DNA of 64,000 nt from positions 1 to 64,000 of the forward strand of contig NZ_JAHUWN010000019.1 of assembly GCF_019219025.1 (NCBI RefSeq). Direction: 5' to 3'. Shown in pieces: positions 1 through 64,000 of this stretch. This stretch comes from Bacillus sp. sid0103 (GTDB lineage: Bacteria > Bacillota > Bacilli > Bacillales_B > DSM-18226). The notes under the pieces were generated by a model. It had not been told where the DNA came from. It did no database searches and worked only from the letters and a program-made list of their open reading frames with translations. The number at the start of each line of letters is the position of its first letter. Position 1 is the stretch's first letter. Position numbers and translations under genes: made by a program.

Positions 1-110
1 GAGATTAGCTACATCTTGTGAATGATAACTAGGAGGAGCCGTGTGCGTGAATAGCGCAAGCACGGTTCTGCGAGGGGGGAGAAACACAATCTACCGCGAG
101 GTAGAGAGGT
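1..110 (+). mobile_element. 3' end of a group II intron (domains V and VI)
   Basis: Positions 36-68 match a bacterial group II intron domain V: GAGCC start, a GTGTGCG stem, an AATAG-type loop, and the closing CGCAAGCACGGTTC strand. A second hairpin at about 91-104 (CTACC-GCGA-GGTAG) followed by AGAGGTTCTCT fits domain VI. The reverse transcriptase ORF normally lies just upstream and would be outside the window. The exact 3' splice site, near 108-125, cannot be fixed without the intact target. Domain V is the most conserved part of these ribozymes, so the call is fairly safe. Confidence 0.85.
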
Positions 111-281
111 TCTCTTCTACTCAACTAGTGAAAGAAGGAATGAAGGGATTTTATTGTAATATAAAGGTAATTATCAATAACTTTTAGGGGGGAAATAACT
201 CTTTAAGGAAATTGGTTGTCTATAAAAACAACAAAGTTTACAAAAACAGCCTACTTAATTAAAGATGTGAAGTAATATTAA

Positions 282-313
282 AAAACCATGCTGCGTCTCT
301 CCAGCATGGTTTT
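282..313. terminator. Intrinsic terminator, shared sequence with 60629-60658
   Basis: Stem AAAACCATGCTG / CAGCATGGTTTT, with T-runs on both strands. It terminates the small minus-strand ORF at 328-504. Almost the same hairpin recurs at 60629-60658. Confidence 0.75.
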
Positions 314-327
314 AATGGTTCTGTGTA

Positions 328-504
328 CTATTCTTTCGTATACTCAGCCATCATCTGACGTAAATCTTTGATGGCTAGTTTGGCACTCGCTTTTTTATCT
401 TTATGAAATCCGATTCCTGTTAGTGAATCTTGGCATTCGTAGGAGTTTTTTGCCAGGCTTTTGTAGCCGTCAGGAACGGTGAAAATTTCTACTGTAATAG
501 TCAA
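328..504 (-). CDS. Small hypothetical protein, 58 aa (possibly a remnant)
   Basis: The minus strand carries an open frame with a protein-like C-terminus (IKDLRQMMAEYTKE). The only start in frame is TTG at 504, without a convincing ribosome binding site, so the gene may be a 5'-truncated remnant. A terminator follows directly. Just beyond the second copy of that terminator, at about 60657-60700, the minus strand encodes a weakly similar tail (LLAAYPERH against QMMAEYTKE), which suggests a small duplicated gene family in decay. I do not recognise the family. Confidence 0.4.
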   Translation of the reverse strand: MTITVEIFTVPDGYKSLAKNSYECQDSLTGIGFHKDKKASAKLAIKDLRQMMAEYTKE

Positions 505-599
505 ACGTATTAATTAAATAATTAGGTCTTTATTAACGCTGACTATAGTAAGAATAGGTTCCTTTTTAAAAGAGAATGGTTGAAGTTGAAGATAACGGA

Positions 600-690
600 C
601 GACAATCTTTTCAGAGTTTTGAAGGGATAAGTTCAGGACTGGTGCATGCTGATGAAATTTCTAATCAAACGTTTGGTTAGTGTTGGAATC
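600..690. repeat. Dispersed intergenic repeat, partial copy
   Basis: Contains CGACAATCTTTT at about 610 and, about 50 bp on, AATCAAACGTTTGGTT at 663-678. The same two blocks recur in the other intergenic repeats of this window. It lies just upstream of the hprK-like gene, so it might also act as an operator there. Confidence 0.55.
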
Positions 691-764
691 ATTTCCTTAA
701 TGGATGACGTTTCCATTGAACTTAAGTATAATTTTATAAAAGGCTAATAGGACGTGAGTTTAGG

Positions 765-1700
765 TTGAAAAAATTAACAGTAGAAAGCTTGGTTCAAAAG
801 TATTCATTGAAAGTACTGGCTGGAGAAAACCACTTGCAGAAGGTAATTACGCAATCACGGGCGCATCGTCCGGGACTGGAGTTTGTGGGCCATTTTGACT
901 TTTTTCCAACAGAACAGGTTCAAATTTTAGGAAAAAAGGAAATTACCTATTTACATAAATTAAGTAGAGAGGAACGTAAAATTCGAATCGGAAATATTGT
1001 TCACTATCATCCGCCATGTTTTATCGTAACCGCTGGTGAAGAAGGACTTACCTATTTAATTCACCATTGTACAGAGCAGGGTATTCCCTTGTTAGTTACA
1101 AACCAGCCTGAGACAACTTCAGAGTTTATCACTAGATTGGATGCGTTTTTGGTAAAGGAACTAGCACCTGAAATTACTATTCATGGAGTTTGTATGAATG
1201 TGTCTGGCATTGGAATTTTACTTCGTGGAAGTTCGGGGGTAGGAAAAAGTGAGACGGCCCACACATTAATTCGCCGCGGACACCGGCTGGTATCGGATGA
1301 TAACGTTGTCCTAAAGAAGCTGAGTACGCAAACCATTCTGGGTACTCATGATGGGAAAACTAAGGAATTTTTGGCTCTCCGTAGTATTGGATTATTAAAT
1401 GTGGTCCGCTTATACGGTCGTAAAGCTTTTCAGGATGAAACACGAATTTCCCTTGATATTAATTTAACGAAGTGGGAAAAGGACGCCTTATACAATGATT
1501 TAGAACAGGAATATCATCATACCGACTATATGGGTGTTAAAATTCCTTCCATTGAAATCCAACTTCAGCCTGGACGTGATGTGGCAGGGTTAATAGAGGC
1601 AGCAGCAAATAACTGGTATTTAAAGCAACAAGGATACAGCGCAGTAGAAGAGTTCATGTCCAGGGTTGAGGCTGATATAATCAAATCTGGTATGGATTAA
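765..1700 (+). CDS. hprK: HPr kinase/phosphorylase-like protein (divergent HprK)
   Basis: 311 aa, the usual HprK length. The family enzyme phosphorylates and dephosphorylates Ser46 of HPr and so feeds CcpA-dependent catabolite control in the cytoplasm. Visible: an N-terminal domain with the RPGLEFVGHFDFFP block, H140 in IHGV, the P-loop GSSGVGKS at 155-162 followed by E163, and SDDNV at about 176. Divergence: the HprK signature normally reads LEIRGxGIINV but here reads LALRSIGLLNV, losing the Glu and the Gly; the P-loop normally begins GDSG. Housekeeping hprK usually sits in an operon with lgt. This copy stands alone, so it is probably a second, specialised paralogue; whether it acts on HPr or Crh is unknown. 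Start is TTG with GGACGTGAG upstream. Confidence 0.8.
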   Translation: MKKLTVESLVQKYSLKVLAGENHLQKVITQSRAHRPGLEFVGHFDFFPTEQVQILGKKEITYLHKLSREERKIRIGNIVHYHPPCFIVTAGEEGLTYLIHHCTEQGIPLLVTNQPETTSEFITRLDAFLVKELAPEITIHGVCMNVSGIGILLRGSSGVGKSETAHTLIRRGHRLVSDDNVVLKKLSTQTILGTHDGKTKEFLALRSIGLLNVVRLYGRKAFQDETRISLDINLTKWEKDALYNDLEQEYHHTDYMGVKIPSIEIQLQPGRDVAGLIEAAANNWYLKQQGYSAVEEFMSRVEADIIKSGMD

Positions 1701-1738
1701 CTTTAAAGAATTTATAATAATTATCTAGGTAATATAGA

Positions 1739-1785
1739 AAAGGCTGAGCTATATACAGTTTTTATATGGATATTTCAGCTTTTAT
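1739..1785 (+). terminator. Probable terminator of the hprK-like gene
   Basis: Imperfect stem AAAGGCTGA / TTCAGCTTT with a long loop and a short T-rich tail, about 40 bp after the stop codon. Confidence 0.45.
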
Positions 1786-1875
1786 TCGAACGTTTATTTT
1801 ATTGCTAGTTTCGTGACAGTTGTGTTCTGAACGACGTTTTCTTGTATTTTTCGTTCATTTTTTTACAACTTATTT

Positions 1876-1947
1876 ACAGTCTTGGGCGTAACCGCAGCTG
1901 ATAAGGCGAAGAATGTTAGTAAGACAGCGACAGTTAAAGTGAAATAA
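1876..1947 (+). pseudogene. Ghost of the 3' end of a second Ig-repeat giant gene
   Basis: This stretch translates to a 23-residue tail (TVLGVTAADKAKNVSK, then TATVKVK and stop) that closely matches the C-terminus of the 2997-aa protein (TVLSVTATDKAKNVSK, then AAIVVKVK and stop). It is followed by the same type of terminator and the same downstream non-coding repeat as the intact gene. Nothing recognisable as the gene body remains upstream. It therefore looks like the residue of a tandem duplication whose upstream copy was deleted. Confidence 0.8.
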
Positions 1948-1956
1948 GCTAACCAG

Positions 1957-1986
1957 AAATCCCCTTCACACATAGTGGAGGGATTT
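1957..1986 (+). terminator. Terminator of the ghost gene (copy of 11791-11823)
   Basis: Stem AAATCCCCTTCAC / GTGGAGGGATTT followed by TT. The same hairpin, followed by the same GGTTCGT, ends the intact giant gene. Confidence 0.75.
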
Positions 1987-2120
1987 TGGTTCGTAAGATG
2001 TAGAATCCGGTGTAGGCACTGAAAAGAAGAATCACCTCTTTTTTTAATCACTTCCTATATGTAGTCCCAAAACTAAGTTCTCTGATGGATACTTAGTAAA
2101 AAGTCACAATATTAATTTTG

Positions 2121-2500
2121 GGCACAAATTTACGTTCAGTCGCTTACTTGGGTTTCTTTTTAATAGAGTCATATTTGAAGGCATCCCTCGACATTCTTTT
2201 CGGGCATTAGATAGAGAAATGTATTTGTGGAGCGTACGGAAGCAACTTTTAATCAAACGATTGTCTAGTTTCGAAAAGGCGGGGTTTGAATAGAATAATG
2301 GAAGTTTACGAGAAACCCATCTGTTTTTGTAAAAAGGTGGGTTATTTCCTGCGGAATTTTCATGCGCGTCTCGACAATTTCTAAGCAATTTATTCAGGGA
2401 AAATCCATTTCTATCAGTATTTGCAGCTGTTTTAAAACAAACGTTTGATTAGTATAGCCTATTTTGTATTTAGTCGAAAGAGTGTCGGTTCGTGAAGGAA
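2121..2500. repeat. Large intergenic repeat, copy A
   Basis: About 370 bp, roughly 75-80% identical by eye to copy B at 11829-12205. Shared blocks: GCACAAAT, ACGTTCAGTCGC, CATCCCTCGACATTCTTTTCG, CAACTTTTAATCAAACGATTG, AGAATAATGGAAGTTT, GGTTATTTCCTGCGGAATTT, and CAAACGTTTGATTAGTATA. It holds two palindromic sites (2251-2268, 2436-2451). No credible gene is present, and the whole 1948-2783 gap is otherwise empty apart from a REP-like motif at about 2504. Confidence 0.8.
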
Positions 2501-2502
2501 TC

Positions 2503-2521
2503 ATGGGGACGGTTCTTGTGG
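2503..2521 (+). repeat. REP-like motif GGGGACGGTTCTTGTGG
   Basis: A short motif also found at 21251 and, as an inverted pair, at 50830-50908. In Bacillaceae such sequences accompany REP-associated tyrosine transposases. Confidence 0.55.
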
Positions 2522-2783
2522 TAATATTATCCCAAAATTATCTACTGTGGTATCAAATGGTAAATATATACACCTCTATGATGAAAGTTAGAATTATGAT
2601 AATATTCCTATGTAATTACAATTATAGGTAAAATATATATTATATTACTGGATTTATTGGGATATCGGAGAAGCTCGGAATTTCCATAATGATGGAAGTA
2701 GGTGAAGGTAGATTTGGGTAAAAGTTTGTTTTAAAAAATAGTATATTCATAGTAAAAATCTATATATTAATGGGGATAAATTC

Positions 2784-5700
2784 ATGAGAAAACATTTAAA
2801 AATTATTAGTTTAACACTTCTCTTTTGTATGTTAGTTAATATTATGCCTTTAAGTTGGTTTACGTCTGTGCCTTACTTTAAAACAGCAAAGGCCGATCTT
2901 AATCTGACTAGGGGAGAATTGAAGAATTTTGAGGGGATCATCGATGCGGGTTTTCCAAGGACCGTAGTCTTAAATAGAAATGGTACAGTATCATTATTTG
3001 GTAGTACTTATGGTGTAGAGAAAATATTAGAATGGTCTAATATTTCCTATGTTACCCAAGGTAGTTCTTTCATAGTGGGTTTAAAGAGTGATGGTACTGT
3101 TGTTGGAGTTGGCGATAATTCGATTGGCCAAATTAATGTAAATGATTGGTCTAATATAAAGGGCATTGCAGCAGGTAAGAATCATACAGTCGGCTTAAAA
3201 ACAGATGGTACTGTAACAGCGACAGGTGACAATTCTTTTGGACAAACAAATGTAAGTGGCTGGAAAGATATTGTTGCCGTATCAGCGGGGGTACGACATA
3301 CGGTTGGCTTAAAGAGTGATGGAACAGTGGTTGCGGTAGGTAATAATCTCTATGGGCAAACAAATGTTAGTAGTTGGCAAAATATAGTGGCTATATCAGT
3401 AGGAGATTTTTATACGGTAGGTTTAAAAAGCGATGGTACAGTTGTCGCTGTAGGAGACAATAATTCTGGCCAAAGAAATTTAAGTAGTTGGCAAAATATT
3501 GTAAGTATCTCAGCTGGAACTAACCATACAGTTGGTTTAAAAAGTGATGGAACCGTAGTAGCAGCAGGGAGAAATTCAGATGGACAATCAAATGTGGGAG
3601 ACTGGAAAAATATTGTTTCAATATCAGCAGATGAATACAATACTGTCGGATTAAAGAGTGATGGAACAGTAGTTGGAGTTGGCAATAATGGCTATGGCCA
3701 AATAAACTTCAATCCAGTAAACAATATTGTTTCAATTTCATCTGGTGCAAATCACACCGTTGGTTTGAAAGAGGATGGAACAGTAGTCGGTATGGATTAT
3801 AATACCCAGGGACAAATAAATGTAAGTGGCTGGAAGGATATAGTTGCTTTATCTGCTGCTGCGAATCATACTGTGGGTTTAAAGAGTGATGGAACAGTAG
3901 TAGCAGTAGGAAGTAATCAATACGGTCAACTAAATGTTAGTGGATGGACTGATATCGTAGCGGTCTCAACTGCAAGTACACATACCGTGGGTCTAAAAAG
4001 AGACGGAACAGTGGTTGGGGTTGGAGATAATGGTTATGGTGAGCTAAATTTTAGCGATTGGAAAGACATAGTTGCTCTTTCATCTAGTTATTGGAATACA
4101 GTTGGTTTAAAAAAGGATGGAACCGTTGTATTTGCTGGAGATAATCGTTACGGACGTATATATGTTGGTGATTGGACAGATATTGTTGCTATAACATCTG
4201 GAAATGATCATGTTGTTGGGTTGAAGAAAGATGGGACGGTAGTAACAACAGGTAATGGCTCTGCTGGTCAGCGCAATACAGGTGATTGGAAGGGTATCGT
4301 AGACATTGCGGCAGGTATGGATTTTACAGTAGGCCTAAAAAGTGATGGGACAGTAGTTGGTGTTGGAAATAATCCTTATGGTCAAGTAAGTCTAGAAAGT
4401 TGGAAAAATATTAAAGATATTTCAGCGAACGAATATCAAACAGTGGGGCTTAGAAATGACGGGACCATAATTAATTCAAATAATTATACATATCCAAATG
4501 AAGTTATTCACCCCCAGATTAACATTAATAAAAATGTTATAAAGCCAAACGATAACTTAAAAATTACTTTTTCTAAAGATAAATATTATAAATTAACTGA
4601 CCCAGGGATTTCCTTGAGTGGGGGAATCACTTTACCTGATGGGAAGTTTGAAGAAGTTAACGATCTAGATTATGAATTCAATTATATAGTTAAGCCGACT
4701 GATAGTGGAATCGTTAATGTTTCTGTCCCTGGAATAACAGATTTCTATGGTAATAGTTTAGTAAAAAATGACTATTTTAGAGTAATTCCATTACAATCAA
4801 TTAAAACTTCGAAGTCCTTAGTAAGTTCAGGCGATAAGGTAACGATTACTGCTACCTTTTATGAGAGTGTAAAACCTGGTTTCCAGCTTTCTTTAGGTGG
4901 GGCAGTGGATTTAAAGCCTACTTCAATGACTGAAGTGGCTGGAAGTAATGGAACAAAATTTATACTATCTTATACTATTCCTTATAACTATAAAGAAGGT
5001 ACTATTCATGCTTCACTAAAAAATGTAGAAACAGTTAGTGGTGTGTTTTTTAATCGTTATACCGAACAAAACGTTTTTACAAAGCAAAATCGATTGGCGC
5101 CGATTAGCTCTCTTACAGCCTCTAAAGAAAAAGCAAAAATTGGTGATGTTGTAACAGTTACTGCAAATTTTATGGAAAGTATTAAAAATGGTGTCCAGCT
5201 TTCATTTGATGGAGCTGGAGAAATGGAACCTGTTGTCATGAGTGAGGTAGCAGGCAGTAATGGAACGAAGTATACGTACGATTATACTGTTCTAGAAGGA
5301 TTTACTGGTAACATTAATGCTCATCTCAAAGAAGTATACGATCAAAATAACAAGCTGTCACAAGAATTTGTTAGTAACAATTTGTTTATGGTTGATGGAA
5401 TTAGGTCAAGTTTAAAAAGCTTAACAGCTTCAACTGCTTCAGCAAAGTTAGGAGATAAAGTATTACTGACTGCAGTGTTTGATGAGCCGATAAAACCAAA
5501 CTTTACTCTATCATTAAATAATGGTGTTAATTTACAAAATGTTTCTATGAATGAGGTAGAGGACTCAAACTCTACTATATTTAACTATGAATATGTGGTG
5601 AAGGAAGGCGACCTAGGATCCATTCATGCGAATATTGAAGGGATTGAGGATTTAGCAGGCAATATCTCACCAGCTTATAGTAAAGATGATGTATTTCACA

Positions 5701-8700
5701 CAGATGGTATAAATCCTGCTATTCTTTCCGTTGAATCAGAAGAGAAAGAATATGAAGTAGGGGACTATGCTCATATTATTGCTACTTTTACTGAACCCGT
5801 AAAACCGGGTGTTAAACTTAAATTATCTGGTGGAATAGATAATGAAGAGTATACCATGAGTGAGGTTCAGGGAAGTAATGGTTTAGAGTATGAAATCTAC
5901 TATGAAATTAAAGAGGGTCAGCATGGAGTGGTATACGGCCTTTTATCAAACATAGTCGATTTAGCTGGTAATGAAGTTACTTATGATCAAAAGAAGATTT
6001 TTTATGCAAGTGATCCTTCAAATGCAAATTTAGCTAGTATCACTGTCAGTGATGGAAGTAATAGCCACCCACTTACACCTGGATTCTCTTCAGAAATGGA
6101 TACTTATTCTGTTTACTTACCAAGTAATGTAACTTGTATCTTTTTAAGTGGAGAAAGCCAGGATAGTAAAGCTACCGTTGAAGGTAGCGGCTTAAAGAAC
6201 CTTGTTCAAGGTGAAAATACATTTATTTTAAAAATAACTGCAAGTAATTTAAATACGAAGTATTATAGAGTAATTATTAATGTTACGGATGATACAAAAC
6301 CTGAAATTACAGGTGTAGTTGATCAGACAGTTGGAATGAATACTCCTTTTGATGCAATGGATGGAGTAAAAGCTACGGATAATGTTGATGGCGATCTTAC
6401 TTCACTGATCATGGTGGAGGGGTTTGTCGATATCAGCAAGCCAGGTGTTTATAAGCTTAAATATACTATTACAGATAAGGCTGGAAATAGTTCAACCATT
6501 AAGCGAAATATTACGGTTGTAGATAACATTCCGCCTGCCAAGCCAATTGTTGATTCATTCGGTGACAACCAAAATATGATTACGGGGACTGCCGAGGAAA
6601 ATGGATATGTTGTTGCAGAAGTAAACGGTTCGCAGATTGGTAGTAGTCCAGTAGGGAATGGTGGATTATTCGGAATTTGGGTAAATAAACAATCTGCTGG
6701 TACTAAAATCAATCTATATGTAATAGATGCTTATGGGAATTCTGGTCAAGCCACTACAATTGAGGTTCTAGACATTTCTGCTCCTGAAAAACCTCAACCA
6801 AATAAGGTGACAGATAAAGATAGTATTGTTACCGGGCAAGGTGAAGCAGGGACTGCAATAAAAGTAAAAGTAAATGGTTCTGAGATAGGTTCAGGAACAG
6901 TAGAAGAAGATAGCAGCTTTACAGTGGCAATTCCAGTGCAAAAGGCAGGTACTGAACTAGCTATTAGTGCAACTGATAAGGCTGGAAATGAGAGTGAAAC
7001 AACCACACTAGTAGTAGAAGACGTAACCGCCCCAGAAATGCCAGTAGTTAATGAGATAACTGACAAGGACACTGCAGTAACAGGTGAAGCAGAAACAGGG
7101 TCTAAAGTTGAAGTTAATGTAAATGGTTTAGTTATCGGGACAGGAACAGCTGGAGAGGATGGCCAATTTAATGTTACTATTCCATCACAAACAGCAGGCA
7201 TGGTGCTAAACATTACTGCAACAGATAATGCTGGTAACATGAGCAGTTCTTCAACAATCGTGGTTAAGGATGGTACTGCGCCATTAGCACCAATAGTAGA
7301 AAATGTATCCGATATATCAAGAATGGTATGGGGAAAGTCAGAAGTAGGTTCAATCGTGACTGTAACAATAGGTCAATCCCAATATACTACGATTGCAGAG
7401 TATCCTTTTGGTGATTATGAAGTAACTATTCCAGCACAAAAGGAAGGAACTGTGATAGAGGTAACAGCTACAGATAGTGCTGGAAACATAAGTGATGCCA
7501 GAAAAGTAATCGTACAAGATGGAACTCCGCCGGCAGCACCGATAGTAAACGAAATTAATGACCAGTCATCTGAAGTAAGTGGAACAACAGAAGCTGGAGC
7601 AAAGGTATATGTAGTATATACATCACCACAATATGGAGTGTTGGTTAGTACGGGATATGCAGATGAAAATGGGAATTATCAAGTGATGATTCCAGTTCAA
7701 AGTGCTGGTTCCACTATCCAGGTAATAGCGGCAGATTCTATGGGAAATCAAAGTGAACCGACTAATATCGTGGTAAAAGATGCAACGGCTCCAAATACAC
7801 CGCAAGTAAATGAAGTAACTGACAAATCACAAGAAGTTTCTGGAACCTCTGAAGCAGGAGCAAAGGTTACGGTTAGAGTAGGGTTAATTGAGTATGGATT
7901 AACTGAATACACGGGGAAAGCAGATGAGAATGGGAATTTCCTTGTATCGATCCCTGCTCAACACGCTGGAACAGAAATAACAGTGTTTGTAACTGACGAG
8001 TCTGGAAACGTAAGTGAAAGTAATAAGGTAATCGTAAAAGATGTGACTGCACCAAATGCGCCGGAAATAGTAGTTGTAACTGATAAAGACACTAAAGTAA
8101 CCGGGAAAGCGGAAGCCGGTTCAAAAGTACAAGTTAAAGTAGAAAATTCAGTACTTGGTACAGGTACAGTTGGGGTAGATGGAAAGTTTAATATCAATAT
8201 CCCAGTCCAAAAAGCAGGAACTGAAATAAAATTTATTTCTACAGATAAAGCTGGAAACGTGAGTGAAACAACCACAGTGGTGGTAAAAGACGTAACCGCC
8301 CCAGGTAAGCCTGAAGTAAATGAAGTGACAGACAAGGACACTATAGTTACAGGACAAGCGGAAGCCGGATCAAAAGTAGAAGTGAAGGTAAATGGTTCAG
8401 TGATTGGCACTGGAACTGCCGGAGAAGATGGTCAATATAAAGTGGCGATTTCCGCTCAAAAGGCAGGCACAGAGTTAGTCATTGTTGCTATGGATCAGGC
8501 TGGGAATGTAAGTGAACCAACCGCAGTAGTAGTAAAAGATGTAACCGCCCCAGAAAAGCCTGCAGTAAATGAGGTAACCGACAAGGATACTTCAGTCACA
8601 GGACAAGCAGAGGCTGGATCAAAAGTAGAAGTAAAGGTAAATGGTTCAGTGATTGGGACTGGAACTGCCGGAGAAGATGGCCGCTATGAAGTGACAATTC

Positions 8701-11700
8701 CAGTACAACAAGCAGGCATTGAACTTGTTATTATTTCAACTGATAAAGCTGGTAATGTAAGTGAAGAAACTGCAGTAGTAGTAAAGGATGTAACAGCCCC
8801 AGAAAAACCTGAAGTAAATGAAGTAACGGACAAGGATACTTCTGTTACAGGAAAAGCGGAAGCAGGATCAAAAGTAGACGTGAAGGTAAATGGTTCCGTT
8901 ATTGGGACTGGAACTGCCGGAGAAGATGGTCAATATAGAGTGACTATTTCTGGGCAAAAGGCAGGCACCGAATTAGTCATTATTGCTACGGATAAGGCTG
9001 GCAATGTAAGCGAAAGAACCACAGTAGTGGTGAGGGACGTAACAGCCCCAGAAAAGCCTGAAGTAAAAGAAGTAACAGACAAGGATACTACTGTAACTGG
9101 ACAAGCCGAAACTGGATCAAAGGTAGAAGTGAAAGTAAATGGTTCGGTGATTGGTAGTGGAACTGTAGGAGAAGATGGTCAATATAAAGTAATCATCTCC
9201 GCGCAAAAAGCAGGAACAGAATTAGTCATTAGTGCTACAGATAAAGCTGGAAATGTGAGTGAAACAACAACAGCAGTGGTAAGAGACGTAACAGCTCCAG
9301 AAAAACCTGTAGTATATGAAGTAACTGATAAGGGTACGACAGTTACAGGACAAACGGAAGCTGGATCAAAGGTAGAAGTAAAGGTAAATGGTTCAGTGAT
9401 TGGTACTGGAACTGCTGGAGAAGATGGTCAATATAAAGTGACCATTGACGTGCAAAAGGCAGGCACAGAATTAGAAATAGTTGCAATGGATAAAGCTGGC
9501 AATGTAAGCGAAACAACCACAGTAGTGGTGAAGGACGTAACTGCCCCGGATAAACCAGAAGTAAATGAAGTGACCGACAAAGATACTACAGTTACCGGAC
9601 AAGCAGAAGCCAGGTCAAAAGTAGAAGTAAAGGTAAATGGTTCAGATATCGGCTCTGGAACTGCTGGAGAAGATGGCCAATATAAAGTGACCATTGAGGT
9701 GCAAAAGGCAGGCACCGAATTAGTCATTGTGGCTACTGATAAGGCTGGTAATGTAAGTGAAACAACGACAGTAGTGGTAAGAGACGTAACCGCCCCAGAA
9801 AAGCCAGTAGTAAATGAAGTAACCGATAAGGATACTACAGTAACAGGACAGGCGGAAGCTGGATCAAAAGTAGAGGTAAAGGTAAATGGTTCAGTGATTG
9901 GTGAGGGAACTGCCGGAGAAGATGGCCAATTTACAGTGACCATTTCCGAGCAAAAGGCAGGGACCGAGTTAGTCATTGTTGCTACTGACAAGGCTGGCAA
10001 TGTAAGTGAAACAAGCACAGTCGTGATAAGAGACGCAACAGCGCCAGAGCAGCCAGTGGTAAATGAAGTTACAGATAAAGATACGTCTGTTACTGGACAA
10101 GCGGAAGCTGGATCGAAAGTAGAAGTGAAAGTAAATGGCTCAGTGATTGGTACTGGAACTGCTGGAGAAGATGGTCAATATAAAGTGAGCATTGACGTGC
10201 AAAAGGCAGGCACCGAATTAGAAATAGTTGCAACGGATAAGGCTGGCAATGTAAGTGAAACAACGACAGTAATGGTAAGAGACGTATCCGGCCCAGAAAA
10301 GCCAATAGTAAATGAAGTAACCGATAAGGATACTACAGTTACAGGACAAGCGGAAGCTGGATCAAAGGTAGAAGTAAAGGCAAATGGTTCAGTGATTGGT
10401 GAGGGAACTGCCGGAGAAGATGGTCAATATAATGTGATCATCTCCTCGCAAAAAGCAGGCACCGAATTAGTCATTATTGCAACGGATAAGGCAGGCAATG
10501 TAAGTGAAACAACCACAGTAGTGGTGAGAGACGTAACAGCCCCAGAAAAGCCTGAAGTAAATGAAGTAACGGACAAGGATACTACAGTTACTGGACAAGG
10601 AGAGGCTGGATCAAAAGTAGAAGTGAAAGTAAATGGCTCAGTGATTGGTACTGGAACTGCCGAGGAAGATGGACAATATAAAGTGACCATTGACGTGCAA
10701 AAGGCAGGCACAGAGTTAGTCATTATTGCTACTGATAATTCTGGCAATGTAAGTGAAGAAACTGCAGTAGTGGTGAAAGATGTAACCGCCCCTAAGAAAC
10801 CAGTAGTAAGTCTAGTAAGCGATAGAGATACAACTATAACTGGTGAAGCAGAAGCGGGATCCAAAATCGAAGTGAAGGTAAATGGCTCAGTAATTGGTAC
10901 AGGAACAGCAGGACAAGATGGTAAATATAAAGTTACCATTCGAGTTCAGAAAGCTGGAACGGTATTAGTGATCATCGCAACAGACGCTGCCGGAAATGAA
11001 AGTGAAGGAACCACCATAAAAGTTATAGACAAAACAGCTCCATCAGTTTTAACAGTAAATACAGTTTCAGACAAGTCAAAGGAAGTAACTGGCAAGACTG
11101 AAGCGGGAGCAACTGTTTCGATCCTAATCGGCACAAAGACTTATGCAGCTAAAGCTGATCCAAATGGAAACTTCAAAGTGATCATTCCTATCCTAAAAGC
11201 AGGCACAAAGTTAATCGTAACTGCCAAGGATGCAGCGGGTAATGCGAGTGTCGCAAAAAGTATCACCGTTATTGATAAAACGCCACCGGTTGCTCCAACC
11301 GTTACCACTGTTACGGACTTAGCAAAACTGGTAACTGGTAAAGCAGAAGCAGGAGCCATTGTTACTGTTACAATTGGAACCAAAAAGTACATCGCCAAAG
11401 CGGATGCTAAGGGTAACTATAAGGTAACGATTCCTGTCCAAAAAGCAGGTACAAAGGTAATTGTGACAGTGAAAGATGCAGCAGGAAATGTAAGTGTAGC
11501 TAAGAGTGTGATTGTCATAGACAAAACAGCTCCATTAGCACCGAAAATTAAAACTACAGTAAAAAGCACAACAAAAGAAGTTACTGGAACTGCTGAAGCC
11601 TACTCTACGATAACAATAAAAGTCGGTAGCAAAGTCATCGGTACAGCCGAGGCTGATTCCAAAGGAAACTTCAAAGTGAAAATCAAAGCACAGAAGAAGA

Positions 11701-11777
11701 AAACGGTTTTAAGTGTGACAGCAACTGATAAAGCGAAGAATGTAAGTAAGGCAGCTATAGTAGTAAAAGTGAAATAA
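2784..11777 (+). CDS. Giant secreted RCC1 / Ig-repeat surface protein
   Basis: 2997 aa. An N-terminal signal peptide ends near residue 37 (SVPYFKTAKA). Domains in order: about 14 RCC1-like repeats of ~39 aa (about 60-565; core VGLKSDGTVVAVGDN), likely a beta-propeller; five Ig-like modules of ~100 aa (about 575-1075); a cadherin-like beta-sandwich (about 1080-1168; VYLPSNVT); a DUF5011-like Ig domain (about 1169-1247; KATDNVDGDLT); then 21 Big_6-type Ig repeats of ~83 aa to the C-terminus. Repeats 8-17 are nearly identical. There is no LPXTG, SLH or GW anchor, so it is probably secreted or held by its basic C-terminus (last repeats rich in Lys). Likely an adhesin or matrix stalk; function unproven. 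ATG start; the Shine-Dalgarno is weak (GGGGATAA). Confidence 0.9.
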   Translation: MRKHLKIISLTLLFCMLVNIMPLSWFTSVPYFKTAKADLNLTRGELKNFEGIIDAGFPRTVVLNRNGTVSLFGSTYGVEKILEWSNISYVTQGSSFIVGLKSDGTVVGVGDNSIGQINVNDWSNIKGIAAGKNHTVGLKTDGTVTATGDNSFGQTNVSGWKDIVAVSAGVRHTVGLKSDGTVVAVGNNLYGQTNVSSWQNIVAISVGDFYTVGLKSDGTVVAVGDNNSGQRNLSSWQNIVSISAGTNHTVGLKSDGTVVAAGRNSDGQSNVGDWKNIVSISADEYNTVGLKSDGTVVGVGNNGYGQINFNPVNNIVSISSGANHTVGLKEDGTVVGMDYNTQGQINVSGWKDIVALSAAANHTVGLKSDGTVVAVGSNQYGQLNVSGWTDIVAVSTASTHTVGLKRDGTVVGVGDNGYGELNFSDWKDIVALSSSYWNTVGLKKDGTVVFAGDNRYGRIYVGDWTDIVAITSGNDHVVGLKKDGTVVTTGNGSAGQRNTGDWKGIVDIAAGMDFTVGLKSDGTVVGVGNNPYGQVSLESWKNIKDISANEYQTVGLRNDGTIINSNNYTYPNEVIHPQININKNVIKPNDNLKITFSKDKYYKLTDPGISLSGGITLPDGKFEEVNDLDYEFNYIVKPTDSGIVNVSVPGITDFYGNSLVKNDYFRVIPLQSIKTSKSLVSSGDKVTITATFYESVKPGFQLSLGGAVDLKPTSMTEVAGSNGTKFILSYTIPYNYKEGTIHASLKNVETVSGVFFNRYTEQNVFTKQNRLAPISSLTASKEKAKIGDVVTVTANFMESIKNGVQLSFDGAGEMEPVVMSEVAGSNGTKYTYDYTVLEGFTGNINAHLKEVYDQNNKLSQEFVSNNLFMVDGIRSSLKSLTASTASAKLGDKVLLTAVFDEPIKPNFTLSLNNGVNLQNVSMNEVEDSNSTIFNYEYVVKEGDLGSIHANIEGIEDLAGNISPAYSKDDVFHTDGINPAILSVESEEKEYEVGDYAHIIATFTEPVKPGVKLKLSGGIDNEEYTMSEVQGSNGLEYEIYYEIKEGQHGVVYGLLSNIVDLAGNEVTYDQKKIFYASDPSNANLASITVSDGSNSHPLTPGFSSEMDTYSVYLPSNVTCIFLSGESQDSKATVEGSGLKNLVQGENTFILKITASNLNTKYYRVIINVTDDTKPEITGVVDQTVGMNTPFDAMDGVKATDNVDGDLTSLIMVEGFVDISKPGVYKLKYTITDKAGNSSTIKRNITVVDNIPPAKPIVDSFGDNQNMITGTAEENGYVVAEVNGSQIGSSPVGNGGLFGIWVNKQSAGTKINLYVIDAYGNSGQATTIEVLDISAPEKPQPNKVTDKDSIVTGQGEAGTAIKVKVNGSEIGSGTVEEDSSFTVAIPVQKAGTELAISATDKAGNESETTTLVVEDVTAPEMPVVNEITDKDTAVTGEAETGSKVEVNVNGLVIGTGTAGEDGQFNVTIPSQTAGMVLNITATDNAGNMSSSSTIVVKDGTAPLAPIVENVSDISRMVWGKSEVGSIVTVTIGQSQYTTIAEYPFGDYEVTIPAQKEGTVIEVTATDSAGNISDARKVIVQDGTPPAAPIVNEINDQSSEVSGTTEAGAKVYVVYTSPQYGVLVSTGYADENGNYQVMIPVQSAGSTIQVIAADSMGNQSEPTNIVVKDATAPNTPQVNEVTDKSQEVSGTSEAGAKVTVRVGLIEYGLTEYTGKADENGNFLVSIPAQHAGTEITVFVTDESGNVSESNKVIVKDVTAPNAPEIVVVTDKDTKVTGKAEAGSKVQVKVENSVLGTGTVGVDGKFNINIPVQKAGTEIKFISTDKAGNVSETTTVVVKDVTAPGKPEVNEVTDKDTIVTGQAEAGSKVEVKVNGSVIGTGTAGEDGQYKVAISAQKAGTELVIVAMDQAGNVSEPTAVVVKDVTAPEKPAVNEVTDKDTSVTGQAEAGSKVEVKVNGSVIGTGTAGEDGRYEVTIPVQQAGIELVIISTDKAGNVSEETAVVVKDVTAPEKPEVNEVTDKDTSVTGKAEAGSKVDVKVNGSVIGTGTAGEDGQYRVTISGQKAGTELVIIATDKAGNVSERTTVVVRDVTAPEKPEVKEVTDKDTTVTGQAETGSKVEVKVNGSVIGSGTVGEDGQYKVIISAQKAGTELVISATDKAGNVSETTTAVVRDVTAPEKPVVYEVTDKGTTVTGQTEAGSKVEVKVNGSVIGTGTAGEDGQYKVTIDVQKAGTELEIVAMDKAGNVSETTTVVVKDVTAPDKPEVNEVTDKDTTVTGQAEARSKVEVKVNGSDIGSGTAGEDGQYKVTIEVQKAGTELVIVATDKAGNVSETTTVVVRDVTAPEKPVVNEVTDKDTTVTGQAEAGSKVEVKVNGSVIGEGTAGEDGQFTVTISEQKAGTELVIVATDKAGNVSETSTVVIRDATAPEQPVVNEVTDKDTSVTGQAEAGSKVEVKVNGSVIGTGTAGEDGQYKVSIDVQKAGTELEIVATDKAGNVSETTTVMVRDVSGPEKPIVNEVTDKDTTVTGQAEAGSKVEVKANGSVIGEGTAGEDGQYNVIISSQKAGTELVIIATDKAGNVSETTTVVVRDVTAPEKPEVNEVTDKDTTVTGQGEAGSKVEVKVNGSVIGTGTAEEDGQYKVTIDVQKAGTELVIIATDNSGNVSEETAVVVKDVTAPKKPVVSLVSDRDTTITGEAEAGSKIEVKVNGSVIGTGTAGQDGKYKVTIRVQKAGTVLVIIATDAAGNESEGTTIKVIDKTAPSVLTVNTVSDKSKEVTGKTEAGATVSILIGTKTYAAKADPNGNFKVIIPILKAGTKLIVTAKDAAGNASVAKSITVIDKTPPVAPTVTTVTDLAKLVTGKAEAGAIVTVTIGTKKYIAKADAKGNYKVTIPVQKAGTKVIVTVKDAAGNVSVAKSVIVIDKTAPLAPKIKTTVKSTTKEVTGTAEAYSTITIKVGSKVIGTAEADSKGNFKVKIKAQKKKTVLSVTATDKAKNVSKAAIVVKVK
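6526..11777 (+). repeat. Tandem ~250-bp repeats encoding 21 Ig domains
   Basis: Each unit encodes a domain that runs from TAPEKPxVNEVTDKDT through VTGQAEAGSKVEVKVNGSVIG to DKAGNVSETTTVVVKDV. Between about 8290 and 10800 neighbouring units are nearly identical at DNA level, while the first seven and the last four are diverged. This is the pattern expected of a core kept alike by recombination. The array is a likely place for copy-number change or misassembly. Confidence 0.9.
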
Positions 11778-11790
11778 TTTTTAAAAAGAT

Positions 11791-11823
11791 TAATCCCCTT
11801 CACATAATGTGGAGGGGATTTTG
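11791..11823 (+). terminator. Terminator of the giant gene
   Basis: Stem AATCCCCTTCAC / GTGGAGGGGATT followed by TTTT, 14 bp after the stop codon. Confidence 0.85.
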
Positions 11824-11828
11824 GTTCG

Positions 11829-12205
11829 TTTGGCACAAATCCACGTTCAGTCGCCTACTTAGGTTCCTTTTTAAACGAGTCATTTTTGAAGACATCCCTC
11901 GACATTCTTTTCGAGCATTTAGAGAGATAAATCTATGAGTGGAGCGTGCGGAGGCAACTTTTAATCAAACGATTGTGTAGTGACGAAAAGGCGGGGATTG
12001 TATAGAATAATGGAAGTTTGCTAGAAACCCATCTGATTTTGTAAAAAGGTAGGTTATTTCCTGCGGAATTTCTTTGCATTTTTCGACGATTTTCCTTCAT
12101 ATTTGGAAGGTGAAATACTTTTAAATCAGTCCTGCAGCTGTTTCAACCAAACGTTTAATTAGTATATCTTATACGGAATTTGGTCGAAATGATGTTGTTT
12201 ATTGG
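11829..12205. repeat. Large intergenic repeat, copy B
   Basis: Partner of copy A at 2121-2500, in the same orientation, so the giant gene sits between two direct repeats. It carries palindromic sites at 11963-11980 and 12145-12160. A perfect 9-bp inverted repeat (GCTTGGATT / AATCCAAGC) follows at 12221-12243. No gene is seen between 11778 and 12559. Confidence 0.8.
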
Positions 12206-12428
12206 CAAAAGTGATTATGCGCTTGGATTACTAGAATCCAAGCACTGTTTGTTCTATTGTTATTGTATATGACCATCTCCAAAGAACCCCCCTAAAAATG
12301 AATTGGAAATAATTGATTTATTCATCTATTTCATGAATAATTATAATTATTAGAATATTATTTTAGTAGAAGGGAGAATGGAAAAAGAGAACACCAGAAA
12401 ATAACAAACATTTAATATTAAACATTTT

Positions 12429-12444
12429 TTGTAACCGCTTGCAA
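12429..12444 (+). promoter_or_regulatory. cre box (CcpA site)
   Basis: TTGTAACCGCTTGCAA fits the cre consensus WTGNAANCGNWNNCW at every defined position. It lies 12 bp upstream of the -35 element of the amino acid ABC operon. A site upstream of the -35 can mediate activation as well as repression, so the sign is open. Confidence 0.7.
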
Positions 12445-12456
12445 TTTATATACAAT

Positions 12457-12485
12457 TTGAAATTTTCGGAATTTATTATTATAAT
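12457..12485 (+). promoter_or_regulatory. Sigma-A promoter of the amino acid ABC operon
   Basis: -35 TTGAAA at 12457-12462, a 17-bp spacer, and -10 TATAAT at 12480-12485. Confidence 0.75.
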
Positions 12486-12559
12486 AGAGTGAAATTCCAT
12501 CATTTATTATGTTTCATCAGTTTGAATCCGTTTTTAATTATAGAAAAGGGGGGGTCTTG

Positions 12560-13282
12560 TTGATTCAGATAAAGCAATTATACAAGTCATTTGATTCATT
12601 AGAGGTGCTGAAGGGAATCGATTTGTCTGTTCAGCCGAAGGAAGTGGTGGTATTGGTGGGAGCCAGCGGTTCAGGAAAGAGTACATTGCTGCGCTGCATT
12701 AACTTCCTTGAAGTTTATGATAAAGGAGAGGTATGGATAAACAACGAACAGATCGATCCGGGGAAAACGGATTTAAATCGCGTACGTGCAGAAGTTGGGA
12801 TGGTCTTTCAACATTTCAATCTCTTCCCACATAAAACAGTGCTGGAGAATATCATCGAAGCCCCGATGCATGTAAAAAGAGAAAGAAAGGAGGACGCGAA
12901 GAAAGCGGCCTATAGTCTTCTGGAGAAGGTGGGATTAAGCGATAAGGCCAATACATATCCGAATTTATTGTCCGGGGGACAGAAGCAGCGGCTTGCCATC
13001 GCTCGTGCGCTTGCCATGAAACCCAATGTGATGCTTTTTGATGAGCCAACCTCCGCGCTTGATCCAGAATTGGTAGGGGAAGTTTTGCAGGTCATGAAAG
13101 AACTGGCCAATGAAGGGATGACTATGGTAATAGTTACCCACGAGATGGGATTTGCCCGGGAAGTGGCAGATCGTGTTGTCTTTATGGGAGATGGACAGAT
13201 TCTTGAACAGGGGGCACCTAAGACGTTTTTTGAAAATCCGCAGCATGAAAAAGCAAAGCAATTTCTTAACAGTATTCTATAG
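12560..13282 (+). CDS. Polar amino acid ABC transporter, ATP-binding protein
   Basis: About 240 aa from the TTG at 12560, chosen because GGGGGGG at 12548-12554 gives good spacing; an upstream ATG at 12509 has no ribosome binding site. Walker [10 protein letters not shown] at 34-42, Q-loop FQHFN, signature LSGGQKQR near 135, Walker [15 protein letters not shown], and H-loop VTHEMGF. This is the GlnQ/TcyN/ArtM (PAAT) family. It powers the permease and binding protein encoded next. Substrate specificity within polar amino acids cannot be read from sequence alone. Confidence 0.92.
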
Positions 13283-13305
13283 CAAATGATAAGGGGGAAG
13301 AAAAA

Positions 13306-14097
13306 ATGAAAAAGTCAATTATCAGTCTTGTAGCAGCCTGTATGGCTGGAGTTTTGATCATGTCTGGGTGTGGAGCGAAAGAACAAGTTTCCCAGCAGAC
13401 TTCTGCAGGGAAAAAAGAGTTTCACTATGCCATGAGTGGGTTGTTCAAACCGTTTAATTATAAAGAAAACAGCGAACTGAAGGGATTTGATGTTGAGATC
13501 GGCAAGGCACTTGCTAAAAAAATGGGAATGAAGGCCGTTCCGGTAACGAATCCTTGGGAAACGATCATCCAAGGCCTACAAGCCAAAAAATACGATGCCA
13601 TCCTGGGCAGCATGACGATTACGGATGAGCGAAAAAAGGTGGTTGACTTTTCAAATCCTTATTACAGATCAGGCTCACAGGTTTTCGTATCGGAAAATAA
13701 TACAGATATCAAATCGCCGGATGATTTGAAAGGGAAGCGTATCGGGGTGGCCAAGGGAACGCCTTATAAGGATCTGGCGTTAAAATACACATCAAAAGAA
13801 AACATTGTTGAATATGATACAGATTTAGTGGCTCTTATGGATCTTCCTACCAAAAGAATTGACGCTGCGATAACCGATCGAATGGTCGGACTGCCAATTA
13901 TCAAGGCCGGCACCGTTAAAATCAAGGATGTTGGAAAGCCTATGACACATGATGATCAAGCGATTGCCGTCAGGAAAGAGGATAAGGAATTAGTGGACAA
14001 GCTGAACAAGGCAATGGATGAAATCATAAAGGACGGCACTTATGACAAAATTTCTGATAAATATTTTGGCCGCAACATTTTAGGAACCAACAACTAG
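13306..14097 (+). CDS. Amino acid ABC transporter substrate-binding lipoprotein
   Basis: 263 aa, SBP_bac_3 family. Lipoprotein signal with lipobox LIMSGC, so it is anchored on the outer face of the membrane. The mature part has the family's two lobes: FKPFNYKENSELKGFDVEIGKALAKKMG, then GSMTITDERKKVVDFSNPYY. It starts 23 bp after the ATPase stop behind AAGGGGGAAG. It delivers a polar amino acid, perhaps cystine, arginine or glutamine, to the permease. A GC-rich hairpin follows and probably protects the message. Confidence 0.9.
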   Translation: MKKSIISLVAACMAGVLIMSGCGAKEQVSQQTSAGKKEFHYAMSGLFKPFNYKENSELKGFDVEIGKALAKKMGMKAVPVTNPWETIIQGLQAKKYDAILGSMTITDERKKVVDFSNPYYRSGSQVFVSENNTDIKSPDDLKGKRIGVAKGTPYKDLALKYTSKENIVEYDTDLVALMDLPTKRIDAAITDRMVGLPIIKAGTVKIKDVGKPMTHDDQAIAVRKEDKELVDKLNKAMDEIIKDGTYDKISDKYFGRNILGTNN

Positions 14098-14111
14098 AGT
14101 GGGTGAAAAAG

Positions 14112-14130
14112 GGTGCCCTCAAGGGGCACC
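14112..14130 (+). promoter_or_regulatory. Intercistronic stem-loop
   Basis: Perfect stem GGTGCCC / GGGCACC with a 5-nt loop and no U-tract, between the binding-protein and permease genes. Such hairpins usually stabilise the upstream message so that the binding protein is made in excess. Confidence 0.6.
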
Positions 14131-14161
14131 TGATAACAGATCATACGTGGGGTGAATCCAT

Positions 14162-14878
14162 TTGCTAGAAATTCTTCTTTCCAATTATAAACTTTTTTTT
14201 GAAGCAACGTTGCTTACGCTCAAGGTTACCATTACGTCTCTACTGATTGGCTCTCTTATTGGCTTAATCTTTGCCTTTTTTCGTCTCTCCAATAACAAAC
14301 TTTTGAACTTTATTGCACATGTCTATATCACTTTGATCCGTGGAACTCCGCTTATTGTTCAGATTGCGGTTCTATATTTTGGCATCACATCGATTGTGAC
14401 TCTGTCGCAGTTCTGGGCCGGAGCGATTGGCTTGGCTATTCATTGCGGGGCTTATATTGCCGAAATCTTTCGTGGGGCCATTCAATCTATTGACCGCGGG
14501 CAAATGGAAGCTGCAAGATCACTTGGAATGTCCTATCCGTTGGCCATGAGAAGAATCATTCTGCCCCAAGCGTTTAAATCAGCTATCCCTCCGCTCAGTA
14601 ACCAGTTCATCATTGGTTTAAAGGACTCTTCTCTTGTGGCCTACGTGGGCATGGCGGATTTGTGGGGAGCGGGCCTTAGCGTCGCAGCATCCAGCTTTCA
14701 ACAATTGAATTCGTATGTGATTGTAGGATTGTATTATTTTGTTCTTGTGTTCATCTTCTCTTTCCTCTCCGGTAAACTAGAAGCAAGAATGAATGTAACA
14801 GAGCCAGGAAGGAAGCAGAAGTCAAATTCAATATTTAATTTTTTTAAAAAGCCTGCAGAAGAGATAAACAGAGTGTAA
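14162..14878 (+). CDS. Amino acid ABC transporter permease
   Basis: 238 aa, HisM/GlnP family of the polar amino acid transporters. Several hydrophobic spans, and the EAA motif that contacts the ATPase (EAARSLGMSYPLAMRRIILPQA). The start is TTG behind GTGGGGTGA. Last gene of the three-gene operon; a strong terminator follows. Confidence 0.9.
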   Translation: MLEILLSNYKLFFEATLLTLKVTITSLLIGSLIGLIFAFFRLSNNKLLNFIAHVYITLIRGTPLIVQIAVLYFGITSIVTLSQFWAGAIGLAIHCGAYIAEIFRGAIQSIDRGQMEAARSLGMSYPLAMRRIILPQAFKSAIPPLSNQFIIGLKDSSLVAYVGMADLWGAGLSVAASSFQQLNSYVIVGLYYFVLVFIFSFLSGKLEARMNVTEPGRKQKSNSIFNFFKKPAEEINRV

Positions 14879-14932
14879 TCGACTTTCATGAAGACATTAA
14901 ATCGAGCTGATGGTTGTAAAATAACTAAAAAC

Positions 14933-14974
14933 AAAGCCCTTTCATGTATGGATGACAATGAAAGGGCTTTTTGT
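14933..14974 (+). terminator. Terminator of the amino acid ABC operon
   Basis: 13-bp stem AAAGCCCTTTCAT / ATGAAAGGGCTTT followed by TTGTTT. Confidence 0.9.
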
Positions 14975-15153
14975 TTCGGACCATGTATATGGAAATAATA
15001 AATGAAATTTTGCAGGAAATGGGACATCTTTCTAGAAATTTATCATAACTTGATGTAAATAGGAACATAAGGGTGCTGGTGTATCATAGGCTAATTCATT
15101 TCCTAAAGATGAATCATGACTGCACTAAAAAATCTATATGTTGAGGTAATCTT

Positions 15154-15798
15154 ATGGGTGAGGAAGATGTGAAGTTTCAAACACTTCATGATCATTATAA
15201 AGATACTTTTGCTTTACAGAGGGAATACTTGAAGTTAAGAGACCGATTATTCGTTTATACTTTGCTGGTTTTCGCGGCAATGTTTATTCTGACGATCATA
15301 CCTGTTGATCCCTCAAAAGCTGTTTCCGACATTGTTAAGGAACAACTCAAAATCACATTGAGCATAAATCGAGATGAAATTCACACGATGCTATGGTTTG
15401 TTTTATTGTGTTTGGTGGTCAGGTATTTTCAAACTAACATAGTAGTTGAACGGCAATACCATTATATCCATAAGGTCGAGGCCGAATTAAATTCATGTTA
15501 CGATCCTCTGGGAGATATGTTCACTAGAGAAGGAAAGTCATACCTGAACAGCTTTAAGCTGTTTAGTTCCATAGCTGGTTATTTGTATAAATTGGTTTTT
15601 CCGTTATTGCTGATTATCATAACAAGTTTCAAAATATTTACGGAACTAATGACGAAAACATTCTTTGATTTAACTTTAGTGTTGGATATTGTTTTTTGTG
15701 TATTGATTTTTGTTTATACCGTAGTTTATTCTTTTTCGTTGCACTTCAAAAAAATGAAGAAATTATGGTTAAAAGTTAAAAGTATATTGAGAATTTAA
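15154..15798 (+). CDS. Four-TM membrane protein of a putative TIR cassette
   Basis: 214 aa with four predicted membrane spans (about 30-48, 82-98, 140-160, 172-192). A cytoplasmic amphipathic N-terminus (HYKDTFALQREYLKLRDRLF) and a Lys-rich C-terminal tail (HFKKMKKLWLKVK) flank them. I do not recognise the family. The layout recalls small 4-TM or SLATT/S-4TM-type effectors found beside nucleotide-sensing defence genes, but no specific motif proves this. It starts at ATG behind GAGGTAA, 136 bp before the TIR-like gene on the same strand. It might be a membrane-disrupting effector, or an anchor or inhibitor of the TIR-like partner. Confidence 0.65.
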   Translation: MGEEDVKFQTLHDHYKDTFALQREYLKLRDRLFVYTLLVFAAMFILTIIPVDPSKAVSDIVKEQLKITLSINRDEIHTMLWFVLLCLVVRYFQTNIVVERQYHYIHKVEAELNSCYDPLGDMFTREGKSYLNSFKLFSSIAGYLYKLVFPLLLIIITSFKIFTELMTKTFFDLTLVLDIVFCVLIFVYTVVYSFSLHFKKMKKLWLKVKSILRI

Positions 15799-15882
15799 AG
15801 CTGTGCACTGGTTAACTAAAACTTTCATTTTTCTAAATTTATTTTCTTGAAAATTTTATAATAATCTAAAATATGGAAAAAA

Positions 15883-15891
15883 TGATATAAT
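15883..15891 (+). promoter_or_regulatory. Extended -10 promoter before the TIR-like gene
   Basis: TGATATAAT is a consensus extended -10 (TGNTATAAT). No good -35 lies 17 bp upstream. It would give the TIR-like gene its own transcript, separate from the 4-TM gene. Confidence 0.5.
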
Positions 15892-15933
15892 ATTTGTATA
15901 AATATATTGTTCATTACATTTGTTGGAGGAGTT

Positions 15934-16941
15934 ATGACTCAAATCAAACCAAAAGTATTTATAGGATCTGCAAGAGAATCCATTGAATATGTTAATGCGA
16001 TTCATAATTCACTCGCTCATGTTGCTGAAGTAACTCCTTGGTCAGCGGGTGCATTTCGCCCACTTGAATACAATATGGAAAATCTTGAACGACTATTAGA
16101 TGGAAATGATTTTGCAGTATTTGTATTTTCACCCGATGACATTATAAATATTCGAGGCACCTTAACATTTACTACAAGGGACAATACTTTGTTTGAAATG
16201 GGGTTATTCTGGGGAAGGTTAAGAAGAGGACGAGTTTTTTACATTATTCCCAGAAATACACCTGAAAGTGAGGGTGCTAAAGGGTTTCGTCTACCTTCAG
16301 ATTTGGAAGGACTTGCTGTATTAAGGTACGAAATTCGAAGTGATAATAACTACGATGCTGCAGTAAATATTGCTTGTAGTTTTATTAAAAGAAAAATCGA
16401 AGAATTGGGCATCTTTCAGGATCCATCGAGGCTCTTAGCGGAAGCCCAAACAAACATGGATAAAGACTATGCCTTGATTCGTATACTAAGAACGCTATCT
16501 AAAAGGCTCTTAGTGGATCCAACAAAAAAGTTTGAATATCTACAAGAAGCTGTTAGGAACGCTTATCAAGCCCCAGGTTCCTATTATGTTGAAGGAATAG
16601 GAGTTTGGCAAGCGGAGGGCAGCGATGGTTTGAGACAGATTGCTGGAAATGATGGCAAAAGAAAATTTTACACATTTGATGTTAATGAAAATAGAGGGTA
16701 TACGGATCGAATTATTGTCATTGATTGTTTTTTACAAAGTACTGAGCTGGTTTTACAAAAAAATAGGAATGCCTTTGATAATACTTATGTATTATGCTAT
16801 CCTATAGGAAACCAGTTAGTTCTGACGGTTGCCATATCCGGAAGAAGGGCATTAAGTCAAGAACAGATTGACGATATATTTCTTAATAATTATAATCTTT
16901 TGAGTGTGATAAATAATATTTTTGGAGGTGCTTCTTCATGA
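15934..16941 (+). CDS. TIR-like (CAP12/Pycsar-type) protein with GAF-like C-terminus
   Basis: 335 aa from the ATG at 15934, preceded by GGAGGAG. Residues ~5-145 match the predicted TIR-like nucleotide-binding family (PF10137 type, as in Cap12 and TIR-STING): KPKVFIGSARES, PWSAGAFRP, FAVFVFSPDD, and DNTLFEMGLFWGRLRRGRVFYI, where E88 would be the catalytic Glu of an NAD+ hydrolase. Residues ~185-335 look GAF-like: YYVEGIGVW, VLCYPIGNQLVLTVAI, then a helix LSQEQIDDIFLNNYNLL. That suggests a built-in ligand sensor in place of STING or a cyclase partner. No CD-NTase or nucleotide cyclase is nearby, so this is not standard CBASS or Pycsar. It overlaps the next gene by 4 bp. NADase activity is inferred. 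Confidence 0.8.
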   Translation: MTQIKPKVFIGSARESIEYVNAIHNSLAHVAEVTPWSAGAFRPLEYNMENLERLLDGNDFAVFVFSPDDIINIRGTLTFTTRDNTLFEMGLFWGRLRRGRVFYIIPRNTPESEGAKGFRLPSDLEGLAVLRYEIRSDNNYDAAVNIACSFIKRKIEELGIFQDPSRLLAEAQTNMDKDYALIRILRTLSKRLLVDPTKKFEYLQEAVRNAYQAPGSYYVEGIGVWQAEGSDGLRQIAGNDGKRKFYTFDVNENRGYTDRIIVIDCFLQSTELVLQKNRNAFDNTYVLCYPIGNQLVLTVAISGRRALSQEQIDDIFLNNYNLLSVINNIFGGASS

Positions 16942-17108
16942 AAAGAACAGTGATATCGAAGGAAGAAAAAAATTCGTATAAACTTGGAGAAATTGTTACA
17001 GGTGTAAGAGCAGTTATTACCTCTAAATATGGAAAAGAAGAATCAGGAAAAATTGTTTATAAACGAAAAGCTGATTATAGGGAAGACCCGTTTAGGAAAC
17101 GAGCTTAA
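16938..17108 (+). CDS. Small basic protein, 56 aa, third gene of the TIR cassette
   Basis: The start codon overlaps the TIR stop (ATGA), the classic sign of translational coupling. The product begins MKRTVISKEEKNSYKLGEIV, is rich in Lys and Arg, has no membrane span, and ends EDPFRKRA. No family recognised. Coupling suggests a stoichiometric partner of the TIR-like protein, such as an inhibitor, adaptor or antitoxin-like subunit. A terminator follows. Confidence 0.65.
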   Translation: MKRTVISKEEKNSYKLGEIVTGVRAVITSKYGKEESGKIVYKRKADYREDPFRKRA

Positions 17109-17130
17109 ATAACATAGATCATCATTTTAA

Positions 17131-17155
17131 AGAGAGTGGAACTCTCTTTTTTTTG
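17131..17155 (+). terminator. Terminator of the TIR cassette
   Basis: Stem AGAGAGT-GGA-ACTCTCT followed by eight T residues. Confidence 0.9.
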
Positions 17156-17172
17156 TTTATTAACATATTTTA

Positions 17173-17309
17173 GTAATCCGATTTTCCTTCTTTCAGCACA
17201 GCTTGTAAGTTTTTCATTACTTGATGTGCATGCTCTGTCTACCAACGTCTACAACTTCTCCTGTTTTCAAATCAACTGGAATTTGCCCCGAAGTAAATAA
17301 TAGAGTATC
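17173..17309 (-). pseudogene. ridA: Broken ridA (YjgF/YabJ family) fragment
   Basis: The minus strand encodes DTLLFTSGQIPVDLKTGEVV followed by DVGRQS, then after a frameshift QVMKNLQAVLKEGKSDY. These are consecutive parts of RidA, the enamine/imine deaminase. The N-terminus, the rest of the C-terminus and an open frame are all missing. The fragment abuts the terminator of the TIR cassette, so the cassette may have landed beside or within a once intact ridA. Confidence 0.85.
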
Positions 17310-17564
17310 CAACTTTATTTTTGTGATTTTGCTCCCTTCCCTCTTTCTTTTTCATAATCAAGAAGTGTTTATTAAGTGCTATAAAAATATTGATCAGTAT
17401 TCATTCCTATTTTTAAATTAAAGGTACCGCCATAAAACCAACGCAAATACAATAAATGAAACATAATCGTTTATTTTTTCAATATTAAGGAAATAATTAG
17501 TCATATTTATATATTCTTTAATTGAAGCAATTTATTTGAGTTGGGATTAATAGGAGTGGTACCA

Positions 17565-17864
17565 ATGAGGAAAATAAATAAATTAGCAGACTTATGTTGG
17601 GAGGGATTAACTTTAAAACACGTTTCTCACAAAGAGGTTGTTATTCCTTATGTACTATTTTTTATCATTACATTAATTTTTGAGCTGTTTTTATCTTTTT
17701 TGTTTATCTTATCTTTTTTTATATTCGGTACGTATGGATATAAACCTAATATTCAATACTATATGAGCGCTGTAATTTTGATTTTTATGTTAATCATTAC
17801 TGTTCAATTACTAATTACAACAATGAAGGTAGATAAAAAAGAGAAAAAAATAAATTTCCCATGA
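17565..17864 (+). CDS. Small two-TM membrane protein, 99 aa
   Basis: ATG at 17565 is chosen because TAGGAGTGG lies just upstream. The N-terminal 35 residues are polar and basic (MRKINKLADLCWEGLTLKHV), followed by two strong hydrophobic spans and a Lys-rich tail (KVDKKEKKINF). No family recognised. It stands alone, with a hairpin overlapping its stop codon. Confidence 0.6.
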   Translation: MRKINKLADLCWEGLTLKHVSHKEVVIPYVLFFIITLIFELFLSFLFILSFFIFGTYGYKPNIQYYMSAVILIFMLIITVQLLITTMKVDKKEKKINFP

Positions 17865-17892
17865 ATCCCATTTGATAAATGGGATTCATCAC
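17861..17892 (+). terminator. Hairpin at the end of the small membrane gene
   Basis: Stem ATGAATCCCATTT / AAATGGGATTCAT overlapping the stop codon. It lacks a clean T-tract, so it is a weaker terminator. Confidence 0.5.
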
Positions 17893-18005
17893 TCTTATAA
17901 TTAACAGCCCGTTTTTTGTGCGTGTATGGGCGATAATAAATAGCTAAATTCAATTATAAGAACTCCAATAAGGCGACGATTCCTTACTCCACATGAACCG
18001 GTTAG

Positions 18006-18051
18006 CTCCATCTCGTTAAGCTGCAAGCAGCTGGAACGGATGGAGTTTTTC
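18006..18051 (+). terminator. Long terminator-like hairpin in the 17.9-18.3 kb gap
   Basis: Nested stem CTCCATC..CGTT..AGCTGC / GCAGCT..AACG..GATGGAG followed by TTTTTC. No gene directly precedes it. A second inverted repeat (TTGGCAA / TTGCCAA) follows at about 18055-18089. It could end an unrecognised small RNA or be what is left of a lost gene; nothing else is seen in this gap. Confidence 0.55.
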
Positions 18052-18202
18052 TTTTGGCAACTGCCTGCATTGAACCGGCGATTGCCAACATGTGCTGACC
18101 CCTTCAGAATCCATTCGCCCTAGGGGTACTCGGACGGAAAGAGTTCCTTAAAGGGCCAGATAATTGAACAAAACTTAAATATAAAGCCATTTTTTTTAGA
18201 CA

Positions 18203-18245
18203 TTAAGAAAACCTTAAGATTTACATCATGTGTTTGTTAAGATTT
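18203..18245 (+). promoter_or_regulatory. Direct repeats, likely response-regulator binding sites
   Basis: TTAAGA occurs at 18203, 18214 and 18237, i.e. offsets of 11 and 23 bp, close to one and two helical turns. OmpR-family regulators bind such direct repeats. The block lies about 80-120 bp upstream of the response regulator gene, which suggests autoregulation. Confidence 0.55.
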
Positions 18246-18321
18246 GCTTGATATGATTCTTTTTACAGTCATACTAAAGGGTGATAGAAATGGTAACCGC
18301 CAAAGTTGGGAGTGAATTTCC

Positions 18322-19008
18322 ATGAACGTGTTGGTTTGTGATGATGATAAGGAGATCGTGGATGCGATCGGAATTTATTTAGAAAATGAAGGCTATCAAA
18401 TATTTAAAGCGTTTAATGGTTTGGAAGCCATACATATCATCAAAGATCATGAGATTCATCTTATTATCAAGGATATTATGATGCCTATAATGGATGGGTT
18501 AAGAGCTACGATGAAGATTAGAGAAGAAAATAATATACCATTGATTATGCTTTCTGCTAAATCGGAGGATTCAGACAAAATTATCGGATTAAATTTAGGG
18601 GCAGATGACTATCTAGCAAAGCCGTTTAATCCCCTGGAGCTGATTGCAAGGGTCAAGTCCCAGTTGAGGAGATATACCACATTGGGAAGTCTTGAAACGA
18701 AAAGGAATGTCTTTCGGACGGGGGGACTGGTCATAGATGATGAAAGTAAAATCATCACAGTCGATGGGGAAGAGGTCCATCTTACACCGGTGCAATATAA
18801 GATTTTGAAATTGCTGACGGAGAGCGCCGGAAGAGTCTTTTCGATTGAGGATATCTATGAAAGGGTATGGAATGAAACAGCGTTTAGTCCTGAAAATACC
18901 GTATCCGTTCATATTAGAAAAATTAGAGAGAAAATCGAAATCAATCCGAAGGAACCAAAATATTTAAAGGTGGTGTGGGGAGTTGGATATAAAGTTGAAA
19001 AAATATAG
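18322..19008 (+). CDS. OmpR-family response regulator (VanR-like)
   Basis: 228 aa. Receiver domain 1-115 with the acidic pocket D7-D9, phosphoacceptor D51 (IIKDIMMPIMDG) and the conserved Lys in AKPF near 101. Winged-helix DNA-binding domain ~130-228 (LTPVQYKILKLL, NTVSVHIRKIREKI, VWGVGYK). A Lys precedes the phosphoacceptor Asp where a Leu or Met is usual. It overlaps the kinase gene by 26 bp, so the two are co-translated. Confidence 0.92.
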   Translation: MNVLVCDDDKEIVDAIGIYLENEGYQIFKAFNGLEAIHIIKDHEIHLIIKDIMMPIMDGLRATMKIREENNIPLIMLSAKSEDSDKIIGLNLGADDYLAKPFNPLELIARVKSQLRRYTTLGSLETKRNVFRTGGLVIDDESKIITVDGEEVHLTPVQYKILKLLTESAGRVFSIEDIYERVWNETAFSPENTVSVHIRKIREKIEINPKEPKYLKVVWGVGYKVEKI

Positions 19009-21088
19009 CCACTTATTAACAACGAAAATCATTGTATTTATGATTGCGGTCGTTTGTTTTACGGGTATCATCAAAGCGATGATCCAGGTTGAAGTGGTCA
19101 ATGATGGATATTTTAGCATGGTTATGGAAGAGGACTACTTTCTCAGTAAGGCATATGCTAGAGAAAATGAAAAGATCGTGAGCAATCTCACTACCCTTCT
19201 CCGAGAGTACAAGAGTGAGGACAATATTTTAAAGGGCGAGTCGATTCGTGAAGATAGGATGAAGGTTGAAGAGATGCAGTTATATTCAGATTTTCAGCAA
19301 TATTCTAGGAGCTATCGGCCTGATTTAAGCGAAGCGGAGAACTATACCACCTTTAAAGCAGAGTATGCCGACAAGATTAAGCAGGTTAGGGAAAGGTTGA
19401 TAAAGGATGATTTAAGGAATTATCATGCCTTGGTGCAAGAGCTTTCAGAGCAGAAAAATCCGTTGTATTATGCCAGTGATGGTGTAAATGTCTATACGAA
19501 CACAACTAAGACAGAAAAAGGGCAGTTTAAAGAGTATCCTACTTATTTGGTGTTTGAAGATTATAAGCGAGAGGTTTATCCTAAAGTAATCGAAGAGAAT
19601 GAGCTATTCCAATTTATTACAGATCCAATTGAGGAATTGAACCAGGACAAGACGGTGGTTTATATTGCGTTTACAGACGACTTTTTAAACAAAAAAATAA
19701 ACGAATGGAATGAAGATAAAGCAGTTGTCACAAAGAACCTTTATATTTTAGCCGCATTTTTGCTAGGTTTCATCCTTTCATTTGGCTATCTCATCCTCGT
19801 GACAGGAAGAAGGTCATTTAAAGATGATCATGTACACCTTCATCCAGTGAATAAACTATACAATGATATCAATATCGTGCTATGTATTAGCCTGATTGCC
19901 ATTTGGGTTACATGGATGGATAATGTGGCACACCAAAGCATTGATAAAATGGCCATTCCCATCACAATCCCGATTTCAGCAGCCGTGTTTGTTTTGATAC
20001 TCTCACTTGTTAAACACGTTAAACATAAAACGTTCTTTAAGCATACCCTGATTTTGGCTATCATCCATAAGCTCATAACCATTGTAAGAAATGTCTATGA
20101 GTCAGGAAATGTCGGGGTCAAGACGGTATTAATCGTCATTGGTTACCCAGTATTGGTTGCGTTAACGTTTTTTATGTTCCCGGTTACCATAGGCCTGGCA
20201 GCCTGGTTTGCTTATAAAAAGGTTAAGAGTTTTCAAGCCATCCAGGATGGAGTGGAAAGAATTAAGGCTGGAAATCTTCATCATCGAATCGATGTGGCTA
20301 ACCGTGGAGAGTTTAAAACACTTGCTAGCAACATAAACAGCATCACGGATGGATTGAAAAACGCTGTTGATAGTGAACTCAAAAGTGAGCGTTTAAAAAC
20401 GGAGTTAATCACCAATATATCTCATGATATAAGAACACCGTTAACATCGATCATCACCTATGTGGATTTACTAAAAGGCGAGGAGGTTACGCCAAGGGCT
20501 TTCGAATATATCGATATCTTAGATCAAAAATCGAAAAGACTAAAACTATTAACGGATGATTTATTTGAAGCTGCCAAAGCGACGAGTGGAAATATTTCAG
20601 TTGAGTTTGAGAAAATTGATATTGTGTCTTTAATTACCCAGGGACTTGGAGAAGTGAATGATAAAATTGAAGCCTCCAATTTGCAATTCAAGCTGAATCA
20701 TCCCCAGGATAAGATGTATATTAGAGCGGATGGAAAATTACTATGGAGATCCATTGAAAACTTATTATCGAATATCTTTAAATATGCGCTCAATGGTTCC
20801 AGAGTATATATCGATATCGAGGATGCGGGTAATGAAATTCTGTTTACCTTTAAGAACATTTCCGCTTATGAGTTAAATATTTCAGCAGACGAATTAATGG
20901 AACGTTTTAAGCGTGGCGATGAATCCAGATCCAGCCAAGGCAGCGGGCTTGGGTTATCGATTGCGAAAAGCCTCATCGAAGTTCAAAAGGGGAAATTTAA
21001 CATCCACGTTGACGGAGATTTATTTAAGGCTGTTATTTCTTTCCCTAAGATGTCTGATACGCAATCGAAAGATGTGGAAGAAAGTTAA
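18983..21088 (+). CDS. Sensor histidine kinase with multi-span input domain (VanS-like)
   Basis: 701 aa. One N-terminal TM (~13-33), an extracellular part of ~220 residues, then about four more spans (~252-400). A HAMP-like linker (~405-455) follows, then HisKA with phospho-acceptor H481 (ELITNISHDIRTPLTS), and HATPase_c with NLLSN near 593 and GSGLGLSIAKS near 653. The signal is unknown. The start is a TTG at 18983 or 18995 inside the regulator gene. Such VanRS-like pairs with a long multi-span sensor are common in Bacilli near envelope genes; no target gene is evident next door. Confidence 0.9.
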   Translation: MDIKLKKYSHLLTTKIIVFMIAVVCFTGIIKAMIQVEVVNDGYFSMVMEEDYFLSKAYARENEKIVSNLTTLLREYKSEDNILKGESIREDRMKVEEMQLYSDFQQYSRSYRPDLSEAENYTTFKAEYADKIKQVRERLIKDDLRNYHALVQELSEQKNPLYYASDGVNVYTNTTKTEKGQFKEYPTYLVFEDYKREVYPKVIEENELFQFITDPIEELNQDKTVVYIAFTDDFLNKKINEWNEDKAVVTKNLYILAAFLLGFILSFGYLILVTGRRSFKDDHVHLHPVNKLYNDINIVLCISLIAIWVTWMDNVAHQSIDKMAIPITIPISAAVFVLILSLVKHVKHKTFFKHTLILAIIHKLITIVRNVYESGNVGVKTVLIVIGYPVLVALTFFMFPVTIGLAAWFAYKKVKSFQAIQDGVERIKAGNLHHRIDVANRGEFKTLASNINSITDGLKNAVDSELKSERLKTELITNISHDIRTPLTSIITYVDLLKGEEVTPRAFEYIDILDQKSKRLKLLTDDLFEAAKATSGNISVEFEKIDIVSLITQGLGEVNDKIEASNLQFKLNHPQDKMYIRADGKLLWRSIENLLSNIFKYALNGSRVYIDIEDAGNEILFTFKNISAYELNISADELMERFKRGDESRSSQGSGLGLSIAKSLIEVQKGKFNIHVDGDLFKAVISFPKMSDTQSKDVEES

Positions 21089-21101
21089 AAGCGGTATAGA
21101 A

Positions 21102-21129
21102 ATGCACCAATCATTAATAAATGGTGCAT
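21102..21129 (+). other. Hairpin after the kinase gene
   Basis: ATGCACCA / TGGTGCAT inverted repeat with no T-tract, placed before the true terminator. Confidence 0.4.
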
Positions 21130-21191
21130 CATCGGTCTGACCATTACAGTAAGGAAATGACCATTAAAGAGAGAAAATAGGAATAGATTAG

Positions 21192-21223
21192 ACCGCTGCA
21201 GGGGTTGCTTGCAGCGGTTTTTT
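21192..21223 (+). terminator. Terminator of the two-component operon
   Basis: Stem ACCGCTGCA / TGCAGCGGT followed by TTTTT. Confidence 0.88.
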
Positions 21224-21252
21224 GCTACATTTCCATTATTCTTTAATACCCA

Positions 21253-21272
21253 TGGGGACGGTTCTTGTGGCC
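21253..21272 (+). repeat. REP-like motif GGGGACGGTTCTTGTGGCC
   Basis: Second occurrence of the motif also seen at 2504 and 50830-50908, located in the convergent gap between the kinase and a minus-strand gene. Confidence 0.55.
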
Positions 21273-21289
21273 AAACGCACCTGTTTTTC

Positions 21290-22150
21290 TTAGGATGGAC
21301 TTTTAACGGCTAATATTTGATTAGATAATCTTTTATCTATGAGTCCAACAAGCAGGATAGTAAATAAGGCTAAACAAACATAGTACATCTGGTCCCACGG
21401 TACGAGACTGTAAAGGATTCCCATCTTTATTAAAACTTGATTCACTGTATAAATAAATAATCCTGTTAAAATATATCTTATCCACTTCGGTTTCCAATTG
21501 ATTTTAACCATTAGACAATAAAAAAAGCTTGCGCATAAATAGTAAATTGCTGAGAAGGCAATGGAATCGCGACCTACATTTTCAAACCATCCAGGGCGAT
21601 AATATCGATTCAAGAAAAAAAGCATCGGAAGAATATGGGCACTGGCAGAAATGGCGCCAGTGATTAAATAGAGAATCAAATTGTGCTTGAACCCTCTTGA
21701 GGGAAGTAAAATCCATTTATAAAAAATCTTGGCCAAAACATAATAAATAGGGAGACCCAATCCGGTATATTCTAACCTCCACCAGTTATGTGAATAGATG
21801 TGAAGCTTTAAAAATAACCATTCAATCCCTACAAAGAATCCTGAAAAGAAGACCATCCAAATCCAATTTAACTGGAAAGTTGCTATCAAGGTTGCTGTGA
21901 CTGGTAAAGAAAATGCGTTTGAGAAAAACGCTCCCAATTCACTGTCATAAAAAGAATTATGTTTGATAATATTTGGGTTATAATCATAGGATCCTAAGAA
22001 ATTAAATATGGTGGTCTCGATAATATAACCATATCCAACCATTGTTAAGTAAAGAAACAGGGTTTGCGTGTTTCTTTTTTTTAATAGTATAAAACAAAAC
22101 AATATCGTGCTTGAAATAAGTAGAGCAAAAAACCAATAAGAATTATGCAC
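21290..22150 (-). CDS. Multi-span membrane protein, CBO0543-like
   Basis: 286 aa from the GTG at 22150, chosen because GGAGTG lies 6 bp upstream on the minus strand; the open frame extends 39 codons further without a good site. About eight hydrophobic spans, with aromatic-rich loops (YSHNWWRLEYTG, RYYRPGWFENVG). The pattern resembles the CBO0543 family of uncharacterised Firmicute membrane proteins, but I am not certain. Function unknown. No operon partner. Confidence 0.6.
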   Translation of the reverse strand: MHNSYWFFALLISSTILFCFILLKKRNTQTLFLYLTMVGYGYIIETTIFNFLGSYDYNPNIIKHNSFYDSELGAFFSNAFSLPVTATLIATFQLNWIWMVFFSGFFVGIEWLFLKLHIYSHNWWRLEYTGLGLPIYYVLAKIFYKWILLPSRGFKHNLILYLITGAISASAHILPMLFFLNRYYRPGWFENVGRDSIAFSAIYYLCASFFYCLMVKINWKPKWIRYILTGLFIYTVNQVLIKMGILYSLVPWDQMYYVCLALFTILLVGLIDKRLSNQILAVKSPS

Positions 22151-22276
22151 AACGTTCACTCCGTTAATAGCCGAATACATAAAGTTTGTTTTAATAAATA
22201 TCTTTTTATTATTAGAGATTCTCCAATTTTTATACCTCATTTTGATTCGTCTCGATGTATCGTACAAAAAATAGGC

Positions 22277-22302
22277 AAAAGCCTCCTGGAGGGGAGGCTT
22301 TT
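22277..22302 (-). terminator. Terminator of the 124-aa minus-strand gene
   Basis: Stem AAAAGCCTCC / GGAGGCTTTT, usable on either strand, 40 bp after the minus-strand stop at 22342. Confidence 0.75.
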
Positions 22303-22341
22303 ATTGTACTGTTGCAATTCTACAATGGGTAGATGAAAATT

Positions 22342-22716
22342 CTATCCTTTAACCACTAGCCACAGGTAAACTTTTGAATCTACGTTTGATGCATTATGAA
22401 GGATAACGACCATGACATTAGGGTCTCTAGGACCGGTTTGTACTGAATATATGTTTTCGATTGGATCAGTTAAGTATCCTGCACTAATAACTTTTTCATT
22501 TCTTTGTGCCTCTAATCGAAAGTCAACATATTCATGATTATTTATCCGGATTCCAGTGCTCCAAGTATAGCGTTTGAACCCTTGTCCTAGATCCTCTTCA
22601 GACGCATTTTGGAAGCTCAAATCAAAACGTCTATCTACTGGGCGCCTATTCATGGTTTCTGGCGATTGTTGCGGACGATAAGTATAATGCAGCCATCCAT
22701 TAACGGGTATACTCAT
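22342..22716 (-). CDS. Hypothetical protein, 124 aa
   Basis: ATG at 22716 is chosen for its spacing of 9 bp from AAGGAG; another ATG lies 6 bp upstream. The sequence (MSIPVNGWLHYTYRPQQSPE; FRLEAQRNEKVISAGYLTDP; VVILHNASNVDSKVYLWLVV) is beta-rich, without a signal peptide or membrane span. No family recognised. It has its own terminator. Confidence 0.6.
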   Translation of the reverse strand: MSIPVNGWLHYTYRPQQSPETMNRRPVDRRFDLSFQNASEEDLGQGFKRYTWSTGIRINNHEYVDFRLEAQRNEKVISAGYLTDPIENIYSVQTGPRDPNVMVVILHNASNVDSKVYLWLVVKG

Positions 22717-22830
22717 TTGCATCAGCTCCTTGTCTGATAAAAGTATGAGGCCTGACATATTTTTTTACAGCCAGGTTTGATACGAAAATTGTCCACTGTT
22801 ATTTGGGTTAATTATTTTCATTAGCTGTCA

Positions 22831-22911
22831 ATGGACCTAGAAGGATTAGGCTCACAAAGCGTAGAAGACGCCAAAAAAGGATTAACCAGAAAGGTTGAAT
22901 CTTTTTTATAA
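22831..22911 (+). pseudogene. Possible 26-codon gene remnant
   Basis: Encodes MDLEGLGSQSVEDAKKGLTR and then KVESFL before a stop. It reads like real protein but has no ribosome binding site. The rest of 22717-23310 shows only an AACGAGA / TCTCGTT hairpin at about 22949-22973. Confidence 0.2.
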
Positions 22912-23314
22912 ATATATGAGACTCAATGTGCGATATAACCTACAAAAAACGAGACCTTAGTCAGATCTCGTTCGTTTCTATAAATAATCCGCTTATTGGT
23001 AGTTCATTTGACGAACGTATATTCAGGATTCCTAAGATGAACTCTCACTGGACTCCTTTATAAACCTATTACCTGATCATGCACTAACCCCCGCAAGTAG
23101 AGGCACAAGGCTGACCACTGACCATTTATCTCTTTTCACTGATTAAATAGATTGCCATTGCAGAGTGTCATCTTAGGTATGGGAAATTTACATTTTTTCA
23201 CATTGTTTTGACAAAGTTTCATTTATTAATAATGAATGTGCGTATATTATTATTAAATATATAAAATTGGGCATTTTTGCGGAAATTGGTAAAAAATAAA
23301 TTTACATTTTGTTC

Positions 23315-23332
23315 AAATGTTATTTAACATTT
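23315..23332 (+). promoter_or_regulatory. Palindromic operator candidate before the nucleoside transporter operon
   Basis: AAATGTT-ATTT-AACATTT, embedded in TGTTC...GTTCA, so the dyad extends. It lies about 130 bp upstream of the operon and may bind a DeoR-type or similar nucleoside-responsive repressor. No regulator gene is adjacent. Confidence 0.45.
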
Positions 23333-23374
23333 GTTCAGGATATGTGATATATTTATTTAGGTAATTTTAAAATA

Positions 23375-23389
23375 ATGAAAGCGCTCACG
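23375..23389 (+). promoter_or_regulatory. cre-like box
   Basis: ATGAAAGCGCTCACG matches the cre consensus except for the last base. It lies between the palindrome and the ribosome binding site at 23443, so it probably represses in cis through CcpA. Confidence 0.55.
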
Positions 23390-23517
23390 TCGGATAAGGT
23401 CGTGTTAGAAAATTAGGGAAGAAAATACCGTGATTAAGGTGAAGGAGGGCGATGTTGTAAAAATACTTTTTACAACAATTAATTAGCTTAACTTATTTAT
23501 TTGTTGGGTTCACCTTA

Positions 23518-23931
23518 TTGAAGGGGCTTGAAGAAAGTGAACTCGGTTGGTTTAGCCTATGGGTTGCTATTATTGGGGTGGTATATACCTTAACAGCTAT
23601 TATTCACTTTCATAATGTTGTCAATGCATTAACTGGGGCCTTGTGGGCATTCTTATGGTATCTATTCTTTTTATCCAATGCACTTAATAAGAAAATTGAA
23701 CATGATACTGGAATGGTTGCATTTGTTCAGTCATGGGTAACGTTGACCATACCAGCGCTCCTTTATTTTTTAGGTGTCTGGAATACACAAATTGTTTATC
23801 AAATCTGGATCTGCGTAGTAATTCTAGCTATTGTCTATTTTGTTGTAAGTTTTTTCAAATCGAAAATTTCATATAAAAATGACAATAGCGGTCAAACAAT
23901 TCAAGTAATCAATGCTTTGGAGGTAAAATAA
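23518..23931 (+). CDS. Membrane protein upstream of nupC, native start interrupted
   Basis: 137 aa from a TTG at 23518 with no Shine-Dalgarno. A good AAGGAGG at 23442-23448 precedes ATG-TTG-TAA at 23452-23460. Reading through that TAA gives an uninterrupted frame (KYFLQQLISLTYLFVGF...) that adds a hydrophobic helix and runs into this gene. The most likely history is a mutation of codon 2 or 3 from AAA to TAA. The remaining protein has about four spans (LWVAIIGVVYTL; ALWAFLWYLFFL). No family recognised. It ends 1 bp before the transporter gene, so it may be a transporter accessory subunit. Expression of an intact product is doubtful. Confidence 0.55.
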   Translation: MKGLEESELGWFSLWVAIIGVVYTLTAIIHFHNVVNALTGALWAFLWYLFFLSNALNKKIEHDTGMVAFVQSWVTLTIPALLYFLGVWNTQIVYQIWICVVILAIVYFVVSFFKSKISYKNDNSGQTIQVINALEVK

Positions 23932-23932
23932 T

Positions 23933-25108
23933 ATGTCAATCTTAATCGGAATCGTTGGTATACTAGTTCTAGTAGGTGTCGCTTGGTTGATGTCAAACGA
24001 TAAGAAAAACATTAACTATCGTGCAGTTGGTATCATGGCAGCTGTTCAGTTGTTAATCGCTTGGTTTATGCTCAATACTTCAATCGGTCAAAAAGTTCTG
24101 CACAAAATCGTAAATGGCTTTAACAAAGTTCTTTCTTTCGGGAATGACGGTATCTCATTCGTATTCGGTGACCTTGCAGGAAAGAATTTATTCTTTGTAA
24201 ATGTTCTAATGATGATTGTATTCGTAACAGCTCTGCTAGGTATCTTAACTTATTCAAGAATATTACCATTAGCGATTAAATACATTGGTGGTGCAGTAAG
24301 TAAAATAACAGGTTTACCAAAAGTGGAATCATTTGTTGCGGTGAATTCGATGGTATTTGGTGATACTTCTGCTATCCTTTCTGTTAAGTCATTTATTCCT
24401 AATCTTTCGGGTAACCGCTTGTTCGTTGTTGTTACTTCTTCTCTTGTTGCGGTAAGCTGTTCCATCTTAGGTGCTTACATGCAAATGATTCCAGCGGAGT
24501 TTGTATTGGTTGCGTTACCAATTAACGTATTCTCTGGACTTATCCTATCAACGATTGTATGTCCTGTTCGTAAAGAAGAAGATGAAAAAATCGATATTAA
24601 GGGAATGATTCCTGAGAAATCACTTTTCGAAGCAATCGGTAACTGGACATTGCTCGGCGGAAAGACGGCCTTAATCGTAGGCGCTATGCTTATCACTTAT
24701 GTAGGATTGATCGCGGCAGTTAACTGGATTTTCACTTCAATCTTCGGTATCTCTTTCACTGGTGTACTTGGATATGTATTCGCGCCAATTGCTTGGATCA
24801 TGGGTATTCCTGCAAATGAGATTGTTAAAGCTGGCTCAGTCATGGGTACTAAGGTAGCCGCAAACGAGTTCGTTGCTATGTTAGACTTCATGAAAATGAT
24901 TCCTCATATGTCTCATAAGACGGTAGGTATCGTTTCAGCATTCTTAGTATCATTCGCTAATTTCTCTTCTATTGGAATTATTTTAGGAACTGTACAAGCT
25001 ATCAATAATGAAAAGGCAAGTGAGTTAGCTAAGGTTGGTTTAAAGGTATTGTTGGTAGCAACAATGGGATCAGTCTTAACTGGAACGATTGTAGGTTTGT
25101 TCCTATAA
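23933..25108 (+). CDS. nupC: NupC-type nucleoside:cation symporter
   Basis: 391 aa, the usual length of concentrative nucleoside transporters. Conserved NupC blocks are present: KVESFVAVNSMVFGDTSAIL, AVSCSILGAYMQMIP, INVFSGLILSTIV, ANFSSIGIILGTVQAIN. About 9-10 membrane spans. It imports nucleosides with H+ or Na+. In the substrate motif usual NupC proteins read GQSE where this one reads GDTS, so its specificity may differ. Preceded by the damaged membrane gene; followed by two terminators. Confidence 0.85.
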   Translation: MSILIGIVGILVLVGVAWLMSNDKKNINYRAVGIMAAVQLLIAWFMLNTSIGQKVLHKIVNGFNKVLSFGNDGISFVFGDLAGKNLFFVNVLMMIVFVTALLGILTYSRILPLAIKYIGGAVSKITGLPKVESFVAVNSMVFGDTSAILSVKSFIPNLSGNRLFVVVTSSLVAVSCSILGAYMQMIPAEFVLVALPINVFSGLILSTIVCPVRKEEDEKIDIKGMIPEKSLFEAIGNWTLLGGKTALIVGAMLITYVGLIAAVNWIFTSIFGISFTGVLGYVFAPIAWIMGIPANEIVKAGSVMGTKVAANEFVAMLDFMKMIPHMSHKTVGIVSAFLVSFANFSSIGIILGTVQAINNEKASELAKVGLKVLLVATMGSVLTGTIVGLFL

Positions 25109-25128
25109 TAATTTAATAATGATGATTC

Positions 25129-25187
25129 AAATCCTCTTTTTCACTTTATTTACCTATTGGAAATAAAAGTGTTAAAGGGGATTTTTT
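25129..25187 (+). terminator. Terminator of the nupC operon
   Basis: Long imperfect stem AAATCCTCTTTTTCACTTTATTT / AAATAAAAGTGTTAAAGGGGATTT followed by TTT. Confidence 0.75.
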
Positions 25188-25212
25188 AATCCCGTGCCTG
25201 TCACGAAAAAGA

Positions 25213-25246
25213 AAAGAAGTTACCGTCATACTCGGTAACTTCTTTT
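25213..25246. terminator. Second hairpin, possibly bidirectional
   Basis: Stem AAAGAAGTTACCG / CGGTAACTTCTTT followed by TT; A-rich on the other side, so it could also serve the small minus-strand ORF at 25376-25456. Confidence 0.7.
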
Positions 25247-25375
25247 TATGTCCAATGGGAACGTACAGAATATTCTGATTTGTCCACAGGCAGTTTCTGA
25301 CACAGCCTCAGTGCTTCCAGAAGTGGCATAATGTTTTATTGAACTCTTAAACTTGCTACTTTATTTAAAAAATAG

Positions 25376-25456
25376 ATCAAAAGCGCATGAAATCAGCCAA
25401 CCAAGTGCAAGAGCAGCGGATAGATATGTACCAAGATAAAATAAAATTTCCGCCAT
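25376..25456 (-). CDS. Small hydrophobic peptide, 26 aa
   Basis: ATG with a strong AAGGAGGAATC upstream on the minus strand. The peptide (MAEILFYLGTYLSAALALGW, then LISCAF) is a single membrane helix. The ribosome binding site makes expression credible, but a peptide this short needs proof. The rest of 25247-25828 shows nothing else. Confidence 0.4.
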
Positions 25457-25828
25457 GATTCCTCCTTCTTCATTTTTATAGGGGTTAGTGGTTTTCAACT
25501 CCCTTCCTTCTAAGATATAGCCATTATAACAAGCGATTCTTTAAAATTTGTCGAACAATCGGATATTCACTTATTTGTAAATAGACTGTTATCTTCTCTT
25601 AATAAAAGAAACTACAAGACTTTCTCTTGGAAGCAGCTTTTCTCCCAATTGAACTAGATTTAATACGTTTTTCCAATCATTCATTATTATCCATTTGCAG
25701 ATTTAGCGTGGTGGGGAGTTTAATCTCGATTCTATTGATAAATAGAATGAATTTATTTTTAGGCCCCATTCTGATTTTGGAAGTATTTAGAATTTTGACC
25801 TTGACTTTATAAAGACATAGGGTGATAA

Positions 25829-25856
25829 TTTTATTACAAGTAATTTCGTAATAAAA
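25829..25856 (+). promoter_or_regulatory. Inverted repeat before the ArsR-like gene
   Basis: TTTTATTAC / GTAATAAAA, perfect 9-bp arms with a 10-bp centre, ending just before the ribosome binding site of the regulator gene. A likely autoregulatory operator. A single arm (TTTATTAC) recurs at about 26988, upstream of the GntR gene. Confidence 0.6.
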
Positions 25857-25867
25857 GGAATGGTCAT

Positions 25868-26776
25868 GTGAGAACACTAACTTTAACGTTTGAAGAAGCA
25901 ATCGAGATTTGTAAGGCACTGGGACACGAGCAGCGGATGCAAATTATCCGGATCCTAACCAATGGTCCGCAAAATGTAAATGAGCTCTCCGAGAAATTGG
26001 GTGTTCCATTCTCGACAGCGGCTGTAAATATTAAGAAACTCGAGGATGCTCAGCTGATCTCTACCGAAATGGTCCCGGGGAGAGGGTCACAAAAGGTAAA
26101 CTCGAATCGCTATGATAAAATTGTCATCAATCTAAAGGACGACGAACGCGATGAAGAAAAAATGTATTCGATTGAAATGCCAATTGGCGAGTTTGTCAGC
26201 TGTGAAGTCGAGCCTACCTGTGGTCTTCTAAGCGAGGACGGGATTATTAATATGATTGACGATCCGAGAGCTTTTTATGAACCGGAACGGAAGCGTGCCC
26301 AGCTATTATGGTTTCGAAGCGGATTTGTGGAGTATCACTTCCCCAACAGGATTCCATATGGAGCCGTCGTGGAAGAACTGAATTTATCCGCCGAATTGTG
26401 CTCCGAGGCCCCTTATTATAAGGATGATTGGCCTTCCGATATCACGTGCTGGATCAACGGTAAGGAGGTAGGAATGTGGATTTCTCCCGGTGATTTTGGC
26501 GGAAAAAGGGGATTTCTCACTCCGAAGTGGTGGGAAATTAATAATACTCAGTTTGGGCTGTTGAAAGCTTGGAAGATCAATAAAGAAGGAAGTTTCATAG
26601 ATGGTGTGAAAATCTCTGACATTACTATAATGGATTTGGATCTAGAATCAAGACCGTTTGTGTCCGTTAAATATGGCGTTAAGCAGGATGCCGTTAACAA
26701 AGGCGGAATGAACCTGTTTGGCTCTAAGTTTGGCAACTATGAACAAGGAATTTTGTTAAATATTCGATACGATTAG
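25868..26776 (+). CDS. ArsR-like transcriptional regulator with large C-terminal domain
   Basis: 302 aa from a GTG behind AAAAGGAA. Residues ~8-80 form a winged helix of the ArsR type (EQRMQIIRIL, VNELSEKLGVPFSTAAVNIKKLEDAQLI). Residues ~100-302 form a long second domain (EPTCGLLSEDGIINMIDDPR; DWPSDITCWINGKEVG; PGDFGGKRGFLTPKWW) of unknown ligand, a layout seen in Firmicute regulators next to carbohydrate ABC operons. No metal-binding Cys pair typical of ArsR. It probably senses a sugar or oligosaccharide and controls the neighbouring glycan locus; a terminator separates it from the locus. Confidence 0.75.
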   Translation: MRTLTLTFEEAIEICKALGHEQRMQIIRILTNGPQNVNELSEKLGVPFSTAAVNIKKLEDAQLISTEMVPGRGSQKVNSNRYDKIVINLKDDERDEEKMYSIEMPIGEFVSCEVEPTCGLLSEDGIINMIDDPRAFYEPERKRAQLLWFRSGFVEYHFPNRIPYGAVVEELNLSAELCSEAPYYKDDWPSDITCWINGKEVGMWISPGDFGGKRGFLTPKWWEINNTQFGLLKAWKINKEGSFIDGVKISDITIMDLDLESRPFVSVKYGVKQDAVNKGGMNLFGSKFGNYEQGILLNIRYD

Positions 26777-26779
26777 TCA

Positions 26780-26816
26780 AAAATACTTCAGCTTCAGTGG
26801 CTGAGGTATTTTTTTG
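26780..26816 (+). terminator. Terminator of the ArsR-like gene
   Basis: Stem AAATACTTCAGC / GCTGAGGTATTT followed by TTTT. The remaining gap to 27012 shows no gene. Confidence 0.85.
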
Positions 26817-27012
26817 TTATAAAAATACTTGAAATAAAATGATAAAACATGTAATAATAATATTACCAAGTTTAGTCAGACGTTTGTGAAGGTTGGAGCT
26901 TCGGGATTTCTCCCTGTAATGACCGATGGGCAGGTATTTATGTGGCAGCGTAAATGATTCTTTTTACCTAAACAAACGTGTATTTTTTTATTACAAATTT
27001 TATCATTATGAA

Positions 27013-27057
27013 TTGACTTTTTTGAATATTTTAAATAGAATCAACCTATCATACAGG
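27013..27057 (+). promoter_or_regulatory. Promoter and FadR-type operator of the first GntR gene
   Basis: -35 TTGACT (27013-27018), 17-bp spacer, -10 TAGAAT (27036-27041), then CCTATCATACAGG at 27045-27057. The same box with the same distance from the -10 precedes the paralogous regulator at 40065, so it is a good candidate for a shared operator. Confidence 0.65.
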
Positions 27058-27110
27058 CATACAGTAAAGCAGTGCTTTTAATAAATCATACTCCTGGAGG
27101 TGACCCTCTT

Positions 27111-27812
27111 TTGAAGACGATTAAAAAGGTTCCCCTGCATGAATTGATTGCGGATGAACTCAAGAAATTCATTACTAAACATCAATTGGAAAGAGGAGAT
27201 AGACTCCCATCCGTTGCAGAGTTAACAACCATTTTAGGTGTTGGCCGATCGAGTATCCGCGAAGGTTTGCGTTTCCTTGAGGCGATCGATGTCATTGAGG
27301 TGCAAAACGGAAAAGGGATTTTTGTTAAAGATGGTGACTTATTAAGGATAGAAGCAAAAATTGATGTCGAGAAAGAGAAAAATTATTTATTACATATTAG
27401 TGAACTACGAAGAGCTCTGGAAGGAAAAGCTGTGGAATTAGCCTCACAAAGGGCGACAGAACAGGAAATCCTAGAAATGGAACGATTGCTTGATGAAGCA
27501 ATTTCTTTAAAAGATTCCGGAATGGATTCAGCTAAAGTGGATTGGGCTTTCCATAAAGCCATTTATAAAGCTTCCCATAATCCTCTTTTAGAAAGTGTTG
27601 TTGAATCTGTAACAGATACTTTTAATAAACATTGGAACAAACCTTTCGGAATTGATCGTATTTTTGAGGATACTTTCCCCTTCCACCATACGATGCTGGC
27701 TGGACTTAAACAGCGTGACACTGTTTATGCATTACAAGAGTTTAATAAGATTATAGACATTGTGGAATCTACTGTTCGAAAAATAGAAGAAGGAAGGATT
27801 AAGGATGGATAG
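27111..27812 (+). CDS. FadR-subfamily GntR regulator, copy 1
   Basis: 233 aa from the TTG at 27111, behind GGAGGTGA; this start matches the 233-aa paralogue at 40065. N-terminal winged helix (~8-75; ERGDRLPSVAELTTILGVGRSSIREGLRFLEAIDVIEVQNGKGIFV) and C-terminal FCD effector domain (~95-230; LRRALEGKAVELA; WAFHKAIYKASHNPLLESV). The FCD domain usually binds an organic acid or sugar acid on a metal. It leads the glycan transport operon and probably represses it until a catabolite is present. Confidence 0.88.
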   Translation: MKTIKKVPLHELIADELKKFITKHQLERGDRLPSVAELTTILGVGRSSIREGLRFLEAIDVIEVQNGKGIFVKDGDLLRIEAKIDVEKEKNYLLHISELRRALEGKAVELASQRATEQEILEMERLLDEAISLKDSGMDSAKVDWAFHKAIYKASHNPLLESVVESVTDTFNKHWNKPFGIDRIFEDTFPFHHTMLAGLKQRDTVYALQEFNKIIDIVESTVRKIEEGRIKDG

Positions 27813-27873
27813 AACCATTTTAAAGCTCTACTGTAATACAAAGATCATTTAAATCCAATTTTTACCTATAGTT

Positions 27874-27888
27874 TTGAAAGCGGTTTCG
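27874..27888 (+). promoter_or_regulatory. cre-like box before the sugar ABC operon
   Basis: TTGAAAGCGGTTTCG matches the CcpA consensus except for the last base. It lies 124 bp upstream of the binding-protein gene, consistent with glucose repression. Confidence 0.65.
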
Positions 27889-28011
27889 TATTCGCCGTAA
27901 TTCCAGAAACCAAACAATTAAAATAGTAATAGTTTTCTTTCTCTTCATTGCAGATAGAAGAGAGGGGGAATTTTTATCTATAAAAAAACAATTAAAAGTA
28001 GGGGGATTAAG

Positions 28012-29283
28012 ATGAAGAAAAGAATCACGAAGATTTTTAGTATTGCATTAATCTTTACCATGGCCCTGGCATTAGCGGCCTGTAGTTCGAAAAGTTCATC
28101 TGGTTCAACAAGCAAAGATAGTAAAGAACTTGTATTCTGGAATGTATTTACAGGTCCGGACGGGAAAAACATGCAAAAGATCGTAGATGATTATAATAAA
28201 ACAAACCCGGAATATAAGGTGAAAAATGTTTCCATTACAGCAGACGATATGTATGCGAAAATTCCGACCGTGGTGAATTCCGGTAAAAACATCCCTGATG
28301 TAACCATCGTCCATGCCGAAAGAATCAAGCAGTTTGTGGAAAAAGGGATGTTGACTCCTTATGACGATGTTTTAGGCAGCTATCCAGATATTAAAGAAGA
28401 GAACTACGTTAAAGCTGGTTGGGATATTGGGAATTTAGATGGAAAGAGATATTCGATTCCATTGGATGTACACAGCTTTGTTATGTACTACAACAAAAAA
28501 TTAGTTGAGAAATATGCTCCTCATGCTTTAGAAGACAATATTGTAACGTTTGATGAAATTAAAGCAGCTGGAGATCTTGCTAAAAAAGATAGCGTCACGG
28601 CAATCGGATTAACTTGGATGAGACCGATCTTCTTATCACTATACAATCAAATGGGCGGCGACATCACAAGTGATGGAGAAAAACCTACTCTTGATACTCC
28701 AGAGGCTGCTAAAGCGTTAGAATTCTTGAAGTCACTTGTTACTGAAAAATATACAAACAAAGATGGTCAAGATCCAGCACAGCTCTTTAAATCTGGTAAA
28801 GCCATTTTCTACCCTGAAGGAATTTGGATGCAAAATAGCTTAAAAGATATCAAAACTTTAGAGTGGGGCATGACAAACTTCCCTCAAGTTTCAACTGAAA
28901 AAGTAGTGAACTGGACTTCTTCCCATCAATTCGTCATGTTCAAAAGCAAAGATAGAGATGATAAGAGAACACAAGGCGTCATCAAGTTTCTTGATTATGT
29001 AAGACAAAACTCCAATCCTTGGGCTGAGGCAGGTCAAAACCCTGCATCATTATTAAACGTAAATGACGCAAAAGTGCAATCACTGCCACAAACATTCTTG
29101 CTTAAAGATGAAAAGGAACGGGCAACTTTGAAAATCTTTGATTACAAATACAATGGCTTTGTTGCGGAGCAAATCGATAAGATTGCTGGTGACGCTGCAT
29201 TTGGAAAAGTAAAGATTCCCGATGCGCTGAAAAAGGCTCAAAAAGCGGTTGAAGATAAAATCGCTCAAGATGAAAAGAAATAA
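28012..29283 (+). CDS. Sugar ABC transporter substrate-binding lipoprotein (CUT1)
   Basis: 423 aa, family 1 extracellular solute-binding protein. Lipobox LALAAC, then a Ser-rich linker and the binding fold (LVFWNVFTGPDGKNMQKIVDDYNK; GKAIFYPEGIWM). It captures an oligosaccharide outside the membrane and passes it to the two permeases that follow. No ATPase gene is present, as usual for CUT1 systems that share MsmX/MsmK. The ribosome binding site is GGGGG. Confidence 0.92.
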   Translation: MKKRITKIFSIALIFTMALALAACSSKSSSGSTSKDSKELVFWNVFTGPDGKNMQKIVDDYNKTNPEYKVKNVSITADDMYAKIPTVVNSGKNIPDVTIVHAERIKQFVEKGMLTPYDDVLGSYPDIKEENYVKAGWDIGNLDGKRYSIPLDVHSFVMYYNKKLVEKYAPHALEDNIVTFDEIKAAGDLAKKDSVTAIGLTWMRPIFLSLYNQMGGDITSDGEKPTLDTPEAAKALEFLKSLVTEKYTNKDGQDPAQLFKSGKAIFYPEGIWMQNSLKDIKTLEWGMTNFPQVSTEKVVNWTSSHQFVMFKSKDRDDKRTQGVIKFLDYVRQNSNPWAEAGQNPASLLNVNDAKVQSLPQTFLLKDEKERATLKIFDYKYNGFVAEQIDKIAGDAAFGKVKIPDALKKAQKAVEDKIAQDEKK

Positions 29284-29344
29284 TCAGGAATAGCATTTTT
29301 CATCGATTTCTGAAAAAGAATCATCGTTTACGTGTAACCAATTG

Positions 29345-29379
29345 GAGAATTCCCATAAATAAACCAAATGGGAATTCTC
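29345..29379 (+). promoter_or_regulatory. Intercistronic stem-loop after the binding-protein gene
   Basis: Perfect 11-bp stem GAGAATTCCCA / TGGGAATTCTC with a 13-nt loop and a weak T-tail. It likely stabilises the binding-protein message and partly attenuates the permease genes. Confidence 0.65.
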
Positions 29380-29414
29380 TCTCTATTCGAAAAAAAGGAA
29401 TAGGAGTAAAGCGT

Positions 29415-30350
29415 ATGAATAATTTAGACGTTAGCAAAGAACCGAATATGTCCGCTTCGGTAAATCTTTCAACTGGAAGAAAAATGAATTTTAAGTTCAC
29501 TCCACTTATGTACGTTGGACCTCATTTAATACTATTTTTGACCTTCTTCTTAATTCCTACGGTATTTGGTATCTATATTTCTTTTACGAATTGGGACCTT
29601 ATAAGTTCCCCTGATTTTGTAGGACTAGATAATTATAAAGAAATTCTCTTTAATAAGGACTCTACTTTTTATACTGAGCTTCATACAGGATTAAGCAATA
29701 CCTTCAAATTTGTTTTATACTCTGTCCCGGCCTGTATCATTGTCCCCTTGCTATTAGCAGCTGGTTTACATGCGAAGCCGAAAGGGATGAAGATTTTCCA
29801 AGCGTTGTTTTATGTGCCAACCTTGTTCTCGGTTTCAGCCGTCATGATTATTTTTAGCATGCTATTTAACGTTTCTTTCGGACCGCTTAATCATTACCTT
29901 AAAGTCGATACAAACTGGACATCGGTTCAGCCATATGCATGGATGACCTTAGTCGCTGTCACTGTGTGGTGGTGTATTGGTGCCAATATGATTATTTACC
30001 AGGCGGCATTAAATGGCATCCCTAAAGATTATTATGAAGCCGCTTCAATCGACGGTGCCGGAAGTATTCAGAAGTTCTTTAGAATTACACTCCCTAGTAT
30101 CAAAGGCCAGCTTTTATATACGGTCGTCATTACAACGATTGCTCAATTTAACGTCTACGGTCAGCCGCTTATGTTAACAAAAGGCGGGCCGGATAGTTCA
30201 ACCGCCGTTTTATTAATGTATATCAGGCAAGATGCCTTTGGTCAGGGTCAATCCATCGCAGGGATGGCATCGGCTATGGCTGTCATTTTAGGGTTATGCA
30301 TTATGGTCGTTTCGCTTATCCAATTTTTCTTTTTGAGACAACGAGATTAG
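29415..30350 (+). CDS. Sugar ABC transporter permease (MalF/LacF type)
   Basis: 311 aa, six membrane spans after a polar N-terminus of ~35 residues. The EAA loop reads YYEAASIDGAGSIQKFFRITLPSIK, as in CUT1 permeases. Start ATG behind AGGAGT. It forms the channel together with the next gene, 12 bp downstream. Confidence 0.9.
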   Translation: MNNLDVSKEPNMSASVNLSTGRKMNFKFTPLMYVGPHLILFLTFFLIPTVFGIYISFTNWDLISSPDFVGLDNYKEILFNKDSTFYTELHTGLSNTFKFVLYSVPACIIVPLLLAAGLHAKPKGMKIFQALFYVPTLFSVSAVMIIFSMLFNVSFGPLNHYLKVDTNWTSVQPYAWMTLVAVTVWWCIGANMIIYQAALNGIPKDYYEAASIDGAGSIQKFFRITLPSIKGQLLYTVVITTIAQFNVYGQPLMLTKGGPDSSTAVLLMYIRQDAFGQGQSIAGMASAMAVILGLCIMVVSLIQFFFLRQRD

Positions 30351-30362
30351 GAGGTGCTTTTG

Positions 30363-31199
30363 ATGAAGAAAATTTCAGCTCCAAAAATAGTTTCTTTCCT
30401 TTTTCTGCTAATTATGGCTCTAATTTGGATCATCCCATTGGTTTATTCCTTTCTAACATCCTTTAAACAAGAGGCCGAAATCCAAACAAACGGCTTTACC
30501 ATCCTGCCAATCCAGTGGGTATTGGTGAATTATCAAGAGGTGCTCTTTAATAATACAAGTGCACCTGTAGCAAAATGGTTCATGAATTCATTAATTATCG
30601 CCGTATCCCAAACATTATTAGTTCTGATTGTCGTCTCACTGGCTGCTTATGGCTATTCAAGAATGCAGTTCAAGGGAAGAAACGCCTTATTTGTTTTCTT
30701 GATGGCGACCATGATGTTTCCTAGTGTTGTCAATCTCATTCCTCTTTATAAAATCATAGACTCCCTTGGGTGGGTGAACAGTTATTTAGCTGCGATCGTT
30801 CCAGGAGCGGCAGGTGTGTTTAATATCTTTTTGGTTAAACAATTTATGGCGGGGATTCCTAAGGAATTTGACGAATCGGCAAGAGTCGATGGCGCTTCGG
30901 AATTTCAAATTTTCGTTAGAATTATTCTTCCTCTCATAAAGCCAGTATTAACAGTCGTCGCATTATTTACTTTTACTGGAGCCTGGAATGATTTTTTATG
31001 GCCATCAATCGTCTTTAATGATATTGAAAAAATGCCGATTACTCCTGGATTACAATTACTCCAAGGGATGTACCAGGCGGATATCGGGCATGCGCTCGCT
31101 GCGGCCTTAATCGCGATGATTCCAACCTTTATTTTGTATTTATTTACCCAAAAATACTTTTTGGAATCTCTTTCTTTATCTTCAGGAGTAAAGGGATAG
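30363..31199 (+). CDS. Sugar ABC transporter permease (MalG type)
   Basis: 278 aa. Six spans and an EAA loop (EFDESARVDGASEFQIFVRIILPLIKP). ATG at 30363 is preferred over the upstream GTG because AGGAGGTG ends 9 bp before it. Partner of the previous permease. Confidence 0.9.
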   Translation: MKKISAPKIVSFLFLLIMALIWIIPLVYSFLTSFKQEAEIQTNGFTILPIQWVLVNYQEVLFNNTSAPVAKWFMNSLIIAVSQTLLVLIVVSLAAYGYSRMQFKGRNALFVFLMATMMFPSVVNLIPLYKIIDSLGWVNSYLAAIVPGAAGVFNIFLVKQFMAGIPKEFDESARVDGASEFQIFVRIILPLIKPVLTVVALFTFTGAWNDFLWPSIVFNDIEKMPITPGLQLLQGMYQADIGHALAAALIAMIPTFILYLFTQKYFLESLSLSSGVKG

Positions 31200-31254
31200 G
31201 AAGCTTTTCTCTTATCAAAAGAAATACGTTTCCACGGTTATGGAGGGCCCATTT

Positions 31255-31677
31255 GTGAATCGAAAACTAGAAAGAAAACTCATCTTCATTGGTGCGATAT
31301 GGGAAATGATAACAGGCTTTATTACGATTTTCTTCTATGCTTCATCTTTAAAAAAGCAAGGACTAGGCATGAAGGAAACATCGTTCGCTAAGGTGGAAGC
31401 CATACAGTCGCTATTTGGCAGTTTATATATGTTTACCGTTACCTTTGGAATGCTCTTCCTGGCAATAGGCTTGATTAACTTTTTTATCGCAAAAAATTTA
31501 AAGGATCATACGATAACGGTTAAAGTGCCCATTTGGCTGATCTGTATCGGACTGGCTTCTTACTTCCTGATGGATATTCTAAGTTCATTAATGTTTCTGT
31601 CCGCAGGAATTTTAGCCCTGGCGAAAAATAAATCGATCGCGAAATTGGAAAACGATCATTCGGAAATTCTTGGGTAA
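31255..31677 (+). CDS. Four-TM membrane protein in the sugar operon
   Basis: 140 aa from the GTG at 31255, behind GGAGGG. Four hydrophobic spans, with cytoplasmic-type basic ends (MNRKLERK; LALAKNKSIAKLEND). The pattern recalls DUF4064-like small membrane proteins, without certainty. Position within the glycan operon suggests a role in uptake or envelope response. Confidence 0.6.
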   Translation: MNRKLERKLIFIGAIWEMITGFITIFFYASSLKKQGLGMKETSFAKVEAIQSLFGSLYMFTVTFGMLFLAIGLINFFIAKNLKDHTITVKVPIWLICIGLASYFLMDILSSLMFLSAGILALAKNKSIAKLENDHSEILG

Positions 31678-31721
31678 CAATCAGCTTATAAAAACAATGA
31701 GAAAAGGGGATGCAAGAGGAA

Positions 31722-33503
31722 ATGACTGTAACCATTAAAAATGTACGAAGTGAATATCCAAGACCACAGTTTATTAGAAAGGATTGGATCAACCTCAATG
31801 GCGAGTGGGAGTTCCAATTTGATGATGCAAATGTTGGGGAAAAGGAAAAATGGTATCAAAACACACCCCTTTCTAAGACAATAGACACAACTTTTTCTAA
31901 GACGATTCAAGTTCCGTTTACCTATGAAACGGATGCCAGCGGGATTGGCGAAAAGGAATTTCACCCTATCATTTGGTATAGGAAAACCATCACCAACATC
32001 CATCGCGAAAATAAACGAACCATTTTACATTTTCAAGCATCGGATTTTACGACAAAGGTATGGGTAGATGGAGTGTTTGCCGGTAAACATGATGGAGGGT
32101 ACTCTGCTTTCTCGTTGGATATTACCGACAAACTCCAGCATTCAGGTGAACATACGATTGTCGTGAAGGTCGAGGACAGCCAAAGCTGTCATCAGCCAAG
32201 AGGAAAGCAGCGCTGGACGGATGAAAATTTCGGCTGTTGGTATGTACAAACAACGGGCATTTGGCAAACGGTATGGATCGAGTTTATTCCCGAAGTTTCC
32301 TTGAAACGGGTAAAAATGACGCCAGATATTGATACGAATTCCATTGATATGGAGTTTACGGTCAATGTTCCGGCATCCGAGGAAGTAATGGTCGAAACGA
32401 TCATCTCGTTTGATAAACAGGTCGTTAGAAAGGCCAATATCTTTATGGATCGAGAGCAAGTGAAGTTGAATTTGAACCTGCTTCATGAATTCCATGACTG
32501 GAAACTGCAATTATGGTCACCTGAGCATCCAAATTTATATGATGTTACCTTCAAACTTTATCAAAACGGTGTATTACTCGATGAAGTAGATTCCTATTTT
32601 GGGATGAGAAAAATCTCTACATATAATGGGAATATATTATTAAATAATGTGCCGCTGTATCAAAAGTTAATTTTAGATCAAGGTTACTGGACGGAATCTC
32701 ATTTAACTCCGCCTTCTGATGCAGCGCTTGTGAAAGACATCGAACTAATCAAAGAGATGGGCTATAACGGGGTCCGTAAGCATCAAAAAATAGAAGATCC
32801 GCGCTTTTATTATTGGTGTGATAAAAAGGGATTGCTCGTATGGGCGGAAATGCCTTCCACTTATGAGTATTCCGACACGGCCGTGGAACATTTTTCGAAA
32901 GAGTGGCTCGCTATCGTGAACCAATTCTACAATCATCCTTCGATTGTGACTTGGGTGCCGTTTAATGAATCCTGGGGAATCCGGAATGTCTTCAAAGATA
33001 AATCGCAGCAACGCTTTACGGAAGGAATTTATTATTTGACAAAAGCGGTGGATCCGATGCGCCTGGTCATTGTCAATGATGGATGGGAGCACACGGTATC
33101 AGACATTATTACCTTACATGATTATGAATCTAGCGGTGAGAGATTTTCTGCCAGATATCAAGATAAAGACCAAATTACCAACAATGTGATTGCTCATAAT
33201 AACGATAAGTTTTGTATGGCTGAAGGCTATGAATATAAGGGACAGCCGATTCTTATCAGTGAATTTGGCGGAGTGGCTTTTGTGTCAGAAGATGGCTGGG
33301 GCTATGGCGACCAGGTAAGCTCAGAACTAGAGTTCTTTGCTCGTGTAGGAAAAATCACGCGGGCTGTACAAGATACTCCGTATGTTTGCGGTTATTGTTA
33401 TACACAATTAACCGATGTCCAGCAGGAAGTGAATGGTTTCCTTACTGAGTCAAGGGAACCGAAGGTAAGCCTTGAAAAAATAAGAGAATTAAATAGAAGA
33501 TAA
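31722..33503 (+). CDS. Glycoside hydrolase family 2, copy 1
   Basis: About 593 aa from the ATG at 31722; an ATG at 31710 is also possible but sits directly against AAGGGG. Domains: sugar-binding jelly roll (~1-175; LNGEWEFQF, WYRKTI), Ig-like middle (~180-290), TIM barrel (~290-590). The acid/base Glu is in WVPFNESWG (about E416) and the nucleophile in ISEFGG (about E514). No signal peptide, so it acts on imported oligosaccharides in the cytoplasm. GH2 covers beta-galactosidase, beta-glucuronidase, beta-mannosidase and arabinosidase; the substrate is undetermined. Confidence 0.88.
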   Translation: MTVTIKNVRSEYPRPQFIRKDWINLNGEWEFQFDDANVGEKEKWYQNTPLSKTIDTTFSKTIQVPFTYETDASGIGEKEFHPIIWYRKTITNIHRENKRTILHFQASDFTTKVWVDGVFAGKHDGGYSAFSLDITDKLQHSGEHTIVVKVEDSQSCHQPRGKQRWTDENFGCWYVQTTGIWQTVWIEFIPEVSLKRVKMTPDIDTNSIDMEFTVNVPASEEVMVETIISFDKQVVRKANIFMDREQVKLNLNLLHEFHDWKLQLWSPEHPNLYDVTFKLYQNGVLLDEVDSYFGMRKISTYNGNILLNNVPLYQKLILDQGYWTESHLTPPSDAALVKDIELIKEMGYNGVRKHQKIEDPRFYYWCDKKGLLVWAEMPSTYEYSDTAVEHFSKEWLAIVNQFYNHPSIVTWVPFNESWGIRNVFKDKSQQRFTEGIYYLTKAVDPMRLVIVNDGWEHTVSDIITLHDYESSGERFSARYQDKDQITNNVIAHNNDKFCMAEGYEYKGQPILISEFGGVAFVSEDGWGYGDQVSSELEFFARVGKITRAVQDTPYVCGYCYTQLTDVQQEVNGFLTESREPKVSLEKIRELNRR

Positions 33504-33613
33504 CAGTGTTTTTCCTTCTATTTAAATAGAAGGATAAGTAGAAGACCAATTTTACCGTTCGGCAGCATGATGACGGACGGTAATTCTTTTGAACACATGA
33601 GGAGAGGAATTAC

Positions 33614-35419
33614 ATGAATTTCAGACCAGAATATCCAAGACCGCAATTTGTAAGAAAAGAATGGCTAAATTTAAACGGCGAATGGGACTTCACGTTTGAC
33701 GATCAAAATGTTGGATTAAAGGAAAAGTGGTTTCAAAAGGATCATCCGTTTGATCAAAAAATAAATGTTCCGTTTGCTTATCAATCGGAGCTAAGCGGAA
33801 TACAGGATTCTTCCTTCCATGATCATGTATGGTACCGCCGTGAATTTACTGTACCCCATGACTGGAATGATCAGAGAGTCCTTCTTCATTTTGGGGCGGT
33901 TGACTACCGAGCATGGATTTATGTAAATGGACAGTATGCTGGATTCCATGAAGGCGGACACGTATCCTTTTCACTCGATATTACCGATCAATTAACTTGG
34001 GGAACCGAAACGGTTGTCGTAAGAGTGGAAGATCCATCAACAGATGAAACGATTCCTAGAGGAAAGCAAATCTGGGAGGAAAAATCTAAAGCTATTTGGT
34101 ACACACGGACAACAGGAATTTGGCAAACGGTATGGCTGGAGCCTGTTAGTGCGACACGTATTTCTAAGCTAAGGTTAACACCTGATATCGATCGTGGAGA
34201 TATTATGGTGGAGTTTGATGTTTTAGGGGATTTTCTTGACAAGAGGGTGGACATTGAAATTCATTTTAAGGGTGAGAAAATCGCTCATGATTCCATTGAG
34301 GTATTTGAATGCTATAATAAGCGCTCTATTAATCTATATAATAAAAAGATTTTCAGAACCGCTTTCCATAATACGGGCTGGAATTGGTCACCAGAGAACC
34401 CCAATTTATTCGATATCAAGATTACGTTAAAAGATGAGGCGAATCAGGTGACATTCGATGAAGTGGACTCTTACTTCGGTATGAGAAAGATTCATCGAGA
34501 AAATGGCATGGTTTATTTAAATAACAAACCTTATTATCAAAAATTAGTTCTTGATCAAGGGTATTGGCCAGAAGGGCTATTGACGGCACCTTCTGATGAG
34601 GATTTGAAAAAGGATATTGAACTGGCTTTAGAAATGGGCTTCAACGGCTGCAGAAAGCATCAAAAGGTAGAGGATCCGCGTTTTCTTTATTGGGCCGATC
34701 AATTAGGTTTCTTCGTTTGGGGAGAATGCGCAGCATCGCCATCCTATAGCGAGGATGCGGTGGCAAGATTGACAAAAGAATGGATTGAAATCATTGAACG
34801 GGATTACAATCATCCCTCACTGGTGGCGTGGGTTCCAGTGAACGAAAGTTGGGGAGTGCCGTTTATAAAAGGGAACAAACAGCAGCAGCATCATTCCTTA
34901 GCGATGTTTCATCTGATCCATTCCCTTGATTCGACTCGTTTGGTCATCTCCAATGACGGTTGGGAGCTGACAGAAACGGATATTTGTGCCATTCACAATT
35001 ATAGTCATGGGTCAGACGAAGAAAAGGCAAAATATGAAGCCTTTAAAGAAACGTTAGCGACTAAAGAAACGCTTCTCACCTCCAAACCATCCGGCCATGG
35101 AGTCTATGCCGATGGATTTCATCATAAAGGAGAGCCAATCTTATTAACAGAGTTTGGCGGGATCGGATTCAAAGTCGGTGAAGAGAACGGATGGGGTTAT
35201 ACATCTGTGAAAAATGTAGAAGAGTTCATTGCGGATTATCGCCGGGTAATGGAAGCGGTCTACGCTTCGAACGTTTTGCATGGTTTCTGTTATACGCAGT
35301 TAACGGATGTAGAACAAGAGATAAATGGTTTACTAACTTATACTAGAGAACCAAAGTGTGAGTTAGCAAAAATAAAAGAAATTAATGATATGTGGCATTC
35401 CACTACTGTAAAGGCTTAA
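33614..35419 (+). CDS. Glycoside hydrolase family 2, copy 2
   Basis: 601 aa, a diverged tandem paralogue of the preceding enzyme with the same domain order. Acid/base Glu in WVPVNESWG (E411) and nucleophile in LTEFGG (E513). Start ATG behind GAGGAGAGGAA. Differences are concentrated in the middle domain and in barrel loops (WGECAASPSYSED against WAEMPSTYEYSDT), which suggests two related but distinct linkages or side chains are handled. No signal peptide. Confidence 0.88.
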   Translation: MNFRPEYPRPQFVRKEWLNLNGEWDFTFDDQNVGLKEKWFQKDHPFDQKINVPFAYQSELSGIQDSSFHDHVWYRREFTVPHDWNDQRVLLHFGAVDYRAWIYVNGQYAGFHEGGHVSFSLDITDQLTWGTETVVVRVEDPSTDETIPRGKQIWEEKSKAIWYTRTTGIWQTVWLEPVSATRISKLRLTPDIDRGDIMVEFDVLGDFLDKRVDIEIHFKGEKIAHDSIEVFECYNKRSINLYNKKIFRTAFHNTGWNWSPENPNLFDIKITLKDEANQVTFDEVDSYFGMRKIHRENGMVYLNNKPYYQKLVLDQGYWPEGLLTAPSDEDLKKDIELALEMGFNGCRKHQKVEDPRFLYWADQLGFFVWGECAASPSYSEDAVARLTKEWIEIIERDYNHPSLVAWVPVNESWGVPFIKGNKQQQHHSLAMFHLIHSLDSTRLVISNDGWELTETDICAIHNYSHGSDEEKAKYEAFKETLATKETLLTSKPSGHGVYADGFHHKGEPILLTEFGGIGFKVGEENGWGYTSVKNVEEFIADYRRVMEAVYASNVLHGFCYTQLTDVEQEINGLLTYTREPKCELAKIKEINDMWHSTTVKA

Positions 35420-35583
35420 ATTCCATTTTAAGAGAAGTACTACCTGGAAACTTCATCTATGACCATCATTAAAATCCTTTCTTAAAAGATTGTTTTGAAA
35501 CTATTTATATATAGTGTTCGAAATTCTTTTGAGGAAGGATGTTTTTGTTTTAATCACTTTTGGGATGAAGAGGAGAAATGACG

Positions 35584-36588
35584 ATGATAAATGTTGCTTT
35601 ATTAAGTAAATGGCATGTCCATGCAGAGGACTATGCACGTCAAGCTGAAAATAGTAAAGAGCTATCTATTAAACTAGTTTGGGACGAAAATAGGGAGCGT
35701 GGACAAAAATGGGCGGAGGAGTTGGGTGTCCCATTTGAACGTGATTTAGAAGCAGTTTTATCCAATCCTGACATTGATGCGGTGATTGTTTCTACTCCTA
35801 CGAATCTACATACAGAAGTCATTTTAGCAGCGGCTAAACACAAAAAGCATATTTTTACGGAAAAGGTCCTAGCGTTCAGTAGTAAAGAGGTAAGTGAAAT
35901 TTTTGCTGCCGTGGAAGAAGCGAATGTCCAATTAATGGTCTCTTTACCTCGATTGACAGAGTCGTATTACTTATATGCGCAGGAGGTCGTCGACAAAGGG
36001 CTGCTTGGCAAACTGACCACGGTTCGCTGCCGTCTGGCTCATAATGGAGCGGTTTCAACGGATGAGCATCCGAAGGGCTGGCTTCCTGGGCACTTTTTCA
36101 ATCGTGAACAATGTGGTGGAGGAGCCTTAATCGACCTGGGGGCACATCCTATCTATCTTACAAACCGTCTAGCTGGGGATGTGGAAGCTGTCACGGCGAG
36201 ATTACAAAACACTCAAAGTGATGAGGTGGATGATAACGCTGTAGTCATTGTGGAGTACAAGTCCGGGGCGTTAGGAATTATTGAAACGGGATTTCTATCA
36301 GCAGGAAGTCCGTTTCAGCTGGAGCTTTATGGTACAGAAGGTGCCTTGTTAATAGAGGATGATCAAATTCGTGTCAAAAGTGTTCACCAGGATAAGAAGA
36401 GCTGGATGGAACCCAAAGAATTACCGGCATCTCTTCCGATGCCGATGGAACAATGGATTCGTGCGATCGAAGATGGAGCGGTACCTGCCATCACAAACCA
36501 AGATGTCTTTCAGTTAACTTTGATCAATCAGGCAGCAGCTCTTTCTACTAAAGAAGGAAGAAGAATTGAGCTGACTGAGATTAAATAA
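35584..36588 (+). CDS. Gfo/Idh/MocA-family oxidoreductase, copy 1
   Basis: 334 aa; ATG at 35584 has better spacing to AAGAGGAG than the ATG at 35578. Rossmann fold in the N-terminal 120 residues and a beta-sheet C-terminal domain (GGGALIDLGAHPIYLTNRLAG). The usual GxGxxG is replaced by LLSKWHVHA, and the EKP motif reads FTEKVLA, so NAD(P) binding may be altered. It would oxidise or epimerise a sugar released by the GH2 or GH43 enzymes. Exact substrate unknown. Confidence 0.82.
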   Translation: MINVALLSKWHVHAEDYARQAENSKELSIKLVWDENRERGQKWAEELGVPFERDLEAVLSNPDIDAVIVSTPTNLHTEVILAAAKHKKHIFTEKVLAFSSKEVSEIFAAVEEANVQLMVSLPRLTESYYLYAQEVVDKGLLGKLTTVRCRLAHNGAVSTDEHPKGWLPGHFFNREQCGGGALIDLGAHPIYLTNRLAGDVEAVTARLQNTQSDEVDDNAVVIVEYKSGALGIIETGFLSAGSPFQLELYGTEGALLIEDDQIRVKSVHQDKKSWMEPKELPASLPMPMEQWIRAIEDGAVPAITNQDVFQLTLINQAAALSTKEGRRIELTEIK

Positions 36589-36610
36589 TTCATTATTAGG
36601 AGGGAAAATG

Positions 36611-37723
36611 ATGAGCAAAACAGTAAAAGTAGCGATTATTGGCTGTGGGGGAATTGCTAAGGGCAAACATTTGCCAAGCTTAGCGAAATTAAAAAATGTT
36701 GAATTGGTGGCTTTTTGTGATGTACTTGTTGAACAAGCTGAAAAAGCGGCTGCGGAGTACGGCGCTGAAAATGCCAAAGTTTACGGCGATTATCAAGAGT
36801 TACTTCAGGATGAGTCGATCGAAGTGGTGCACGTGCTTACTCCGAATGATTCTCATGCTGAAATTTCGGTTGCCGCCCTGGATTCCGGTAAACATGTCAT
36901 GTGTGAAAAACCGATGGCGAAGACGTCAGCAGAAGCACGGCAAATGGTGGAGGCTGCTAAACGATCAGGAAAGAAATTAACGATTGGATATAATAATCGT
37001 TTCCGTCCGGACAGCCAATATTTACATCAGGTTTGTGAACATGGTGAACTTGGTGAGATTTATTTTGCGAAGGCACATGCGATTCGCCGCCGCGCTGTTC
37101 CTACCTGGGGAGTTTTTCTTAATGAAGAAAAGCAAGGCGGCGGTCCATTAATTGATATTGGAACACATGCTCTTGATTTAACCTTATGGATGATGAACAA
37201 CTATAAGCCGAAATCCGTTATGGGTACGACGTATCACAAATTAAGTCAGAAGAAAAATGCCGCGAATGCCTGGGGACCATGGGATCCTGAAAAGTTCACA
37301 GTCGAAGATTCTGCCTTTGGTTTTATTACGATGGAAAATGGCGCCACAATTGTTTTAGAAACCAGCTGGGCTCTTAATTCGCTCGAAGTCGATGAAGCGA
37401 AATGCTCCCTAAGTGGAACGGAAGGCGGAGCAGATATGAAGGATGGCTTGCGCATCCACGGAGAGAAATATGGGAAATTATACACGACGAATGTAGATTT
37501 GAATACTGGCGGTGTAGCTTTCTATGATGGAAAACAAGAAAGTGATGCGGATCTCGAGGCTCGTTTATGGATTGAGAACATTATCAACGATACCGAACCG
37601 CTCGTAAAACCTGAAGAAGCACTCGTTGTAACGGAAATCTTAGAGGCCATCTATGAATCTGCCAAAACAGGGAAAGCTGTTTATTTTGAGGAGAAAAGCT
37701 TGGTTCAAGGATTGAAAAAGTAG
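36611..37723 (+). CDS. Gfo/Idh/MocA-family oxidoreductase, copy 2
   Basis: 370 aa; ATG at 36611 sits 6 bp after AGGAGGG (another ATG is 3 bp upstream). Canonical nucleotide-binding IIGCGGIAKGKHLP, catalytic CEKPMAKT near residue 96, and the C-terminal GGPLIDIGTHALDLTLWMM. Unlike copy 1 it keeps all family signatures. Likely a sugar dehydrogenase acting with copy 1; 22 bp separate them. Confidence 0.87.
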   Translation: MSKTVKVAIIGCGGIAKGKHLPSLAKLKNVELVAFCDVLVEQAEKAAAEYGAENAKVYGDYQELLQDESIEVVHVLTPNDSHAEISVAALDSGKHVMCEKPMAKTSAEARQMVEAAKRSGKKLTIGYNNRFRPDSQYLHQVCEHGELGEIYFAKAHAIRRRAVPTWGVFLNEEKQGGGPLIDIGTHALDLTLWMMNNYKPKSVMGTTYHKLSQKKNAANAWGPWDPEKFTVEDSAFGFITMENGATIVLETSWALNSLEVDEAKCSLSGTEGGADMKDGLRIHGEKYGKLYTTNVDLNTGGVAFYDGKQESDADLEARLWIENIINDTEPLVKPEEALVVTEILEAIYESAKTGKAVYFEEKSLVQGLKK

Positions 37724-37782
37724 TGGGAAGCACTGTTCGTAAACCAATCAGTTCTGAAAAATATGCATATTAGGAGATAACC

Positions 37783-38724
37783 ATGATTACTGGATTTCGC
37801 AAAGTTAAAAAAGTGAAAACAGACATGATTCATATTAGGGATCCATTTGTGTTCACCTCACAGAAAGAGGGAAAATACTACCTCTTTGGCACCACTTTTG
37901 CCGATGGATGTGGGGACGAGGATCCAATCTTTGAGGTTTATGTCAGTGAGAACCTGGAGGATTGGGAAGGACCTTATACCGCTTTTCAACCACCGGGAGG
38001 GTTTTGGGGTGTGCGGCATTACTGGGCACCAGAGGTATTTGAAATCGACGGTCGTTTTTACATGTTTGCTTCCTTTAAAGGTGGAATAGGAGTACATCGT
38101 GGAACAGGGATTTTGGTTTCAGACCATCCGGCAGGGCCCTATCTTCCACACAGTGATGGCCCTGTTACACCAAATGAGTGGGAATGCCTTGACGGAACCT
38201 ATTATGAAGACGAGAAAGGCGCGCGCTGGATTGTGTTTTGTCATGAATGGACGCAAATTTACGAAGGGAAAATCATGGCGCAACGTTTGTCTTCTGACTT
38301 GAAACAACCTCTAGGTGAGCCAATTGAAATTCTTAATGCGGCGGCGATGCCTTGGATTCGCCACTTTGGAGACGCTAGAATTGAGAAAATCGGTTATTTG
38401 ACGGATGCCCCTTTTCTCTATAAAGCAAGAAATGGTGAGCTCGTGATGTTATGGTCCAGTTACTCGTTGCCAAACTATGGAGATAGCGGGCTCGGTGGAT
38501 ATACAGTGGCTATCTCCAGATCGACGTCTGGTGAGGTTACAGGTCCATGGACACATGATGAACAATTGCTGCTCGATCGTAATGCCGGACATTCCAGTCT
38601 CTTTCGCAATCTTCAAGGCGAACTGTATCTATCCACCCATTTCCCAGATACTCCTCATGGAAGCGAAAGACCTTTGTTTATCAATGTCAAAGAAGTGGAG
38701 AATGGAATCATCCTTGCGGAGTAG
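37783..38724 (+). CDS. Glycoside hydrolase family 43
   Basis: 313 aa, five-bladed propeller size. Catalytic-base Asp in HIRDPFVF (near residue 19), the pKa-modulating Asp in CLDGTYYED. At the position of the usual acid Glu (EGP) the sequence reads YLTDAPFLYKARNGELVMLWSS, so the acid could be missing or be another residue. No signal peptide. GH43 members are mainly arabinofuranosidases, xylosidases and galactosidases, which fits debranching of a plant hemicellulose or arabinogalactan fragment. Confidence 0.82.
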   Translation: MITGFRKVKKVKTDMIHIRDPFVFTSQKEGKYYLFGTTFADGCGDEDPIFEVYVSENLEDWEGPYTAFQPPGGFWGVRHYWAPEVFEIDGRFYMFASFKGGIGVHRGTGILVSDHPAGPYLPHSDGPVTPNEWECLDGTYYEDEKGARWIVFCHEWTQIYEGKIMAQRLSSDLKQPLGEPIEILNAAAMPWIRHFGDARIEKIGYLTDAPFLYKARNGELVMLWSSYSLPNYGDSGLGGYTVAISRSTSGEVTGPWTHDEQLLLDRNAGHSSLFRNLQGELYLSTHFPDTPHGSERPLFINVKEVENGIILAE

Positions 38725-38790
38725 GATGAAACTGCAATCATTTAAGATAAATTGATTTTTAAAATTTATAATGGTAGAGAGGTAGATAAA

Positions 38791-39711
38791 TTGAACTATC
38801 GAACACTTGGAAAAACAGGGATAGAGGTATCTGAAATTGGTTTTGGTGCATGGGCAATTGGCGGGGATGCCTGGGGCCCAGTTGATGACCAGCAGTCGAT
38901 TAAGGCGATGAATCACGCTTTTGAATTGGGAGTCAATTTTTTTGATACAGCTGATGTTTATGGGGAAGGGCGCAGTGAAAGGTTAGTTCATGAGCTTTTA
39001 AAAGAAAGAAGAGATCGAATTGTTCTTTCAACGAAAGGCGGGCTCATGGGGCATACTCGGAAACTGGAGCCGATTTATGACCAGCCGGAGAAAGTGATTA
39101 AGGCTTTTGAAGATAGCTTGATGCGACTTGGGACGGATTATATTGATGTTTATTTCTGTCATATCTGGTGGCATGTTGAAAAGGAAACGGAGGCTTTCCT
39201 TGAAGCGTTTGACCGCTTGAAGCGAGATGGCAAGGTGAGGGCTGTCGGGGTTTCAACCGACAACTTTGAGTACTTGAAAACATTCAACCGGAATCAATCC
39301 ATTGATGTCCTGCAAGTGGATTATAGTCTATCAAATCGCAATGCCGAAAAAGAGATCCTTCCATACTGTGAGGAAGAGAAAATTGGAGTTGTCGTACGCG
39401 GTCCCCTGCAAAAAGGGCTTTTAACGGGAAAATTCAAGAAGGGAATCACCTTTACTGGCAACGATGTTCGGCAGCATTGGAATCAAACATGGTTTGAAGA
39501 ACAGCTGGAGAAAGTGGAAAAACTGAAAGAATTCGTGAACGAGGATCGAACTCTTGGACAATTGGCGTTACAATTTGTCCTCGCTCATCCTGCCGTTTCT
39601 ACTGCCATTCCTGGTGCCAAAACAACGCTGCAGGTTGAAGAAAATGCAGGTGCTTCTGTTAGCCCTTTATTAGAAGAGGAGGAACTTTTGACTATAAGGG
39701 CACTTTTTTAG
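38791..39711 (+). CDS. Aldo/keto reductase
   Basis: 306 aa from the TTG at 38791 (MNYRTLGKTGIEVSEIGFG), behind GAGAGGTAG. Catalytic tetrad visible: D and Y in FFDTADVYGEGRSE, K in STKGG, H in YFCHIWW. NADPH-binding end IPGAKTTLQVEENAGA. It probably reduces or oxidises a sugar-derived aldehyde in the same pathway as the two Gfo/Idh/MocA enzymes. It ends the cluster before a strong terminator. Confidence 0.87.
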   Translation: MNYRTLGKTGIEVSEIGFGAWAIGGDAWGPVDDQQSIKAMNHAFELGVNFFDTADVYGEGRSERLVHELLKERRDRIVLSTKGGLMGHTRKLEPIYDQPEKVIKAFEDSLMRLGTDYIDVYFCHIWWHVEKETEAFLEAFDRLKRDGKVRAVGVSTDNFEYLKTFNRNQSIDVLQVDYSLSNRNAEKEILPYCEEEKIGVVVRGPLQKGLLTGKFKKGITFTGNDVRQHWNQTWFEEQLEKVEKLKEFVNEDRTLGQLALQFVLAHPAVSTAIPGAKTTLQVEENAGASVSPLLEEEELLTIRALF

Positions 39712-39739
39712 ACATAAAGGAGCGTTGAATAGTTGGAAA

Positions 39740-39782
39740 AAAGCGTAAAGGACCTTGATTGAAGTTCTTTACGCTTTTTTTA
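39740..39782 (+). terminator. Terminator of the glycan operon
   Basis: Stem AAAGCGTAAAGGAC / GTTCTTTACGCTTT followed by TTTT. Confidence 0.85.
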
Positions 39783-39799
39783 GCATCATCTTAAAAACT

Positions 39800-39890
39800 T
39801 AAACATATCTCGACAATCTTTTTTCAACTTGAGTAGATTCTTTCCCTTGTTTGCAAGATTTTGAGCGTTTTTAATCAATCGATTGATTAA
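39800..39890. repeat. Dispersed intergenic repeat with a perfect 20-bp palindrome
   Basis: Contains ATCTCGACAATCTTTTTTC and the perfect palindrome TTAATCAATCGATTGATTAA at 39871-39890. Upstream of the second GntR gene. Confidence 0.65.
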
Positions 39891-39967
39891 TTTAAGGGAA
39901 ATAAGAATTTGGTTGAAGGTTGACCAATCATGCATGAAGGATGGAATTGTTGCTTATTTTCCACAGA

Positions 39968-40012
39968 TTGACTTTTTAGAATGTTATAACTAAACTTGAC
40001 CTATCTGATAGG
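39968..40012 (+). promoter_or_regulatory. Promoter and FadR-type operator of the second GntR gene
   Basis: -35 TTGACT (39968-39973), 17-bp spacer, weak -10 TAAACT (39991-39996), then the perfect palindrome CCTATC-T-GATAGG at 40000-40012. The layout matches the promoter at 27013-27057. Confidence 0.65.
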
Positions 40013-40064
40013 CTGAAAGTCATAGGAATAGTAAAAAATAGATTGTTTAAAGGGTGGCTGTCTC

Positions 40065-40766
40065 ATGAAAAGCATTAAAAAAGTTCCCATGCATGAAATG
40101 ATTGCAGAGGAAATCAAGAGATTCATAAACAAGCATCACTTAAAAAGGGGAGATAAACTCCCTTCTGTTGGAGAATTGACCACTATTCTTGGGGTGAGCC
40201 GAACGAGTATTCGCGAGGGCTTACGATTCCTTGAGGGGATCGAAATAATCGAAGTGCTAAATGGGAAAGGGATATTTGTTAAAGATGCAGGCTCCTTAAA
40301 AATAGAAGCGAAGATTAATATTGAACAGGAAACCAACTCTTTATTACATATTATTGAACTGCGAAGAGCCTTGGAGGGAAAAGCAGTAGAACTGGCCACT
40401 TTAAGGGCAACCGACGAAGAGATTCAAGAAATGGAAAAACTGATTACGGAAGTCATCGCACTTAAAGACGCTAGAATGGACTCTTCATCCGTGGATTGGG
40501 CATTCCACCAAGCCATTTATAAAGCCTCCCATAACCCTCTCTTGGAAAGCGTCGCTGATTCGGTTTCAGTAGCTTTCAATAAGCTTTGGAAGAAGCCTTT
40601 CGGAATCGACCATATATTTGAGGACACCCTACCGTATCATGTGACGATGCTCGAAGGGATTAAACAGGGAGACCCTGTTCATGCTTTACGCGAGTTTAAT
40701 AAGATTGTAGACGCCGTAGAACGGACCGTTCAAATGATAAAAGAAAAAGGGACCGAGAATGATTAA
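40065..40766 (+). CDS. FadR-subfamily GntR regulator, copy 2
   Basis: 233 aa and about 70% identical by eye to the regulator at 27111, with the same winged helix (KRGDKLPSVGELTTILGVSRTSIREGLRFLEGIEII) and FCD domain (WAFHQAIYKASHNPLLESVADSV). ATG behind AAAGGGTGG. The two paralogues bracket the glycan locus and have near-identical operators, so they may cross-regulate or respond to related effectors. Confidence 0.88.
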   Translation: MKSIKKVPMHEMIAEEIKRFINKHHLKRGDKLPSVGELTTILGVSRTSIREGLRFLEGIEIIEVLNGKGIFVKDAGSLKIEAKINIEQETNSLLHIIELRRALEGKAVELATLRATDEEIQEMEKLITEVIALKDARMDSSSVDWAFHQAIYKASHNPLLESVADSVSVAFNKLWKKPFGIDHIFEDTLPYHVTMLEGIKQGDPVHALREFNKIVDAVERTVQMIKEKGTEND

Positions 40767-40885
40767 TGAGTTGTATTCAGATGAGCATGTTTTGTAGAGC
40801 ATGAACCCGCAACAAGTACTACAACACTTTGTACCTGCACAATACAGTTTAGAAGCCTTTCGAGGTTCTTTTTTCAAATTGAAAG

Positions 40886-41062
40886 CTTAGAGGGGCCTCG
40901 ACATTTCCTGCGGCAATTTAAGGGGGAAAATCTAGGAGTTGAGCGTGTTAAAGGTATTTTTAATCAAACGATTAGTTAAATGACAAAAAATTCACCTTCC
41001 AATCATAGAAAATCCTTATGTAAAAGGCTTTTCTGTACATTTAATCAAACGATTGTTTAGTT
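40886..41062. repeat. Dispersed intergenic repeat, diverged copy
   Basis: Contains CCTCGACATTTCCTGCGG, GAGCGTG and two sites AATCAAACGATTAGTTAA (40962-40979) and AATCAAACGATTGTTTAG (41043-41060). Related to both halves of copies A and B. Otherwise no gene is seen between 40767 and 41334. Confidence 0.65.
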
Positions 41063-41295
41063 TTGAGATAGGGCATTTTGTAGAGATTTGTCAGTGTAAT
41101 AGGATGATATTTCCTAACCTTATTAAATTGGTATTTATTCGGAGGGCCAAAAAGGTTTTCCATCGTTTCCAAAGCAGCACAATAGCACTAAACAATGTAT
41201 TGGACTTCATGTCACGCAAACCCAATTTTAACAATCATTCCTGTTGAAGAATATTTTTCGCTTTCACTGAGAAAAATTTATCAACAACCAAGCGA

Positions 41296-41322
41296 AAACC
41301 ACCCTGTGTAAAAGGGTGGTTT
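41296..41322 (-). terminator. Terminator of the BASS-family gene
   Basis: AAACCACCCT / AGGGTGGTTT hairpin, with a T-run on the minus strand. Confidence 0.8.
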
Positions 41323-41334
41323 AAGTGTTTTCTT

Positions 41335-42294
41335 CTAGACTGCGATGTCATGCTTGTCGCTTTGATGTTTGTCCTTCATACGGCTAAAAATATTAGCAAG
41401 AACCGAACCAGACAGATTATGCCAGACACTGAAAATAGCGCTCGGTACTGCCGCTAATGGCGAGAAATGTGCGGAGGCTATGGCCACTCCCAATCCGGAA
41501 TTCTGCATTCCAACTTCCATAGCTACAGCCTTTTGTTTTGCAAGATCCATTCCGCATAAACGGGCAAAGAAAAAGCCAATCAAGAATCCAAGCAGATTAT
41601 GTAGGATTACCACTCCAAAAATAAGTAAACCAGTTTCCGCAATTTTGGCTGCGCTGCCGGCTACGACCGCAGATACAATTAACACAATCGCAATAACGGA
41701 TACAAGCGGCAATGCTTTTGCTCCGGCTTGTGCTTGTTTTCCAAAGAATTTTTTAATGAGAAAGCCAACTGCTAATGGAACAATGACAACTTGTACAATC
41801 GAAAGGAATAAGGATGAAACACTGACATCAACCCATTTGCTTGCGAACAGAAGAATGAGCAATGGTGTGACAATTGGAGCAAGAATCGTAGAAACAGAGG
41901 CAATGGCAACAGCCAGTGCGACATTTCCTCTTGCTAGAAACACCATAACATTGGAAGCTGTGCCGCTCGGGCAGCATCCTACTAAAATGACACCTACAGC
42001 AACTTCCTTCGGTAAATCGAGTCCAACTGCCAGTAGAAAGGCAAGCAACGGCATAATGACAAAGTGGCCAACGACTCCAAGCGCTACGTCTTTCGGTCTT
42101 CTAAACACTTCTCTAAAATCTGATAACTCAAGTGTTAATCCCATTCCGAACATAACAATCCCTAATAGAGGAACAATATAGCCTCCCAACCATACAAAAT
42201 GCTCAGGAAAAGAATAAGCAATTACCGCAAAGATTAAAACCCATAACGTAAATGTTTTCCCTGCAAAACTGCTGATTTTCTCGATGACCTTCAA
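41335..42294 (-). CDS. Bile acid:sodium symporter (BASS) family transporter
   Basis: 319 aa from the TTG at 42294, 6 bp after AGGAGGG; the frame extends 16 codons upstream without a site. Ten membrane spans and family blocks GMGLTLELSDFREVFRRP, GCCPSGTASNVMVFLARGN and EVGMQNSGLGVAIA. Bacterial members carry organic acids or pantothenate-like compounds with Na+. The substrate here cannot be assigned. Confidence 0.85.
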   Translation of the reverse strand: MKVIEKISSFAGKTFTLWVLIFAVIAYSFPEHFVWLGGYIVPLLGIVMFGMGLTLELSDFREVFRRPKDVALGVVGHFVIMPLLAFLLAVGLDLPKEVAVGVILVGCCPSGTASNVMVFLARGNVALAVAIASVSTILAPIVTPLLILLFASKWVDVSVSSLFLSIVQVVIVPLAVGFLIKKFFGKQAQAGAKALPLVSVIAIVLIVSAVVAGSAAKIAETGLLIFGVVILHNLLGFLIGFFFARLCGMDLAKQKAVAMEVGMQNSGLGVAIASAHFSPLAAVPSAIFSVWHNLSGSVLANIFSRMKDKHQSDKHDIAV

Positions 42295-42607
42295 AATAAA
42301 CCCTCCTATTAAACTTTTTAAATATTTTAAAATATTAATCATTTTAATATATTAGAGTAAAATTTCCAAAAATCAATATATTTCGTGCTACTAAATTAAA
42401 AGTTTAAAGCTGTAAAGTGTGAAAGCTTTTAGCAACGGATGTCCTCCATCGTCTAATACAATCCCTCAAGAACATTTAATATTAAAGGCAAATTATATGG
42501 ATTATGAGAAAAACAACGGACTTGCGACTCACTGAAAAGGGGATTTGTTAAGGAGTGGTATGGGGCGCAATATTTGGCTTGCAAAGTTTTATATTTTCGG
42601 AAACGTT

Positions 42608-42640
42608 AATGGGGAACAGTGCTTATCACTGTTCCCCATT
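42608..42640 (-). terminator. Terminator of the LysR gene
   Basis: 14-bp inverted repeat AATGGGGAACAGTG / CACTGTTCCCCATT. Confidence 0.75.
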
Positions 42641-42669
42641 ATACTTGATGGCACGCCCACAGTTGTACT

Positions 42670-43617
42670 TTAACTTGCATTCTCAACTGCAAAAGAAGTG
42701 AATAACATTTTTTCAATGGATTGTATTGGTGTAATAAGTGGAGAGCTTTTATTATATTCTAAATGGATGTCGATGCTTGGAAATATATTTCCAAGCGGAA
42801 CTACTGTTATGGGCAATGAGGAAATGTTTCCTAATTGATATAAACCGGTTTTTGGTAAGACAATGTACCCTTTATTGGAGGCGATCAATGTAAGCATGAC
42901 ACTTACATGATCTACCATTAGCCATTTATTAATATTTAATCTGCTTCTGATAGTGTTTATCAATTTAGTATTGTTTGCTAATACAGGATTATCAAATGAT
43001 AAATAGGGTTTATCCAACAGCATAATATTTTTGGGATCTTTTCCGATCATGCTCCAATCGTTATTCGAGCATAACAGCACCATTTCGTCTTTGATTAACA
43101 GCTGACTAAAATGCCGAGAAATCGTCTCGTTTTGGTAGTAAATGGCCATATCAAGCTCTTCATATTCCATCAACTCTTTTAGTGTGTTTGTCGGACGAGT
43201 AACGATACTGAATTCCAGGTGAGGAAAATGCTTGGTGAGTTCACTAATAATAGCATTTGTAAAAACGGGTGCAAGCCAAATGTTGATGCCGATTCGGAGG
43301 CTATCATGATCATTGTTTTCATCTTTAACTGTCATGTCGGATACGAGGTCATCAAAGTCTGATATCACGGTTGAAGCATTGTTTAGTTCATGCAGGAAAT
43401 GAACTGCATAGGGTAAAAAGTATTGACCCTGTTTCGATAGTTTTACGCCTTCCCAGCTTCTTTCAAGGAGTTGAAAGCCAAGGTCCTCTTCTAATCTGCG
43501 AATCCTTGTACTTAGTGTTGGCTGAGTCATGTGAAGGAATGCAGCAGCTTTGGAAATGCTTTTTTTATGTGCTACTGTTAGAAAGGATTCCAGACCCTGT
43601 AAGTCCAAACCATACAC
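42670..43617 (-). CDS. LysR-family transcriptional regulator
   Basis: 315 aa. N-terminal winged helix-turn-helix (GLESFLTVAHKKSISKAAAFLHMTQPTLSTRIRRLEEDLG) and a periplasmic-binding-like effector domain (~95-300). ATG behind AAAGGGG. Divergent from the M20D operon with 233 bp between, the standard arrangement for a LysR activator of the neighbouring operon. Confidence 0.9.
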   Translation of the reverse strand: MYGLDLQGLESFLTVAHKKSISKAAAFLHMTQPTLSTRIRRLEEDLGFQLLERSWEGVKLSKQGQYFLPYAVHFLHELNNASTVISDFDDLVSDMTVKDENNDHDSLRIGINIWLAPVFTNAIISELTKHFPHLEFSIVTRPTNTLKELMEYEELDMAIYYQNETISRHFSQLLIKDEMVLLCSNNDWSMIGKDPKNIMLLDKPYLSFDNPVLANNTKLINTIRSRLNINKWLMVDHVSVMLTLIASNKGYIVLPKTGLYQLGNISSLPITVVPLGNIFPSIDIHLEYNKSSPLITPIQSIEKMLFTSFAVENAS

Positions 43618-43850
43618 ACCCCTTTTGGTAGAATATTCTCTATTTTCTTTATTCTACAGCAGTTATTTCCCTCACTCAATATGTAAGATAATAAAACTGC
43701 CTTCTATCAATCTTTTTTAATATCGATTTACATCCTAACCTCAAGAGGGTATAAAAATTTTCTATTACTTTTCACTATCAATATAATGTTATGCTAATTT
43801 CAAAGTTTTAGTTTTCTGAAAAATCTAACTTTTGTTACAGGGGTGAAAAA

Positions 43851-45035
43851 ATGCTTAATACAAGTTTCAATGATCAATTGATTGCCGCTATTAAAGACAC
43901 CGTAACCGAGTGGAGAAGGTATCTCCACAGAAATCCTGAATTGTCGTTTCAAGAAGAAAAAACCTCACAGTTTGTTTATGACCAGTTGCTATCCTTCGGC
44001 GGTCTAAGGGTTACACGGCCAACTAAGACGAGCGTGGTCGCAAAGCTGATTGGAAGGCAGCCGGGAAAGGTGCTTGGCTTGCGCGCCGATATGGATGCCC
44101 TCCCCATCCACGAAGAAAATAACGTAGACTATGCTTCAGAAAACTCCGGTGTGATGCATGCTTGTGGTCATGACGGACATACGGCCATGCTGCTTGGGGC
44201 CGCCAAGATCTTAAGCACCATGAAAGACGAGATTAATGGTGAAGTACGATTTATTTTTCAACATGCGGAAGAATTGCCTCCCGGTGGTGCCCAAGAATTA
44301 ATGAAGACAGGGGTTCTTGATGATGTTGATTATATTGTGGGGATCCACCTCATGTCGACCCTGCCCATTGGGAAAATTGGCATAGTCTATGGGCCGGTTA
44401 CCGCAAATTCAGATACCTTTGACTTAAAGATTATCGGAAAAGGCGGTCATTCATCACAGCCTGAGAATTCCATTGACCCGGTATTAATGGCAGCCCAGTT
44501 TATTACAAACCTCCAGCAAATTGTATCAAGAAATTTAGATCCCGCAGAGAAATTAGTGATTTCCACCACGACATTACAAGCAGGAGTAGCCAAAAATGTG
44601 ATTCCTGAAGTCGTACAAATTGGCGGTTCTGTAAGATCTTTTCGTCCAGAGGTGAGACAGCAGGCTATTTCGTTAATTGAAAGAGTTGCGAAAGGTGTCA
44701 CCGAAGCATATGGCGGTTCCTATGATTTTCAATACCATTTTGGTTACAGCTCTGTATTCAATGATGCAGAGTTAACAAAAACTGTTGAAGCTTGTATTAT
44801 GGATGAATTTGGCCGCGATTTTATCGAATATGGGGAAGCCGCGATGGGCGGAGAAGACTTTTCGGCTTATCTTGTAAAAGCGCCTGGCTGCTTTATACCA
44901 GTGGGGGCAGGCAATACGGCAAAAGGAATTGTCTATCCCCACCACCACCCACGTTTTAATATTGATGAGGACTCATTAGAGCATGGGGTTCGGATCTTTG
45001 TAAGCCTTACGAAAAAAATCCTCGGAAATGATTGA
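43851..45035 (+). CDS. M20D amidohydrolase (N-acyl amino acid hydrolase type), copy 1
   Basis: 394 aa. Dinuclear metal site motifs MHACGHDGHTAMLLGAAK, HAEELPPGGA, GIHL, GGEDFSAY and HHHPRFNIDE. The first domain's YLHRNPELSFQEEKT is the usual opening of the HipO/YxeP/IAA-amino-acid hydrolase group. Cytoplasmic. It releases an amino acid from an N-acyl derivative. ATG behind GGGGTG. Confidence 0.9.
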   Translation: MLNTSFNDQLIAAIKDTVTEWRRYLHRNPELSFQEEKTSQFVYDQLLSFGGLRVTRPTKTSVVAKLIGRQPGKVLGLRADMDALPIHEENNVDYASENSGVMHACGHDGHTAMLLGAAKILSTMKDEINGEVRFIFQHAEELPPGGAQELMKTGVLDDVDYIVGIHLMSTLPIGKIGIVYGPVTANSDTFDLKIIGKGGHSSQPENSIDPVLMAAQFITNLQQIVSRNLDPAEKLVISTTTLQAGVAKNVIPEVVQIGGSVRSFRPEVRQQAISLIERVAKGVTEAYGGSYDFQYHFGYSSVFNDAELTKTVEACIMDEFGRDFIEYGEAAMGGEDFSAYLVKAPGCFIPVGAGNTAKGIVYPHHHPRFNIDEDSLEHGVRIFVSLTKKILGND

Positions 45036-45053
45036 TAGAAAGGAGTTTATCAG

Positions 45054-46244
45054 ATGATTGACACGATTAAAGCGGAAGAATTAATAGAATCAGTGAAAGG
45101 AACCATTATAGAGTGGAGAAGATATCTTCATCAAAATCCCGAATTATCTTTTCAAGAAGAACATACTTCCCAATTTGTATTTGAAACGCTTCAGAGTTTT
45201 GGGAATTTAGAAATTTCCCGGCCTACGAAAACGAGTATTATGGCCCGTTTGATCGGTAAAAAGCCTGGTAAAATTCTTGCACTAAGGGCGGATATGGATG
45301 CTCTCCCAATCCATGAGGAAAACGATTTCGAATTTGTATCCAAGAATAATGGCGTCATGCACGCCTGTGGTCACGATGGTCACACTGCCATGCTTTTAGG
45401 AGCGGCAAAAGTGCTTTCACAATTTACGGACCAACTTCATGGTGAAGTCCGATTTTTATTTCAGCATGCTGAAGAAGTTCCTCCCGGCGGAGCCATAGAA
45501 ATGGTGAGAGCCGGAGTATTGGATGGGGTCGATCAAGTCATCGGATTACATCTTGCCTTACCATTTGAAGTTGGAAAGATTGGTGTTGGCTACGGTACCC
45601 TTTCTGCAAACTGTGACTCCTTTACGATTAGCATAAATGGAAAAGGCGGTCATTCGTCACAGCCCAATACAGCAATAGATCCAGTGGTGATCAGTGCGCA
45701 AGTGGTGACAAACCTTCAGACTATCGTATCCCGAAATATTGCCACCCGTGAAAAGGCAGTCATTTCGATTACACAAATTCATGGCGGTTCTGCCCAAAAT
45801 ATTATTCCTCAGTCTGTGACATTAAATGGAACCGTTCGAAGTTTTGACCAAAACATTAGAACAGAAATACCGAAATTAATGGAAAGAATTATAAAAGGAA
45901 TAACAGAAGCGCATGGAGCATCCTACGATTTTCATTACGATATTGGCTATAGCTCTGTCGTGAATGAAAATACTCTGACACAAAAAGTAGAAGAAATGAT
46001 CAAAGAAGTTTTAGGTGAAGAGTTTGTCCTCCCTTTACCTTCCTGTGCAATGATGGGGAGTGAAGATTTTTCAGCATTTTCACAGGTAGTACCGGGGTGT
46101 TTCCTGTTAGTGGCTGCGGGAAATGAAGAAAAGGGCATAGTCTATCCACACCATCACCCAAGATTTTCATTTGATGAAGATGCTCTTGAACACGGTTTGA
46201 AGATTCTCGTAAATGCTGCATTGAAGCTTAATAAAACCGATTAG
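45054..46244 (+). CDS. M20D amidohydrolase, copy 2
   Basis: 396 aa, a tandem paralogue of copy 1 with all metal motifs kept (MHACGHDGHTAMLLGAAK, HAEEVPPGGA, GSEDFSAF, HHHPRFSFDE). It starts 18 bp after copy 1, behind AAAGGAG. Two enzymes together suggest a range of N-acyl substrates. Confidence 0.9.
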   Translation: MIDTIKAEELIESVKGTIIEWRRYLHQNPELSFQEEHTSQFVFETLQSFGNLEISRPTKTSIMARLIGKKPGKILALRADMDALPIHEENDFEFVSKNNGVMHACGHDGHTAMLLGAAKVLSQFTDQLHGEVRFLFQHAEEVPPGGAIEMVRAGVLDGVDQVIGLHLALPFEVGKIGVGYGTLSANCDSFTISINGKGGHSSQPNTAIDPVVISAQVVTNLQTIVSRNIATREKAVISITQIHGGSAQNIIPQSVTLNGTVRSFDQNIRTEIPKLMERIIKGITEAHGASYDFHYDIGYSSVVNENTLTQKVEEMIKEVLGEEFVLPLPSCAMMGSEDFSAFSQVVPGCFLLVAAGNEEKGIVYPHHHPRFSFDEDALEHGLKILVNAALKLNKTD

Positions 46245-46265
46245 ACGATAGAAAGAAGGTAGTGA

Positions 46266-47456
46266 ATGATGAATCCGGTATATGCCACCCTAATAGTTTT
46301 GGCCATTGTGGCTGTTGGAGAATTAGTATCCATCTTCTCAAGAGCAAAAGTTCCGACATTACTCGTCATGATGGTCTTGATCTTTGCCCTTTTTAAAACG
46401 GGCATTGTTCCAATGAATATTATTGAAGCTTCAACCTTTACAGTAGTCGGAACCGTTTTGCAGCCAGCACTGCTCGTGCATATGGGTACCTTAATCCCGA
46501 TGAAAGTAATGAAAAGTCAATATAAGGCTGTTTTGATCACGTTACTCGGTTTAGCCTGTTCCGTTTTACTGATGCTGTTAATCGTTCCACTTTTCTTTGA
46601 TTATAAAACGGCTGTAGCAGGTGCTGGTCCGATGACAGGCGGGATTATTGCTTATATTGTAACGGCCGATGCTCTTAAAAAGGCTGGATTCGCAGCCTTA
46701 GTGGTCATCCCTATTATCGTTTTAACCCTTCATAGTGTTGTCGGAATGCCATTAACCTCCTTTTTACTAAGAAGACATGCTGTGAAACTTCAGCGTACCA
46801 TGGATGCTGGAACTTTCGCTGCAGCAGCTGTGGCAACCGTGGATGGGGTACAAGCGCATGATACAAATGCAAAATCAGAAAAAAGAAACCTGATCCCTGA
46901 AAAGTTTCAGCAAAGCAGTTTCATTCTCTTATTTATGATTTTTATTGGCAGTGCCATTGCGATTTATTTACAGGGTTTAACTGGTATCAGTTATAGTCTT
47001 TGGGGTTTGGCCATCGGTATTATCGGTGCATTTTTAGGCTTCTATCCCGAAAAGGTATTAGAGAAAGCAAATGGATTTAGCATTGCAATGGTGGGCTTGG
47101 TATTTCTTGTACTAGGTTCCTTATCCACTGTAACCATTAAAGCGATCGTAAGTGTTCTGCCTGCAGTAGCGGTTATTATTATCGTCGGATCTATTGGATT
47201 AATACTAGGCGGTTTCATCGGTTCGAAACTATTTAAATGGGATCCTAACAAAGGAATTGCTGTTGTTTTAACAGCGATGTATGGATTTCCCGGCGACTTC
47301 CTCATTTGCCAGGAGGTCAGCCGCAGTATGGGTAGAACAAAAGAGGAAGAGGAAAAAATCCTTAATGAAATTCTGCCATCCATGCTAATCGGAGGATTCA
47401 CCTCTGTAACGATTGGGTCCGTCATCATCGCCAGCATTCTCGTCAAAACATTATAA
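46266..47456 (+). CDS. GltS-like membrane transporter
   Basis: 396 aa (start ATG at 46266 or 46269). Eleven or twelve spans with repeats of the ESS/glutamate:Na+ symporter kind (GAGPMTGGIIAYIVTADALKKAG; GFPGDFLICQEVSRSMGR). Family membership is by overall pattern, not proven. Placed between the M20D enzymes and an amidohydrolase, it may import the N-acylated or cyclic substrate, or export the product. Confidence 0.7.
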   Translation: MMNPVYATLIVLAIVAVGELVSIFSRAKVPTLLVMMVLIFALFKTGIVPMNIIEASTFTVVGTVLQPALLVHMGTLIPMKVMKSQYKAVLITLLGLACSVLLMLLIVPLFFDYKTAVAGAGPMTGGIIAYIVTADALKKAGFAALVVIPIIVLTLHSVVGMPLTSFLLRRHAVKLQRTMDAGTFAAAAVATVDGVQAHDTNAKSEKRNLIPEKFQQSSFILLFMIFIGSAIAIYLQGLTGISYSLWGLAIGIIGAFLGFYPEKVLEKANGFSIAMVGLVFLVLGSLSTVTIKAIVSVLPAVAVIIIVGSIGLILGGFIGSKLFKWDPNKGIAVVLTAMYGFPGDFLICQEVSRSMGRTKEEEEKILNEILPSMLIGGFTSVTIGSVIIASILVKTL

Positions 47457-47532
47457 AAGGAAACTTCAATTAGATGAGGGCCTCCGGCGCGGCCCTTGCT
47501 GATTGTTTATTAAACTAATAGGAGGAGAAAAA

Positions 47533-48804
47533 ATGGGGTATAAATTAATTGAAAACGGAAGTCTTATTGATGGAACGGGCAAAGGAATTATTGCTGACGC
47601 AGCCGTCTTAATTAAAGATAACCGCATTGTTTCTGCTGGCACCCTAGATGATCTTCAACTTCCAGATGAAACCGTCGAAATCATCGATGCTCAAAACGGT
47701 TATATTCTTCCTGGTTTGATAGATACACATGTTCATATGATGCTAGAAATAAAAGATATCCGGGAATCACTGGCTGCTCCTTTTTCAATAAAATTCTTTC
47801 AGGCAATAGAATACCTGAAACGAACGTTAGATGTCGGAATCACCTCTGTCCGGGATGCCGGTTTTACCGATTACGGCGTGAAACAGGCCGTTGAACAAGG
47901 CTTAATTAAAGGGCCGCGCATGCAGGTTAGCATCAATCCCTTAACGATTACCGGCGGCCACGGCGACTCGTGGATGCGTTCCGGAATTGATATAACAAGC
48001 AAAAGCTATCCAGGCATGCCTTCCGGGCTATGTGATGGGCCAGAGCAGGTCCGGCAAAAAGTAAGAGAAATGCTGCGGGCTGGAGCCGATATTATTAAAG
48101 TGCATGCAACAGGCGGTGTTATGAGCCCGACAGACCATCCGGAATTCACCCAATTTTCGCCGGAAGAGTTAGCGATCATCGTCCAAGAGGCCGGATTCAG
48201 AAAAGGTGTGAAGGTGATGGCCCATGCTCAAGGAGCTGAAGGAATTAAGAACGCGGTTCAGGCTGGGATTCATTCCATCGAGCACGGAATCTTTTTAGAT
48301 GATGAAGCAATTGAACTAATGCTCGAAAACGGTACCTATCTTGTTCCAACATTACTGGCTCCTGTTTCTGTATTGGAAGCAGCCGAAAAAAGCAGTGACA
48401 TGCCTGCATACGCTGTGGAAAAGGCACGTGAAGTGGTCGATATCCACCGGGAAAGCATCTCCAAAGCCTATAAAGCAGGTGTCAAAATTGCAATGGGAAC
48501 AGATGCTGGCGTTATGCCTCATGGAACCAACCTGCGTGAGCTTGGCTTAATGTGCGGGATTGGAATGTCACCTATGGAAGCGATCGTCGCCACTACAAAA
48601 GTTGCCGCGGAATGTATGGGCTTGGGAGATAAGATAGGTACTATCGAAAAAGGAAAACTAGCAGACTTTGTTATTACCAAAACGAATCCGTTAAAAGATA
48701 TTCGCTCTCTAGAAGATGGAAATAATATTGTTGTCGTTGGTAAAGAAGGAGTCATTGAAAAAGATATCCGTGTTGACAGCAAACAACTGGCAGCACAAAG
48801 ATAA
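47533..48804 (+). CDS. Amidohydrolase (imidazolonepropionase-like, M38/TIM barrel)
   Basis: 423 aa from the ATG at 47533, behind AGGAGGAG. Metal ligands GLIDTHVHM, the Lys in IIKVHATGGV, HAQGAEGIKNAVQAGIHSIEHG, and GTDAGVMPHG. C-terminal KLADFVIT closes the composite domain. It probably hydrolyses a cyclic amide, dipeptide (prolidase-like) or carbamoyl compound. Co-transcribed with the M20D genes after a small GC-rich hairpin at about 47478-47497. Confidence 0.87.
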   Translation: MGYKLIENGSLIDGTGKGIIADAAVLIKDNRIVSAGTLDDLQLPDETVEIIDAQNGYILPGLIDTHVHMMLEIKDIRESLAAPFSIKFFQAIEYLKRTLDVGITSVRDAGFTDYGVKQAVEQGLIKGPRMQVSINPLTITGGHGDSWMRSGIDITSKSYPGMPSGLCDGPEQVRQKVREMLRAGADIIKVHATGGVMSPTDHPEFTQFSPEELAIIVQEAGFRKGVKVMAHAQGAEGIKNAVQAGIHSIEHGIFLDDEAIELMLENGTYLVPTLLAPVSVLEAAEKSSDMPAYAVEKAREVVDIHRESISKAYKAGVKIAMGTDAGVMPHGTNLRELGLMCGIGMSPMEAIVATTKVAAECMGLGDKIGTIEKGKLADFVITKTNPLKDIRSLEDGNNIVVVGKEGVIEKDIRVDSKQLAAQR

Positions 48805-48811
48805 AAGGTGA

Positions 48812-48855
48812 AAAGGTGTCCTTGTAGTTGAAGCTATGAGGACACTTCTTTTTAT
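48812..48855 (+). terminator. Terminator of the LysR-controlled operon
   Basis: Stem AAGGTGTCCT / AGGACACTTC followed by TTTTT. Confidence 0.8.
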
Positions 48856-49065
48856 TCTAATTAAAGCCAGACCTAATTTTTTGGAAAAACAGATGGAACA
48901 TATTGTGGTTCACAAAGTACCTTATGAATAAGGGCCCAATTTTTGTGAATTATGTAACAGTGTATAAGCTTATTTCGTTCTAAATAAGTGAAGGGGGGAT
49001 GTTGATAAAAGAAAATTACTTAACCACTTTCACGAATAGAATGAAAACTGAAAGGATGTAATCAT

Positions 49066-49707
49066 TTGAAAAGGGTGTTAAAAATTTGTTTTATTCCATG
49101 CCTATTTGTGCTTTTAGCAGGCTGTTTTAATGATCAAGGAAAGCAGTCTATAACCTCTCCACCAAAGCAATCTACGTCTAATCCTAGTACCCATTCACCT
49201 AATCAAACTACCCAAAATAATCCACCAAAAAATCCATCCAATAATCAATCCAATTCAAAACAAAACATGAAGGAAAATAAAAATGCAACATTGATATATG
49301 AAATTGTCACACTTGCTAAAGTGGGAACGGTCAAAGATTGTAGTTTTCCTGCAGATACAACGGTTATTGATGAGGTAATCGCAAAATGGGGAAAACCGGA
49401 TCAAGAAGATTTTGTTGCAGGAAATAGATATTTCACGTATACCAGCCGTGGAATTGTATTCGGTGTTAATAAGGGCGAACAAATTTTTGATGTACGCTAT
49501 TATTCCAAAGAGATTCAACAAATAACCTTTGACGAGGTAAAGGGAGTACTTGGCAAACCAGATGAAGTTCGTTACAGTGGCGGGGACACCATATGGGTGT
49601 ATAACGTCAATGAGAAATTCCAATTAAAATTCGTCGGTTCAAAATCGACCGTCGACCATATTTCTGTCTTTTATCCGGCAGGTGCGAAAAATCAAATGGC
49701 AGGATGA
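49066..49707 (+). CDS. YjgB-family lipoprotein (DUF4309)
   Basis: 213 aa from a TTG behind AAAGGATG. Lipobox VLLAGC, then a Ser/Pro/Asn-rich linker (~25-70), then the DUF4309 domain with its paired WGKPDQ and LGKPDEVR motifs (about 108 and 164). Surface-anchored; function of the family is unknown. Not obviously linked to neighbours. Confidence 0.8.
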   Translation: MKRVLKICFIPCLFVLLAGCFNDQGKQSITSPPKQSTSNPSTHSPNQTTQNNPPKNPSNNQSNSKQNMKENKNATLIYEIVTLAKVGTVKDCSFPADTTVIDEVIAKWGKPDQEDFVAGNRYFTYTSRGIVFGVNKGEQIFDVRYYSKEIQQITFDEVKGVLGKPDEVRYSGGDTIWVYNVNEKFQLKFVGSKSTVDHISVFYPAGAKNQMAG

Positions 49708-49788
49708 TAAAAATATAAATGGTGAAATTTATAAACAATAAGATGGTTTAGCTGATTGAAAGTTAAACGGAATCAAGGAGGCATCTTT

Positions 49789-50334
49789 GTGAGAAGAAGA
49801 AATTGGATCCTTTTTTTTATTTCCATATTCTTTGTAACTGGTTTATTAAATGGAGCTGCTTATGCTGCGAATTCGAATAAATCGGATCGTGTTGCAGCAA
49901 ACGTTACACCGGACCCAAATTCACTGCAGCGTCAGGTAGAGCTGTTGCAGGACTGGATCGCACCGCAATCTGCAAAGGAAGCTGTTAAAACATGGGCTAA
50001 AGCTGTAAAATTGAGAAACGGTGCCGTTCAATTCGCAGTTCTTTCCCCGGATCTGCAGGAACAGACGAAAGGAACATTTGAAGAGCTAAACTGGGTAACT
50101 GGCCTTTCAAGCCCTTGGGTTGATAAGTATCCCATATTAAAAAGAAGTAAAACGGATAAAGAGGTATGGGTTTATACAGTAGAGTTTAGACTGGCTACTT
50201 CTACGGGATATGCAGGATCCGTCAGGGCGTATCTTACAATAGAAAATTTGAACGAAAAATGGGTTATTACCGGAATAAAGGGTGACGGTTCGAACAGCTT
50301 GGAAGCAATTACAGTAGTTCCTTCTAATCCTTAA
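49789..50334 (+). CDS. Secreted hypothetical protein, 181 aa
   Basis: GTG at 49789 is chosen for its AAGGAGG. Signal peptide ending GAAYA-A. The mature part (ALSPDLQEQTKGTFEELNW-like; VEFRLATSTGYAGSVRAYLTIE; KWVITGI) has the helix-then-sheet pattern of NTF2/DUF4878-like extracytoplasmic domains, by eye only. Next to the YjgB lipoprotein on the same strand, 81 bp downstream. Confidence 0.65.
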   Translation: MRRRNWILFFISIFFVTGLLNGAAYAANSNKSDRVAANVTPDPNSLQRQVELLQDWIAPQSAKEAVKTWAKAVKLRNGAVQFAVLSPDLQEQTKGTFEELNWVTGLSSPWVDKYPILKRSKTDKEVWVYTVEFRLATSTGYAGSVRAYLTIENLNEKWVITGIKGDGSNSLEAITVVPSNP

Positions 50335-50340
50335 TATCAA

Positions 50341-50370
50341 AAGAGGGCTAATTTTAAAATTAGCCCTTTG
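50341..50370 (+). terminator. Terminator of the secreted protein gene
   Basis: Stem AGGGCTAATTTT / AAAATTAGCCCT followed by TTG. Confidence 0.8.
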
Positions 50371-50537
50371 TTGTACTTGAACGATCCTCAGTAAGGTTAT
50401 ATGTCAAGGATTGGTTATGGGCGGCTACACTCTAGATTATGCATCAATTCATTTGAATTACCAATGGATTAAACCATATTGAGGGAAATTTTCATTTAAC
50501 TCAGCACTTGTCCAATCAATTTTAATATCTAGTACAT

Positions 50538-50819
50538 ATGTTATTACTACACCAGACCAAAGATATTAAGTTTTACCTCCAAAGAACGTTTGCATTTAAT
50601 GCAGACGTTTCTTGCATTCGTAAGAATATTGATGAAATTGTCCCAAAAAGTAATGATTGTCCAACCCTTGCGTGCCTTGAGAAATATACATAGAGTGTGA
50701 GCGTTAACAACCAGTTTGAGGAAGATTTCCAGTTCATTAGCTTGCCGAAGCTCCACCTGTCGCAACGCCAAACTGCAAGAATATTAGGCGTTTCTCGAAC
50801 AACTATCTCCAAAGCGTGA
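50538..50819 (+). pseudogene. Remnant of a REP-associated transposase-like gene
   Basis: A plus-strand frame from 50538 holds one in-frame TAG at 50691 and ends with a clear helix-turn-helix tail (LSQRQTARILGVSRTTISKA, stop at 50817-50819). REP-associated tyrosine transposases of Bacilli often end with such a motif and are followed directly by REP hairpins, as here. The catalytic HUH domain is missing. The upstream half of the frame is not recognisable, so only the last ~35 codons are called with confidence. Confidence 0.5.
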
Positions 50820-50829
50820 AAGTGACCAA

Positions 50830-50908
50830 GGGGACGGTTCCTCTGGTTTTTGTCCGTTGTTTGATAAATTGACTTTCCCATTCAAAACCATGAGAACCGT
50901 CCCTGTGG
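50830..50908. repeat. Inverted pair of REP-like motifs
   Basis: GGGGACGGTTCCTCTGGTTTTTG at 50830 and its inverse AAAACCATGAGAACCGTCCCT at about 50884-50904 form a large hairpin around a ~30-bp centre. Single motifs of the same type occur at 2504 and 21253. The gap from here to 51073 shows no gene. Confidence 0.65.
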
Positions 50909-51073
50909 CGTTTTTCTTGGTATTTTCTCCTTAAATTTTGTATTTTCAAAATAAACACTATATTTTACATATTCTAATATCATAATTTTATTACTATAAT
51001 TATAGGACCAGGCTTTGAATTTAAGAATGATAAAGTAAAAGGCTTAATGTATTTTTAGATTGGAGGGAATGAA

Positions 51074-51268
51074 ATGAAATTCAAGGCAAAGAAGATCGCA
51101 GAAATAGGAGATCATATCCTTTTTAAGAATGGAATCCAAGGAGTCGTTGAGAAGGTCAATGAAAATTCAGTCATTGTAAATATAACCGATAATAAGACGG
51201 AGTTGGAGTTTGGAGGAAATAGGACAGTTATAGCACATAAAAATTACAAGGTTATTGATTATGCATGA
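51074..51268 (+). CDS. ykvS: YkvS-family protein (DUF2187)
   Basis: 64 aa. Matches the YkvS family by its GDHILFKNGIQGVVEKVNENSVIV core and HKNYKVID tail. A small SH3-like fold is likely. Function unknown. ATG behind TTGGAGGG. Monocistronic. Confidence 0.82.
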   Translation: MKFKAKKIAEIGDHILFKNGIQGVVEKVNENSVIVNITDNKTELEFGGNRTVIAHKNYKVIDYA

Positions 51269-51436
51269 AGCGAAAGGAAATCATTTATCCTCGATTTTAT
51301 ATGAAACTTTTTTGTACGCATTCTATTAAAATTTAAAAATGTAAGCGTTTTCTGAATAGGGAATAAAGAAATAGAAAATAACTTAATGTGTTTTGTACTC
51401 TGGGGGGGGAATATAACAATTAGGGGGAAAAGACCG

Positions 51437-51619
51437 ATGACAAATTATCAATCCTATCAAATGGACGAAAAGGAATTGAAACAATTATCATTAGGAACCC
51501 TTACAAAGATGCTCTTTGATTTACACTTACAAGATCCAATACGATATTCAGCTGAATTTATCTTGAACGAGTTATTTATCTATTATAGTTACCTGCAATT
51601 GGATATGGAGGAAAAATAA
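51437..51619 (+). CDS. Small hypothetical protein, 60 aa
   Basis: ATG at 51437 behind AGGGGGAAAAG. Acidic and helical (DEKELKQLSLGTLTKMLFDL; EFILNELFIYYSYLQLDMEE). No family recognised. A hairpin with a T-tract lies between it and the rifampicin phosphotransferase-like gene. Confidence 0.6.
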   Translation: MTNYQSYQMDEKELKQLSLGTLTKMLFDLHLQDPIRYSAEFILNELFIYYSYLQLDMEEK

Positions 51620-51681
51620 CAAAAAGCTGGGATCTACTAACGGGATTACTTCAGAGGTGCAATCATTAAAATCACATGGAG

Positions 51682-51724
51682 AAACACACGGCCTTTCACA
51701 TAGGAAAATATCGTGTGTTTTTTT
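51682..51724 (+). terminator. Terminator or attenuator before the Rph-like gene
   Basis: Stem AAACACACG / CGTGTGTTT followed by TTTTG, 35 bp before the Rph-like start. It may end the small upstream gene, or act as an attenuator in the leader of the resistance-type gene. Confidence 0.7.
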
Positions 51725-51758
51725 GTTATTAGATATGCTAAAAAGGGTGGTGATTCAA

Positions 51759-54431
51759 ATGGTCCAATATGTGTTGAGTTTTAATGAAATCGATCAATCA
51801 AGTTTGCCTTTCGTTGGGGGGAAGGGAGCTAATCTGGGTGAAATGAGCAGGGCCGGCTTTCCCGTACCGCAAGGGTTTTGCATTACGACTTCCGCCTATC
51901 GCGCTTTTTTAGGAACAAGCGATGAAATGGATGAACTGTTTAGCCTCCTTGACCAATTGAAACCTGATCAACTAGATGAAATCCGAAATTTAGGAAAACG
52001 GATCCGCGTTTCTTTAGAGTCCTTGACGATGCCTGACAATATCAGAGGTGCGATTTTAGAAGCGTGGAAAAGGATTGGAACAGACTCTGCCTATGCCATT
52101 CGTTCGAGCGCCACGGCTGAAGACTTGCCCACAGCCTCTTTCGCTGGTCAACAGGATACGTATTTAAACGTCATCGGTGGAGATCAACTTCTCCAAGCGA
52201 CCCAAAAGTGCTGGGCTTCATTATTTACAGACAGAGCGATTTCGTATCGGATGAAAAATGGGTTCGATCATCGTTCCGTATTTCTTTCGGTTGTGGTACA
52301 GCGGATGGTTTTTCCTGAGGTCTCAGGGATTATGTTTACCGCAGACCCTGTCACAGGACATAGAAAAACCACCGCGATTGATGCGAGTTTTGGTCTTGGA
52401 GAAGCGCTTGTCTCTGGTATTGTCTCGGCGGATCTATACCAAGTTCGTTCCGGACAAATTGTAAAGAAACAAATTGCAGATAAGAAAGTAGCGATTTATG
52501 CGTTGCCAGAAGGCGGCACGATAACCAGAGAGGTCCCTCCGGACATACGGAATAAACAGGCACTTTCCGATGAGAAAATTTCCGAATTAGCTAGACTGGG
52601 AAAAAAGATTGAAGACCATTATCGGACAGAGCAAGATATTGAGTGGGGTTTGGCTGATGGGAAAATATTTATTCTGCAAAGCAGGCCAATTACCTCCTTG
52701 TATCCTCTTCCGGACCTTAATGGCGACGCAAACTTGCAGGTTTTCTTTTCCTTTGGCCACCAACAAATGATGACAGAAGCGATGAAACCGCTGGCTATTT
52801 CTCTTTGGCGCACACTTTTCCCATTTGGAAATAGGAATATCACCTCCGAGAGTGAAGCAATGGCAGCTGCAGGCGGACGATTGTTCCTCAATCCGACAGA
52901 AGTGTTGTATTGGAAACCCGCTCGCAAAATAATGCCTAAAATGATCAGTAATATTGATGAGTTAATAAGTAATGCTCTTGAGCAATTCACTCAGCGGGAG
53001 CGATTTTTAAAAGAGGCAGTGCCGAATAGGCAGGTCATCAAGAAAGCCCGGCAAATGATGAAACCGATATTAACGAATGTCATCAAGAGCATTCTTTTTC
53101 GAGATACATCTAAGTCTATTCAGCGGTGTAATGAATTGATGGAAACCTTGGTTAAACAAAGTAAAGAGGAACTATCTCTTGTATCCGGTTCAGAGCGAAT
53201 GGAATGGGTTCAGGAAAGTGCAGGGAAGTTAATGATGACATTTTTTCAGGATATGGTGCCCTATCCGTTGTCAGGCATCATGGCTTTTAAAATGATCCAA
53301 TATTTATCCCAGCGCTGGTTAGGGGACGATCAGGAAGCCTATGTCCTTAATAAATCATTACCTGGCAATGTGACCAGTGAAATGGGTCTTGCTCTAGGAG
53401 ATGTGGCGGATACAGCCAGACCATATCCTGAAGTGATCCAATATTTAAAAGAGGCAGAAGACCATTCCTTTTATGAAGGGCTCAGTCAAATAGCAGGAGG
53501 GGACATTTTTCGGAAAGAGTTTGAGCTTTATATGGATCAATATGGGATGCGCTGCCCAGGGGAAATTGACATTACAAAGCCGCGCTGGCGGGAATCCCCT
53601 ACCATGCTTGTGCCATCGATCTTGAGTCATATTCAAAATCTAAAACCAGGAGAACATCGTGAGAAATATGACAGTGGAAAAATAGAAGCAGAACACGCAG
53701 GCCAGTCCATTTTGAAACGGATACGGAAGACTCGCGGCGGGCTGGTTAAACAAAGATGGATGTCTCGGTTGATAAAGGTATATCGAGACAGAATGGGCAT
53801 TCGTGAGCATCCAAAATATATGCTTGTGCAACATCTCAATCTTTACAAACAGGCTATTTTAGAAGAAGCCGATAAACTCGTCGATAAGGGGATTCTTCAA
53901 CATCAGACAGATGTTTTTTATTTAACTTTAGATGAGATACTCGCGATAGTGGAAAACCGTTTTGCAGGCGATTTACCTGAGTTGATTCATCAGCGAAAAA
54001 AGGAATTTGAATGGTACCAAAAGCTTACCCCTCCCCGTGTAATGACCAGCGAAGGCGAAATCATCACAGGAAGAAGACGCGATATTCAGGCTCCAATTGG
54101 AGCTTTGATTGGTACACCTGTTTCTCCGGGTGTAACGGAAGGTTATGCAAAAGTGGTGTTAAGTCCAGAGCAAGGGAACCTAAAACCAGGAGAGGTATTA
54201 ATCGCACCTTTTACAGATCCGGGGTGGACGACTCTATTTAACTCAGCCCAGGCTCTGGTCATGGAAGTAGGAGGCTTAATGACTCATGGGGCAGTTGTGG
54301 CCCGCGAGTATGGAATTCCAGCTGTTGCAGGTGTAGATGAAGCAACCAAAAAAATTAAGGATGGTCAGTATATACGAGTAGACGGAACCCATGGATATGT
54401 TGAAATCTTGGAAAGTTATAAAGATACTTAA
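51759..54431 (+). CDS. rph: Rifampicin phosphotransferase-like / PEP-utilising enzyme
   Basis: 890 aa from the ATG at 51759, behind AAGGGTGGTGA. Three-domain plan of Rph and PEP synthase: ATP-grasp N-terminus (GGKGANLGEMSRAGFPVPQGF; IRSSATAEDLPTASFAGQQDTYLN), a central substrate-binding region (~360-780), and the swivelling His domain at the C-terminus (EVGGLMTHGAVVAREYGIPAVAGV, catalytic His near 848). The THGAVVAREYG form is that of Rph rather than the TCHAAI of true PEP synthase. It would phosphorylate rifamycins using ATP. Length is close to known Rph (~870). Activity on rifampicin is not proven. Confidence 0.85.
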   Translation: MVQYVLSFNEIDQSSLPFVGGKGANLGEMSRAGFPVPQGFCITTSAYRAFLGTSDEMDELFSLLDQLKPDQLDEIRNLGKRIRVSLESLTMPDNIRGAILEAWKRIGTDSAYAIRSSATAEDLPTASFAGQQDTYLNVIGGDQLLQATQKCWASLFTDRAISYRMKNGFDHRSVFLSVVVQRMVFPEVSGIMFTADPVTGHRKTTAIDASFGLGEALVSGIVSADLYQVRSGQIVKKQIADKKVAIYALPEGGTITREVPPDIRNKQALSDEKISELARLGKKIEDHYRTEQDIEWGLADGKIFILQSRPITSLYPLPDLNGDANLQVFFSFGHQQMMTEAMKPLAISLWRTLFPFGNRNITSESEAMAAAGGRLFLNPTEVLYWKPARKIMPKMISNIDELISNALEQFTQRERFLKEAVPNRQVIKKARQMMKPILTNVIKSILFRDTSKSIQRCNELMETLVKQSKEELSLVSGSERMEWVQESAGKLMMTFFQDMVPYPLSGIMAFKMIQYLSQRWLGDDQEAYVLNKSLPGNVTSEMGLALGDVADTARPYPEVIQYLKEAEDHSFYEGLSQIAGGDIFRKEFELYMDQYGMRCPGEIDITKPRWRESPTMLVPSILSHIQNLKPGEHREKYDSGKIEAEHAGQSILKRIRKTRGGLVKQRWMSRLIKVYRDRMGIREHPKYMLVQHLNLYKQAILEEADKLVDKGILQHQTDVFYLTLDEILAIVENRFAGDLPELIHQRKKEFEWYQKLTPPRVMTSEGEIITGRRRDIQAPIGALIGTPVSPGVTEGYAKVVLSPEQGNLKPGEVLIAPFTDPGWTTLFNSAQALVMEVGGLMTHGAVVAREYGIPAVAGVDEATKKIKDGQYIRVDGTHGYVEILESYKDT

Positions 54432-54485
54432 AATGTTGTGGATTTTAAATAAGGGTAGAGGAAAAGTATAACGAAATCTTTTTTT

Positions 54486-54516
54486 GCTCTGAGTTTTGTA
54501 CTCTGAGCATTTTTTT
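54486..54516 (+). terminator. Terminator of the Rph-like gene
   Basis: Stem GCTCTGAGT / ACTCTGAGC with one mismatch, followed by seven T residues. Confidence 0.7.
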
Positions 54517-54589
54517 ATTCCTTCAGTTTCTTTTTCCGCTTCAAATTTTTTTCATCTCTCGACAACTAGGGTAATGATTAAAAGAGGCC

Positions 54590-54609
54590 CCCAGCCAATT
54601 ATTGCTGGG
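54590..54609 (-). terminator. Terminator overlapping the end of the DUF6241-like gene
   Basis: CCCAGC / GCTGGG hairpin spanning the minus-strand stop codon, followed by CCTCTTTT on that strand. Confidence 0.6.
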
Positions 54610-55168
54610 AGCTTACTTCACTTACAATATCTCCTTCGAAGTTATTCAGGATGAAAGTTTCTTCTTCTGATTTGCTCATGATTCCATAAGCCTTACCGAC
54701 TGTCCCGCCTTGGTACGTCCAGAAATAGTTGTGGTCATCATCTACTTTAGAAAAAATACCTTTTTTCCATTTATCTAAAATGGCCAGCAAATCATCTTTT
54801 TGTTCGAACTCACTGTTCTCCACAATGTTATAAACTTGATTAATCGTATCAGGAATCATAGGTATGGCTCCCCATTTTTCTTTCGCTTTCACTTTTTGAT
54901 GTGTCATTTTGTGCATCACTTCGATAACAGCATCTTGTGAACTATTGTCATCTATCCCAATATCATATTGAACTCCGCCAATTTTAGCTGTTTGTTGCTT
55001 GTCCACTTCCTTTTTCTCTTTACTGACAGTATCTTGAACAGCTTTCGCTTCTACTTTCTCTTGTTTTTTTCCAGATTCGGCTCCATTGTCGATTAATTTA
55101 AATCCTCCGTATTTTACGCCTATTAAAACGGTCAAAATAATACCAATTATGATTAATACCTTATTCAC
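54599..55168 (-). CDS. Membrane-anchored protein, DUF6241-like
   Basis: 189 aa. One N-terminal TM (~5-22), a charged linker (~30-62, EKVEAKAVQDTVSKEKKEVD), then a conserved extracytoplasmic domain (VIEVMHKMTHQKVKAKEKWG; NYFWTYQGGTVGKAYGIMS) that resembles the Bacillaceae DUF6241 family. Function unknown. Convergent with the Rph-like gene. Confidence 0.65.
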   Translation of the reverse strand: MNKVLIIIGIILTVLIGVKYGGFKLIDNGAESGKKQEKVEAKAVQDTVSKEKKEVDKQQTAKIGGVQYDIGIDDNSSQDAVIEVMHKMTHQKVKAKEKWGAIPMIPDTINQVYNIVENSEFEQKDDLLAILDKWKKGIFSKVDDDHNYFWTYQGGTVGKAYGIMSKSEEETFILNNFEGDIVSEVSSQQ

Positions 55169-55340
55169 TTCATTCCCCCCTGTTGGTACTGGATAGCTCT
55201 AATTTAACAAAAAATTCAGAATTATTCTAGCTTATTTAAATAACATAATCCCTTCAAAGAAGACAGCTATCGACATTTTTTCTTTCTGTTTCATACACTG
55301 TTGTCCCGAAAAGAACCTTCACAGTGGGAGTCCATATTTT

Positions 55341-55355
55341 TTGTGAACGGTTGCA
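55341..55355 (+). promoter_or_regulatory. Weak cre-like box before the galactonate operon
   Basis: TTGTGAACGGTTGCA fits the CcpA consensus with one mismatch (GA for AA). It lies 10 bp upstream of the -35. Confidence 0.35.
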
Positions 55356-55364
55356 TTAACGCCC

Positions 55365-55438
55365 TTGACGGAGGGATTGAGTGGTGCTATTATGTGTCTA
55401 CGATAATCACATATAGGATTTGACATCACATATGTGAT
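55365..55438 (+). promoter_or_regulatory. Promoter and IclR operators of the galactonate operon
   Basis: -35 TTGACG (55365-55370), 17-bp spacer, -10 TATTAT (55388-55393). Just downstream, the perfect palindrome ATCACATATGTGAT at 55425-55438 and a half-site ATCACATAT at 55406-55414, 19 bp apart. Bound IclR protein there would block transcription of its own operon. Confidence 0.75.
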
Positions 55439-55458
55439 TTATAAAAAGGAGGGAGAGT

Positions 55459-56208
55459 ATGTCGGTAAAATCGGCTGAACGAGTTCTCCAGGTATTTGAA
55501 TTACTAGCCCATAATCCTGATGGGTTATCGATTAAAGAGGTTAGTGAAAAACTTTCATTTCCGCAGAGCAGCACATCGAACCTTATTGCCACTCTTTTAA
55601 AACAAGGGTATTTAAGTTTAGACAACATGAAGAAATATAAGCTTGGAGCAAAGTTAGTTCACATTGGCACCATGGCTATGGAGAACTTAGATATTTCTCT
55701 TCAAGCGAAGCCATATCTTGAAAAATTAATGCAAAGTGTTCAGGAAACGGTATTTATGGCAACGCTGTCAGGGGAAGATCTGGTCTATCTTACTAAAATA
55801 AACAGCAATCGATCGATTCGAACAACCGCTCAAACGGGATACAGTAAACCGCTTTATTGTACGGGGTTAGGTAAAACTTTTTTAGCGAATATGGCAGATG
55901 AGGAAAGAAAAAGCATCTTAGATCGGGTTGACTTAGTACCGATCACCGCGAAAACCATCACCAATAGGGAAGAGTTAGAGAAAGAACTGTATCAGTATTC
56001 ATTAATTGGCTACACGATTGATGATGAAGAAAACGAAGAAGGATTATATTGTGTAGCAGCTCCTATTTTTGGTGCAGACCGAAGGATTCAAGCTGCTATT
56101 AGTGTGGCAGGTCCAAAAGAACGAATGCTGGCTCAAAAAGCAGAGGTAGTGGAACGCGTCCTTTGGACATCAAAGAAAATATCTGAAAGTATGGGATGTA
56201 TTTTATAA
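55459..56208 (+). CDS. IclR-family regulator of the galactonate operon
   Basis: 249 aa. N-terminal winged helix (AERVLQVFELLAHNPDGLSIKEVSEKLSFPQSSTSNLIATLL) and C-terminal IclR effector domain (TGYSKPLYCTGLGKTFLA; GLYCVAAPIFGADRRIQAAISVAGP). Start ATG behind AGGGAG. It probably responds to galactonate or 2-keto-3-deoxygluconate-type intermediates and controls the genes that follow. Confidence 0.9.
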   Translation: MSVKSAERVLQVFELLAHNPDGLSIKEVSEKLSFPQSSTSNLIATLLKQGYLSLDNMKKYKLGAKLVHIGTMAMENLDISLQAKPYLEKLMQSVQETVFMATLSGEDLVYLTKINSNRSIRTTAQTGYSKPLYCTGLGKTFLANMADEERKSILDRVDLVPITAKTITNREELEKELYQYSLIGYTIDDEENEEGLYCVAAPIFGADRRIQAAISVAGPKERMLAQKAEVVERVLWTSKKISESMGCIL

Positions 56209-56224
56209 GAAACAAGGTGAGTAC

Positions 56225-57178
56225 ATGGATGTTATTAGCATTGGGGAAACGATGGTTTTACTAACCCCAAATACGCCTGGAAAAATGCGCTATTCAAATC
56301 AATTTACCTCGAAGATAGCTGGTGCAGAGACGAATACACTTATTGGGCTAGCTAAACTTGGCCATAAGGCGGGGTGGATTAGCCGGTTAGGGAGAGACGA
56401 ATTTGGAGCTCAAATCTTAACTTCCGTTCGCGGAGAAGGTGTAGATATTAGTCAAGTAGCTTTGGACGAGAATGCTCCAACAGGTGTATTTTTTAAAGAA
56501 ATTATCAATCAAGATCGGGTTAATATTTACTATTATCGAAAAAATTCAGCAGCGAGTCAGCTCACCCCTGCTGATCTTGATCAGGAGTATATCGCTCAGG
56601 CCAAATTCTTATATATATCAGGAATTACTCCCGCTCTAAGTCCATCGTGTAGAGAGACCATCTTTTATGCGATTGAAATAGCTAAGGGTAACGGGGGAAG
56701 AGTTGTGTTTGACCCGAATATTCGCAGGAAGCTGTGGGAAGATGACGAAGCAAGGGCAACCATCTTAGAAATTGCAGGGAAATCAGACATTGTCTTACCT
56801 GGGATTGGTGAATGTGAATTTTTGTTTGGCACAAGGGATTGTGAAAAAGCAGCTCGTTCCTTACTTGCTTTAGGTGCAGAGACCGTTGTCGTCAAGCTTG
56901 GCGAAAAAGGTGCTTATTATTCTACTGCAGCTGAAAAAGGATATATTGATAGTTTTACAGTTAAAAACGTAGCCGATCCAGTCGGAGCAGGAGATGGTTT
57001 TGCTGCAGGAGTACTTTCTGGATTTCTCGATGGCCTATCTATTGGAGAGGCTGTGAAACGAGGCTGCGCGATCGGTGCTATGGTTGCTACCATAAACGGT
57101 GATATAGAAGGACTACCGGACAGGACTGAATTGGAGAAATTTACTCAATCAAACTTAAAGGATGAAGTCAATCGCTAG
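56225..57178 (+). CDS. kdgK: 2-dehydro-3-deoxygluconokinase (PfkB family)
   Basis: 317 aa. PfkB signatures: N-terminal GAETNTLIGLAKLGHKAGWISRLGRDEFG and C-terminal DPVGAGDGFAAGVLSGFLDG with the catalytic Asp (GAGD). FYAIEIAK, VFDPNIRRKLW and VKLGEKGAYY also fit KdgK. It phosphorylates the keto-deoxy sugar acid made by the dehydratase, using ATP. It starts 16 bp after the regulator. Confidence 0.9.
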   Translation: MDVISIGETMVLLTPNTPGKMRYSNQFTSKIAGAETNTLIGLAKLGHKAGWISRLGRDEFGAQILTSVRGEGVDISQVALDENAPTGVFFKEIINQDRVNIYYYRKNSAASQLTPADLDQEYIAQAKFLYISGITPALSPSCRETIFYAIEIAKGNGGRVVFDPNIRRKLWEDDEARATILEIAGKSDIVLPGIGECEFLFGTRDCEKAARSLLALGAETVVVKLGEKGAYYSTAAEKGYIDSFTVKNVADPVGAGDGFAAGVLSGFLDGLSIGEAVKRGCAIGAMVATINGDIEGLPDRTELEKFTQSNLKDEVNR

Positions 57179-57203
57179 TTTTTAAGAAGGAAGGGAATGT
57201 CTA

Positions 57204-57833
57204 ATGAGTACACTGCAAAAAATCTTAGATCACAAATTAATCGCTATTATACGCGGAGCAAACCCTGAGGATACATTAAACATTGTTCGCTCCTTATATG
57301 AAGGCGGGATAAGAGTCGTTGAAATCACGATGAATTCCCCGAAAGCGCTATCTGCAATTGAGATGGTCGCTGATACATTTGGTAAAGAAATGGCCGTAGG
57401 TGCAGGAACTGTTTTGGATCCAGAATCTGCTCGCAGTGCCCTTCTTGCAGGTGCCCAATTTATTCTATCTCCTACGTTGAAGCCTGAAACGATTCGGATG
57501 ACAAAAAGATATGGTGCGGTGAGTATTCCTGCCGCTTACACTCCGACTGAAATTTTAGAGGGTTATGAACAAGGCGGAGATATTATTAAAGTTTTTCCGG
57601 CAACGACTTTAGGTCCGCAATTTATCAAGGATATTAGGGGACCACTGCCGCAAATTCCTTTATTGCCAACAGGCGGTGTGGGCTTAAACAACATCAAGGA
57701 CTATCTTGCTGCTGGAGCTGCAGGACTCGGAATTGGTAGTTCTCTTGTGAATACAAAAGAGGAAATAACAGAGGAGTATTTAGTGCGTTTAACGGAAAAA
57801 GCAAAGCAATTTACCTTAGCAGCTAAAAACTAA
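57204..57833 (+). CDS. eda: KDPG/KDPGal aldolase (Eda family)
   Basis: 209 aa. Schiff-base Lys in [13 protein letters not shown], with [21 protein letters not shown] and [11 protein letters not shown]. It splits the phosphorylated keto-deoxy acid to pyruvate and glyceraldehyde 3-phosphate. Position in a galactonate operon suggests the DgoA-like (6-phospho-2-dehydro-3-deoxygalactonate) specificity. AAGGAAGGGAA precedes the ATG. Confidence 0.9.
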
Positions 57834-57861
57834 TACTACTATTAAATGGAGAGTGTTCATT

Positions 57862-59010
57862 ATGAAAATCACAGGTTATGAATTATTCACAGTCCAACCA
57901 CGCTGGTTATTCTTAAAAATTGAGACAGATGAAGGTATTGTTGGTTGGGGAGAGCCGGTTATCGAAGGTAAAGCGGCAACAGTAAAAGCTGCAGTGGATG
58001 AAATGATGACTTATTTAGTAGGTAAAGATCCTTTAAGAATTGAAGATCATTGGAATGTTATGTACCGAGGTGCCTTCTACCGAGGTGGCGCTATTTTAAT
58101 GAGCGCGATTGCAGGTATTGACCAAGCTCTCTGGGATATCAAAGGTAAATATTTCAATGCACCAGTTTACCAGTTACTAGGAGGAGCATGCCGCGATTCG
58201 ATTAAGGTGTATTCATGGATTGGCGGAGATCGCCCAAGTGATACAGCCCGAGCTGCGAAGGAGTGTGTAGAAAGAGGATTTCAAGCGGTTAAAATGAATG
58301 GAACCGAAGAATTACAATACATTGATTCCTATGACAAGATTGATAGAGTACTAGAAAACGTGGCAGCTGTTCGTGAGGCCGTTGGAAGAAATATTGGAAT
58401 TGGTATTGATTTTCATGGCCGTGTACATAAACCTATGGCAAAAGTATTGGCTAGAGCCCTTGAAGAATTTAATCCTATGTTTATTGAGGAACCTGTCTTG
58501 CCAGAGAATAACGAGGCACTAAAAGAAATTGCTTCGTTAACTTCAATTCCGATTGCAACGGGTGAGCGTATGTTCTCAAGATGGGATTTTAAACCGTTAT
58601 TACAAGGTGGATACGTAGATATTATCCAACCTGACTTATCCCATGCAGGCGGTATTACCGAATGTAAAAAAATTATTAGCATGGCTGAGGCCTATGATGT
58701 TGCCGCTGCTCCGCATTGTCCATTAGGACCCATCGCTTTAGCGGCGTGCTTACAAGTAGATGCCACTGCACATAATGCGTTTATCCAAGAACAAAGCTTG
58801 GGAATTCACTATAACCAGGGCAGTGATTTATTAGACTATCTAAAGGATCCAACTGTCTTTGATTATGAAAACGGTTATGTGAAAATTCCACAAGGACCAG
58901 GTCTTGGAATTGAAGTGAATGAAGAGTTTGTTCGTAAAATGGCAAAAGAAGGTCACCAATGGCAAAACCCAGTTTGGCGCCATCGTGATGGTAGTGTAGC
59001 AGAGTGGTAA
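57862..59010 (+). CDS. dgoD: D-galactonate dehydratase (enolase superfamily)
   Basis: 382 aa from the ATG at 57862, behind TGGAGAG. Mandelate-racemase-type residues: VKMNG, metal ligands in GIDFHGR, FIEEP and TGERM, and catalytic His in APHCPLGP. The N-terminal capping domain [24 protein letters not shown] and the end [18 protein letters not shown] are typical of DgoD. It dehydrates D-galactonate to 2-dehydro-3-deoxygalactonate. Confidence 0.93.
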
Positions 59011-59041
59011 TCCTCCTTTTTTGAAAGGGTGAAAATGTGCT

Positions 59042-59084
59042 GGGCTTACCTTTGAACACCGGGTAATGCGGCGAAGGTAAGTCC
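59042..59084 (+). promoter_or_regulatory. Intercistronic stem-loop between dgoD and the transporter
   Basis: Stem GGGCTTACCTT / AAGGTAAGTCC around a GC-rich inner loop. No T-tract, so more likely an mRNA processing or stability element than a terminator. Confidence 0.5.
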
Positions 59085-59159
59085 TCTAAGCGCATTTCGA
59101 AAGATGTATGGATTGGACGTTAAAAGGATCAAAAAAATGACTACAAGGGAATGAGAAAA

Positions 59160-60464
59160 ATGAATAATAAAGCGACTAAGGTTCGTTATGGTGTTGTGTT
59201 CATGTTGTTCATAACGGTCATTGTTAACTATATGGACCGTAGCAATATTTCCATAGCCGCTCCTTTTATAACAAAGGAATTAGGAATAGACTCTGTCACA
59301 ATGGGCTTAATTTTCTCTGCTTTTGGCTGGACCTATTGTGCCCTGCAAATTCCTGGCGGCTGGGTTTTAGATAAGTTAGGAAACCGAAACACTCACGCTA
59401 TTGGTATTGCAGGATTTTCTATTATGACTTTATTGCAAGGGTTTGCAAGCGGTTTCTCTGGAATGTTTTTATTACGTGTAGGTTTGGGTATGTTTGAAGC
59501 CCCTGCATTTCCAACAAACAGTAAGGTAGCAGCTAGCTGGTTTCCAGAAAATGAACGAGCTAGAGCGATTTCCATTTACACTTCTGGTCAATTTATTGGA
59601 CTAGCCTTTTTAACACCAACCCTTATCTTCTTACAGCAATCCTTTGGCTGGCGGGGATTGTTCATCATTGCCGGTATCGTTGGTCTTGCTTGGTCAGTCC
59701 TTTGGTATATTTTCTATCGCGATCCAAATAAAAGTAAAAAGGTCAATCAATCGGAACTTGATTATATCCGCGAAGGAGACGGATTTATTGAAGCGTCAGA
59801 AAAGGGAGAAAAGGTTAAAATTGGAGCAAAGGATTTCCGTGTAATTTTGAGTAGTAGAAAACTGTGGGGCATTTTTATTGGACAATTTGCAGTGAGCTCC
59901 ACACTTTGGTTCTTTTTGACATGGTTCCCTACCTATCTAGTGGAATATAGAGGATTAAGTTTTATTAAGACAGGATTTTTAGCGTCATTGCCGTTTCTCG
60001 CGGCCTTCGTAGGTGTTTTATCAGCAGGCTTTCTTTCTGATTTCCTCGTGAAAAAGGGTGTTTCAAAAGATAAGGCAAGAAAAGCCCCTATTATTACAGG
60101 TTTATTATTATCAACTTCCATTATCGGTGCAAATTATGTTGATAGTCCTGGATTAATCGTGATGTTTATGTCTATTGCCTTTTTTGGTAACGGTTTCGCC
60201 TCGATTACTTGGGTATTTGTTTCGCTTTTGGCTCCAAAACGATTAATCGGTATAGCTGGAGGGGTATTTAACTTCATCGGTGGTACGGCCTCTATCATTA
60301 TTCCAATCGTTATTGGATTCTTGGTAAAAGGCGGTAACTTTGCCCCTGCACTAACCTTCATTGCGTGTGTAACCCTAACGGGAGCATTGTCATATATCTT
60401 CCTAGTTGGCAAAGTTGAACGTGTAAAAGATCCAATCGATCAATTGAGAAAAGTCGCCTCTTAA
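59160..60464 (+). CDS. dgoT: MFS transporter, anion:cation symporter family (galactonate)
   Basis: 434 aa; ATG at 59160 has proper spacing from AAGGGA, while the ATG at 59151 abuts it. Twelve spans. ACS-family marks: NYMDRSNISIAAPFITKELG near the N-terminus, GWTYCALQIPGGWVLDKLG, and RAISIYTSGQFIGLA. Known DgoT and glucarate/hexuronate carriers share these. It completes the operon by importing galactonate with H+. Confidence 0.88.
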   Translation: MNNKATKVRYGVVFMLFITVIVNYMDRSNISIAAPFITKELGIDSVTMGLIFSAFGWTYCALQIPGGWVLDKLGNRNTHAIGIAGFSIMTLLQGFASGFSGMFLLRVGLGMFEAPAFPTNSKVAASWFPENERARAISIYTSGQFIGLAFLTPTLIFLQQSFGWRGLFIIAGIVGLAWSVLWYIFYRDPNKSKKVNQSELDYIREGDGFIEASEKGEKVKIGAKDFRVILSSRKLWGIFIGQFAVSSTLWFFLTWFPTYLVEYRGLSFIKTGFLASLPFLAAFVGVLSAGFLSDFLVKKGVSKDKARKAPIITGLLLSTSIIGANYVDSPGLIVMFMSIAFFGNGFASITWVFVSLLAPKRLIGIAGGVFNFIGGTASIIIPIVIGFLVKGGNFAPALTFIACVTLTGALSYIFLVGKVERVKDPIDQLRKVAS

Positions 60465-60628
60465 TTTAGGGGAGATTCATTGGGACGGCGTTCATGCTCT
60501 TTTTATTCGTATTTTCGGATACTGTGAGGGACATTTGTTGTTTTTAAGAAGTACCTTAATCTTGCCCCTTCCGATTTATCGAAGATTGATAGAATGGGTT
60601 GAAAAATGTTTAGTCTGATCAAATATCA

Positions 60629-60658
60629 AAAACCATGCTGTTGTTCCAGCATGGTTTT
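60629..60658. terminator. Bidirectional terminator, copy of 282-313
   Basis: Stem AAAACCATGCTG / CAGCATGGTTTT. A short tail similar to that of the small ORF at 328-504 precedes it on the minus strand (about 60657-60700). Confidence 0.7.
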
Positions 60659-60721
60659 AATGTCTCTCCGGATACGCAGCCAGCAAGGTATGAGTCTGTG
60701 CTAATTAAAAGTAGCCCCTTA

Positions 60722-61156
60722 CTATTGTTGAGGTGCGGAAGGAGTAGAAATACTTTGTAATGCCTGTTCTGCCTCGTTTGCATATTGATTTTGTACGGCT
60801 AGATCCCCTAGAGCAACCATTCCCACTATTTGTCCATTTTCAATTACCGGCAATCGGCGAATTTGCTGCTGTGCCATCAAATCTGCTGCTTGATGAACAT
60901 CCATATCAGGTGTACCTTGTACGATTTGCTGTGCAGTCATGACTTGAGAGACTGGTGTTTGTGCATTTTCTCCCTGTGCTGTCGTACGAAGGGTGATATC
61001 ACGATCCGTTACAATTCCAACCATTTGTCTGCTGTTATTTACTACTGGGATAGCTCCGATATTATATTCGCTCATTAACGCTGCAGCTTCCTGTACGGTC
61101 TGTGTTTCGTTAACGGTAACAATATCTGATGTCATGATATCTCTTAATTGTGCCAT
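60722..61156 (-). CDS. CBS-domain pair protein (YhcV-like)
   Basis: 144 aa made of two CBS domains (~5-60: DIMTSDIVTVNETQTVQEAAALMSEYNIGAIPVV; ~70-128: VMTAQQIVQGTPDMDVHQAADLM, then IRRLPVIENGQIVGMVALGDL). Gln/Ala-rich C-terminal tail. Family members sense adenosine nucleotides; a target here is unknown. Start ATG with TTGGAGGTATTT upstream on the minus strand. Confidence 0.9.
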   Translation of the reverse strand: MAQLRDIMTSDIVTVNETQTVQEAAALMSEYNIGAIPVVNNSRQMVGIVTDRDITLRTTAQGENAQTPVSQVMTAQQIVQGTPDMDVHQAADLMAQQQIRRLPVIENGQIVGMVALGDLAVQNQYANEAEQALQSISTPSAPQQ

Positions 61157-61292
61157 GAAAATACCTCCAATTATATTTTTCTTCTATAGGATGGGGAACA
61201 TTGGCGATATTATTAATGGTAATTTTAAACAAATATATGCTGTACAGTGTTTTTATACATTATGTAATTTGGAAAGTAACCTATCCGATTTT

Positions 61293-61583
61293 GTTGAAAA
61301 GTGAGTTATTTCCTGCGAAATATAGTAGCATATCTCGACAATCTTCAATCTTGAGTTGCAAGGCAAATTCATATATAGCAGTGTTTACAACTGTTTCAAT
61401 CAAACGTTTGATTAGTATATTCTATTTGGATTTTGGTCGAAAGTGTGTCAGTTAGTGACGAAAGTGGTTTAAAGGCTGTTTTTCGACTATTTTTTGTTTG
61501 TTTTTCAACAATTTATTTATGGACAAGGCGGGACTAGCCCAGATATATCAAGGGCTGAACTGAAACTAATCAAACGTTTGGTT
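61293..61583. repeat. Dispersed intergenic repeat, copy C
   Basis: GTTATTTCCTGCGAAAT, ATCTCGACAATCTTC, CTGTTTCAATCAAACG, TTTGATTAGTATATTCTATT and GGTCGAAAGTG align with the second half of copies A and B. A second palindromic site lies at 61568-61583. The gap 61157-62081 otherwise holds only a terminator hairpin at 61786-61819. Confidence 0.75.
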
Positions 61584-61785
61584 AGAAGGGAAACAGGGCG
61601 AATTTTGTCATCGTTCAACAGTTTTTTTGGGCATAAAAAATACACCTCATTTAGGTGCTTGGTTTCGTTGATATCATTTTGCTATCGTGATTCCTACTTA
61701 AAATCTTTCCATGTAAAATCAAACGTTAAAATTCCAGGCATAAAAAGAGATTCTACTAATTATTAAGATTGATTAATACAATTTT

Positions 61786-61819
61786 CTGGATAGCCTTAAA
61801 GGGGCTATCCAGTTTTTTT
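61786..61819 (+). terminator. Orphan terminator
   Basis: Stem CTGGATAGCC / GGCTATCCAG followed by seven T residues. No gene precedes it within 600 bp on the plus strand, which suggests an unrecognised transcript or a lost gene. Confidence 0.75.
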
Positions 61820-62081
61820 AAACTTTCAAAGTATCCGTAAAATGAAATATCGAAATAGTGTCTGGAATCGTCAATCTGGGCTGATTATGTCAACATAGAT
61901 TCAGTTGCTTGTCATTGCCAGTTACTCACATCATGGGGATTTTTAATGGAAAAACCTTAGAGATAATGGAAAAACTAAATCACATTTTATAATTCATTGA
62001 CGGAGAAAACCGCTCGGAATAAGATGGGAAAAAATGAGTCAAATGGGAATGACTGACGGAAAAACATCATCGAAGGCAATT

Positions 62082-62096
62082 TTGACAGCGCTATCA
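62082..62096 (+). promoter_or_regulatory. cre-like box at the GH85 promoter
   Basis: TTGACAGCGCTATCA matches the CcpA consensus with one mismatch and begins with a consensus -35 (TTGACA). CcpA binding there would block RNA polymerase. No well-spaced -10 was found, so the promoter itself is tentative. Confidence 0.5.
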
Positions 62097-62178
62097 TTCT
62101 ATAGTCCCATTCAGGGAAAGGGGAAGCATGCTTACATAAGCTTCAATATAAAAAATAGATAGAGAGCGAGGAGAAACA

Positions 62179-64000
62179 GTGAAAAATGTGAAAAAGGGCT
62201 TTTTGTGGCTGGTTTTCTTTTTGGGCATCTTTGTGATGGGGTTATCACCCAACACAAGCTATGCCAAACAGCCAGAATCATCTTATTGGTATCCTGAGCA
62301 ATTATTAAATTGGACGCCAGAAAACGATCCGGATGCGGTGTTTAACCGCAGCCAAATTCCATTGGGCAAACGGGAAGTGTTATACAAAGTCAATGAAAAT
62401 GCCCAGTCAGATGCAAAGGTAGTAGCTTTGTCTGCACTCAACCCTACAACGAGTGGAGTACCGTCCCAAGGCGGGAAGGAATTTTTGGCGAATACCTTTA
62501 GTTATTGGCAATACGTCGACATCCTGGTGTATTGGGCAGGTTCTTCCGGTGAAGGGATTATCGTGCCGCCAAGTGCGGACGTCATTGACGCTGCCCATAA
62601 AAATGGCGTACCGATTTTGGGAAACGTTTTCTTTCCACCGACCGTCTATGGCGGAAAAGTTGCGTGGCTGAACCAAATGTTGACCCAACGGGAGGACGGC
62701 TCATTCCCAGCGGCGGACAAGCTGCTTGAAGCGGCACGCTATTACGGATTTGACGGCTGGTTTATTAACCAGGAAACCGAAGGCGGAGATGCCAAGACAG
62801 CTCAAAAAATGAAGGATTTCCTTGTCTATCTTCAGCAGCATAAGAGTGAAGGCATGCATATCATGTGGTACGATTCGATGACAAAGGACGGGAGGGTTAG
62901 CTGGCAAAATGCGTTGACCAATCAAAACAGCAGCTTCCTGCAGGATGGGGAGACACGTGTTTCTGACAGTATGTTTTTAAACTTCTGGTGGCGCAATCAG
63001 CAATCTTCTGTTAACAAGGCTCAGGAAATTGGCAGAAGCCCGTATGATTTGTTTACCGGGATTGATGTGGAAGCAAATGGGACAAGCACTAACGTTCCTT
63101 GGGAGGGGATCTTCCCTGAGGGTAAAGCATCGTTAACTTCTTTAGGTATTTATCGTCCGGATTGGGCCTTTAAAACGGCTAGCACTATGGAGGAGTTTTA
63201 TCAGAAGGAGAATGAATTTTGGGTAGGAAAGTCCAAAAACCCTGCAGTAACCAGCAATAACGGGGCATGGAAAGGGATGGCCCATTACTTTACGGCTAAA
63301 ACCGCGATCGAGGAGCTTCCTTTTGTGACGCACTTTAATACAGGAAGCGGCAAGTTTTTCGCTACAGATGGAACGACGGTAAGCAATCAGTCCTGGAATA
63401 ACCGCAGTCTCCAGGATATCCTTCCGACCTGGCGCTGGCTGAAAGAGGGCGGGCAGGCTGTTAACGTCGATTTCGATTGGGATACAGCCTATTACGGCGG
63501 CAGCTCGTTAAAGCTTTCAGGAACAATCGAGGCGGACAACCCAACACATATTAAGCTTTATAAAACCAATCTGCCAATTCAAAAGGATACGGAAATCTCG
63601 CTGACATACAAAACAGATTTGAAAAAGCCAAACATGAAACTTGGAGTCAGCTTTACTGACAAACCCGACCAATTTGTGTTCTTTGATGTGGAAAAACTAA
63701 CGGATCAACCGTGGACTACTGATTCATTCAAACTAAAAAAATACAGTGGTAAAAACATCGCAGCCATTTCGCTTTTGGTTGAAAGTGATAAGGATGAGAA
63801 AGATTTTACGACCAATATCGGAGAAATCAAGGTTTATAACAAACAGGAAAAGCATAATTCCATCCTTGCTCCGAACGATGCAAAGGTAAATAAAATCGAG
63901 TTTAATAAAGGAATCTATGCGGACGTTGCACTTGCTTGGATGCCGTCTGATTCCGATGTGAGCCACTATGAAATTTACCGGAAGCTGCCGAACAATGAAA
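62179..64000 (+). CDS. Secreted endo-beta-N-acetylglucosaminidase, GH85 (partial)
   Basis: At least 607 aa; runs off the right edge. GTG start behind GAGGAG. Signal peptide ending NTSYA-K near residue 29. The GH85 barrel follows (~35-400): WPEQLLNW-like opening, VDILVYWAGSSGEGIIVPP, and the catalytic GFDGWFINQETEGG with N197 and E199 in the NxE arrangement that defines the family. A beta-sandwich (~430-560; GGSSLKLSGTIEADNP) and the start of a fibronectin-like domain (HYEIYRKLPN) come next. Such enzymes cut the chitobiose core of N-glycans outside the cell. Upstream cre suggests glucose repression. Confidence 0.92.
   Translation, partial: MKNVKKGFLWLVFFLGIFVMGLSPNTSYAKQPESSYWYPEQLLNWTPENDPDAVFNRSQIPLGKREVLYKVNENAQSDAKVVALSALNPTTSGVPSQGGKEFLANTFSYWQYVDILVYWAGSSGEGIIVPPSADVIDAAHKNGVPILGNVFFPPTVYGGKVAWLNQMLTQREDGSFPAADKLLEAARYYGFDGWFINQETEGGDAKTAQKMKDFLVYLQQHKSEGMHIMWYDSMTKDGRVSWQNALTNQNSSFLQDGETRVSDSMFLNFWWRNQQSSVNKAQEIGRSPYDLFTGIDVEANGTSTNVPWEGIFPEGKASLTSLGIYRPDWAFKTASTMEEFYQKENEFWVGKSKNPAVTSNNGAWKGMAHYFTAKTAIEELPFVTHFNTGSGKFFATDGTTVSNQSWNNRSLQDILPTWRWLKEGGQAVNVDFDWDTAYYGGSSLKLSGTIEADNPTHIKLYKTNLPIQKDTEISLTYKTDLKKPNMKLGVSFTDKPDQFVFFDVEKLTDQPWTTDSFKLKKYSGKNIAAISLLVESDKDEKDFTTNIGEIKVYNKQEKHNSILAPNDAKVNKIEFNKGIYADVALAWMPSDSDVSHYEIYRKLPNNE

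What the first reader, a model, noticed from the sequence alone, without database searches (positions are those of the whole stretch)
15154..17108. Three-gene TIR-like cassette that matches no standard CBASS, Pycsar or Thoeris layout
A 4-TM protein, a TIR-like (CAP12/PF10137-type) protein fused to a GAF-like C-terminus, and a translationally coupled 56-aa protein form a compact unit between two terminators, next to a truncated ridA. The TIR-like domain keeps the candidate catalytic Glu (E88 in LFEMGLF). There is no nucleotidyltransferase, cyclase, STING or ThsA-like gene. I infer an NAD+-depleting defence or abortive-infection module in which the GAF-like part senses the trigger directly, with the membrane protein as second effector or regulator. 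The TIR-like match is recognised by motif; the GAF-like call and the role are inference.
Basis: partly seen in the sequence, partly recalled or inferred. Interest (0 to 1): 0.85.

Follow-up and report, generated by a model that had tools for sequence, protein, structure and literature searches.

The report
Thoeris-like cassette with TIR-GAF sensor
Three neighbouring bacterial genes look like an anti-virus alarm: a TIR enzyme with a sensor-like domain, a tiny partner protein made together with it, and, in the closest relatives, an interchangeable membrane protein that would do the killing.

Summary
The three genes are real. The middle protein is a PF10137 TIR fused to a GAF fold (AlphaFold2 plus structural alignment). 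The 56-aa gene is its constant partner: a small gene follows the TIR-GAF gene in 81 of 81 full-length loci. In 344 Paenibacillus-order genomes, 150 of 150 listed GAF places are followed by a small overlapping ORF (138 matched by profile, 12 by eye, 4 of those 12 of doubtful kinship). Small-protein divergence tracks the GAF half much more than the TIR half.

The membrane gene is not part of that core but sits in an effector slot. In the nine closest relatives this slot holds a type II Thoeris ThsA (TM-macro, 2), the PADLOC candidate PDC-M50A (6 intact) or a broken PDC-M50A (1). Two species with shared flanks have different effectors. PF08937 (ThsB) was found in 0 of 6 of these genomes, and the window's membrane family follows a ThsB-like TIR in the one other genome found.

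I read it as a Thoeris-like cassette in which TIR-GAF plus the small protein replace ThsB as sensor and signal maker, and the 4-TM protein is the effector. No activity was tested. Stand-alone TIR-GAF pairs in Paenibacillus remain unexplained. New variant of a known kind.

The parts
14934..14978 (+). hairpin with T-run after the ABC-permease gene; upstream edge of the unit
   Evidence: sequence AAAGCCCTTTCAT...ATGAAAGGGCTTTTTG; fold of 14925-14985 is -20 kcal/mol
15154..15798 (+). membrane protein, 214 aa, about 4 TM; presumed effector
   Evidence: 59 homologs; homolog L129 1060-1731 (46% id) directly follows a ThsB-like TIR gene; same slot as ThsA/PDC-M50A in relatives
15883..15891 (+). extended -10-like TGaTATAAT, possible own promoter of TIR-GAF
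   Evidence: read directly from sequence; not tested
15934..16416 (+). TIR domain (PF10137), residues 1-161; candidate catalytic Glu88 codon 16195-16197
16417..16941 (+). helical linker plus GAF domain, residues 162-335, and stop
   Evidence: invariant Y285, C288, P290
16938..17108 (+). 56-aa small partner protein, ATGA overlap with the TIR-GAF stop
17129..17149 (+). intrinsic terminator, downstream edge
17170..17345 (-). frame-broken ridA-like remnant, not part of the system
   Evidence: by eye from three-frame translation

Best explanation
This is a three-gene, Thoeris-like abortive-infection cassette. TIR-GAF (15934-16941) is the sensor and signal synthase. A trigger acts through the GAF half and its co-translated 56-aa partner. 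The TIR then converts NAD+ into an ADP-ribose-type signal, by analogy with type II Thoeris a His-ADPR-like molecule. The membrane protein (15154-15798) is the effector that the signal gates to disrupt the membrane. The small protein most likely binds the GAF/linker and holds the enzyme off or couples it to the trigger. Shown here: domains and folds, constant pairing with the small gene, the effector slot and its different occupants, absence of a PF08937 match. Inferred: catalysis, signal identity, gating, the sign of the small protein's action, phage defence itself.
For: (1) Slot: in the nine loci with TIR-GAF 78-83% identical to the window's, the upstream same-strand gene is ThsA TM-macro in 2 (PF20016 E 2.5e-63 and 4.9e-60; PADLOC ThsA 9.5e-103 and 2.7e-106), intact PDC-M50A in 6 (PADLOC 4; tblastn 2 more), broken PDC-M50A in 1; in the window the 4-TM protein. 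(2) L004 and L005 share flanking genes at 90-97% identity, hence one chromosomal site, but carry PDC-M50A and ThsA respectively. (3) ThsB_TIR PF08937: 0 of 6 genomes, while G016, known to have one, rang. TIR_2 PF13676: 0 of 6. (4) Control: the same ThsA family in L200 (64% id) lies between two ThsB genes. (5) The window's membrane family in L129 follows a ThsB-like TIR (PF08937 E 3.9e-9; PADLOC ThsB 3.4e-12, PDC-M50B 1.5e-8). (6) His-ADPR gates TM-macro ThsA (PMC12847820 and PMC12948488, passages). (7) Small gene: 81 of 81 and 150 of 150 listed places. Small-core distance follows GAF (partial r 0.80, bootstrap 0.70-0.85) more than TIR (0.14), n=61, with a step near the domain boundary.
Against: Outside the Neobacillus-type loci no ThsA or PDC-M50A neighbour was found: of 69 scanned neighbours (87 collected, near-duplicates dropped) 2 matched ThsA and 4 PDC-M50A, and tblastn places these only in Neobacillus-type TIR-GAF loci, plus the separate Thoeris locus L200. 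So TIR-GAF may act alone elsewhere. One Paenibacillus subfamily sits at a fixed site. The window's membrane family was seen beside a TIR in only one other genome. The window's genome is not held, so a ThsB elsewhere in it cannot be excluded (none in the 64 kb by tblastn with three ThsB queries). PF13676 detects one canonical ThsB only at 7e-4, so a divergent ThsB could be missed. At the shared L004/L005 site other genes differ too (a 327-aa gene upstream in L005, a 170-aa gene downstream in L004). A possible promoter lies between genes 1 and 2. Within families the small-GAF versus small-TIR contrast is weaker (0.55 vs 0.47; 0.57 vs 0.32).
Confidence: 0.6

Rival explanations
1. TIR-GAF is itself the killing effector: a GAF-sensed trigger assembles the TIR and depletes NAD+; the membrane gene is a second, separate defence gene.
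For: PF10137 relatives Cap12 and PycTIR are effectors by name in PADLOC, NCBIfam and PDB. DUF4062, an alternative head on a related GAF half, is reported as a TIR-like NADase causing abortive infection (PMC13174449, abstract and passages). Among the neighbours scanned outside Neobacillus-type loci there was no ThsA or PDC-M50A.
Against: ThsA without a PF08937 match beside TIR-GAF in N. mesonae, and different effectors at one site, are not expected if the neighbour were irrelevant.
Confidence: 0.22
2. TIR-GAF plus the small gene is a toxin-antitoxin pair: the small protein neutralises the TIR until it is lost or titrated; the membrane genes only travel along.
For: Toxin-first, overlapping genes; no listed GAF place without a small ORF behind it (150 of 150); nine start-to-stop small ORFs among 14 inspected loci that lack an intact TIR-GAF.
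Against: Three of those nine lie behind GAF remnants, and a 60-codon ORF outlasts a 335-codon one, so the asymmetry is partly expected from decay. It does not explain the effector slot. No toxicity data.
Confidence: 0.12
3. A non-defence stress or sporulation regulator using TIR chemistry, kept vertically in parts of Paenibacillaceae.
For: In 12 of 16 neighbourhoods compared the same upstream gene recurs, in 10 the same downstream gene; 151 of 344 genomes of the order match the GAF profile; no match in phage records, one full-length among 33 matching plasmid records.
Against: Patchy in the Neobacillus family (12 of 193 with a long match, one of them broken), decayed copies, different sites, defence-type neighbours in Neobacillus-type loci.
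Confidence: 0.06

Closest known systems
Type II Thoeris (ThsB TIR + TM-macro ThsA)
   Same: Two relatives carry a near-full-length TM-macro ThsA 73-76 bp upstream of TIR-GAF; TIR plus membrane effector logic
   Different: No PF08937 match; the TIR is PF10137 with a GAF domain and a constant small partner; the window's effector is an unclassified 4-TM protein
PDC-M50 (PADLOC candidate; models PDC-M50A and PDC-M50B, the latter matching a ThsB-like TIR)
   Same: Six relatives have intact PDC-M50A in the effector slot
   Different: TIR-GAF + small gene stand beside it instead of a ThsB-like TIR; the window has a different membrane family
CBASS Cap12 (TIR-STING) and PycTIR
   Different: GAF instead of STING; no cyclase or nucleotidyltransferase gene beside it
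Swarozyc (DUF4062 NADase; PMC13174449)
   Same: DUF4062 heads occur on a related GAF half, followed by an overlapping small gene, in three genomes
   Different: The preprint's main text has no occurrence of 'GAF' or 'small protein'; the window's head is PF10137; kinship of the DUF4062-type small gene to the window's is not supported

Membership tests
CAP12/Pycsar TIR domain family (PF10137) | sequence match above the curated cutoff | tested here: met
   79.1 bits vs cutoff 24.7
CAP12/Pycsar TIR domain family (PF10137) | catalytic Glu conserved | tested here: met
   E88 invariant in 48 sequences; aligned with the Glu of PycTIR and Cap12; that this Glu is catalytic is recalled, not tested
CBASS Cap12 / Pycsar PycTIR effector | adjacent CD-NTase or cyclase gene | tested here: not met
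   none among the window's neighbouring ORFs (and by eye); across 82 loci no neighbour family (70 aa or more) recurs in more than 20 except the small gene
GAF domain | GAF fold | tested here: met
Thoeris | ThsB-type TIR (PF08937) | tested here: not met
   the TIR is PF10137; none within the window by tblastn; 0 of 6 relatives' genomes
Thoeris | ThsA effector | tested here: inconclusive
   no match in the window; present in 2 of the 9 closest relatives
Thoeris | TIR-made ADPR signal activates the effector | not testable with these tools
   needs biochemistry
PDC-M50 | PDC-M50A next to PDC-M50B | tested here: not met
   window membrane protein has no PADLOC match; relatives with M50A have no PF08937 match (4 of 4 searched)
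Swarozyc | DUF4062 domain | tested here: not met
   the window TIR matches only PF10137 in Pfam; DUF4062 heads occur in L126-L128
Toxin-antitoxin | partner neutralises a toxic protein | not testable with these tools
   only gene order, overlap and orphan pattern seen

The most novel reading that the evidence does not exclude
A new family of TIR immune sensors. An NADase-type head (PF10137 TIR, perhaps also DUF4062) is fused to a GAF domain whose constant, co-translated peptide partner acts as a removable pin. Infection displaces the pin, the TIR makes an ADPR-type signal, and interchangeable membrane effectors (TM-macro ThsA, 2-TM PDC-M50A, 4-TM) respond. This would be a plug-compatible replacement of ThsB by a different sensor, plus a new class of small immune partner proteins.
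Probability: 0.33. Interest if true: 0.88.

Novelty: new variant of a known kind. Interest (0 to 1): 0.74.

Why it matters
How bacterial TIR proteins sense infection is known for only a few systems. Here the sensor half is a compact GAF domain with a dedicated short partner behind it at every place examined, so the sensing step could be taken apart with two small genes. TIR-GAF standing where ThsB would be, beside an authentic ThsA, gives a direct prediction: the N. mesonae TIR-GAF should make a signal that its TM-macro ThsA recognises. Different effectors at one chromosomal site suggest modular immune wiring. The small protein matched no Pfam family convincingly and no PDB sequence and would be a new family to study.

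Tried and rejected
Three-gene unit conserved everywhere: rejected. The window's membrane family was in none of the 81 loci (blastp), in 2 of 193 genomes of the Neobacillus family (one of them a weak match with stops), 1 weak match of 398 Bacillota, 0 of 43 (no positive control there), no plasmid, phage or viral-contig match.

CBASS or Pycsar membership: rejected for lack of a partner enzyme gene.

A defined fold for the 56-aa protein: the model has only a low-confidence beta-hairpin (pLDDT 64); Pfam gave six one-member, weak hits over 49 members, none for the window's; no PDB match.

One small-protein family for all: only partly supported. Bacillaceae-type and Paenibacillaceae-type small proteins align as profiles over 27 columns (probability 68%, E 5e-5). 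The DUF4062-type small proteins do not (probability 1.7% and 0.7%); they share position, size and a GPSV motif. The three divergent ones in L175, L193, L194 are by eye.

Orphan small genes as proof of an antitoxin: weakened. Of 14 inspected loci, nine have a start-to-stop small ORF; three of these (L186-L188) lie behind GAF remnants; L146, L148, L150, L152 and L184 are partial, broken or unclear.

Other PADLOC matches among neighbours: 49 families matched at least one of 69 proteins at 1e-5, 25 were shown; besides ThsA and PDC-M50A these were single or double hits (subtilase, Stk2, mad6, PD-T4-6, Csa3), not followed up.

Mobile carriage: 1 of 33 matching plasmid records has a match over 80% of the query, no phage record; of 9 viral-contig loci one (L081) is full length, eight match only the TIR part.

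Mirror-distance result: 61 of 81 loci (L012 left out as frameshifted, L029, L035 and L041 not in the script's set, the rest thinned at 90% identity); family groups assigned by me; linkage and relatedness not fully removed.

Flank comparison used short flanks for L202, L203, L205.

Literature: searches returned nothing. Searches (20 of 23 listed; 15 of 83 listed) gave no listing that names a TIR-GAF protein; the three papers were seen only as listings. [quoted passage not shown] it could already describe parts of this.

Full report

The small gene is the constant partner. A protein search found 203 TIR-GAF relatives (120 listed) but only 8 close relatives of the 56-aa protein. Reading the DNA shows why: the small gene diverges fast but is there. 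I fetched 80 of 197 genome loci plus nine viral-contig loci, of which one (L081) is full length. A small ORF directly follows the TIR-GAF gene in 81 of 81 of these full-length loci: 78 by script, the other three (L029, L035, L041). In one of them (L012) TIR-GAF itself is frameshifted. Of the 78, 54 start at the 4-base overlap by a rule that prefers that position.

In 344 genomes of the order of one Paenibacillus relative, a GAF profile matched 151 genomes; 150 places in 143 genomes were listed. A profile of the small core paired with 138 of them. I inspected the other 12: eight have a clear core (L169, L190-L192, L195-L198), three a doubtful one (L175, L193, L194), and one is the DUF4062 type (L126). 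Typical Paenibacillaceae cores read GPSVEGxDKEYVKVxSGKVxxxKPSFA; the window's is the Bacillaceae form GVRAVITSKYGKEESGKIVYKRKADYREDPF. As profiles the two types align over 27 columns (probability 68%, E 5e-5), so kinship is likely but not overwhelming. No Pfam family matches convincingly, no PDB sequence, and alone it models only as a weak hairpin.

A head swap. In three genomes (L126-L128) a related GAF half carries a DUF4062 head instead (PF13271 E 1.2e-20 to 4.2e-19) and is again followed by an overlapping small gene of similar size with a GPSV motif. Kinship of these small genes to the TIR-GAF ones is not supported (and, whose profile did not include them, missed them). DUF4062 was recently reported as a TIR-like NADase in the antiphage system Swarozyc, triggered by phage portal (PMC13174449; abstract and searched passages). 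Eight positions of the GAF half, including Y285, C288 and P290, are invariant across 15 TIR-headed and 3 DUF4062-headed sequences.

The small protein goes with the GAF. Over 61 thinned loci, small-core distances correlate with GAF-half distances (raw 0.88; partial rank r 0.80 given TIR, bootstrap 0.70-0.85) and less with TIR-half distances (raw 0.62; partial 0.14). Along the protein the correlation is flat at 0.41-0.56 in windows within the TIR and 0.63-0.85 from window 141-180 on, which argues against simple linkage decay. Within my Bacillaceae (n=20) and Paenibacillaceae (n=41) groups the contrast shrinks (0.55 vs 0.47; 0.57 vs 0.32), so part of it is a between-group effect.

The membrane gene sits in an effector slot. 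Its own family is rare in the genomes searched and absent from the 81 loci, so it is not part of the core. But what lies in its place is telling. In the nine loci with TIR-GAF 78-83% identical to the window's, the upstream same-strand gene is: ThsA with macro domain in L005 and L008 (PF20016 E 2.5e-63 and 4.9e-60; PADLOC ThsA 9.5e-103 and 2.7e-106); PADLOC PDC-M50A, with two hydrophobic stretches by eye, intact in L001-L004 and in L202 and L205 (tblastn 86% and 82%); a broken PDC-M50A in L203. A TIR-GAF tree places the two ThsA loci with L004, an M50A locus (support 87/94). L004 and L005 share neighbouring genes (427 aa 96.7%, 266 aa 89.9%, 159 aa 90.6%): one chromosomal site with two different effectors, although a 327-aa gene upstream in L005 and a 170-aa gene downstream in L004 also differ there. 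No other pair of these loci showed shared flanks in that test (two lone matches between ABC-transporter-type genes aside), which held only short flanks for L202, L203 and L205; so the cassette also moves.

ThsB is not seen. A whole-genome search for ThsB_TIR (PF08937) in the genomes of L001-L005 and L008 gave 0 of 6, while G016, which has one, rang. TIR_2 (PF13676) gave 0 of 6 (it rang in 4 of 14 named control genomes). As a control, the same ThsA family in Bacillus sp. FJAT-29790 (L200, 64% identical) lies between two ThsB genes, one of which PF08937 detects at 2.7e-13, the other PF13676 only at 7e-4, so a divergent ThsB could be missed. That genome also has a TIR-GAF pair about 300 kb away, without an adjacent ThsA or PDC-M50A. 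In N. mesonae, then, TIR-GAF stands where ThsB would be expected. The window's membrane family has a similar signature: its relative in L129 (46% identical) directly follows a ThsB-like TIR gene (PF08937 3.9e-9; PADLOC ThsB 3.4e-12 and PDC-M50B 1.5e-8). Three different membrane-protein families, each paired elsewhere with a ThsB-like TIR (for PDC-M50A only through PADLOC's model names), thus occupy the slot upstream of TIR-GAF.

Mechanism. TM-macro ThsA is reported to be gated by TIR-made His-ADPR (PMC12847820 and PMC12948488, passages); its macro domain binds ADPR and imidazole adenine dinucleotide (PMC11204291, abstract and one section). By analogy the TIR-GAF proteins of Neobacillus should make an ADPR-type signal. 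I infer the same for the window, with the 4-TM protein as effector. The role of the small protein (pin, adaptor or bait) is inference; co-translation favours stoichiometric assembly. Nine intact small ORFs without an intact TIR-GAF, some near genes that by eye look like transposases, Gabija (L151, L186) or Dnd (L147), fit a harmless left-behind partner, but three lie behind GAF remnants and short ORFs outlast long ones.

What does not fit. Outside the Neobacillus-type loci I found no ThsA or PDC-M50A next to TIR-GAF (69 of 87 collected neighbours scanned; tblastn over all loci held at that point), and one Paenibacillus subfamily has recurring flanks (same upstream gene in 12, same downstream gene in 10 of 16 neighbourhoods). 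Either TIR-GAF acts alone there by NAD+ loss, or the effector lies elsewhere, or the function is different. Prevalence: 12 of 193 genomes of the Neobacillus family have a long match, one of them frameshifted; 24 of 104 in the family of L014's genome (E below 1e-90).

Novelty. No paper in the held library joins TIR and GAF in a defence context by my searches, but a directly relevant preprint on TIR signalling systems is not held. I file this as a new variant of TIR-based (Thoeris-like) immunity with an unusual sensor module.

Noticed in passing
L135 3998-5076 (-), and similar places in about 20 of 104 genomes: A stand-alone 160-aa PF10137-like TIR with the Glu motif is directly followed by a second TIR-like protein in which by eye the Glu is lost (NILVLIGLCIG), beside a gene that reads like the spore protease gpr; possible active/inactive TIR pair.
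   Followed up: partly
L138 3814-4359 (-): An in-frame ORF joins a TIR N-terminal part to a small-protein C-terminal core, without the GAF; natural deletion product or minimal form.
   Followed up: no
L147, L151, L186: Small genes without an intact TIR-GAF lie near genes that by eye look like Dnd (L147) and Gabija (L151, L186) defence genes.
   Followed up: no
window 2784-11777: 2997-aa secreted-looking protein with RCC1-like and many tandem Ig-like repeats (by eye).
   Followed up: no
L006, L007 and L012: L006 and L007 TIR-GAF pairs (62-66% identical to the window's) have no ThsA, PDC-M50A or 4-TM match in the held DNA; in L012 (69%) TIR-GAF is frameshifted while the small gene is intact.
   Followed up: partly
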